The notes beneath the pieces were generated by a model. It made no database searches and had not been told where the DNA came from. It saw only the letters and a program-made list of their open reading frames with translations. Source: Candidatus Poribacteria bacterium (GTDB lineage Bacteria; Abyssobacteria; SURF-5). From it: DNA of 33,727 bases. The DNA is taken from positions 1-33,727 of the forward strand of contig JACRIR010000221.1 in NCBI GenBank assembly GCA_016215705.1, in the 5' to 3' direction. Below, piece by piece: positions 1 through 33,727 of this stretch (position 1 is its first letter; each line of letters opens with the position of its first letter). The position numbers and the translations under genes were made by a program.

Positions 1-90
1 ATTATAGATGCACAGGAAACCAGCGCAACGGTATCCCCTTGGGATAATGACAAGGCGGCGAGCCGCAGGGATTTTCGGGGGATTTCGCTT

Positions 91-2970
91 TTGTTCACGA
101 CGCGCTACTTCACGCTTCGACCTTTGGCTTTCAAGGTCTTCCTTGTCTTCCTTATCGGCATCTTGTCCGTCATCCCACCTTGCATGGAACAGGTTTCTGC
201 CGCTGACATAATAGTCGACAACAAATCCTCGTTGGTGACATATACAGGAGACTGGCCGAATTCGACTCTTGTTCCAGGATATTACAGCTCGAACTACCAG
301 TACAACCTGGCCGGAACCGGTCTCGATAAAGCAACGTGGACCGTCACCCTCTCTAGTCCGGGGAATTACAGGGTTTGGGCGTGGTGGTCCTCGCCGTACA
401 GCACCCGCCCTTCCAATGCCCCGTTCCGGATAGTCCATTTCGGGGGCGAAACGACCGTTCGGGTTGACCAGCGGGTCAACGGAGGAAAGTGGAACGAACT
501 TGCAGTGCGTTATTTTGAAGCCGGTGCCGCAAAGATCATCCTGTCCGATGATGCCGACGGCAACGTAATCGCCGATGCGATCCGGTTTGAGTACGTCGGA
601 TCCGTACCCCCAACGCTCCAAGCAGAGTTCACGGCTACAAACGCGGCAGGGCCGGTTCCGCTTCCCGTTTCGTTTATCGATCAGTCCCTTGGAAACGTGA
701 CGAATTGGAATTGGAATTTCGGTGATAATACATCCAGCACGGAAAAAAATCCTGTACATACATATACCTACCCCGGCAACTACACTGTGACCTTGTCGAT
801 TCAAGGACCGGACGGGAAGGACACCAAGGTCAAGGCAGATTTTATCACCGCCATTCCATATGCCTATGAGTTCATCCCTCCCATCGACACCAAGTACAAG
901 ACCTCGATCTTTCAGGATTTCGGAAATCCGAGGGAAGGAATTGGGCTACACACCGGAGAAGATTGGGGGGTCTATGAACCGGATGTCCCTGTCTTGGCGG
1001 TGGGAGATGGCGTGGTCGAGGACTCTCGCGATCTGGATCCCGGCTTCGGAAACATGATTGTGCTCAAGCATCTGCTTCCAGGCGGCTCCCATGTGTACTC
1101 TTTGGTCAGCCACATGGCGACTCCCGTCCAGGCGAGCTTTCCGTACGGCAAGGTGGTGCGGAAAGGCGAGGTTCTCGGAACCGTTGGCGAAACCGGATGG
1201 ACACCGTCGGGACTCCACATACACCTGCAATTCATGCAGTCCCCTTACGCGCTGGACGGATATGCGAATTCGCTGTCATCGTATAGAGACCCCTCTGACT
1301 TCATTTTCAGCCACAGACGTTTTACTCCCGATGTGATCATCGTCGACAACGAGGACCCCAAGTTCCTGACTATCGGAACCTGGAATTTCAACGATGCTCG
1401 TAGCGACACCTATTCCGTCAGTTACCTCGCGAGCGGGGCAGGCCTTGGGGAGAATAGCGCGGCCTGGACATTCACGGTGCATGATTCCGGGATCTACAAC
1501 GTTTATGCATGGTGGACGGGATGGACCGGGAGAGCTACCGATGCGAAATACAGAATATCGCACGCCGGCGGCGAGAATATCTCTGTGGTGAGTCAGTCCG
1601 CAAACTCGGGAAGGTGGAACTATCTCGGAACCTTCGAATTCTGGCCAGGCGAATTCAGCGTGGCCCTGATGAACGACGCAACGGGGAGCGTGTCCGCCGA
1701 CGCCATCAAATTGGTAAAAACAGGAGCATTGGACGTCTGCTCCGACGGCACGGTGTTTGGAGAACCCTCGGTGCGGAAACCCAAATATTGTCTCGTCACC
1801 GATTACCTAACGGACAAGAGCCTGACATACGGCTGCAATCCCGGCGGCGTTCCGCAAACGGACGGGACGTGTTCAAAGTCGGAACCCGGAATCATAATGG
1901 ACAATGGGGACCCAGGATTTTCGACTACCGGGGTCTGGAACCCGAGTACGACGGTGATGGGATTTTACGGATCGAATTACCTCTATACCGACGCCGGTTC
2001 GGGGGGTACGGCGACGTGGGCTGCGGTCCCCAAAGTTGCCGGCACCTACGAAGTATTCATCTGGGACCGCGATAAGCTTTCGTATATCGATCCCTCTGAC
2101 CGAGCGACCGACGCAATGTACAGGATTCGACACGCCTTCGGCACGACCTCCGTGACCGTAAATCAGAAGCATATCTACAAGGAATGGATAAGCCTTGGAG
2201 CCTACTATTTCGATGCGAATGTCCCCGCGACGGTCACTGTCGGCAGTAGTTCCATCGGCGCCGTGATCGCGGATGCTGCCCGCTTCCTCTTTATCAGCAC
2301 GCAGCTCCCTCCGCCGAAAGCGGAATTCTCGGCCGCACCTCTCACGGGCGACCTGCCCTTGAAGGTACAATTCTCCGACCTTTCCTCGGGAAAGATTACC
2401 CAATACTTGTGGGACTTCGGAGACGGGACGAGCAACTCCCTCCAGAATCCGTCCCATACGTATGCAACGGCAGGCGAATTCACGGTCAGCCTGACCGTGG
2501 CGGGGCCCAGCGGTTCCAACACCACCACCAAGACCGCTTACATTTGGGTTACAGACCCCACCATCCGCCCCATGGTGATCGATAACGAGGACCCGGGGTT
2601 CAGCGTCGTCGGCGACTGGCCGAACTCGACCCTCGTCAGCGGCTACTATGGGACGAACTACCAGTACAATCTGGCGGACGCGGGGAACGACCGCGCCACG
2701 TGGACGTTCAACATTCCCGTAGCCGGAAATTTCAGGGTTTCCGCCTGGTGGTCCTCGCCGTTCAGCACAAGGCCATCGAACGCTCCCTTCACGGTTCAGC
2801 ACGCCGCTGGAAACACCACGGTGCGGGTGGACCAGAGGGTGAACGGAGAAAAATGGAACTTATTGGGCACTTTCCCGTTCAATCCTGGGGCAGCACAGGT
2901 GTTTTTGACGGACAATGCCGACGGGAACGTCATCGCGGATGCTGTCATGCTCGAATACGTTCCGAAATAG
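91..2970 (+). CDS. Secreted multidomain M23 peptidase with golvesin-type and PKD domains
   Basis: This 959-residue secreted protein is probably a cell-wall or matrix hydrolase or binding protein. A signal peptide (basic residues, hydrophobic stretch at about 16-30, cleavage near VSA-AD at 37-38) is followed by golvesin-like domain 1 (about 40-168), PKD 1 (about 175-255), an M23/LytM domain (about 265-405), golvesin-like 2 (about 414-545), a Cys-rich linker (about 548-597), golvesin-like 3 (about 600-737), PKD 2 (about 739-823) and golvesin-like 4 (828-959). The M23 zinc and catalytic residues are all present: HTGED (H287, D291), SHM (H341) and HIH (H376, H378), so activity is likely. The start is TTG. 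The frame stays open to the window edge, so a start further upstream cannot be excluded, but the TTG gives a well-formed signal peptide. It converges on the EPS genes, with 18 bases between stop codons. The peptidase substrate (peptidoglycan or a surface peptide) is unknown. Confidence 0.85.
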   Translation: MFTTRYFTLRPLAFKVFLVFLIGILSVIPPCMEQVSAADIIVDNKSSLVTYTGDWPNSTLVPGYYSSNYQYNLAGTGLDKATWTVTLSSPGNYRVWAWWSSPYSTRPSNAPFRIVHFGGETTVRVDQRVNGGKWNELAVRYFEAGAAKIILSDDADGNVIADAIRFEYVGSVPPTLQAEFTATNAAGPVPLPVSFIDQSLGNVTNWNWNFGDNTSSTEKNPVHTYTYPGNYTVTLSIQGPDGKDTKVKADFITAIPYAYEFIPPIDTKYKTSIFQDFGNPREGIGLHTGEDWGVYEPDVPVLAVGDGVVEDSRDLDPGFGNMIVLKHLLPGGSHVYSLVSHMATPVQASFPYGKVVRKGEVLGTVGETGWTPSGLHIHLQFMQSPYALDGYANSLSSYRDPSDFIFSHRRFTPDVIIVDNEDPKFLTIGTWNFNDARSDTYSVSYLASGAGLGENSAAWTFTVHDSGIYNVYAWWTGWTGRATDAKYRISHAGGENISVVSQSANSGRWNYLGTFEFWPGEFSVALMNDATGSVSADAIKLVKTGALDVCSDGTVFGEPSVRKPKYCLVTDYLTDKSLTYGCNPGGVPQTDGTCSKSEPGIIMDNGDPGFSTTGVWNPSTTVMGFYGSNYLYTDAGSGGTATWAAVPKVAGTYEVFIWDRDKLSYIDPSDRATDAMYRIRHAFGTTSVTVNQKHIYKEWISLGAYYFDANVPATVTVGSSSIGAVIADAARFLFISTQLPPPKAEFSAAPLTGDLPLKVQFSDLSSGKITQYLWDFGDGTSNSLQNPSHTYATAGEFTVSLTVAGPSGSNTTTKTAYIWVTDPTIRPMVIDNEDPGFSVVGDWPNSTLVSGYYGTNYQYNLADAGNDRATWTFNIPVAGNFRVSAWWSSPFSTRPSNAPFTVQHAAGNTTVRVDQRVNGEKWNLLGTFPFNPGAAQVFLTDNADGNVIADAVMLEYVPK
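202..594 (+). repeat. Golvesin-type domain, copy 1 (near-duplicate of copy 4)
   Basis: This stretch encodes the first golvesin/Xly-CBD-like beta-sandwich. It shares long runs with copy 4 at 2572-2967, including DWPNSTLV, NYQYNLA, AWWSSP, STRPSNAPF, VRVDQRVNG and ADGNVIADA. Copies 2 and 3 (about 1330-1725 and 1888-2300) are much more divergent. This suggests recent duplication or gene conversion between the outermost copies. Confidence 0.8.
2572..2967 (+). repeat. Golvesin-type domain, copy 4 (near-duplicate of copy 1)
   Basis: This is the C-terminal golvesin-like domain, closely similar to copy 1 at 202-594 at the protein level. It ends at the protein C-terminus, with no extra anchoring or sorting tail after it. 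Confidence 0.8.
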
Positions 2971-2988
2971 AGGTGCGGAATGTGTGTC

Positions 2989-4038
2989 CTAGAAACCCGC
3001 CTCCAGGCACTTGATTATCTTGAACATCTCGTATGCCGTGACGAAATGCAAGCGCCAGCCGTTCTTGCCACATACGTCCTCCAGCAAACCATATAGGTGG
3101 TCCAACCCCCTTTCCTCAAGGAGATAACGCTGATTGCTTTCCTGGCATCCGTGGGTGTGAACCTTTATGAATAGGTGGTTCGGCATCCCCTTGACTTTCG
3201 GCGCGTATCTCTTCCACAGATGAACCCGGTGATCGGCCGCCGGGTGGTCCTGACATATCTCACTGTTTTCTATGCGGGGAAAGATGCCGAATTTCCTTGC
3301 GTACCAGTCAAGCCCGAGCGGCCCCTGCACGATCATCAAGTCTCCCCGTTGCGCTTTTCGCGCCTCCACGTCGATGCCGTCGTCGTGGGACTTCGGCAGG
3401 GCGGGATCTTCCACTGCATAATATATGCTGTTGATTTTTTTCGTCTGCGTATCGCTCGGCGCCGAAGGAAGGGTGAAATCCGCGTAGCAGCCTGTTTCTC
3501 CGAGAATCCGGATTTCGTCGTTAACACCGCAATATCGCCCGTCCTTCCGGGAGTTGTCCAGTGCCCAGTTCCCGTGCACGAACCCGTAAAGGATTCGTCC
3601 CTTTTCCTCCTCGCGGCGTAGAAGTCCGTGCTCCTCGTGAAGCCGGTCCCGGAATGAAACCAGTTTCCGCCTAAGCCCTTCCGACGTGTCCCGGTCATGG
3701 TGAAGATGGATTTCGACGTCTCCGAAACCCTCCTTGCAGTGGCGGGCCAACATCGCGATGATTTCCGCGTCGTATTCCTCCTCCGGGAAAAAAAAGGTGT
3801 GTCTTGGGGATCTTCCTTCCGAATCCTTGAATCGGGAAGCGATTTCAGGATACCGGGATATCCAATTTGCCGTTCTGCGCAGCGCCTCCGATTTGCCTGC
3901 TCCGTTCCAGTAGGGCTCGAAATGGTCCGCGATCATGAAATAGAGTCGGATCGGAGTGCCGGTGTCCAAAGGCTCATGCGCGAACAGGGACCTAAGGTAG
4001 GAGCCGATCCAGATCTTTATGTTTTTCTTCTCGAACAT
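2989..4038 (-). CDS. Divergent polysaccharide deacetylase-like protein
   Basis: This 349-residue soluble protein has no signal peptide. It has features of the NodB-like (beta/alpha)7 fold found in EPS loci: an N-terminal strand IRLYFMIADHFEPYW, a His-rich segment VEIHLHHDRDT, a VHGNW segment and a VHTHG segment near the C-terminus. The classical TFDDG motif is absent, so catalysis is uncertain. The frame runs upstream to 4377, inside the preceding gene. The ATG at 4038 (MFEKKN) is chosen because the family-like sequence begins there and it lies 77 bases after the upstream stop, although its ribosome site is weak. It is the last gene of the minus-strand unit and follows two secreted beta-helix proteins. 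A role in polysaccharide modification is inferred from context. Confidence 0.65.
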   Translation of the reverse strand: MFEKKNIKIWIGSYLRSLFAHEPLDTGTPIRLYFMIADHFEPYWNGAGKSEALRRTANWISRYPEIASRFKDSEGRSPRHTFFFPEEEYDAEIIAMLARHCKEGFGDVEIHLHHDRDTSEGLRRKLVSFRDRLHEEHGLLRREEEKGRILYGFVHGNWALDNSRKDGRYCGVNDEIRILGETGCYADFTLPSAPSDTQTKKINSIYYAVEDPALPKSHDDGIDVEARKAQRGDLMIVQGPLGLDWYARKFGIFPRIENSEICQDHPAADHRVHLWKRYAPKVKGMPNHLFIKVHTHGCQESNQRYLLEERGLDHLYGLLEDVCGKNGWRLHFVTAYEMFKIIKCLEAGF

Positions 4039-4115
4039 CTCGGACCAGAGTGATTGCCGTGAAAGGATTCCCCGCCGGGCATACGGGTGGAAGAACGAGG
4101 TGGGGGGGAATTCGT

Positions 4116-5495
4116 CTATTCCAACTTCAGGTTGTAGGGCGGGCCGGGGATCTTGTTCGAAGAGGGTGTCGCGAACTCGTAGCAACCGATGTCGTACCCG
4201 TTCCCTTGGGGTCTTCCGTTCCCCGCAAGATCGTAGCTCAAGTCGGGAACCGCAGTCCCCGAATCGATCGCACGACTCCCGGCCGCGAGGCGATAGTCGT
4301 TCGAGGCGGGAGCCAGAAACAATTCCCCCGCTGTGGCGACAAACGAGGATCGGTCCTGTCCATACTGGGTCCGCCACTCGGCAAGACTGATGAGATCTCC
4401 CGAGGGATTTTCGATCCGCGTCAGGATATTGTAATCGCTGTCCATTCCCGTGATGCTGTTCCCGTCAACCGCCATGCTGTCGGCGGTCCCCAGGTGGATG
4501 GCGATGTTGTTCCGCAAGTACCCGTGCGTGCTGCCCGACCGGAACGCGATGCCGTGCCGGGATCCTGCCGGCATGACGATCGTGTTATGGGTGATCCTGT
4601 TGTGATGCGACCCGGCGGAGGCGTCGACCCGGTACATGTTGATTCCGGTGGTGTTGTTCCCGTACAGGAGGTTGTTCCGGATCGTGGCGTAGGCAGCGCC
4701 GTCGAGCTCGATGGCACCGCTTCCGTTCCGCCCGTTTCCGTACAAGACGTTGTTCTCGATCAATGCGTTCGTGATCACCCCGTCGCCTCCCTGGGACGCA
4801 TCGGCATTGATCTGGATCCCCGCCTCGTCGTTGTCGTGCACCCGGTTCCCCCGGATGACAGGGTCGTCGGCGGAATTGGCCACATAGATCCCGTGCTGGC
4901 CTTTTGAGTTCGACACCTCGTTGTACTCGATGACCACACCGGCAGCGAAGGAGGTCGTGATACCGACCCAGCCCGCGTTCGAAACCCGGTTGCTGCGAAC
5001 GATCACCCCTCGCCGGTAATCGCTCGCCGTTCCGGAGACGCGAATTCCGCGTGAGGGGACGGACGCGTCCGCCGCCATGACGTCAATCGCGAACCCGTCG
5101 ATGGTCACGTAATCCCCGAGGACTGTGACTGCCGTATATCTTTCGTCATAGGTTTCGTATCCAAGGATCCTCGCTCCCGATCCGACCGCCTTGAACTCGA
5201 TCCTCGCGGATGCCGTGCCGGACCGGGTCACATGAAACGGAGCGTAGTCGCCGTCTTCGACCATGACGGTGTCTCCTGCCGACACTCTCCCCGCCGCATA
5301 TTGAACGCTCGACCAGGGAGCTGCTTGCGTCCCCGCATTCCCATCGTTGCCCCGTGGTGGTTGAGCCACATAATAGACGGCCGCATTCCCGGAATCCGGG
5401 AAAACCGCGGAGACGGCGACGAGGGGGACCAAGGCCCAGAACCAGGCCTGGACCGGGAAAAACAGCGTTCGGAAGCGATGATGTCCCGTTCTCAT
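4116..5495 (-). CDS. Secreted right-handed parallel beta-helix protein
   Basis: This 459-residue protein has an N-terminal signal or hydrophobic segment (about 12-36) followed by YYVAQPPRGNDGNAGT, the typical entry strand of extracellular parallel beta-helix proteins. Repeated Asn-rich coils (IENNVLYGNGRNGSGA, IRNNLLYGNNTTG, VIRGNRVHDNDEAGI) match the pectate-lyase/PbH1 repeat style from about 100 to 400. Such folds act as polysaccharide lyases, epimerases or binding proteins; which applies here cannot be told from sequence. It starts 13 bases after the stop of another beta-helix gene, so the two are co-transcribed. The C-terminus ends in a short Pro-containing tail (KIPGPPYNLKLE) that resembles the tail of its neighbour. 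Likely substrate: the polysaccharide made by this locus (inference). Confidence 0.8.
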   Translation of the reverse strand: MRTGHHRFRTLFFPVQAWFWALVPLVAVSAVFPDSGNAAVYYVAQPPRGNDGNAGTQAAPWSSVQYAAGRVSAGDTVMVEDGDYAPFHVTRSGTASARIEFKAVGSGARILGYETYDERYTAVTVLGDYVTIDGFAIDVMAADASVPSRGIRVSGTASDYRRGVIVRSNRVSNAGWVGITTSFAAGVVIEYNEVSNSKGQHGIYVANSADDPVIRGNRVHDNDEAGIQINADASQGGDGVITNALIENNVLYGNGRNGSGAIELDGAAYATIRNNLLYGNNTTGINMYRVDASAGSHHNRITHNTIVMPAGSRHGIAFRSGSTHGYLRNNIAIHLGTADSMAVDGNSITGMDSDYNILTRIENPSGDLISLAEWRTQYGQDRSSFVATAGELFLAPASNDYRLAAGSRAIDSGTAVPDLSYDLAGNGRPQGNGYDIGCYEFATPSSNKIPGPPYNLKLE

Positions 5496-5508
5496 CCGAA
5501 ATCCGGTC

Positions 5509-7149
5509 CTAATTCACCCTGATTGCCTGTGGAGCGGCCGGGATCTTCGACGGAGGCGGAGAGGTGGTGTATTCCGGCGGCGTCGGATTTCCCAGGTAGG
5601 ACCATATATAATTCGTCAATGTCTGCCCTGTTGCGCAAAAGCCCCGTTGCGTATCGTTTGTGGACGGAACGGCACCCGTCGGCGGGGGATTGGACTCTGA
5701 GAAAACCGCCTTGATCTGGTCCTGATATGGCCAGGGCCACACGGGGACACCGGTCAGGGAGTCGTATCCCGCCTCGCCCCAGAGGGTCCCATCCGCCCCC
5801 CAACGATTCACGATGGTCGCGCCGATGTTTCCCCCGTCGTCACCCGCATTGTACAGACCGCTGTCCGCTTCGACGCGCAGGATGTACTTCTGCTTTCCGA
5901 AGATGAGCTGGGTCACTGCGTTGGTTCCATACGCCTGGGTGACCGGATAGAACCCGTTATTCGTTACGACGTTCCACCCTTCGCTTCCGCCTGCGTAGAG
6001 CGCCCCGTTGTTGTAGAAAAGGGTGTTTTTCAGGACATGCCCTGTCCCGCTCGAATATTGGCCGATTGCAGTTCCGTTTCCACCGATTGTACACCGGTTC
6101 AACGTCAGCCCGGCGCCGGAACCCTGAGCCTGGATCCCCATATCCCCCGTAGGTCCGCTGTCCCACATGACCGTGTCCGTCAAAGTCATCCCCGTGCCGT
6201 TCTGTTCTTTCGCGAAGATCGCCGCATAATAGGAATCCACCTTGAGTGCGATGCACCCGCGCCAAGTGACGTTCTTTGCATTCTTCGGGTTGTACCACCC
6301 CCCGTAGGTCCTCTCCCCTCCCGTCATGCCGGTGTTGTGGCTGTCGATAACAATGCAGTTCTGGAAGAGGATATCCTGGGCGCCATATCCCGAGTTGTTT
6401 CCGTACACGCAGAAGGACGCCTTCGGCTGTGTCGTGGCGGTGTAGTCGTTTCTCACGACGCATCGGCGGTAAATGATGTATTGCGAAGTATCCGAAGGTC
6501 CACCGACATAGAAGCCGTATCGCATCTGTCCGACCAGAGCACAATCCTCCCAAAGAACATAGGAGGAACCGGTGGTGGCGACGACCTCATCGTAGTCATT
6601 CGTGATCCCCGAGCGTTTCACGATCAGTTTTTTCACTTTGACGTGATTGGACCCTTCGACGGAAACAGTGGATTCGGGACCGCCTCCGCTGTGATCTACG
6701 ACAAATCCCTCGACCAGTATGTAGGAGCGATTGATCAAGCGGATGTAACTGTCCTCGTAATCTGGAGACGAGGTTCCCTTGTTTATCCTGACGCCGAAGG
6801 GGGTTTCGGCCCTGATTACCGTGTATGCCCCCGGAGAACCGTTGGGGGGCTGTCCGTAGCCCCGTCCGCCGTAACGACCGATAAAATTATTCTGCCCGGT
6901 GTATACCCCGTTCTTCACGATCAATGTGTCCCCGCCGATCATCCTGGAATACCCGAAACCGATACTCCCCCAAGGTTTGGCCGACGATCCGTCGCCCGTC
7001 GTGTCGCTCCCTGTGAGAGAGACGTAGTAAATCGCGCCCGCGTGAGAATTTGGGATCCCCACGACTGCCGACAGCGCAAGCGACGATGCAAGAGCAATGA
7101 CAAGCAGGAAGGGGTGAGAAATCCCCGATTCCCTGAATTTACTGTTCAA
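5509..7149 (-). CDS. Secreted right-handed parallel beta-helix protein
   Basis: This 546-residue protein has a signal peptide (hydrophobic stretch about 14-32, then NSHAGA) followed by YYVSLTGSDTTGDGSS and AKPWGSI, the characteristic N-terminal strand of secreted beta-helix carbohydrate-active proteins. Repeat coils such as YILVEGFVVDHSGG and ILFQNCIVIDSHNTG run through the middle, and the last 60 residues are Pro-rich. The start is TTG at 7149, supported by an excellent ribosome site (AAGGAGG, 7 bases upstream). It is the first gene of a three-gene unit (with the next beta-helix protein and a deacetylase-like protein), preceded by a strong sigma-54 promoter candidate. The tail KIPAAPQAIRVN resembles the tail of the next gene's product. 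A lyase, epimerase or matrix-binding role is possible; activity is not assignable. Confidence 0.82.
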   Translation of the reverse strand: MNSKFRESGISHPFLLVIALASSLALSAVVGIPNSHAGAIYYVSLTGSDTTGDGSSAKPWGSIGFGYSRMIGGDTLIVKNGVYTGQNNFIGRYGGRGYGQPPNGSPGAYTVIRAETPFGVRINKGTSSPDYEDSYIRLINRSYILVEGFVVDHSGGGPESTVSVEGSNHVKVKKLIVKRSGITNDYDEVVATTGSSYVLWEDCALVGQMRYGFYVGGPSDTSQYIIYRRCVVRNDYTATTQPKASFCVYGNNSGYGAQDILFQNCIVIDSHNTGMTGGERTYGGWYNPKNAKNVTWRGCIALKVDSYYAAIFAKEQNGTGMTLTDTVMWDSGPTGDMGIQAQGSGAGLTLNRCTIGGNGTAIGQYSSGTGHVLKNTLFYNNGALYAGGSEGWNVVTNNGFYPVTQAYGTNAVTQLIFGKQKYILRVEADSGLYNAGDDGGNIGATIVNRWGADGTLWGEAGYDSLTGVPVWPWPYQDQIKAVFSESNPPPTGAVPSTNDTQRGFCATGQTLTNYIWSYLGNPTPPEYTTSPPPSKIPAAPQAIRVN

Positions 7150-7156
7150 GAATTTT

Positions 7157-7163
7157 CCTCCTT
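7157..7163 (-). promoter_or_regulatory. Ribosome binding site deciding a TTG start
   Basis: AAGGAGG on the minus strand lies 7 bases before the TTG at 7149. This perfect Shine-Dalgarno fixes the unusual start codon of the first beta-helix gene. Confidence 0.8.
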
Positions 7164-7197
7164 CGCTTCACATAGTCCGAAAGCAAGCAATGTTCTG

Positions 7198-7212
7198 GCA
7201 AATATCATGCCA
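7198..7212 (-). promoter_or_regulatory. Sigma-54 (RpoN) -24/-12 promoter
   Basis: The minus strand reads TGGCATGATATTTGC, matching the consensus TGGCAC-N5-TTGC at 9 of 10 defined positions, with the required 10-base spacing between the GG (7211-7210) and the GC (7199-7198). Transcription would start near 7186, leaving a leader of about 37 bases before the TTG start at 7149. It lies in the largest intergenic gap of the window. The sigma-54 activator gene at the right edge of the window is a candidate regulator (inference). Confidence 0.68.
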
Positions 7213-7288
7213 TCAGGCGACCGGGGACAGCCCAAAAACCCCTTGGTTCTTCTTGGAAAATGATGTATCGCCCTCGTTGGTCGTCCGG

Positions 7289-7330
7289 TGAAATCCAAAA
7301 AATGAAATCCGATCACCAAAAATGAAATCG
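7289..7330 (-). repeat. TGAAATC direct repeats, candidate activator site
   Basis: On the plus strand TGAAATCC occurs at 7289-7296 and 7303-7310, and TGAAATCG at 7323-7330. The last two sit in longer copies, CCAAAAAATGAAATC (7295-7309) and CCAAAAATGAAATC (7316-7329), repeating about every 20-21 bases (two helical turns). GGTGA (7287-7291) and TCACC (7313-7317) form an inverted pair around the middle copy. The repeats end 36 bases after the upstream GT stop and lie about 77-118 bases upstream of the -24 element, a normal position for an enhancer bound by a sigma-54 activator. Confidence 0.45.
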
Positions 7331-7365
7331 ACGGCATGGGTGTACGCACGCTATTTCCACTGCCA

Positions 7366-8577
7366 TCAGGCAGGCGGATTCCTCGGTGTTGCATCAACAC
7401 CCCCCCGGGAAAGCAATTCGAGTGCTTTCCCGGCGTTGGCCTTCCAGTTATGGGTTTCGATGATATCGCGTCGTGCCTTCCGACCCATCGTTCTCCTGAG
7501 ATCGTCATCTCTCATCAGGCGGGCGATCTTCTCACGCATTTCGACCAGGTTTCCCGGAGAGAACAGGATACCGTTCTCTCCGTCCCGAATGACATCCGCA
7601 AGTGGGGGGAGGCGGGGTGCGATCACCGGAATTCCCATGGCCATATACTCGAACACCTTCATCGGGGACCCGTAATCGTTGGAATTCGGCATTACACCGA
7701 GATCCATGCAGGACAGGACCGTGGGAAGTTCCGGATGCGGCACGCTGCCCGTGAGAATGACCCGGTCCGAAACTCCCGACTTCATGGCGATCGAGGCGGC
7801 GACGTCCTTATCCGGACCCTCCCCCACCAGCATCAGATACAGATCGTCCCGTTCCCTCATCAGGGGAACAACAGCCTCCACGAGTCGAGGAACCGAATGC
7901 CAGGGATAGAATCCACCGACGAAGCCGATGACGATGCCTCCATCCCTGATTCGAAACCGTGATCTGGAGCCACATGCGCCGGGAACGTCGGGATCGAACA
8001 GGCACGGATCCGCCGCATTGGGGGTCAGTCGGATCCTTGCTTCCGGTACGCCCGAGGCGATCAATTCCCGGACCAGCGTGGAAGAAACCGCAACGAATCC
8101 CGTGGCTCTCCGGAGCAGAAATCTCTCCATCCGGCGCGCCACGGGATCGAGCGCTCGAGTTCTCTTCCTGAAGAGAGGGCTGGACGCCAAATAATTGATT
8201 TCGACGACGATCGGCACCCCCAGGCGGCGGGCGGCGATCACCCCGGCGATGCCGAAAAGGGAATACCGTTCGTAAAGCGCCTGACAAGAGGAGGCACGGT
8301 GGGATTTCCACAAGCTCCACAGCGCCTTCCCGTTATAGAGGAGCTCCAATAACTCGAACACCAACTCGGGGGCGTACCGGCTGATGATCCGGTAAAAGAG
8401 TTTCCTCCATCCCGGGGAATCGCCATCCCGCGGACTTTCTTCTCCCCCCCGGGCCCAATGGTCGGGAGAGACGATGTCGATGCTGTGTCCCCAATCGCGA
8501 AATCCGTCGATCATGCCCCGAATGTGGACCCCCTCAACCCCTTCGCCGCGAGTCCTATGGAGGTAAAGGATTTTCAT
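7366..8577 (-). CDS. Glycosyltransferase family 4 (GT-B fold)
   Basis: This 403-residue cytoplasmic glycosyltransferase transfers a sugar from a nucleotide donor to the lipid-linked EPS repeat unit. The N-terminal acceptor domain begins MKILYLHRTRGEGVEG. The donor half shows VIGFVGGFYPWHSVPRLVEA, then LMLVGEGPD, GSVPHPELPTVLSCMDLGVM and KVFEYMAMGIPVIAP, ending with a DGENGILF loop typical of GT4. The frame begins upstream at 8616, but ATG 8577 is chosen: it is the natural GT4 beginning and gives an ATGA overlap with the stop of the preceding GT (8574), so the two are translationally coupled. Sugar and linkage are unknown. It is the last gene before the 216-base gap carrying the sigma-54 promoter. 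Confidence 0.88.
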   Translation of the reverse strand: MKILYLHRTRGEGVEGVHIRGMIDGFRDWGHSIDIVSPDHWARGGEESPRDGDSPGWRKLFYRIISRYAPELVFELLELLYNGKALWSLWKSHRASSCQALYERYSLFGIAGVIAARRLGVPIVVEINYLASSPLFRKRTRALDPVARRMERFLLRRATGFVAVSSTLVRELIASGVPEARIRLTPNAADPCLFDPDVPGACGSRSRFRIRDGGIVIGFVGGFYPWHSVPRLVEAVVPLMRERDDLYLMLVGEGPDKDVAASIAMKSGVSDRVILTGSVPHPELPTVLSCMDLGVMPNSNDYGSPMKVFEYMAMGIPVIAPRLPPLADVIRDGENGILFSPGNLVEMREKIARLMRDDDLRRTMGRKARRDIIETHNWKANAGKALELLSRGGVDATPRNPPA

Positions 8578-9710
8578 GAAACATGACGGAGAAAACGATC
8601 CGCGATCCGCTCCCACGTGTAATCATGCAAGGCCCGTTCGTTCCCTCTCCGGATCTTGGACGACACTTCGGGGGTGGGGTGGAGGATCTGGTGGACAGAC
8701 CGGCAGACTTCCCCGATGTCGTCGCCGTAGAACAGGAAACCATCGTCGATATATTCCAGCTCTTTGAGCCGCGTTGTCACGACCGGTTTGCCCATGATCA
8801 GGTATTCGAACAGCTTGATCGGACACGCACCGTCCGCTACGGGAATCTTACGGAAGATATTCAGGCATACATCCATCCGGTCAATGTATCGGAACACGTC
8901 CCGATGGGTAACTCCACCCGGCATATGGACGTTGTCGAGCCCCCTCCGGAGCGCTTCCCGGCGGACATTTTCCCACTCCCGGCCCGTTCCCACGAGGAGG
9001 AAGCTCGCTCCGGATAGAACTTCCGCCGCGCCGAGGATAATCTCGAAATCGATGAAATACTCGAACGAGCCGATGAAACCGATGATGGGGGGGGGTAAAT
9101 CCAGCATGATAGGGTTTGTCCTGGCATAATCCGCCTTTTCCCTTGCCACTCCGTTGGGTAGAACCACGGCCCTTCCATTCATGGCTTTCGTCAGGACATT
9201 CGACACAGCGAATACCCGGTCGGACCGGGATATCATCCCTTCGAGGATCCCTTCCGCCACTCGAAGCACGAAACGGTTGGAAAACCATCCGAGTTCGTGT
9301 TGAAGCATCGAAAGATAGTCGTCCGCGAAGTCGAACACCTTCTTCGGTCCGCCAAGGAAGAGATAGGGGTATTGGGGGATGTTGTACAGGATCATTACGT
9401 CGATTCCCTCCCGCCGAATGATTTCCCTTGCCCTCCGAAGAGACAGCAACGAGTAGATTCCCTTCTTAAACAGCTTCTCTAGCGGAAGGCGGCGTTTCCA
9501 GATCCAGTCCGGCACAGGAACGTCAATAAGCGTGATCCCTTCTCTCGCCTCTACGTCGATTTCCCGGAAGTTCGATTCGGCGGAGCGCAGCGGCGGAGGC
9601 TGAAGGACATATATACTGTGGCCCATGGCGGCGAGGCAGTTCAGGAGCGAATGGTATCGAGTCCAATTCACCGCGCGCCAACGGGCCATGTAGGGAAACA
9701 GGATCTTCAT
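8574..9710 (-). CDS. Glycosyltransferase (GT-B fold)
   Basis: This 378-residue protein has a GT1/GT4-like fold. The N-terminus MKILFPYMARWRAVNWTRY leads into a GHSIYVLQPP strand. The middle carries KKVFDFADDYLSMLQ, a feature of EPS glycosyltransferases that take this DFADDY signature. The C-terminal donor domain contains PPPIIGFIGSFEYFIDFEII, SFLLVGTGREW, MPGGVTHRDVFRYIDRMDVC and KLFEYLIMGKPVVTT. The classical EX7E is represented by the KLFEYL segment. It follows wecB by 18 bases, with a purine-rich AAGAAGAAG leader, and overlaps the next GT by 4 bases. It probably adds one residue of the EPS repeat; donor and linkage are unknown. Confidence 0.86.
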   Translation of the reverse strand: MKILFPYMARWRAVNWTRYHSLLNCLAAMGHSIYVLQPPPLRSAESNFREIDVEAREGITLIDVPVPDWIWKRRLPLEKLFKKGIYSLLSLRRAREIIRREGIDVMILYNIPQYPYLFLGGPKKVFDFADDYLSMLQHELGWFSNRFVLRVAEGILEGMISRSDRVFAVSNVLTKAMNGRAVVLPNGVAREKADYARTNPIMLDLPPPIIGFIGSFEYFIDFEIILGAAEVLSGASFLLVGTGREWENVRREALRRGLDNVHMPGGVTHRDVFRYIDRMDVCLNIFRKIPVADGACPIKLFEYLIMGKPVVTTRLKELEYIDDGFLFYGDDIGEVCRSVHQILHPTPEVSSKIRRGNERALHDYTWERIADRFLRHVS

Positions 9711-9728
9711 CTTCTTCTTGCCGCCCGG

Positions 9729-10841
9729 TTATTCCGACAACGCCGCCGTAATTCGCTCCGCCGCCCTTCCGTCCCCGTACGGGTTCACGGCCCTGCTCAT
9801 GGCATCGTATTTCCTTTCGTCGCAAAGCAGCTCCGAAACGGTCTCGAAGATCCTCTCCGGGTCCGTACCGATGAGAGATGCCGTTCCCGCTGCGATCCCT
9901 TCCGGCCGTTCCGTCGTCTCCCGAAGAACCAGGACCGGCTTCCCAAGTGAGGGAGCTTCTTCCTGGACGCCCCCCGAATCCGTCAGGATGAGGTAACTCC
10001 TTTTCATCGCCTGTACGAACGGCACATACCTGATCGGGTCGTGAAGTATCACGTTTTCGAGACCGGCGAGGCGCCCCATTGCATGCCTCCGGACGTTCGG
10101 GTTCCTGTGAACGGGAAAAAACAGGGATACATCCGGATACGTGCGAGCGACCCTCCGGAGTCCTTCCATGATGCCGGCCATCGGGGGACCGAAACTCTCC
10201 CGGCGATGGGTCGTAACAAGAATCATCCTCCGGGAAGGGTCTCGGTGAAGGACTGCGGGCAGGATTCCATCAAGCCTGTTCTCGGAAGTTCGCAAAACCC
10301 AGTGGAGTGCGTCTATGCTCGTGTTTCCCGTCACCCGGATCAGCCCGCCGTCGACGCCTTCCTTTCGGAGGTTTTCCCTCGCGCCTTCGGTCGGCGCAAA
10401 ATGCAGGCTGGCGATTCTTCCGATCAACTGCCTGTTTACCTCCTCCGGAAAAGGGTTGTAGATGTTCCGAGTGCGCAGCCCCGCTTCCACATGCGCGACG
10501 GGAATACGTAAATAGAAGGCTGCAAGCGCTCCCGTGAAGGCCGTCGTCGTGTCGCCCTGCACGACGACCCAATCGGGACGGTGTTCGCCCAGCGCCGCAC
10601 CCAGCCCTCCCAAGGCCTTGTTGGTCACCCCGAACAGATCTTGGCCGGGACTCATCACGTTCAGGTCGATGTGGGGGGATATCCCGAACACCTCCAGCGT
10701 GTGATCCAACATCTCCCGGTGCTGTCCCGTTACGATCACCAGGGGGCGGAACTCTTCCTGCAAGCTCCACATTCTCATGATCACCGGCGCAAGCTTGATC
10801 GCTTCCGGCCTCGTCCCGAATACGAAAACCACGTTTTTCAT
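9729..10841 (-). CDS. wecB: UDP-N-acetylglucosamine 2-epimerase (non-hydrolysing)
   Basis: This 370-residue cytoplasmic enzyme interconverts UDP-GlcNAc and UDP-ManNAc, supplying ManNAc (or, after oxidation, ManNAcA) to the polysaccharide. Family hallmarks in order: FGTRPEAIKLAPVI (about 7-20), TGQHREML, VQGDTTTAF, VAHVEAGLRT, FPEEVNRQLI, VTGNTSIDAL, VTTHRRESFG, LTDSGGVQEEAPSLGKPVL and RETTERPEGI. Length is normal for WecB/MnaA. The open frame extends far upstream to 11378, but that part is antisense-like sequence inside the preceding deacetylase gene. ATG 10841 begins the conserved fold and overlaps the deacetylase stop as ATGA. No UDP-ManNAc dehydrogenase is seen in this window, so unoxidised ManNAc is the simplest product. 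Confidence 0.95.
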   Translation of the reverse strand: MKNVVFVFGTRPEAIKLAPVIMRMWSLQEEFRPLVIVTGQHREMLDHTLEVFGISPHIDLNVMSPGQDLFGVTNKALGGLGAALGEHRPDWVVVQGDTTTAFTGALAAFYLRIPVAHVEAGLRTRNIYNPFPEEVNRQLIGRIASLHFAPTEGARENLRKEGVDGGLIRVTGNTSIDALHWVLRTSENRLDGILPAVLHRDPSRRMILVTTHRRESFGPPMAGIMEGLRRVARTYPDVSLFFPVHRNPNVRRHAMGRLAGLENVILHDPIRYVPFVQAMKRSYLILTDSGGVQEEAPSLGKPVLVLRETTERPEGIAAGTASLIGTDPERIFETVSELLCDERKYDAMSRAVNPYGDGRAAERITAALSE

Positions 10842-11767
10842 TTCATTTTGTCCACTACCACGCGAGAGGGGAACCGTTCCAGGAACTGCCCGTAAGTGAC
10901 GACCTCGAAGTCGCCCCGGGCTATCTCCTCCAGCAATCCGCGGAAACCGGATATCCTGGGGACATCCAGCGGATCGATGTAAACGTTCAGGTAGGCATTT
11001 CGGGTCTTGCCGATAACGAGCAGGCGACGAAATGCGTCGACAAATCCCTTCTCGCCCCGATGACCGATCCGGTGGATCCATCTGCGGGAATGAAGGGAAT
11101 GCCAGGAATCGAACACCGTGAAGGGATGGCAGGGGCAGGTGGCGAGGGGGAACTCGACGATATCCCCGAAACGGAACGGGAGTCCGCCGGTCAACGTGTT
11201 CGTGAGCCAGGTGGAACTTGAGATCCGGTATCCGAGTTTCTGCAAGATCCCGTAAATCTCCGGCCCGAAATTGTGTTTGAAGTGCGGAATCCTGAAACCC
11301 GACGGAGAATATCCGAGAATCCTCTCGCATACCGTGTGGCACCTCTCCACTTCCTCGGTTTTCTCGGAAAGGGTACATTCACGGAATTTCCTCCCGGGGT
11401 TCAGGATCTCATTGTCGGGGTGCGAGTAGGTATGGTTGATGATCTCATGGCCGTCCTCGAGGATCCTCCCGTGAACCTCCGGGTACTTCTCGATCCAGTA
11501 TCCCACGCATGCGAAACTGGCGCGGAAGGGATACGGCCTGAGAATTTCAAGCAGTGAAGGGATCGCCGTCACGTCCTCGGGATAATCGCAATCGAATGAA
11601 AGGGTCAGGCACGACGGCTTACCGTTCCAGCTCTGCCCCTGATTGGCGTCATAAAGCCAACGTAAGATCCCGGCGGGCATTAACAGAGTCGCCGCGCCGG
11701 CAAACAAATAATTATTGCCCAGGGATTTGATAATCTTGCTCCGGCGGGGGGAGGGGGAGGTGGTCAC
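10838..11767 (-). CDS. NodB-type polysaccharide deacetylase
   Basis: This 309-residue protein is a member of carbohydrate esterase family 4 / the NodB fold, predicted to remove N-acetyl (or O-acetyl) groups from EPS sugars. Motif 1 reads LSFDCDYPEDV, a variant of TFDDG that keeps metal-binding aspartates. Motif 2 is intact as HTYSH within HEIINHTYSHPDN. A hydrophobic stretch at about 20-38 (NNYLFAGAATLLMPAGI) may be a membrane anchor. The start is GTG and overlaps the asnB stop as GTGA. The wecB start overlaps its end as ATGA, so amidotransferase, deacetylase and epimerase are translated in a coupled row. This would fit enzymes that handle amino-sugar residues in the same repeat unit (inference). 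Confidence 0.85.
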   Translation of the reverse strand: MTTSPSPRRSKIIKSLGNNYLFAGAATLLMPAGILRWLYDANQGQSWNGKPSCLTLSFDCDYPEDVTAIPSLLEILRPYPFRASFACVGYWIEKYPEVHGRILEDGHEIINHTYSHPDNEILNPGRKFRECTLSEKTEEVERCHTVCERILGYSPSGFRIPHFKHNFGPEIYGILQKLGYRISSSTWLTNTLTGGLPFRFGDIVEFPLATCPCHPFTVFDSWHSLHSRRWIHRIGHRGEKGFVDAFRRLLVIGKTRNAYLNVYIDPLDVPRISGFRGLLEEIARGDFEVVTYGQFLERFPSRVVVDKMK

Positions 11768-13695
11768 GGGAGGCCGCTTTCCGCGCGGTTACCGGGATCC
11801 GCCTGCCGATCGGGGCAGGCGGCGGACCGATCCCGATCGATGTACATTCGGTGCCAAAGTTCGAGGTTGATCAGAGAGAAGATGCGTCTTCCGAAATCTT
11901 CCCTCCTCTTCCTGTGGGAAGAGAGAATCCTTTCGATGTAACCGCGCTTGAAATATCCCCTGCTTTGGGACACCCTGTCCATGAGGATCTCGCATGCCGC
12001 ATCGAATATATCCTCCCTGAACCACTGGGCGATAGGAACGGGAAAACCTCTTTTTTCCCTGTACACGATGTCATCGGGAAGGTATTTCGACATCAACCTT
12101 TTCAAGAGATACTTTCCTTTCCCCCGGCGCATCTTGTAGTCATCCGGTAGGGAGAATCCGAATTCCACCATTTCGTGGTCGAGGAACGGAACACGCAATT
12201 CGATCGATGCAGCCATGGTCATCTTGTCCGCCTTGATCAGCAGGTCATCGGGCAGCCAGGTCATCGTGTCCACGTATTGCATTTTCTGGAGAGGACTCCA
12301 TCCGTCGAAGGTCTCGCCCAATTCCTCGAAAAAGTCCGAAACACCACGGCTGCATGAATTCCGGAAATCTTCGGAAAGCATCTCCTTCCGGATGCTGCTT
12401 GTCACGTCCCCGGAAACCGAAAGGTAGACCCCGTCCTCCCGGGAAGCGATCCAGTCGGCGTACTTCGTCCCCCGTTCTCCTGCGAGTCGCCTCATCCACT
12501 CCGTGAACATCTTTCTCGGTATGAAGGAACGATAGGACCGCAACGTCTCGATCGTTCTCATCTTCGAGTAAATCGGGTATCCGACGAAGACCTCGTCCGC
12601 ACCCTCACCCGAAAGGAGGACCGTCGCGTTGTTGCGTGCAAACTGGGAAAGGCGGAACAGGGCGATGGCCGCGCTCTCTACGATGGGTTCCTCGGTAAAG
12701 CCGAGGGCCAGTTCAATGGAGCTCATGAAATTCTCAGGGGTCAAGACATGTTCGTGATGAATGCTGCCGAACACGGTGGCGACCCGGCGGGCAAAATGGA
12801 GTTCGCTGATCCCTTCGGCCCGTTCGTACCCCACGGAAAACGTATTCACCGGGGTGCTCATCATCCTCGCCATCACCGCGACGATCGTGCTTGAATCGAC
12901 GCCGCCGCTCAGGAATACCCCCATAGGAACTTCGCTCATGAGATGGGATCGAACACAGCGGACCAGGAGATCTTCCAACCGCTTCTCCGCATCTTCGACA
13001 GATCCCCGGAAGGGTTCCACTCCATGCAGGTCCCAGTACCGCGTAACGTGCGTCTCGCCGTTCTTCAGGGTCAGGAAATGGCCGGGCTCGAGTTTCCGCA
13101 CCCCCTGAAAGAGCGTCCGGGGACTAGGCACGTAGCCCACCGTCAGGTAATAGTCCAATGATTCAATGCGAATTTCGGGATCGAAGCAGCGGGTTCCCAA
13201 CAACGCCTTTATTTCGGAGGCGAAGAGGAATACATCCCGGCCGCAATAGTAGTAGAGCGGCTTGATACCGACCCTGTCCCTGGAGACGTAGAGGCTCCGG
13301 TCTCTCTTGTCGTAGATGGCAAACGCGAACATCCCTCGAAGATGACGGGAGCATTCCGTTCCGTACTCCTCATAGGCATGGACGATAACTTCCGTATCGC
13401 TGCCTGTTCGGAATATGTGCCCCCGGGACGCAAGCTCTTTTCTCAGGTCGAGATAATTGTAAATCTCCCCGTTAAAGACAACGACAACCGAATTGTCCTC
13501 GTTGAACAGCGGCTGGTTCCCGCCGGAAAGGTCGATGATGCTCAGCCTCCGGTGGCCCAGGCCCACATTTCCGTTGATGTATATCCCGGAATCGTCCGGA
13601 CCCCGGTGAGCCATGGTATCCGTCATTCCCTCGATCCATCGCGGACTCACGGTTTTTTGAACGTCGCTCCATACCACCCCGAAGATTCCGCACAT
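11764..13695 (-). CDS. asnB: Glutamine-dependent asparagine synthase-like amidotransferase
   Basis: This 643-residue enzyme has an N-terminal class II glutaminase domain, with Cys2 as nucleophile in MCGIFG, followed by AHRGPDDSG, GLGHRRLSIIDLSGG, FNGEIYN and GSDTEVIVHAYEE. The C-terminal ATP-dependent synthetase domain has the PP-loop SGGVDSS near residue 262 and later LLSGEGADEVFVGYP and KADKMTMAASIELRVPFLD. It should use Gln and ATP to amidate a carboxylate. An open frame begins at 13740, but ATG 13695 is the real start because Cys2 must be N-terminal, and GGAGAGAAGACG precedes it. AsnB homologues are a regular part of XrtA-type EPS loci. The substrate here could be a uronic acid or an amino-acid substituent rather than free aspartate (inference). 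Confidence 0.93.
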   Translation of the reverse strand: MCGIFGVVWSDVQKTVSPRWIEGMTDTMAHRGPDDSGIYINGNVGLGHRRLSIIDLSGGNQPLFNEDNSVVVVFNGEIYNYLDLRKELASRGHIFRTGSDTEVIVHAYEEYGTECSRHLRGMFAFAIYDKRDRSLYVSRDRVGIKPLYYYCGRDVFLFASEIKALLGTRCFDPEIRIESLDYYLTVGYVPSPRTLFQGVRKLEPGHFLTLKNGETHVTRYWDLHGVEPFRGSVEDAEKRLEDLLVRCVRSHLMSEVPMGVFLSGGVDSSTIVAVMARMMSTPVNTFSVGYERAEGISELHFARRVATVFGSIHHEHVLTPENFMSSIELALGFTEEPIVESAAIALFRLSQFARNNATVLLSGEGADEVFVGYPIYSKMRTIETLRSYRSFIPRKMFTEWMRRLAGERGTKYADWIASREDGVYLSVSGDVTSSIRKEMLSEDFRNSCSRGVSDFFEELGETFDGWSPLQKMQYVDTMTWLPDDLLIKADKMTMAASIELRVPFLDHEMVEFGFSLPDDYKMRRGKGKYLLKRLMSKYLPDDIVYREKRGFPVPIAQWFREDIFDAACEILMDRVSQSRGYFKRGYIERILSSHRKRREDFGRRIFSLINLELWHRMYIDRDRSAACPDRQADPGNRAESGLP

Positions 13696-13751
13696 TTTCG
13701 TCTTCTCTCCAATCCGCCCATTTTGGGGCAACCCGCACATCCAAGGCAGAA

Positions 13752-13765
13752 CCGCCCCGGGGCGG
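13752..13765. repeat. Perfect 14-base GC palindrome in an intergenic gap
   Basis: CCGCCCCGGGGCGG lies in the 93-base gap between a GT stop (13789) and asnB (13695). No T-run follows on either strand, so it is not a standard intrinsic terminator. It may be a stabilising hairpin or a binding site. Confidence 0.5.
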
Positions 13766-13788
13766 CACGCTCTCGGAGACCCGCCCGC

Positions 13789-14973
13789 TCAGACAACCCC
13801 CGCCTTCCGCATGTTCTGCATGTAGAGAAAGGCCGAATTTTCCCAGGAATATTTCGTGACGGAGCTCCGGATCGCCCCGGCGTCCCAGTGGCCCGTCAAA
13901 GCACTTCGTAGTTTCTCCGCCAGATCCGCCGGATCGCCGGAACGGAAAAGGCGCCCGTTGCTTCCGTCGACGAGGTCCGGCAAAGCGCCCACGTCGGAGG
14001 CGACAACAGGCCTTCCGCACGCCAGGCTTTCCAACACCACGTTGGGCATCCCTTCACGCAGGCTCGGAAGGCAAAACACGTCCGCGAGCGCGTACCATTT
14101 CGGAAGATCGGCATGGGGGACGCCGCCGCAAAATCGGATCCAACGGGACAGGTCAAGCAAGTGGACCAGACGCTCGTACTCGTATCTTCGACCTCCCTCC
14201 CCCACGATGAGAACCAGGAAGTCATCCATCTCGGCTCGCACCTTACCGACCGCTCGAATCAGAACGTCGATCCCTTTCTCTTCCGACAGTCTCCCCACGA
14301 ATAGAACCGTCTTGGTTCCCGGGGAAATTCGCTCTTCACGTTTCGCCGCTTCCTTCTCGTAGGGCCGAAAAATCTGCGTGTCCACGCCGTTGGGTATATA
14401 TGCGACCTTCTCTTCGCCGATCCCGAGGGCGATGATCCTCTCCCTAAGCCGGCGGCTGACAGCAACAACCAAAGGGGAAGCGTCAAGCGCTGGCCCGATC
14501 ATCCGTTTCCGAAAGGGATAATCGGCATACAAATTGATATCGCACCCCAGGGCGCTGATCACCACGGGAATGTTTAAGGCCTTTCCGATCCAGGACGCGA
14601 CGATCCCGCTCGGAAAAACGAACTGCCCGTTGACGATGTCGAATTTTTCCTGTTCATGCAGTCTCCGGATCAGAGGCCATGTCGCCGTGAACATGGAGGC
14701 CGGCTGGAAAAGGCCCATCTTTGGAATCATGGGATATCTCGGATAATAGGCCTTGATTCCCCCATCCCGCGACTCCCGAGGAACATCCGCAAAACATTTG
14801 TACCTCTCGAGCCTGCGGAGTACCGGACTGTTCGGGAACCAGGGGATAGGGGAAATTACGACGATATCCAGATGCTTTTCCAGGGATTGGGCCAGGGACC
14901 GGGTGAAGACCGCCCGATTGGGCTCCCGGGGATTCGGATACTGGTCGGTGTACAGTAGAAGTTTTTTTTTCAT
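13789..14973 (-). CDS. Glycosyltransferase family 4
   Basis: This 394-residue GT-B enzyme begins LLLYTDQYPNPREPNRAVF, with an HLDIVVISPIPWFPNSP strand, as in GT4 enzymes of EPS loci. The hinge reads VAYIPNGVDTQIF. The donor domain has TVLFVGRLSEEKGIDVLIRA, LVLIVGEGGRRYEYE, FCGGVPHADLPKWYALADVF and the EX7E motif in REGMPNVVLESLACGRPVVA, followed by GSNGRLF. The start ATG overlaps the preceding GT stop as ATGA and is followed immediately by nine A residues (three Lys codons). It probably adds a sugar to the EPS repeat; donor unknown. Confidence 0.9.
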   Translation of the reverse strand: MKKKLLLYTDQYPNPREPNRAVFTRSLAQSLEKHLDIVVISPIPWFPNSPVLRRLERYKCFADVPRESRDGGIKAYYPRYPMIPKMGLFQPASMFTATWPLIRRLHEQEKFDIVNGQFVFPSGIVASWIGKALNIPVVISALGCDINLYADYPFRKRMIGPALDASPLVVAVSRRLRERIIALGIGEEKVAYIPNGVDTQIFRPYEKEAAKREERISPGTKTVLFVGRLSEEKGIDVLIRAVGKVRAEMDDFLVLIVGEGGRRYEYERLVHLLDLSRWIRFCGGVPHADLPKWYALADVFCLPSLREGMPNVVLESLACGRPVVASDVGALPDLVDGSNGRLFRSGDPADLAEKLRSALTGHWDAGAIRSSVTKYSWENSAFLYMQNMRKAGVV

Positions 14974-16091
14974 TGAACGGAAGATTTCCGCCGAAGGCCT
15001 TCTTCGGTGTATAAATTCTGGTACGCCCTGATCATTCGTTCCAGGCTGAATAGTGAAACCACGCGACTGCGCCCCTCTGACCCCATACGCATTCTCTCCG
15101 GCAGGTTATCCAGCAAGCGAAGCATCGCTTCGCCGAAGGAATAATCGTCCCGCGGCGCGACCAGCAGACCGGTACCCCCGTCAACCACTACCTCGGGATT
15201 CCCGCCCACGCAGGTTGCGATCACCGGGAGTTCACAACTCATCGCCTCCAGAAGGGTGAGATTCAGTCCCTCGTCCCGGGACGCGAGAACATACACATCC
15301 ATCGCATTCAGCAGATCAGGGACGTCGCTTCGCTCTCCGGTAAAAATGATCTCTCCCTCAAGGCCAAGCTCCCGGCTCAGTTCCGACAGGGCGCCTTTGA
15401 GGGACCCGCCCCCAACGATGACCAGCCTGGCCCCGGGCCTCACTGCTTTCACGCGGGAAAACGCCCGGATAATGACGGCGTGATCTTTGACTGCTTCCAG
15501 CCTGGCGACGATCCCGTATAGGGTGTCCCCCTCTTTGATTCCGAGGTTGCGCCTTCCTTCAAGACGGCGTTCCTCGGCCCTGGCGAATTTACGGATGTCA
15601 ACACCGTTGTAGATCAGCTTGATCTTCTCGGGCGCTATTCGAATCTCCCCGGCCATGTGGCCCCTGACGCGATCGGACACGGCGACCACCGTATCGGTCA
15701 AAGAAGTCAACCGTCGTTCGAGCCACTTTCTCCTCCAAATGTTCTCGATCTTCGAGTGCTCGGTGTGAACGTGACCCGCTCTCCACCTTACATTTGCGAG
15801 GGTTCCGTAAAACCAAGCGCCGTAATTATTCGTGTGCAAGACGTCGATGCGTTCCTTCCGCATCAGGCGCTCCAGTTGGAAAACCACGGGCAGGTCGATG
15901 CCTTCTTCGTATCTCAGATTGTGTAAGGACGCGCCTGCAGAACGGATCTCTCCCTCCAAGGCGCCGCCGTTGCGAAGCGCTCCCACGTGAGGACAAAACG
16001 CAGTCCTGTCGATATTGCGCACAAAATCAAGGATCATTTTCTCGATACCGCCGACATCCATCGAATAATTGAGATATAATATATTTATCAT
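14970..16091 (-). CDS. Glycosyltransferase family 4
   Basis: This 373-residue GT-B enzyme has the N-terminal signature LNYSMDVGGIEKMILDFVRN, typical of GT4 enzymes of EPS and XrtA-type loci, then VLHTNNYGAWFYGTL and GHVHTEHSKIENIW. The donor domain contains LIYNGVDIRKF, GIVARLEAVKDHAVIIRAFS, RLVIVGGGSLKGAL and the EX7E motif in SRDEGLNLTLLEAMSCELPV, then GGTGLLV. A good ribosome site (AAGGA, 8 bases before ATG) lies in the 11-base gap after the polymerase gene. It overlaps the following GT by 4 bases. It marks the return to GC-rich composition after the Wzx/Wzy block. Confidence 0.9.
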   Translation of the reverse strand: MINILYLNYSMDVGGIEKMILDFVRNIDRTAFCPHVGALRNGGALEGEIRSAGASLHNLRYEEGIDLPVVFQLERLMRKERIDVLHTNNYGAWFYGTLANVRWRAGHVHTEHSKIENIWRRKWLERRLTSLTDTVVAVSDRVRGHMAGEIRIAPEKIKLIYNGVDIRKFARAEERRLEGRRNLGIKEGDTLYGIVARLEAVKDHAVIIRAFSRVKAVRPGARLVIVGGGSLKGALSELSRELGLEGEIIFTGERSDVPDLLNAMDVYVLASRDEGLNLTLLEAMSCELPVIATCVGGNPEVVVDGGTGLLVAPRDDYSFGEAMLRLLDNLPERMRMGSEGRSRVVSLFSLERMIRAYQNLYTEEGLRRKSSVQ

Positions 16092-16102
16092 CTCGATATT
16101 CC

Positions 16103-17347
16103 TTACACGTAGATATTTTCAAAAACAACTACTGCCCCATAAACCACCAGAATAAACATTATTTCCAATAAACCGATATAGAACATATCCCTTAACTTAA
16201 AACATACTTTGACTTCTTCCAGAACAATGATCGACGAACAAAATGCCATCCATACGTACCATAATTCGTGATCCGCGGATATGAACATGGTAACAGTCAA
16301 TAATCCGACTAAACCAATCAAATAAGATCTGTATATCGCGCGCCTGCTTTTTTCGACGCCCTCCTTCCTGAAAACCTCGGCTATTCCTTTTACCGTGACG
16401 TATATGAAGCCGAGCCAGAAAAATGCACCAACGAGACCGGTTTCCCCCACTTGCTGGACGAAGGCATTATGGGCAATTACTCTGTTATAATGGATGAATT
16501 GGCCCTTCCCGACTCCGAAAAGTGGATTGTGATACCGGATCATCCCTAATGCAGAGTACCACGCGACGATCCTTCCTCTGGTAGATTCCTGGGGATCATC
16601 AATGATATGCATGCGGGAGGGCGCAGCAGCAAAAAAAAGGAAGATGCACAACAAAACGCCGGCAAGAATCCCTATTTTACTCTTAAATTTAAAATAGATA
16701 TATGTGAAAAGAACAGCGATAAGTCCCAGAAATCCCCCGCGGGAATTGGTTAGATAAAAACCGTGGATACAAAAATAGGCACCCGCGAGGGCCAGTAACT
16801 TCGCGGAATAACCAAATGAGTCGAATAGGAATGATAGAATAAAGGGGGTAATGGCAACAAAGATCATCGCCAATGAATTCGCTCCGTCCCAAAGGCCTAC
16901 CCAACGGACTCGATTCCCCCAATACAACGTCTGTCCCGCCAAATTCGTACCGGTCGCCACCTGCAATATGCAGTTGTACCCTATTACGATAGCGATCAAT
17001 AAGAGATAGATTCCGATGTAATTCAACTTTTTGTAAGAATCGATCCCCAACACAATGGCGACGAATATGATCGTATAATCCAGATAGGTAGATCCATATT
17101 TAAGGGAATCATCAACGTGATTGTTAGAAATATCCGATAAAATAACGGCGACAACGAACAAAAGCATAAATATTGTTTGAGGAAGCTTAAGTATCTCTAT
17201 TACTCTTTTGTAATCACGAATCACACACAGTAAAATCAACATGATGACGACGACTTTATCGACCGGAAAACCCTTGACAGGCCCCCACCAATCCTGAGGT
17301 CTGATAAAAAAGAAGAATAGATAAAGAAGGATGCCGAAGAATGGCAT
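16103..17347 (-). CDS. O-antigen ligase / Wzy-type polysaccharide polymerase
   Basis: This 414-residue inner-membrane protein has about ten or more hydrophobic segments spread over its whole length. The family signature lies in the C-terminal half: LTNSRGGFLGLIAVLF, then a periplasmic stretch STRGRIVAWYSALGMI, NPLFGVGKGQFIHYN and HNAFVQQVGETGLVGAFFW, as in the Wzy_C/O-antigen ligase family. It would join flipped repeat units into the chain on the periplasmic face. The gene is visibly AT-richer than the GT genes downstream and shares this with the flippase, as polymerase genes often do. The ATG at 17347 has no clear ribosome site. Polymerase rather than ligase is inferred from the EPS context. 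Confidence 0.88.
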   Translation of the reverse strand: MPFFGILLYLFFFFIRPQDWWGPVKGFPVDKVVVIMLILLCVIRDYKRVIEILKLPQTIFMLLFVVAVILSDISNNHVDDSLKYGSTYLDYTIIFVAIVLGIDSYKKLNYIGIYLLLIAIVIGYNCILQVATGTNLAGQTLYWGNRVRWVGLWDGANSLAMIFVAITPFILSFLFDSFGYSAKLLALAGAYFCIHGFYLTNSRGGFLGLIAVLFTYIYFKFKSKIGILAGVLLCIFLFFAAAPSRMHIIDDPQESTRGRIVAWYSALGMIRYHNPLFGVGKGQFIHYNRVIAHNAFVQQVGETGLVGAFFWLGFIYVTVKGIAEVFRKEGVEKSRRAIYRSYLIGLVGLLTVTMFISADHELWYVWMAFCSSIIVLEEVKVCFKLRDMFYIGLLEIMFILVVYGAVVVFENIYV

Positions 17348-17412
17348 GAAATAAAAATGACTGCGTTGGAGTCGACGGATAGGAGGGTTAGTTGGAAAAA
17401 TGAAGTATCTCT

Positions 17413-18702
17413 TTAACCTATGTGTGAAAATATCATTATTTTTATACGTTTCAATACCATGAACAAATATTCCGACGCCCCCGGCTCCGCATTCCGCAGG
17501 GCAGATTCGGACGTTGGGGTGTACAACGCGAAATTCCCGAAGGGAGGCACCTTTTCGATAACAATTTCGTTTTCTTCATTCGGCCTATACTCTTTCCCGT
17601 CCGATCCGAAAAACAAAGAGTTCGAAGGCAAAAGGATCGTTATCCCCTCCACGGCACATTCATTGCTGTTCACAACGAGCAGCACATGATTCCCCTCGAC
17701 AAGCGTCACGTTTTTCATCAATAGAAGCCTGTCGAGGAGATTCGATGCAGGCACAAACCATCCCTGCTTGTGTCTTGCAATTTTTTCCATTTGCTCCGAA
17801 AAGGAAGGGTCGATCTCGTATTTCCCCTCTTTCGTTTTCAGTGTGAATCCCGCCGCAAAATGGGTATAGACAATCGAAGCTCCTCTTTCCTTGACAAGTC
17901 TTTCGATGTTTTCATCCGAAATCAATTGTTTGAAAAAGCGCACATTATATCCATCGGAGAAAGAGAACCAATATTCCACATAAGGTTTTGCCGGGTCATG
18001 ATACGGCATCGTCTGGTTGAATTTCAATGTGTTGATATCATCCGTACCCCACAATCGGACATATTTTGTTTTTTCCCTTAGAATGTCACCCCAAAAATAC
18101 GGGCTTCCCGGTACCTCCCCCTCGAAGGGAAATTTCACTTTCGGATAGATCGTTCCCGCAACGTGCTCCATAAACCATTGAAGATACTTGTTGGTAATAA
18201 CTTTACTTCCCCAATAGATGTTCTCCAGATTATTTGAGTGCATGATGTTGATCTTCGGGTTCTCCCCGAAGATCTTCTTGTATTCTTCATACCCGCGTAC
18301 CGTGTCTTCCCTACGGTCATTCCCCTCGGAAACGGTATGGATAGCGATTTCGAATCCCTTTTCCTTAAGCCAGAGAATATATTTTCTGTACGCTTCTCTC
18401 TGGAGAGTATCGCTTTCGGAATGCGAATTTTCCTGGTCCGGCAAGCCGTTCGACCGTTTGGCTTCCAGCACCCACACCGCAACGGTCGTCTTGAATCCGT
18501 TTTTCACCAAGAAATCGTAGACGGGTTTTACTTTCTGAAGCTTTGTATGATCAGGATCGTCGGTAATCGTAAATGCAAAATTCTTCCCATAAGGGAACGG
18601 AGACACTTGATATGCAGGTCCTTCCTGGATAGAGAGTTTCTTCGTGAAAAAAGCCAAAGCGACAATTGCGGCGATGGTCGCCACAAGCAATCCACGTTTC
18701 AT
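17413..18702 (-). CDS. Membrane-anchored divergent deacetylase-fold protein
   Basis: This 429-residue protein starts with a signal or anchor segment (about 4-21, LLVATIAAIVALAFF), so the body is periplasmic or extracytoplasmic. The fold looks NodB-like: FAFTITDDPDHTKLQ replaces TFDDG but keeps the paired aspartates, followed by FLVKNGFKTTVAVWVLE. The second motif reads FEIAIHTVSEGNDRR, where the usual HxxxH has lost the second His (Glu instead). Further on, VYTHFAAG could supply a His. Catalysis is therefore uncertain. It overlaps the flippase stop by 4 bases (ATGA) and precedes the polymerase, so its role is probably tied to the flipped repeat unit or chain. No closer family could be named. 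Confidence 0.65.
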   Translation of the reverse strand: MKRGLLVATIAAIVALAFFTKKLSIQEGPAYQVSPFPYGKNFAFTITDDPDHTKLQKVKPVYDFLVKNGFKTTVAVWVLEAKRSNGLPDQENSHSESDTLQREAYRKYILWLKEKGFEIAIHTVSEGNDRREDTVRGYEEYKKIFGENPKINIMHSNNLENIYWGSKVITNKYLQWFMEHVAGTIYPKVKFPFEGEVPGSPYFWGDILREKTKYVRLWGTDDINTLKFNQTMPYHDPAKPYVEYWFSFSDGYNVRFFKQLISDENIERLVKERGASIVYTHFAAGFTLKTKEGKYEIDPSFSEQMEKIARHKQGWFVPASNLLDRLLLMKNVTLVEGNHVLLVVNSNECAVEGITILLPSNSLFFGSDGKEYRPNEENEIVIEKVPPFGNFALYTPTSESALRNAEPGASEYLFMVLKRIKIMIFSHIG

Positions 18703-20144
18703 CTATTTACTCTCCCTATATAAGTTAATACTTCCTGCATTCTACGTTTATCCTCCTGGGAAAGAATATTCATTCGAAACAGAATAAATGGATAAGCAAA
18801 GAGAATCGCAACCTTGAACGCAAAGGACAATCCCCCGCTCAGAGGCACAAGAGACATCAAATAGAAAATGAAGGCTAGCGCTACAAGTTTTATAATCTTA
18901 TCCCGTTCGTATGGAATCCGGTAAAAACGCTGTGATTTCCAGTGAGTCAGGAGAACAATGACTCCGTTGGTAAGAATCAGAGAGAGGCCGGCGCCTATGA
19001 TGCCCACTCTCGGGATAAGTATGAAATTCGCGGACACATTGGCGGCGGCCGCAATGACAAAGATAATCGTAAGGCGTTTCGTCTCTTTTTTGATGTATAT
19101 GCCTGTCTGCACCAAATAATAGATGCCTCCCAAGATCACACCTACGATGATCAAAGGAACTACTTTCGCAGCGCCGGCATATTGGGAGGATGACATGATT
19201 TGGATCGCATCGGCAGCAAAATAAGTTATCAGCAAACCGACAAACAGGATCCCCGAAAGGAAATACGTTGTAATCTTCGAGAAAATACGGGGTGCGTCCG
19301 GATCGCTCATGATGGAAAAGCGGTACGGTCCAAACCCCATGGTGAAAGGTTGGGTAAACGCAACGCTTGCGATCGTTCCGAAACGCATCGCCAATGCATA
19401 AATCCCGACTCCTGACAATAGGCAGTACTTCTGAAGAAAGAACCTGTCGGAATAGGAAATCACCATACCCCATATGGAAATAAAAACAAGCGGAAGACTG
19501 TACGTATACATATCCTTTAACTTCTTGGAATCGAAGCGGAATCCGCATTCGCCCAGCGTCAGGAAGAGTGCGGCCACCCATGACACGGATAGACCGGAGA
19601 GATTGCCCCACAATACTCCTTTGATTCCTAAAGAATACTTTATCAAAAAGAGGCAGGAGAAAATAACCCTGAGTACCAGATCAAGCAAATTAATAGCGAT
19701 AAAAAAAAGCGAATATTCTCTCGCTCTCAAGTACGAGTATAGAATTTCTTGAGATATCGTAATCAATACTATAATCAGTGTAATGTCAAGTAATTGTCCA
19801 TAGCGTTTCGTATCGAAAATCAACGAAGATATCGAGTCTGTAAAGAAAGAAATAACGAACAACATTATCGCCGAAAACACAAATGACGTGATGACGGAAG
19901 TGGAGATGACGGTATTCCGCTCGGTGAGAGAATCATATTCATAATAGAAGCGAAGGGCCGCATGGCTGATGCCGGCCGCAATGAAAACGATCGCAATGTT
20001 GACAAAGGCATAGAATAACTCCAAAATCCCGTATTCCGCAGGCGACAGATAACGGGTGTACAGCGGGATAAGGAGAAATGCGCCTGCCCGGTTCAAAACG
20101 ATTCCAAGCCCGTAAATGGCGGAGTGCTTCGCAAGTCTTTTCAT
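18699..20144 (-). CDS. Wzx-type oligosaccharide flippase
   Basis: This 481-residue polytopic inner-membrane protein of the MOP/MATE-like family has roughly 12-14 hydrophobic segments. The N-terminus KHSAIYGLGIVLNRAGAFLL and the early YTRYLSPAEYGILELFYAF are the classic Wzx signature (polysaccharide biosynthesis protein family). It would flip the undecaprenyl-linked repeat unit from the cytoplasmic to the periplasmic face. The C-terminus has GIIGAGLSLILTNGVIVLLT. The gene is visibly AT-richer than the locus average, like the polymerase. It is coupled to the next gene by a 4-base overlap. Confidence 0.93.
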   Translation of the reverse strand: MKRLAKHSAIYGLGIVLNRAGAFLLIPLYTRYLSPAEYGILELFYAFVNIAIVFIAAGISHAALRFYYEYDSLTERNTVISTSVITSFVFSAIMLFVISFFTDSISSLIFDTKRYGQLLDITLIIVLITISQEILYSYLRAREYSLFFIAINLLDLVLRVIFSCLFLIKYSLGIKGVLWGNLSGLSVSWVAALFLTLGECGFRFDSKKLKDMYTYSLPLVFISIWGMVISYSDRFFLQKYCLLSGVGIYALAMRFGTIASVAFTQPFTMGFGPYRFSIMSDPDAPRIFSKITTYFLSGILFVGLLITYFAADAIQIMSSSQYAGAAKVVPLIIVGVILGGIYYLVQTGIYIKKETKRLTIIFVIAAAANVSANFILIPRVGIIGAGLSLILTNGVIVLLTHWKSQRFYRIPYERDKIIKLVALAFIFYLMSLVPLSGGLSFAFKVAILFAYPFILFRMNILSQEDKRRMQEVLTYIGRVNR

Positions 20145-20214
20145 TTATGTCGACAATCCGGTCATGGGATTCGGTCTGGCGAAACCGCAACTCCCCTGAG
20201 GGAAGAATGGGGCA

Positions 20215-21966
20215 TCACACGCCTGGAAGAAGAGAACGTACAGGAAAGCGCCGCGGATCGGACAGGATGTTTTCTATTTTTTTCACTACCGTGGATTGAT
20301 GCAGTCTCCACTCCCTCAAATATCGGCTGTCGGAAGAATACCTTTCCATGATGTGATGGACCCAGAACAGAATCAGGAATAGAAAGAAGTCGGATGGATC
20401 AATATCGATGGCTTGGCAGTAGGAAAGAGCCAAGCATTCGTTTCTCCGCCAGAACTCGGCGGACTCGAATATACTTGCCAGTATCGAGTCTGAGGAGCGG
20501 TTCGTTCGCATTATTTCGTTGTAGACGATGAAATAAAGCAGGTCGACAATAGGCCAACCATCTTCCGAGGCAAGGTCCCAATCGATTACCGCCCTGATCT
20601 TCCGGAATTTATCGTCAAACAATATATTCTCTACTTTGTAATCTCCGTGCATGAACACCTTGGGGATCCTCCCCTTGCACAACCTGGCACACATAAATTC
20701 CCTGATCCGGCAGATTCTTTCTCCGTCCTCTTCCGGAAGAAGGGAATTCAGGGTATCCAGCGAGTCGGTGACATACTTTTTTATGGGTAGATCCTCAGCG
20801 CCGCAATAGGACGCCGTTCTTTGATGGAGATCGATCAACCATTGCACGGCCGCATGTACGACCCCGGAAGATATTTTCTTCGGAGAATCCACAATATTTC
20901 CATCCTTTCCCTCCTCCAGAAAAACACGGTAGCCTCCAAGGGAAAATTTCCCCAGGGACTGCGGGATTGCCTCCTTCCCGGCCCACTCCATCCGGTGAAG
21001 ACGGATCGCGGAGATACAGGCATTCTCTACCCGAACCTCGGAATTCCTGTGCATCGGAACCCGGGCTACCATGAACCCCGAAGGAAACGAGCGAAGCTTG
21101 AGAAGCAGTACGCTCGGGTTGCAGAGGCGGATCTCGAATATTTCAGCCTTATCAATCCCCGTCTTCTTTTGAACCCCTTCCGCAAGAAGTGAGAGGAAAT
21201 CGCCGCCGGCAAGGTGATTTCCATACACGAAACCTACGCCTCCCCCTACCCCCCCTAGAAGTCTGCTTGCAATAAAAAACCGGATCCGCCCGCCGTTTCT
21301 CCGCAACCGGAGATGGGACATCTTGGGGCCGGAATACCCGGCGATCCGGTTCCAGTTTTCTACAGAGGGGTAAAAGGTCACCTTCCCGCGATACTTGCTG
21401 GCGGTGGGTAACATGGCCCCTTCGATCCTTTTTCGGATCGACCGGAGTCCGCATGCAACGGCAAGGCGCCGCCCCCCCCAGGCGGGAAGGGAACTCACAA
21501 ACAAGGTACCCGAAGGAGACAACCGGTCGAGACAGGCCAGCAGGGTCCCATCGACCCCTTTGTATCCCGCCGGGCATCTCTCCATGAACCGGTCGATCAT
21601 CTCGAGTGAAATCGCGTCTATCTTCTCTCCATCTCCCCAGGGTTCTCCGATCACCAGGGATTGGATGTTTCTTCTTCCCATTCTTTCGAATCTCCCGGAT
21701 GCGTACCGGCGCTCCTCTTCGTTCGGGCATATGCATATCACTCGGGCGAAATCGGATGAGAGGGATAGCGAACCCATCCCCAACCGGCTTTCGAAATGGA
21801 CAGCGAGATTTCTCTCGTTCCATCCCAGAAAAAACTTCCACGCCGTGTATTTCGTGTGCAGATACGGAGTTGCCCGGATGTACTCCTCGATCGATTCCAG
21901 GCGAAGGAGTATATCTTCCTGTCGCGCATGTCCAATGTCGATCAGCTTTTTTAGGACGGGAACCAT
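20215..21966 (-). CDS. Methyltransferase-like / aminoglycoside-phosphotransferase-type kinase fusion
   Basis: This 583-residue protein is apparently bipartite and has no signal peptide. The C-terminal part (from about residue 300) is an APH/choline-kinase-like domain with Brenner motif FMHGDYKVENILF, metal-binding VIDWDLA and GWPIVDLLYFIVYNE, predicted to phosphorylate a small hydroxylated substrate or sugar. The N-terminal part (about 55-190) resembles a degenerate class I SAM methyltransferase: ESRLGMGSLSLSSDFARVIC in place of motif I, a RRYASGRFERMGRRNI helix, KIDAISLEMI and LDRLSPSGTLFVS. The motif I glycines are poor, so methyl transfer is doubtful. It sits between a deacetylase (16-base gap) and the flippase (70-base gap). 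Kinase fold is fairly sure, substrate unknown, N-terminal assignment tentative. Confidence 0.7.
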   Translation of the reverse strand: MVPVLKKLIDIGHARQEDILLRLESIEEYIRATPYLHTKYTAWKFFLGWNERNLAVHFESRLGMGSLSLSSDFARVICICPNEEERRYASGRFERMGRRNIQSLVIGEPWGDGEKIDAISLEMIDRFMERCPAGYKGVDGTLLACLDRLSPSGTLFVSSLPAWGGRRLAVACGLRSIRKRIEGAMLPTASKYRGKVTFYPSVENWNRIAGYSGPKMSHLRLRRNGGRIRFFIASRLLGGVGGGVGFVYGNHLAGGDFLSLLAEGVQKKTGIDKAEIFEIRLCNPSVLLLKLRSFPSGFMVARVPMHRNSEVRVENACISAIRLHRMEWAGKEAIPQSLGKFSLGGYRVFLEEGKDGNIVDSPKKISSGVVHAAVQWLIDLHQRTASYCGAEDLPIKKYVTDSLDTLNSLLPEEDGERICRIREFMCARLCKGRIPKVFMHGDYKVENILFDDKFRKIRAVIDWDLASEDGWPIVDLLYFIVYNEIMRTNRSSDSILASIFESAEFWRRNECLALSYCQAIDIDPSDFFLFLILFWVHHIMERYSSDSRYLREWRLHQSTVVKKIENILSDPRRFPVRSLLPGV

Positions 21967-21982
21967 CGTTCCGTATCCATCC

Positions 21983-23044
21983 TCATCCGGTCGAAGGCGT
22001 TTCCCGGAGACTTCCCCCTTTGCGGGTCAGAAACAGGGCGGGCAGAAGGATGTTGGCCTGAAACAATGGGAGCCCGATATCCCTTTCCACCCTCACGCGT
22101 GGGAGGTCGTATCGGGATCTCTCGCTGTATTCGGCTATCCCCTGGGAATAGGAAATGCCGAACATGTATCCACACGCCCTTGCCGCCCGGATCACGGATT
22201 CATCGTAACAATCGCTTTCTCCTACCGGATAACTGACGCTGATGACTCTTTTCCCGATCCGCTCCTCGATGCTCCGTTTCGACTCGAAAAGCTCTTGATG
22301 GATCCGGGCTGCCGACAGCCTGGATAGCACAGGATGGCTGACGGTATGGGAGCCAATCTCGATCCCTTCCCGGGACAGGTTGTACACCTCCTCCCAAGTA
22401 AGGGGCCTGGCCAACTTGCCCTCCTCGCACGGAACATCGATCTCCGTCTGCCGATCCAGTTCTTCCAAGGCTCGACGGCGTTCCTCGTCGGGTATTGATT
22501 TGAATATCGAGAGGACGGTTCGAATCGACGCGGCCCGATTCTTCTCGCCCACTTCTACAGGCAACCTCCCGGAAAGCAGCACCAATCTTCGCGGCTCCAT
22601 CTTTTTCAGCTGGTATACGGCTTTCTCGAACCAGAAGGGTTGTCCCGTTTCCACATTCGAGGTGGTCAGGAACACAACTGCGGTTACACCGATTTTTTTT
22701 AAGATGGGGAATGCAACCTCGTAATTGTCGTGATACCCGTCGTCGAACGTTATGATCAACGCTCGTTTCGGAAGGCGGCCGTCCCTTTTCAAATAGGTTT
22801 CCACGTCATGGAAATTCATGACGTTGAAATGCCGACTCACCCATGTAATCTGTTCTTCGAACCCCTCGGCACATGCGCTTACCGTCTCCTCATCGAAAGG
22901 ATAGCCTTGGTCGGGGAGGTCGAAAACCCGGTGGTATGCGAGAACGATCAGCCGATCTCCTCTCGAATGATTTAAAAAAAATGTCTTCGGGAGCAGTCCG
23001 TGCTGTCCGAAAAACAGGGAAGCCAGAAGATTCCTCTTGTTCAC
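21983..23044 (-). CDS. NodB-type polysaccharide deacetylase
   Basis: This 353-residue CE4/NodB-fold protein is predicted to remove acetyl groups from polysaccharide sugars. The motifs are canonical: AYHRVFD near the N-terminus, LIITFDDGYHDNY (catalytic and metal Asp), GVTAVVFLTT, GIEIGSHTVSHPVLS (metal His pair) and VISVSYPVGESDCYD. The first open codon is TTG at 23074, but GTG at 23044 is preferred because GGAGG lies 4 bases before it, while the TTG has only a too-close AAGGA. No signal peptide is evident, so action on a cytoplasmic lipid-linked intermediate is possible. It lies in the modification cassette between an ATP-grasp ligase and the kinase fusion. Confidence 0.88.
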   Translation of the reverse strand: MNKRNLLASLFFGQHGLLPKTFFLNHSRGDRLIVLAYHRVFDLPDQGYPFDEETVSACAEGFEEQITWVSRHFNVMNFHDVETYLKRDGRLPKRALIITFDDGYHDNYEVAFPILKKIGVTAVVFLTTSNVETGQPFWFEKAVYQLKKMEPRRLVLLSGRLPVEVGEKNRAASIRTVLSIFKSIPDEERRRALEELDRQTEIDVPCEEGKLARPLTWEEVYNLSREGIEIGSHTVSHPVLSRLSAARIHQELFESKRSIEERIGKRVISVSYPVGESDCYDESVIRAARACGYMFGISYSQGIAEYSERSRYDLPRVRVERDIGLPLFQANILLPALFLTRKGGSLRETPSTG

Positions 23045-23048
23045 CCCT

Positions 23049-23053
23049 CCTCC
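23049..23053 (-). promoter_or_regulatory. Ribosome binding site supporting a GTG start
   Basis: GGAGG on the minus strand, inside GGGAAGGGAGGAGGG, lies 4 bases before GTG at 23044. It favours this start over TTG at 23074 for the deacetylase. Confidence 0.6.
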
Positions 23054-23107
23054 CTTCCCAGCGCTTGCAGTCAATTCCTTGCGTGAGCCTGCCGACGGAG
23101 CGGGAGG

Positions 23108-24304
23108 TCAGATCCCCGCCCACTTCCCCAACCTTCTTCCGATGCCCCCGATCAACCACCGAACATAGGGCATCGGATCGTTCAGGGAGAACATCTTGTA
23201 CACGGTTTTCCCTCGTACGAAATCAGCGATCCAACGGCGCCATTCGATCTCCCCGAGGTCTCTCAGCTCCCTGAACGCAAGACAATCATTGGAGAAATCA
23301 CACCAGCGATATCTCGTTCCATAATCCTCGATGGTCAGCTTCCTGTTGTTCACCAGGTATTCATAGGCGACGTGCGGCAGGTTGATACCGTTCACCGCTC
23401 CGAGGTGGTGCCATAAATTGAACCGCAAGTTGATTTCCAGCATGAAATAAATGCCGCTTCCCAGGTCTTTCTTGAAATCGATCTTGAAGATTCCCTTGAT
23501 CTCCAGCTTTTTTGTGATTTCCTTCCCGATACGAAGAAGGTCCTCGTCCTTTACCAGTTCAAGATACGTGCTTTGTCCGGTAAACTTGGGATAAGTTCTG
23601 ATTTTCTTCCCCGTGAAACAAGCCAGAATCTCGGACTCCTCCGTGGCGAATCCATGGAAAGAACAAATGTCCTCGTCGTTCCCATCGATATATTGCTGGG
23701 CGACAACGTCAGCGAAATATCTCTCATCGAGATTGACCTTTGACAGGTCGTTCTTTCCTTGCAGAATGAAGGCCTTGCCATATTTGTTGAAAAACGCGAA
23801 AATCTCGCGGCCGGTGCTCTCTCTGTAGGTAACCCTCGGTTTCAGAATGATTGGAAATTGAAGTTGCGTCTTCCCCCCGAGAAAGTCGTTAAACCGCACA
23901 GTTTCCGGAATCGTCAGTCCTTTCTCCCTCGAAAGAAGATAAAATCGCCACTTGTCGATCAATGCACCACGCAACGCTGGACCGTTGATTAGAAACAAGT
24001 AATAACGTTCCAGCAGATCGGCATGAGCATATATCACTTTCAGGTCGGAGTCCGTCCCGTACACCAAGAACGACCTGTGCCCGAATTTCCCGAGCAGGCG
24101 CTCTCCGACCTCGACGAGGGTCTTCACATACTCGGCTTCATTCAACTTGTTGACGATCCGATAATCCACGACATATCTGGAAAGAGAGGACAGGATCTCT
24201 TCTTCGTTCTCGATCATGACTACGGGTATGTGTGCAAACCCCGTCGGCCGGATCAGCGACAGCCCGCCCAAGACCACTGCCGGTTTCTTCTGCTGGTTGG
24301 TCAT
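23108..24304 (-). CDS. ATP-grasp family carboxylate-amine ligase-like protein
   Basis: This 398-residue cytoplasmic protein has an ATP-grasp architecture. The N-terminal pre-ATP-grasp part reads PAVVLGGLSLIRPTGFAHIP and carries VYGTDSDLKVIYAHADLL. The ATP-binding lysine lies in FPIILKPRVTYRES, the adenine-binding strand in VVAQQYIDGNDEDICSF, and metal-binding residues in GIFKIDFKK and FMLEINLRFN. Such enzymes join a carboxylate to an amine through an acyl phosphate. Neighbours are a metallophosphoesterase upstream (110-base gap) and a NodB deacetylase downstream. Since a deacetylase frees amino groups, one inferred role is attaching an amino acid or other carboxylate to an amino sugar of the EPS. 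The substrate is unknown. Confidence 0.78.
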   Translation of the reverse strand: MTNQQKKPAVVLGGLSLIRPTGFAHIPVVMIENEEEILSSLSRYVVDYRIVNKLNEAEYVKTLVEVGERLLGKFGHRSFLVYGTDSDLKVIYAHADLLERYYLFLINGPALRGALIDKWRFYLLSREKGLTIPETVRFNDFLGGKTQLQFPIILKPRVTYRESTGREIFAFFNKYGKAFILQGKNDLSKVNLDERYFADVVAQQYIDGNDEDICSFHGFATEESEILACFTGKKIRTYPKFTGQSTYLELVKDEDLLRIGKEITKKLEIKGIFKIDFKKDLGSGIYFMLEINLRFNLWHHLGAVNGINLPHVAYEYLVNNRKLTIEDYGTRYRWCDFSNDCLAFRELRDLGEIEWRRWIADFVRGKTVYKMFSLNDPMPYVRWLIGGIGRRLGKWAGI

Positions 24305-24414
24305 GAGAAAGGAAACCTCATCGTTTGTGGTTTACCGGTGCAAAACCAAAGCGGGATGATGGAGAAACCAAACTCACGGAAAATCAAGAGAATCAGAGTT
24401 CGCAGATGAACGGC

Positions 24415-25173
24415 TCAGAAGGCGTGGAACAGCATGTACTTCGCGATATCGTAAATGTTCATCCGATATCCCAGTTCCTTCGATTTCCGAACCGTCTTCT
24501 CCACATCATAAGGTAAGCTGATAAATTCGACCAAGTGACTCCCTGAATCGTAAATCAGGAAATCCGCGTTCCCGTCCCCTTTTTTTCTTGTTGAGTCCAC
24601 TGAGCCCGGATTTATGAAATATATTTTCTCCTCACACAATTTCAGTTCTTTCCCCAGGGAGATGTCTCGGACATCCCCTCCCGATATCTCGTACACCTTC
24701 CGTACATGCGTATGTCCGAAAAAGCATATATTGACGGAATCGAGCCTTTTCCTCATTTCCTCGAGGCTTGCGTGAACCCTCTCTTTCGAAAACATGTACT
24801 CCTCGGGGCCGCGGAGGCTGCCATGCACCAAGGCGAATCGGTTTTCGTAGATTCTCTCCGTTGGCAATTCCTTGAGAAACCGCAGGTTTTCTTCCCTCAT
24901 GGATCTCTTTGTCACCACGATGGTAAAGGCAACCCTATACCAGCAGTTTTCGAATCCCAACTTCCCCACCGCCATCAGATCGTGGTTTCCCGCAATCGAA
25001 TCGACACCGCATTCCCTGAGCAATCCGACACAGTAATCCGGATCGGCGTTATAGCCAACGATATCCCCGAGGCACAGAATCTTCTCGACGCCCCTGTTTC
25101 TAACATGTTCCATCACCGAATCCAGCGCCTCCCGGTTGGCGTGGATATCCGATAGGACCGCGTAGAGCGCCAT
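24415..25173 (-). CDS. Calcineurin-like metallophosphoesterase (YfcE/MJ0936 type)
   Basis: This 252-residue cytoplasmic enzyme has the full di-metal site in order: YAVLSDIHAN (DxH), ILCLGDIVGYNADP (GDxxGY), IAGNHD (GNHD), ALVHGS, FFGHTHV (GHTH) and the family signature YFINPGSVDS. It hydrolyses phosphomonoesters or diesters; the substrate cannot be inferred from sequence. It starts 6 bases after the GNAT stop, so it is co-transcribed. Its presence in an EPS modification cassette next to an ATP-grasp ligase and a kinase suggests processing of a phosphorylated intermediate (inference). The weak ribosome site suggests translation coupled to the gene before it. Confidence 0.9.
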   Translation of the reverse strand: MALYAVLSDIHANREALDSVMEHVRNRGVEKILCLGDIVGYNADPDYCVGLLRECGVDSIAGNHDLMAVGKLGFENCWYRVAFTIVVTKRSMREENLRFLKELPTERIYENRFALVHGSLRGPEEYMFSKERVHASLEEMRKRLDSVNICFFGHTHVRKVYEISGGDVRDISLGKELKLCEEKIYFINPGSVDSTRKKGDGNADFLIYDSGSHLVEFISLPYDVEKTVRKSKELGYRMNIYDIAKYMLFHAF

Positions 25174-25179
25174 ACCGTT

Positions 25180-25848
25180 TCAGATCGGCTCTTCCCGCAC
25201 CGGACCCGTTGCCATTACAGAATCCCGTATCAGTTCACCCAGGTTCCGAGTCGTGTATTTCAGACCTGCCAGTTCGATAAAACGGATGAACCCCATTTTC
25301 TTGAAACCGCACCTTTCCACGATCCTCTGAGACGGAATGTTCCAGGAAGGGACGTGACAGATCACGAAACGATAATTCGCCTTCCGGACCAACTCGAGAG
25401 ATGAGGACATGAAATACTTTCCTGCTCCCTTGTTTCTGAGACTCTCGTCCACCTCGGACTCATAAAAGAAGGCCACGTTTTCGGGGAGGTCGATGGTCTC
25501 CTGGAAATCGTTCACAAACACTCGGTGAAAGCCGCATTTTCGAAATCCCTGGACCTGCCCGTCCCGGATAAGTCCAAAAAACCAATGTCCGTTCATCCGA
25601 GCAGCCTCCATCTCCCCCTGGGTCAAATAATCCTTTCTCCTCATGTACGCGGTGACGTCCTCGTCCGCCTTCCGGGAGACGAACAGATGGCAAGGGTTTT
25701 CAAAACGGGGCACATCGGATTTCAGGTCACATATGTACCACCACGCGGAATTTGCCCTGTACATTTTTCTCCATGCCCTCCTGAACATCAGGAGGATCCC
25801 ACCCTCTCTGTAAGCCTTGCGGATTTTACCGGCGTATCCGTGGGTCAC
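25180..25848 (-). CDS. GNAT family acetyltransferase
   Basis: This 222-residue protein has the GNAT fold. The acetyl-CoA pyrophosphate loop is visible in EVDESLRNKGAGKYFM (R-x-x-G-x-G type, about residues 133-148), followed by the C-terminal pattern NIPSQRIVERCGFKKMG, typical of the family. It would acylate an amine or hydroxyl, possibly of an EPS sugar nucleotide or an amino-acid substituent. The start is GTG, 30 bases after the stop of the FemAB-like gene. No strong Shine-Dalgarno is seen. Together with the preceding acyltransferase it makes two acyl-transfer enzymes in a row. Confidence 0.82.
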   Translation of the reverse strand: MTHGYAGKIRKAYREGGILLMFRRAWRKMYRANSAWWYICDLKSDVPRFENPCHLFVSRKADEDVTAYMRRKDYLTQGEMEAARMNGHWFFGLIRDGQVQGFRKCGFHRVFVNDFQETIDLPENVAFFYESEVDESLRNKGAGKYFMSSSLELVRKANYRFVICHVPSWNIPSQRIVERCGFKKMGFIRFIELAGLKYTTRNLGELIRDSVMATGPVREEPI

Positions 25849-25878
25849 GTTCCGACACCGAAAACATCGCGATGCGTC

Positions 25879-26985
25879 CTAATTCCGAGGTAATAACTTC
25901 TCGATCGGATCACAGCAGGATGCAAGGGAATGTCGATAAATTGTCAGCCCCAAGATGTCCCGAACTGCCGTCAGAAGGTGTTCTTTGTATTCCCCTGGCG
26001 CAACCCGGTACCAGTCGTAGACGCGGAAACCTTCCTTCGCAGCGTTCTCCAGGCAGTAGACCATGCTCAGGAACCCAACCCCTACGTTCGGTTTGTATTC
26101 CGGATCGAACGCGGTCTGGTACCCATAAACCACATCCTTGTACGAATAATCGAGATTTCCGGCGACTACTCGACCATCGGCTCTCATGACGGAAAGCTTA
26201 AGCATTTCCTTCGCGAACAGTTCCCTTCCCGCCCTTTCCTGAAACTTCTTGAACTTTTCGCTTGCCATTGCGCTGGAACGACCCCATCTCTTGACGTTCA
26301 TCCGAACGATTTCCCGGAACATCCACTGAAATTCCGTCTCGTCGCGGAGAAAAACGTATTGGAATCCACTCGTCGATTCAAGCAGCCTCTTCTCCCGCTT
26401 CAGCTTCTTCCTTGTTCTCTGCCCCAACGACTGGAAGTAAGGTTCCCAACCTCCGTCGAATCTCGTAACGCCGTTCCGAAACATGACATCCGAACGGACC
26501 CTGCAACTGCGCTCGGAGAATTTCTCAGCCAGTCGCTGCCGCGTGAGAGACTCCGAGTCCATGTTTTTCAGGTGGATCACGTCCCACTCGCCCCCGAATT
26601 GATCCATCATGGCTTCCGAGATGACTCCACATGCGACCTCAGCGTACTCCGGATGAAGGATCGGCTCCAGGAAGTTGGAACAGACCTCGTCATCTTCCTT
26701 TTCCCCCGTGCCCAAGTATTCCAGCTTCTTCAAGCGGAACATCTTCAGGAAGGTCCTCGTGCTCTTGAACAAGGGAAGGAGGCCGACGAGGTCATCCCCC
26801 TGGAAAAGGCACAGCAGGAAAAGCTCCTTGCCCTCCCCAAAAACCGCCCACCAGTTCCAAAGCCACTCCCACGTGAGATAAACGCTCTTGCTCTCGGATG
26901 CGTCGAGAAGCCGGTTCCACTCTTCCTTTAGGAAAAGGAAGGAATCCGAGTCCCGTATGACCTTTACGTTCAATGAGCCCTTCAT
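25879..26985 (-). CDS. FemAB/CelD-like (BioF2-like) GNAT acyltransferase
   Basis: This 368-residue cytoplasmic protein has the double-GNAT layout of CelD/FemAB-like proteins of polysaccharide loci. The N-terminal half has SVYLTWEWLWNWWAVFGEGK and LLPLFKSTRTFLKMF. The C-terminal GNAT half has GQRTRKKLKREKRLLE (a basic helix typical of the family), VVAGNLDYSYKDVVYGYQTA, FDPEYKPNVGVGFLSM and RVYDWYRVAPGEYK. Related proteins in XrtA-type EPS loci are called FemAB-like. It may transfer an acyl or aminoacyl group to the repeat unit. It is preceded by a 142-base gap, one of the larger ones, where an internal promoter could lie. Confidence 0.82.
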   Translation of the reverse strand: MKGSLNVKVIRDSDSFLFLKEEWNRLLDASESKSVYLTWEWLWNWWAVFGEGKELFLLCLFQGDDLVGLLPLFKSTRTFLKMFRLKKLEYLGTGEKEDDEVCSNFLEPILHPEYAEVACGVISEAMMDQFGGEWDVIHLKNMDSESLTRQRLAEKFSERSCRVRSDVMFRNGVTRFDGGWEPYFQSLGQRTRKKLKREKRLLESTSGFQYVFLRDETEFQWMFREIVRMNVKRWGRSSAMASEKFKKFQERAGRELFAKEMLKLSVMRADGRVVAGNLDYSYKDVVYGYQTAFDPEYKPNVGVGFLSMVYCLENAAKEGFRVYDWYRVAPGEYKEHLLTAVRDILGLTIYRHSLASCCDPIEKLLPRN

Positions 26986-27127
26986 AACCCGTTGATACCC
27001 CGAATGAAACTGATGTCAGACGTTCCAGCCGCGGGAATCGGCTTTTAGAAAACCGATAAGTTGTCGCGCGCACAACAGGAAGGAACGAAGGAGCGAAGGA
27101 AAACGTTATCCGGTCCCGTGGAGCCGC
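26986..27127. other. 142-base intergenic gap with a small hairpin and 8-base tandem repeat
   Basis: The gap contains an imperfect hairpin at 27037-27056 (ATCGG/CCGAT arms plus TTTT/AAAA) and three GAAGGA units repeating every 8 bases at 27079-27102. No convincing promoter or intrinsic terminator is visible. It separates the export/priming core from the modification cassette. Confidence 0.5.
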
Positions 27128-28525
27128 TTATCTCGCTCCCCGTCCGAGCAAAACGATTTTGATAGTGCAGAACACGATCAGCAGATCGAGCTTGATCGAC
27201 ATGTTCTTGATGTAATAAAGATCGTACTGCAATTTCTCTTTCGATTCTTCAATCGTTCCGCAATATGTAAACATCACCTGCGCCCATCCGGTCAGCCCCG
27301 GTTTCAACGTGTGCCTGAGGGAATAGTAGGGAATCAGCCTCTCGAGATTCTGGACAAACTCGGGGCGCTCCGGGCGCGGTCCCACGAGGTCCAGATCACC
27401 GCGCAACACGTTGAACAACTGGGGTATTTCGTCGATCCGGGCTCGACGAATCACCTTTCCAACTCTTGTGATCCGCGGATCGTCCTTGGCCGCCCATCGG
27501 GCACCTCCGCCCGATTCCGCATCCTGCCTCATCGAGCGAAATTTATAGATCTTGAATATTCTGCCGTTCTGCCCCACGCGGTCCTGGGAATATAGAATCG
27601 GTCCGGGGGAATCGAGTTTTATCAGCAAAGAAACGATGAGAAATACCGGGGAAAGGACCAGCAAGGCGGCCACGGCAACTATCGTGCTGCCGATCCTTCG
27701 CAACAGGAGGACGATCTTCCCTTTCCGGAATCCCTCGTTAAATATGAAGAAGGAGGGAGAGAGGCTGTCGATCGGGATTCTTCCGGAAAGCTTCTCGAAA
27801 AACCCGGGCCACTCCAGCACATTGCATCCGCCGACCCTGAGCATCAGCATTTCCCTGACGGGATATTCTCCTCTCCTTTCCTCGATAGCCACCACGATCT
27901 TTCGGATACCGCCTTCCGTAACAAACTCTTTCAATCTGGACAAATTGCCCAGAATCTTTCCGGGTATTTCCGCCTGGACATGATCCTTGTTCGAATCCGT
28001 GCTCACATATCCGGCCAGTTTGAAGCCCAGGCGCTCGCGTTTCCGGATCTCCTGGCCTACCATTCTGGCGATATCGCCCGTACCCAAAACCAGGATTCTT
28101 TCCTTGGGCGCCAACTGCGTGAGGTAGTAATCAAACGCAATTCTCCAAAAGAGGAGGAAAACCGCTGTAAGGATGATAGTGAGGTAATACATCCTTCCCT
28201 CTACTCCGAACTCGGGAACGACGTAAGAAACCAGGCCAATCCCGATACAGACGACCCCGACGGAAAAGATCAACGAAAAGAAGATCTCGCCCCATGAGTG
28301 CGAGTGCTTGAGATCGTAGAGGTCGAGCAGATACATACAGGATTGGCAGAAAAACGCTACGACGATTCCTCTCAATATCGCGTCTTCGGAGCTGATGATA
28401 CTCATATCGCCCTTCAGACGGAGAATAAATAAGCTTGCGAGGACGGAAAGAAGAATGATCCCCCCTTCCACTAAGAAACAGACCATGCTCCTTAATGGGA
28501 AGAAGCGATTTTCCAGGGTGATCAA
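27128..28525 (-). CDS. Undecaprenyl-phosphate sugar phosphotransferase (priming enzyme, WbaP/EpsB type)
   Basis: This 465-residue inner-membrane enzyme transfers a sugar-1-phosphate from a UDP-sugar to undecaprenyl phosphate, the first step of repeat-unit assembly. Hydrophobic segments occupy the first 130 residues, followed by a Rossmann-like domain (ERILVLGTGDIARMVGQEI). The next part, GFFEKLSGRIPIDSLSPSFF and IFNEGFR, resembles the priming enzymes of XrtA-type loci. The catalytic bacterial sugar transferase domain follows: SPGPILYSQDRVGQNGRIFK, IYKFRSMR, RRARIDEIPQLFNVLRGD, LVGPRPERPEF and LKPGLTGWAQV. The frame can begin at TTG 28591, but TTG 28525 has a good AAGGA site and overlaps the kinase stop (TTGA), so it is preferred. 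Confidence 0.92.
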   Translation of the reverse strand: MITLENRFFPLRSMVCFLVEGGIILLSVLASLFILRLKGDMSIISSEDAILRGIVVAFFCQSCMYLLDLYDLKHSHSWGEIFFSLIFSVGVVCIGIGLVSYVVPEFGVEGRMYYLTIILTAVFLLFWRIAFDYYLTQLAPKERILVLGTGDIARMVGQEIRKRERLGFKLAGYVSTDSNKDHVQAEIPGKILGNLSRLKEFVTEGGIRKIVVAIEERRGEYPVREMLMLRVGGCNVLEWPGFFEKLSGRIPIDSLSPSFFIFNEGFRKGKIVLLLRRIGSTIVAVAALLVLSPVFLIVSLLIKLDSPGPILYSQDRVGQNGRIFKIYKFRSMRQDAESGGGARWAAKDDPRITRVGKVIRRARIDEIPQLFNVLRGDLDLVGPRPERPEFVQNLERLIPYYSLRHTLKPGLTGWAQVMFTYCGTIEESKEKLQYDLYYIKNMSIKLDLLIVFCTIKIVLLGRGAR

Positions 28526-29268
28526 GTCGTTTCCTTTCCCTTTCTTATCTCTCGGTAATATTTCCCGTAATATCGCTCGTAATACTTGCAACTCTGAGGT
28601 TCGACGCCGTTCAGGACAACGCCAAGGATGTTCGTCTCTCCGATCTCCTCAACCGCCTGTTTCAGCATCGTGTAAGGGGTGAACCCTGCGCGGAACACGA
28701 AGATGAACCCGTCTACTTGGTTCCGCAGGCCCAGCGTGTCCGCCACGGGGAGGATAGGCGGGGTATCCAGAAGGACGATATCGAACCGTGACCGGATCGC
28801 GGCGAGGAATCCCCGGAATCTCTCGCCCGCGAGGAGGTCCGCCGGAGCGGTAATTTTCGCCCCGCCCGGGATGACTTGCATGCCCGGGACAACGGAGTTA
28901 CGCACGATGCCTTCAACGGCAGCAGAACCGATAAGATACTCGCTGAGTCCGGGAAGCGGCGATATGTGCAACGCCCCGGCAAGATCCGATTTGCGCAGGT
29001 CGACGTCGATGAGAAGCACCTTCTTCCTGCCCGACGACGCAAGGTTTATCGCGAGGTTCGCGCACGATATCGTTTTCCCCTCGCCGGCAATCGCGCTCGT
29101 CATGGCGACGACCTTGAGCTTGAGCGTTTCGGCCTTGTACTCGAACTTGGCACGAAGAGCTCTGAACTGTTCCAGGAACCGAGGGTCCCCGTCTTCGTTG
29201 CCTGGGAGCGCTATAGCACGCACCTGATCCTCGTTATGGTTTTTCCCCTGCAGAAAAGGCCACCCCAT
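28522..29268 (-). CDS. BY-type tyrosine autokinase (CpsD/CapB family)
   Basis: This 248-residue cytoplasmic P-loop kinase regulates EPS chain length and export. Walker A is SAIAGEGKTISCANLA (about 59-74), Walker A' is VLLIDVDLRKSD and Walker B is IVLLDTPPILPVAD. The C-terminus carries a tyrosine cluster (CKYYERYYGKYYREI), the expected autophosphorylation site. It lacks the Wzz transmembrane part, which is encoded by the preceding gene 11 bases upstream, so the two form a split Wzz/kinase pair as in CapA/CapB and XrtA-type systems. Its stop overlaps the start of the priming phosphotransferase. Confidence 0.92.
   Translation of the reverse strand: MGWPFLQGKNHNEDQVRAIALPGNEDGDPRFLEQFRALRAKFEYKAETLKLKVVAMTSAIAGEGKTISCANLAINLASSGRKKVLLIDVDLRKSDLAGALHISPLPGLSEYLIGSAAVEGIVRNSVVPGMQVIPGGAKITAPADLLAGERFRGFLAAIRSRFDIVLLDTPPILPVADTLGLRNQVDGFIFVFRAGFTPYTMLKQAVEEIGETNILGVVLNGVEPQSCKYYERYYGKYYREIRKGKETT
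28532..28536 (-). promoter_or_regulatory. Ribosome binding site supporting a TTG start
   Basis: AAGGA on the minus strand (inside GGGAAAGGAAACGAC) lies 6 bases before the TTG at 28525. It lies within the last codons of the kinase gene and supports the shorter start of the phosphotransferase. Confidence 0.6.
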
Positions 29269-29279
29269 CCTCTACCCCG

Positions 29280-30926
29280 TCAAAACGATAATATGGTCCG
29301 TATTCTTTCGCCGTATCTGACCAGGAAAATGGTGAGCGCAGCAGTGAACGTAAATATCCCTCCCAGGACGGCGGCCTTGCGGATTGCCTGCCTCCGCGCA
29401 TACTCCCCTCCCTGAAATACCGGGACGCTGACAAGGATGGGCAGGTCAAAGAAATGCTTGAAATCCCGCGGTCCACGCAGCGTCGGATCGAGCGTTTCCA
29501 GTCCTATCGACCCACCGAACCCGATCATTAATGATGCGAGAACGGCGATCGCGAAAACCGTCACCCGGTTCGGCTTGAACGGCTTCTCCGGAAGGTTCGC
29601 CGGATCGAGGATCTGGAACTGCTCCCCCTTCTGGCGCTTTTCGAGATTCTGCGAGATGTCGGCGTCGAGCTTCTTTTTCAGGAGGTCATCGTAGGATCGC
29701 TTCAAGTTATCGTAGTCGCGCGTCAGCCCGATCATCTCTTGTTCCCGCTTGGGGGACCGTTCGACTTTTGCCTCGACTTCAGCAACGACTTTCTGTATCT
29801 GGCTCCTTTCCCGCCTGAGAGACGAAATTTCCAGATCAAGGGCGGCCACTTGGCTTTTCAGACGCTGCACTTCCTCGGCCTCCTTCGGAATCGGCCGCGC
29901 CGTCGCCGGTTCGGGAGTGCCAGGCAGGCGCTTTTTCTTCAGGGGCTGCGCAGGAGGGGAAGGGGCGGATTGCCTGACCTCGGCAATACGTTTCTCCAGC
30001 GATTCCATTTCCCGCCGCACCTTCTGGACCTCCGGGTATCGGTCGGTGTAACGTGCCGAAAGATCGTCAAGCTTTGCACGCTTCGCGTTCAGCTCCGCCA
30101 CGAGCTGGTGGGCGGGATCGGCGGTCATGACGGGTTCCAGGATCACCTCTCCCCTGGGCGTCACAGCCCGAGCCGATTTCTCCGCCATGCGGATCTGCGC
30201 TTCGAGGGAACTTATCTGGGCCTCGAGAAAAGCTTTCCGGTCCTCCGCACCGCGAATCGCGTCGGCGTTCGTCCGGAACTGGTCCTGATGGCGAGTCAGC
30301 ATGCCAAGGTTCGCTTCCACCTGCTGGGGGAGTTCGCCCATGAAACGCATCTTGTACTGCTTGACCTTCTCCTCCTGCGCCTCGAGCTTCGCCTTCGTCT
30401 CCTTCAACTGGGAATCGAGGAACTCCGACGTGCCCACCGCCTGCTGCTCCCTGGCTTTCAAGTTCTCGTCGATGAAGAAGGAAGCCAGCCTCGAGGTGGT
30501 GAGCATCGCCAGCTGCCGGTTTTCATGCACGAAGGAAAGGGTGAACGCGTCGGTCCCCCGGACCTCTATTTCGATCCGTTTTCGCATGACGGCGATCACT
30601 TCTTCCACCGGCATCTTCGCTCGTTCTTCCCTGAACAGGCCCAGTTCTTCCATAACGGTCGTGAGCCTGGTGCGGCTCATCACTTGCTGCTGGATCGTCG
30701 ACAGGCGGTCCTCGATTTTCACGCTCACCGTCGACCGGACGTAATTCTCCGGGACGCGCTGGGGAACGACCAGGATCGTCGTGATGGACTTGAACTGCTC
30801 CGGCGTTACGACGCAGTAGACGCTCGCTCCCAGCATCAAGAAAAGGATGGAAAAGACGATGAGCCATTTCCTCCGCCGAAAGATCTCCAAATACTCCTGT
30901 GGTTCCATATTGGGACGAAGCGGCAT
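29280..30926 (-). CDS. Wzz/GumC-type chain-length determinant (GNVR domain)
   Basis: This 548-residue polysaccharide co-polymerase is anchored by an N-terminal membrane segment (about 18-38, WLIVFSILFLMLGASVYCVV) and a C-terminal one (about 453-472). A Wzz domain (about 8-100) and a long periplasmic coiled coil (about 165-420, rich in Glu/Lys/Gln) lie between them. The proline-rich family motif NLPEKPFKPNRVTVF precedes the second membrane segment. A further hydrophobic segment near 520-540 precedes the C-terminus. The insertion PSPPAQPLKKKRLPGTPEP is a low-complexity loop in the coil. No kinase domain is attached; it is encoded separately by the next gene. A ribosome site (AGAGG) lies before ATG 30926. 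Confidence 0.92.
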   Translation of the reverse strand: MPLRPNMEPQEYLEIFRRRKWLIVFSILFLMLGASVYCVVTPEQFKSITTILVVPQRVPENYVRSTVSVKIEDRLSTIQQQVMSRTRLTTVMEELGLFREERAKMPVEEVIAVMRKRIEIEVRGTDAFTLSFVHENRQLAMLTTSRLASFFIDENLKAREQQAVGTSEFLDSQLKETKAKLEAQEEKVKQYKMRFMGELPQQVEANLGMLTRHQDQFRTNADAIRGAEDRKAFLEAQISSLEAQIRMAEKSARAVTPRGEVILEPVMTADPAHQLVAELNAKRAKLDDLSARYTDRYPEVQKVRREMESLEKRIAEVRQSAPSPPAQPLKKKRLPGTPEPATARPIPKEAEEVQRLKSQVAALDLEISSLRRERSQIQKVVAEVEAKVERSPKREQEMIGLTRDYDNLKRSYDDLLKKKLDADISQNLEKRQKGEQFQILDPANLPEKPFKPNRVTVFAIAVLASLMIGFGGSIGLETLDPTLRGPRDFKHFFDLPILVSVPVFQGGEYARRQAIRKAAVLGGIFTFTAALTIFLVRYGERIRTILSF

Positions 30927-30935
30927 CGGATCCTC

Positions 30936-32156
30936 TCAGAAAACGGGGTAAATGTTGCTCAATGTCAGGCCGAGGAGTACGGAATCGCGCTCGAGGTTTG
31001 TCCCGACCGGCCCGTGCGACCATTGGCGGAAAATGCTCCCCGAAAGACGGACCGATACCCATTCGGCGACCGCATATCGGATCCCTCCCGTCCCCTCCGC
31101 CGTGGCCAGGTCCTCGGTAACCTGTTCATCCGTGGACCGGTTTGTCTGGTAATAGCCGGACAGGTCCCACCACCATCGTTCCGCAAACCGGTCTGTAAGC
31201 GTGAGGACGGCATTCCCCCGCTTTGTCGTTCTTCCGAAGCTGCCCCTCCCGGCCAGCTCGTAGGATCCAAGCAATTTGGCCTGAAAATCTTTCCAGGCAT
31301 AGGTCAGGGAAAGACGGCCTATTGGCGACCATGTGTCGGTCTTCTGATCGCCAATGCCGGTAGACTCCCGGCTGAGAGCCGCACCGGCATGGGCATCAAC
31401 GGTGTAATGCTCCGTAAGAACGTATGAGCCTGACAATCCTCCCGAATAAGTCCTTGAATTCGGCATGCCGTCGAAAGAGTTGTAGCTCGTGTCGACAAAG
31501 AATCCCGTGGAAAATCGCGGCGTGATGCGATATATGACCGAAGCGTTCCCGGTAACGGTCCTGGACCCGATCAGTCCGGGAGCGCCCTCGGTGAACTCCC
31601 GTTTCGCACCGCCTCCCCCGATTTCCAGGTCCACCGCAGGAAGCAGGAGGTAGACGAGTTGCAGCGAACCCGAAATATCCCTGACACCTGTCCGTGTGGT
31701 CACGACGGTCTCGGAAGGGGGAAGTCCGGGCTCAGGCGACTGCGTGAGCGCGTTTCGGCGCACCGCGTCCCGTGTTTCCACGAAACGGGCCGAGGGATGG
31801 ATGGAAAACCGTGGCGTGATCCTCAATGGTTCAGCCGCCGCCAATTCGTAATTCTTCGTCGCCGTTCCGCTGTCCAGCTCATGATGCTTGGCGTACCTCT
31901 CCAGTTCGAACCCCCCGCTGAGATTGACGGAAGCGCTGAATGCCGCAATGGAAAGTGTGAGCTTCGGAATTGCGCGGAAGACGTAATCCGATTTTTCATC
32001 GGCGGCTGTGTTGAAAACGTTTGAGTCGTAACGCTCTTCGAGAGAAAGGGATGGAATTGCATTCAAGTTGGCCGATTCCGCTGGCAATCCGTGGATGCCA
32101 AAAAGGATCGAAGCTATAGTTGCGGCAAACCATTTGCTCGGATAGCGGGAACGCAT
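30936..32156 (-). CDS. Outer-membrane beta-barrel protein of the EPS locus
   Basis: This 406-residue protein has an N-terminal signal peptide (about 8-27, then PAESAN). The mature start SLSLEERYDSNVFNT matches the style of outer-membrane barrels that accompany XrtA-type EPS loci. Alternating aromatic strands run to the C-terminus (for example WWWDLSGYYQTNRS, SGSYVLTEHYTVDAHAG), which ends in Phe (SNIYPVF), the recognition residue for barrel assembly. It is probably the outer-membrane conduit or a partner of the SLBB lipoprotein. Its start overlaps the lipoprotein stop by one base (TGATG). The export role is inferred from location. Confidence 0.82.
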   Translation of the reverse strand: MRSRYPSKWFAATIASILFGIHGLPAESANLNAIPSLSLEERYDSNVFNTAADEKSDYVFRAIPKLTLSIAAFSASVNLSGGFELERYAKHHELDSGTATKNYELAAAEPLRITPRFSIHPSARFVETRDAVRRNALTQSPEPGLPPSETVVTTRTGVRDISGSLQLVYLLLPAVDLEIGGGGAKREFTEGAPGLIGSRTVTGNASVIYRITPRFSTGFFVDTSYNSFDGMPNSRTYSGGLSGSYVLTEHYTVDAHAGAALSRESTGIGDQKTDTWSPIGRLSLTYAWKDFQAKLLGSYELAGRGSFGRTTKRGNAVLTLTDRFAERWWWDLSGYYQTNRSTDEQVTEDLATAEGTGGIRYAVAEWVSVRLSGSIFRQWSHGPVGTNLERDSVLLGLTLSNIYPVF

Positions 32157-32932
32157 CAGGGCACCACTATCGTGTCGCCGGGCTTCAAGAGATAATTCCC
32201 CTCGCCGTCATCACCGAGAAGTTTATAATAGTTAATCTTCCGCACCTCCTGCTTATTCCCCGCACCCCGAACGAGTTTGATGCTCCGCGGAGATGCAAAC
32301 TGCGTGAATCCCCCTGCCAACGACAGGGCCTGCAGGACGGACATGTCGCTCCGCAGGGGATAGGGCCCCGGCTTGGTCACGTTGCCGACGATGAAGACCT
32401 TCGGCGCGTTCACCTGGGTCACGATGACGGACACCTGGGGTTCCTTGACGAATCCGAGGAGCCGCTGGTGTATGACGTCGGCAAGCTCGGCTGCGGTAAG
32501 ACCCTCGGCCGGGACATCCTGGATCAGGGGAACGGAGATCTTCCCGTCCGGCCGGACCACGACATCGAGAGTCAGCTCCTTGTTCTCCCAGACGGAAATA
32601 TGCAACACGTCCTCCGCGCCGATCCTGTATCGCGAATCCGACACAGCGGCATGAGTGCCCGGAGGCCCCGGCGCAGGCGTCGAGATGCTCTTCGCCGAGG
32701 ACGGCGGCGCAACGGATGCGTGAGTCGATACGAGGGGGGCGGCGGGGTCGACGGCAAGCGCCGGCCCGGGGACGGAGGAAGCGGCTGCCCGGGGCCCCTG
32801 GGCCGACGTGGAATCGACAGGAGGCGTTGGAACGTTCGATCTTTTGGGCGCCGTCGCGCAACCGGAAACGGTTACCAGGATAACCACAACTCCCATCGCC
32901 GAACAAGCTACCGCCCATATGGTCTTCACCAT
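32156..32932 (-). CDS. SLBB-type polysaccharide export lipoprotein (Wza-like)
   Basis: This 258-residue outer-membrane lipoprotein is predicted to form or gate the EPS export channel. The signal peptide ends in a lipobox VTVSGC with Cys25; the following Ala does not signal inner-membrane retention. A Pro/Ala/Ser-rich linker (about 30-100) precedes the polysaccharide export domain (YRIGAEDVLHISVWENKELT, VRPDGKISVPLI, VPAEGLTAAELADVI) and a single SLBB domain (VFIVGNVTKPGPYPL, LQALSLAGGFTQFAS), ending LLKPGDTIVVP. It is shorter than Wza and has one SLBB, like the XrtA-associated type. GGAGGA lies very close to ATG 32932, so GTG 32929 is an alternative start. Confidence 0.93.
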   Translation of the reverse strand: MVKTIWAVACSAMGVVVILVTVSGCATAPKRSNVPTPPVDSTSAQGPRAAASSVPGPALAVDPAAPLVSTHASVAPPSSAKSISTPAPGPPGTHAAVSDSRYRIGAEDVLHISVWENKELTLDVVVRPDGKISVPLIQDVPAEGLTAAELADVIHQRLLGFVKEPQVSVIVTQVNAPKVFIVGNVTKPGPYPLRSDMSVLQALSLAGGFTQFASPRSIKLVRGAGNKQEVRKINYYKLLGDDGEGNYLLKPGDTIVVP

Positions 32933-32992
32933 TCCTCCTCCGCGCTTCCGCTCTGTAACTTGCTCATCTTGAAATAAAACCGTTTTGGAACG

Positions 32993-33727
32993 CTAATCCT
33001 CGTTCAATCCGCACTCTTTGATCTTGTATAGAAGCGCTTTATAACTGATATCCAGGAGCTTGGCTGCCTTCCGTCGGTTCCAGCGCGTCTGTCGGAGCAC
33101 GCGCTCGATCATTACGCGCTCCGCCTGGCGCTGGGCGATTTTCGCCACTTCCTTCAAGGTCCCTTGTTCCGGCAGGTGAATATCCTCGCCATCGGGTTCT
33201 CGTGTATCGTCATTTTGGCCGCGAAGGTTTTTCGCTGCCGGCCGCGAGGCCTGGAACCTGACGATCTCCTCCTGCTCGTCGCCATATGACGCGTAGGAGC
33301 CGTTTTCCTTCTTCCGCATGAACTCGGAAATCAGCTGGCTCTCGTTCCCGAGGATCACGAACCGCTTGATGTTGTTCTCGAGCTCCCGCACGTTTCCCGG
33401 CCAGGAGTAGTTGAGGAACATATCGGTGAGACGGGGGGAGATCTTTGCCCGTTCGCGGTTGTACATCTCGGAATACCGCGTGAGGAAGTAATCGACCAGG
33501 AGCGGGATGTCGTCCTTGCGTTCGCGCAGGGGGGGCAGAACGATGTTCACCACATTGATCCGGTAGAACAGGTCGCGGCGGAAGCAGCTCTCTTCCACCA
33601 TCCGCTCCAGGTTCTTGTTGGTGGCGGTCAGTATCCGGCAGTTGACCTTGACCTCCCTTTCCCCGCCGATACGGAAGAACTGCTTCTCCTGGAGGACGTG
33701 GAGGAGCTTCGACTGCAGGTCCATGTG
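32993..33727 (-). CDS. Sigma-54 dependent regulator, C-terminal part (truncated by window edge)
   Basis: Only the last 244 or so codons are present and the frame runs off the right edge. The visible part is the end of the AAA+ sigma-54 activation domain (LQSKLLHVLQEKQFFRIGGE, ILTATNKNLE, FRRDLFYRINVVNIVLPPLR, ERKDDIPLLVDYFL, SWPGNVRELENNIKRFVIL), a linker and a Fis-type helix-turn-helix (RWNRRKAAKLLDISYKALLY). This is the NtrC family; the receiver or sensor domain would lie outside the window. It acts on DNA as an activator of sigma-54 promoters, and the strong candidate at 7198-7212 is a plausible target. It lies 60 bases upstream of the export lipoprotein gene, in the same direction. Confidence 0.93.
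   Translation of the reverse strand, partial: HMDLQSKLLHVLQEKQFFRIGGEREVKVNCRILTATNKNLERMVEESCFRRDLFYRINVVNIVLPPLRERKDDIPLLVDYFLTRYSEMYNRERAKISPRLTDMFLNYSWPGNVRELENNIKRFVILGNESQLISEFMRKKENGSYASYGDEQEEIVRFQASRPAAKNLRGQNDDTREPDGEDIHLPEQGTLKEVAKIAQRQAERVMIERVLRQTRWNRRKAAKLLDISYKALLYKIKECGLNED

Follow-up and report, generated by a model that had tools for sequence, protein, structure and literature searches.

The best described counterparts of the locus analysed here are the floc-forming bacteria which possess XrtA and the PrsK/PrsR pair (Haft et al. 2006, PMC1569441; pepA of Aquincola tertiaricarbonis, PMC9850573). In those, a secreted-protein gene near the EPS genes follows a large gap and a -24/-12 promoter; the distance to the start codon ranges from 23 to 221 nt (mean 71). 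The cis-element of the PEP-CTERM genes also contains a motif 1, ending in TTTACA, 32–92 nt upstream of the -24/-12 motif (PMC1569441). In Myxococcus xanthus, the EPS locus encodes an NtrC-type response regulator, EpsI/Nla24, an activator with AAA+ and Fis-type domains adjoining an export gene (PMC4877007). On a more general level, dedicated sigma-54 activators are described for EPS, biofilm and surface components of the bacterial exterior (Francke et al. 2011, PMC3162934; Desulfovibrio vulgaris regulome, PMC4641369); in the available parts of these two sources, the unit of beta-helix and deacetylase-like genes presented below is not named.

The window, i.e. the whole stretch of DNA that was analysed (33,727 nt), shares with the XrtA floc formers a predicted promoter of the same -24/-12 type, a large gap, and a gene for a secreted protein near EPS genes, and its distance of 48 nt to the start codon is inside the published range. 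However, the unit comprises three genes instead of one, its beta-helix products have no PEP-CTERM tail, and the only exosortase of the genome is encoded on another contig (C55). The TTTACA of motif 1 is absent both from the gap of the window and before all 47 listed sites of the same genome. The analogy to XrtA systems drawn in the initial annotation is therefore kept for the mechanism and dropped for the PrsR enhancer motif, the sorting tails and the exosortase. Concerning EpsI/Nla24, the window contains an activator of like architecture, with AAA+ and Fis-type domains and adjoining an export gene in an EPS locus. The window includes only its C-terminus, and a receiver domain is known here from full-length relatives; the candidate target promoter in the window belongs to a surface-protein unit located at the cluster's far end. 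A control element of a known kind appears to have an output unlike the usual one, namely surface proteins other than those of the related systems. The coordinates of the features are presented in Table 1.

Table 1. Features of the locus and their positions in the window
Feature	Positions	Strand	Remarks
Third gene: EPS-linked, deacetylase-like fold, 349 aa	2989..4038	-	start ATG 4038
Second gene: secreted right-handed beta-helix protein, 459 aa	4116..5495	-	ATG 5495, 13 nt after first gene
First gene: secreted right-handed beta-helix protein, 546 aa	5509..7149	-	TTG start, signal peptide, no PEP-CTERM tail
Gap of 216 nt, largest in window, between glycosyltransferase gene and beta-helix unit	7150..7365	-	
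Predicted sigma-54 promoter TGGCAT-N5-TTGC (TGGCATGATATTTGC)	7198..7212	-	-24 GG 7211/7210, -12 GC 7199/7198
Candidate enhancer: two copies of GATTTCATTTTT and a third GATTTCA	7289..7329	-	putative function
Perfect inverted repeat GGGAAAGC-N9-GCTTTCCC	7407..7431		inside 3' end of glycosyltransferase gene
Sigma-54 activator, C-terminal part (AAA+ end, lid, Fis-type helix-turn-helix)	32993..33727	-	cut by contig end

The sequence, strand, coordinates and spacing initially given for the promoter are all as found at 7212–7198 on the minus strand: the GG-N10-GC spacing is exact, and the sole mismatch to TGGCAC-N5-TTGC is a C to T change at position 6. TGGCAT is also found in intergenic sites of the Salmonella sigma-54 binding study, including those of hypA, yeaG and STM2360 (PMC3844500). 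Transcription is predicted to start at about 7186, 12 nt past the GC, with a leader of about 37 nt. The TTG start with a perfect Shine-Dalgarno sequence, placed about 49 bases further on, is present as well (48 nt lie between the site and 7149, and AGGAGG is located 7 nt upstream of the TTG). The bases after the -12 element are CAGA, and the T-rich positions expected there are not matched. An exact 11-nt direct repeat, TGCCATCAGGC, is found at 7208–7218, where it overlaps the -24 element, and at 7361–7371, at the stop codon of the glycosyltransferase gene.

By motif count alone the site is not special within the window, which contains 23 sigma-54 matches with two mismatches vs 21 expected, i.e. 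no excess; across the whole genome, matches with at most one mismatch (337) are barely above those of a reversed control pattern (315). The distribution of the motif relative to genes was analysed in a sample of 80 stretches of the same genome (1.43 Mb, or 1.47 Mb including the window), using gene calls from a home-made hexamer caller which was checked on the window only. Based on these calls, TGGCAT-N5-TTGC is found 11 times in upstream gaps of the correct orientation (50 per Mb, the window site included) vs twice in coding DNA (0.8 per Mb), of which there is 11 times more, and never in gaps of the wrong orientation within the 1.47 Mb. The TGGCAT counts were repeated on stretches chosen without regard to sites and amount there to three upstream and none in 1.09 million coding positions. 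For TGGCAC-N5-TTGC the counts in the 1.47 Mb are 20 in oriented upstream gaps, five in coding DNA and none in the wrong orientation, and are biased upward, since some of the 80 stretches had been picked for exact sites.

When a matrix is trained on the 44 remaining upstream sites, with the window site left out, it gives 7212–7198 a score of 14.2. Sites scoring at least 14 in the sample comprise 46 upstream, 12 coding and six other ones, with none in the wrong orientation, and at the level of 14.2 a site is found in 46 of the 501 oriented gaps of at least 150 nt vs one wrong-way. Among 5000 dinucleotide shuffles of 7150–7365, only seven reach the score of the site, and no sigma-54 score above 1.8 is found in the other gaps of the window. 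Most accepted sites of the genome score above 17, which places 7212–7198 in the weaker part of the distribution. Because the motif is enriched by position and few shuffles match its score, the site is very probably real in spite of belonging to this weaker tail. The genome encodes rpoN and about 31 clear AAA+ sigma-54 activator domains. The claim of a sigma-54 promoter before the beta-helix unit can accordingly be called probable, backed by the genome-specific enrichment and the matrix score, and we consider with good confidence that the site would serve the beta-helix/beta-helix/deacetylase-like unit (7149–2989).

The gap which contains the site is the largest of the window, as initially claimed, provided that ATG 5495 is taken as the start of the second beta-helix gene; the remaining gaps are at most 142 nt long. 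That the promoter drives the unit separately from the EPS genes holds insofar as no other gap of the window has a sigma-54 site; complete separation does not follow, since a search for intrinsic terminators between 7366 and 7149 gave none and the head of the EPS operon is located outside the window, past the contig end. Read-through from the EPS genes is possible for these same two reasons. At its strongest, this would mean that the unit is simply the tail of the EPS operon with no promoter of its own in use, and that the site is a chance match. The genes from 33727 to 2989 are indeed all on one strand, and neither sigma-70 hexamers nor any other sigma-70-type promoter was found in the gap. 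We nevertheless regard this as unlikely, given the enrichment of such sites in oriented upstream gaps, the 216 nt of this gap vs at most 142 nt elsewhere in the window, and the gap of 180–260 nt with a promoter at the same place in relatives.

Upstream of the site, the two copies of GATTTCATTTTT are located at 7329–7318 and 7309–7298, 20 bp apart, followed by the third GATTTCA at 7295–7289. Relative to the predicted start (7186), the cluster covers about -103 to -143, a usual place for an enhancer. Within 1.47 Mb of the same genome no second cluster of this type occurs, and searches of viral contigs, plasmids and 60 other genomes gave none either. An origin as part of a mobile element was considered and rejected, as no match was found in those sets. 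With no second occurrence in the fetched genome or in those sets, neither a regulon nor a mobile element can be assigned to the cluster. No enhancer motif common to this site and other promoters of the genome was found. The perfect inverted repeat at 7407–7431 could possibly be a distal activator site or form an RNA hairpin. Repeats of the form GGGAAA-N(0-16)-TTTCCC are found 10 times in the 1.47 Mb, three of them in the window (7407–7431, 12040 and 20940).

Concerning the products of the unit, the two beta-helix proteins are otherwise different but have alike short C-terminal tails, KIPAAPQAIRVN and NKIPGPPYNLKLE (5509–5550 and 4116–4160), which could represent either a sorting tail or what is left of a fibronectin-type strand. 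The tail pattern is matched by only these two of 1172 gene calls of the genome; the tails of Nitrospirota homologues read LPPPQNLRIISQ and SPPLNLKIITQ (L124:7780-7820 and L125:7870-7913). For the first beta-helix protein, no orthologue was found in two family members from the same phylum or in a scan of named genomes, and the matches from a profile search of 386 genomes were all partial and of a generic beta-helix kind. In the third product neither a signal peptide nor a Pfam match was seen. The structure predicted for it (pLDDT 87.8) has a weak likeness to polysaccharide deacetylases and to folds of the GH38/GH57 type (TM about 0.5), and on this model the label ‘deacetylase-like’ is a fair one. 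The family of the third gene, which has no Pfam model, is EPS-linked and has members in 174 stretches from named genomes across many phyla; these (2989–4038 in the window; L124–L203) share the invariant motifs DHxEP, HLHH, HGNW and CxxD. Downstream of the unit, a convergent gene (1–2970, plus strand) encodes a protein with M23 peptidase, two PKD and several golvesin-C domains.

In two Nitrospirota loci, L124 and L125, a beta-helix gene and then the third gene directly follow EPS glycosyltransferases, after gaps of about 260 and 180 nt, respectively. Both gaps contain a conserved TGTGA-N6-TCAC with a TATACT placed equally far downstream in each (about 30 nt counted from the centre), a layout which looks like a class II Crp-type promoter, and a Crp/Fnr regulator is encoded near L125. 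L124 also has a weak TGGTAT-N5-TTGC match (matrix score 11.9). In L125, a strong sigma-54 site (20.8) is located one gene further along and precedes a PEP-CTERM gene which is related to the floc protein PepA; true PrsK and PrsR are encoded nearby. Across 80 loci of the third-gene family, most free sigma-54 sites are located before PEP-CTERM genes (L125, and twice in L141); one is before a polymerase-like gene (L194), and none before a beta-helix unit. Homologues of both beta-helix proteins, convergent with a homologue of the third gene, are found in a betaproteobacterial locus (L191:9123-12903), in which no sigma-54 site was seen.

Since the two best relatives look Crp-type, conservation does not support sigma-54 control. 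On this comparison, a promoter of the unit's own appears conserved in position but not in type, and the use of sigma-54 may be particular to the lineage of the window. The Nitrospirota layout also raises the question of whether the unit has a promoter of another type, a Crp/Fnr-dependent sigma-70 one, with the sigma-54-like sequence being incidental or a palindrome for another regulator; a short palindrome, TGGCA-N7-TGCCA (7196–7212), does overlap the site. A Crp-type palindrome was rejected for the window, however, because the gap contains no TGTGA-N6-TCAC at up to two mismatches, and it is also free of sigma-70 hexamers, so that we consider such a promoter very improbable. A broader and rather doubtful proposal is that the beta-helix and deacetylase-like pair forms a conserved EPS accessory module which always has its own switch, the type of switch having been exchanged in evolution. 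It would be sigma-54 with an enhancer-binding activator in the lineage of the window and Crp-type sigma-70 in Nitrospirota, where one locus would have its sigma-54 promoter one gene further on, before the PEP-CTERM gene.

Returning to the sigma-54 promoter, an activator had been placed at the far upstream end of the locus. The gene is real, but only its last 243 residues are inside the window, the GAFTGA loop and any receiver region being outside. A query with the linker and helix-turn-helix gave relatives in nine other genomes out of 290 searched. A polysaccharide export gene is adjacent to the activator or follows shortly after it in 7 of the 11 relative loci that were fetched, as in the window. 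Most full-length relatives start with a receiver-like domain, GAFTGA is present in nine of the ten long ones, and sigma-54 sites scoring 18–22 precede several of the relatives' activator or EPS operons. Because a sigma-54 promoter is often found before the EPS operon of these relatives, the EPS operon of the window is itself likely to be under sigma-54 control. A group of such EPS-export-linked regulators (L215–L225), sometimes in tandem copies, combines a receiver, GAFTGA and a Fis helix-turn-helix similar to WNRKKAAKLLxISYKALLYKIKE. Upstream of the EPS activator operons of two other genomes (L227 and L230), GGGAAA-N4-TTTCCC occurs repeatedly; GGGAAA/TTTCCC as a common enhancer motif of the activator family was rejected, being clear only in two genomes of one family, and it was not transferred to the window.

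The local activator is the best candidate because its relatives adjoin export genes and have sigma-54 sites before their operons; we name this EPS-locus response-regulator family, with its truncated member, as the most likely source of the activator, at a probability just short of even. The suggestion that the locus is controlled by its own activator is hence retained in part: the association of the family with export genes and sigma-54 promoters stands for it, and the truncation, the lack of a shared enhancer motif and the roughly 31 activators of the genome against it. Within the same sigma-54 reading, it is a substantial possibility, although not the expected one, that another of these 31 acts on the promoter, e.g. 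the response regulator of the XrtA locus on contig C55. That locus has three sigma-54 sites before secreted or surface-type proteins and encodes both the XrtA-type deacetylase and a paralogue of the third gene (40% identity); activators and their targets are, on the other hand, often in one locus, and the EPS-locus family is tied to EPS export genes. The C55 response regulator, a related one, scores 404 against PrsR (TIGR02915), below the cutoff of 502.6, and TIGR02916 (PrsK) is not among the best 25 matches of the C55 kinase. PEP-CTERM matches above cutoff are limited to two in the genome, on C106 and C255. As a parallel within the same organism, C55 supports control of EPS-associated secreted proteins by sigma-54.

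For the use of the promoter, the extent of the operon and the binding and identity of the activator we infer the following course. RpoN-RNA polymerase would wait as a closed complex at 7212–7198 until an NtrC-type activator, bound upstream and perhaps at the GATTTCATTTTT repeats, opened the complex by ATP hydrolysis. Transcription would then proceed from about 7186 through the two beta-helix genes and the deacetylase-like gene (7149 to 2989), and a basal level may be added by read-through from the EPS operon.

The comparison brings out two families: the widespread EPS-linked one of the third gene, for which Pfam has no model, and an activator family linked to EPS export, with sigma-54 promoters before several of its operons. 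If the proposed control is true, sigma-54 regulation in EPS loci would reach beyond PEP-CTERM proteins to a beta-helix and deacetylase-like module, and this extension would fall in a little-sampled bacterial phylum. It would also allow a clear test of whether the synthesis of the polymer is switched apart from the proteins associated with it.
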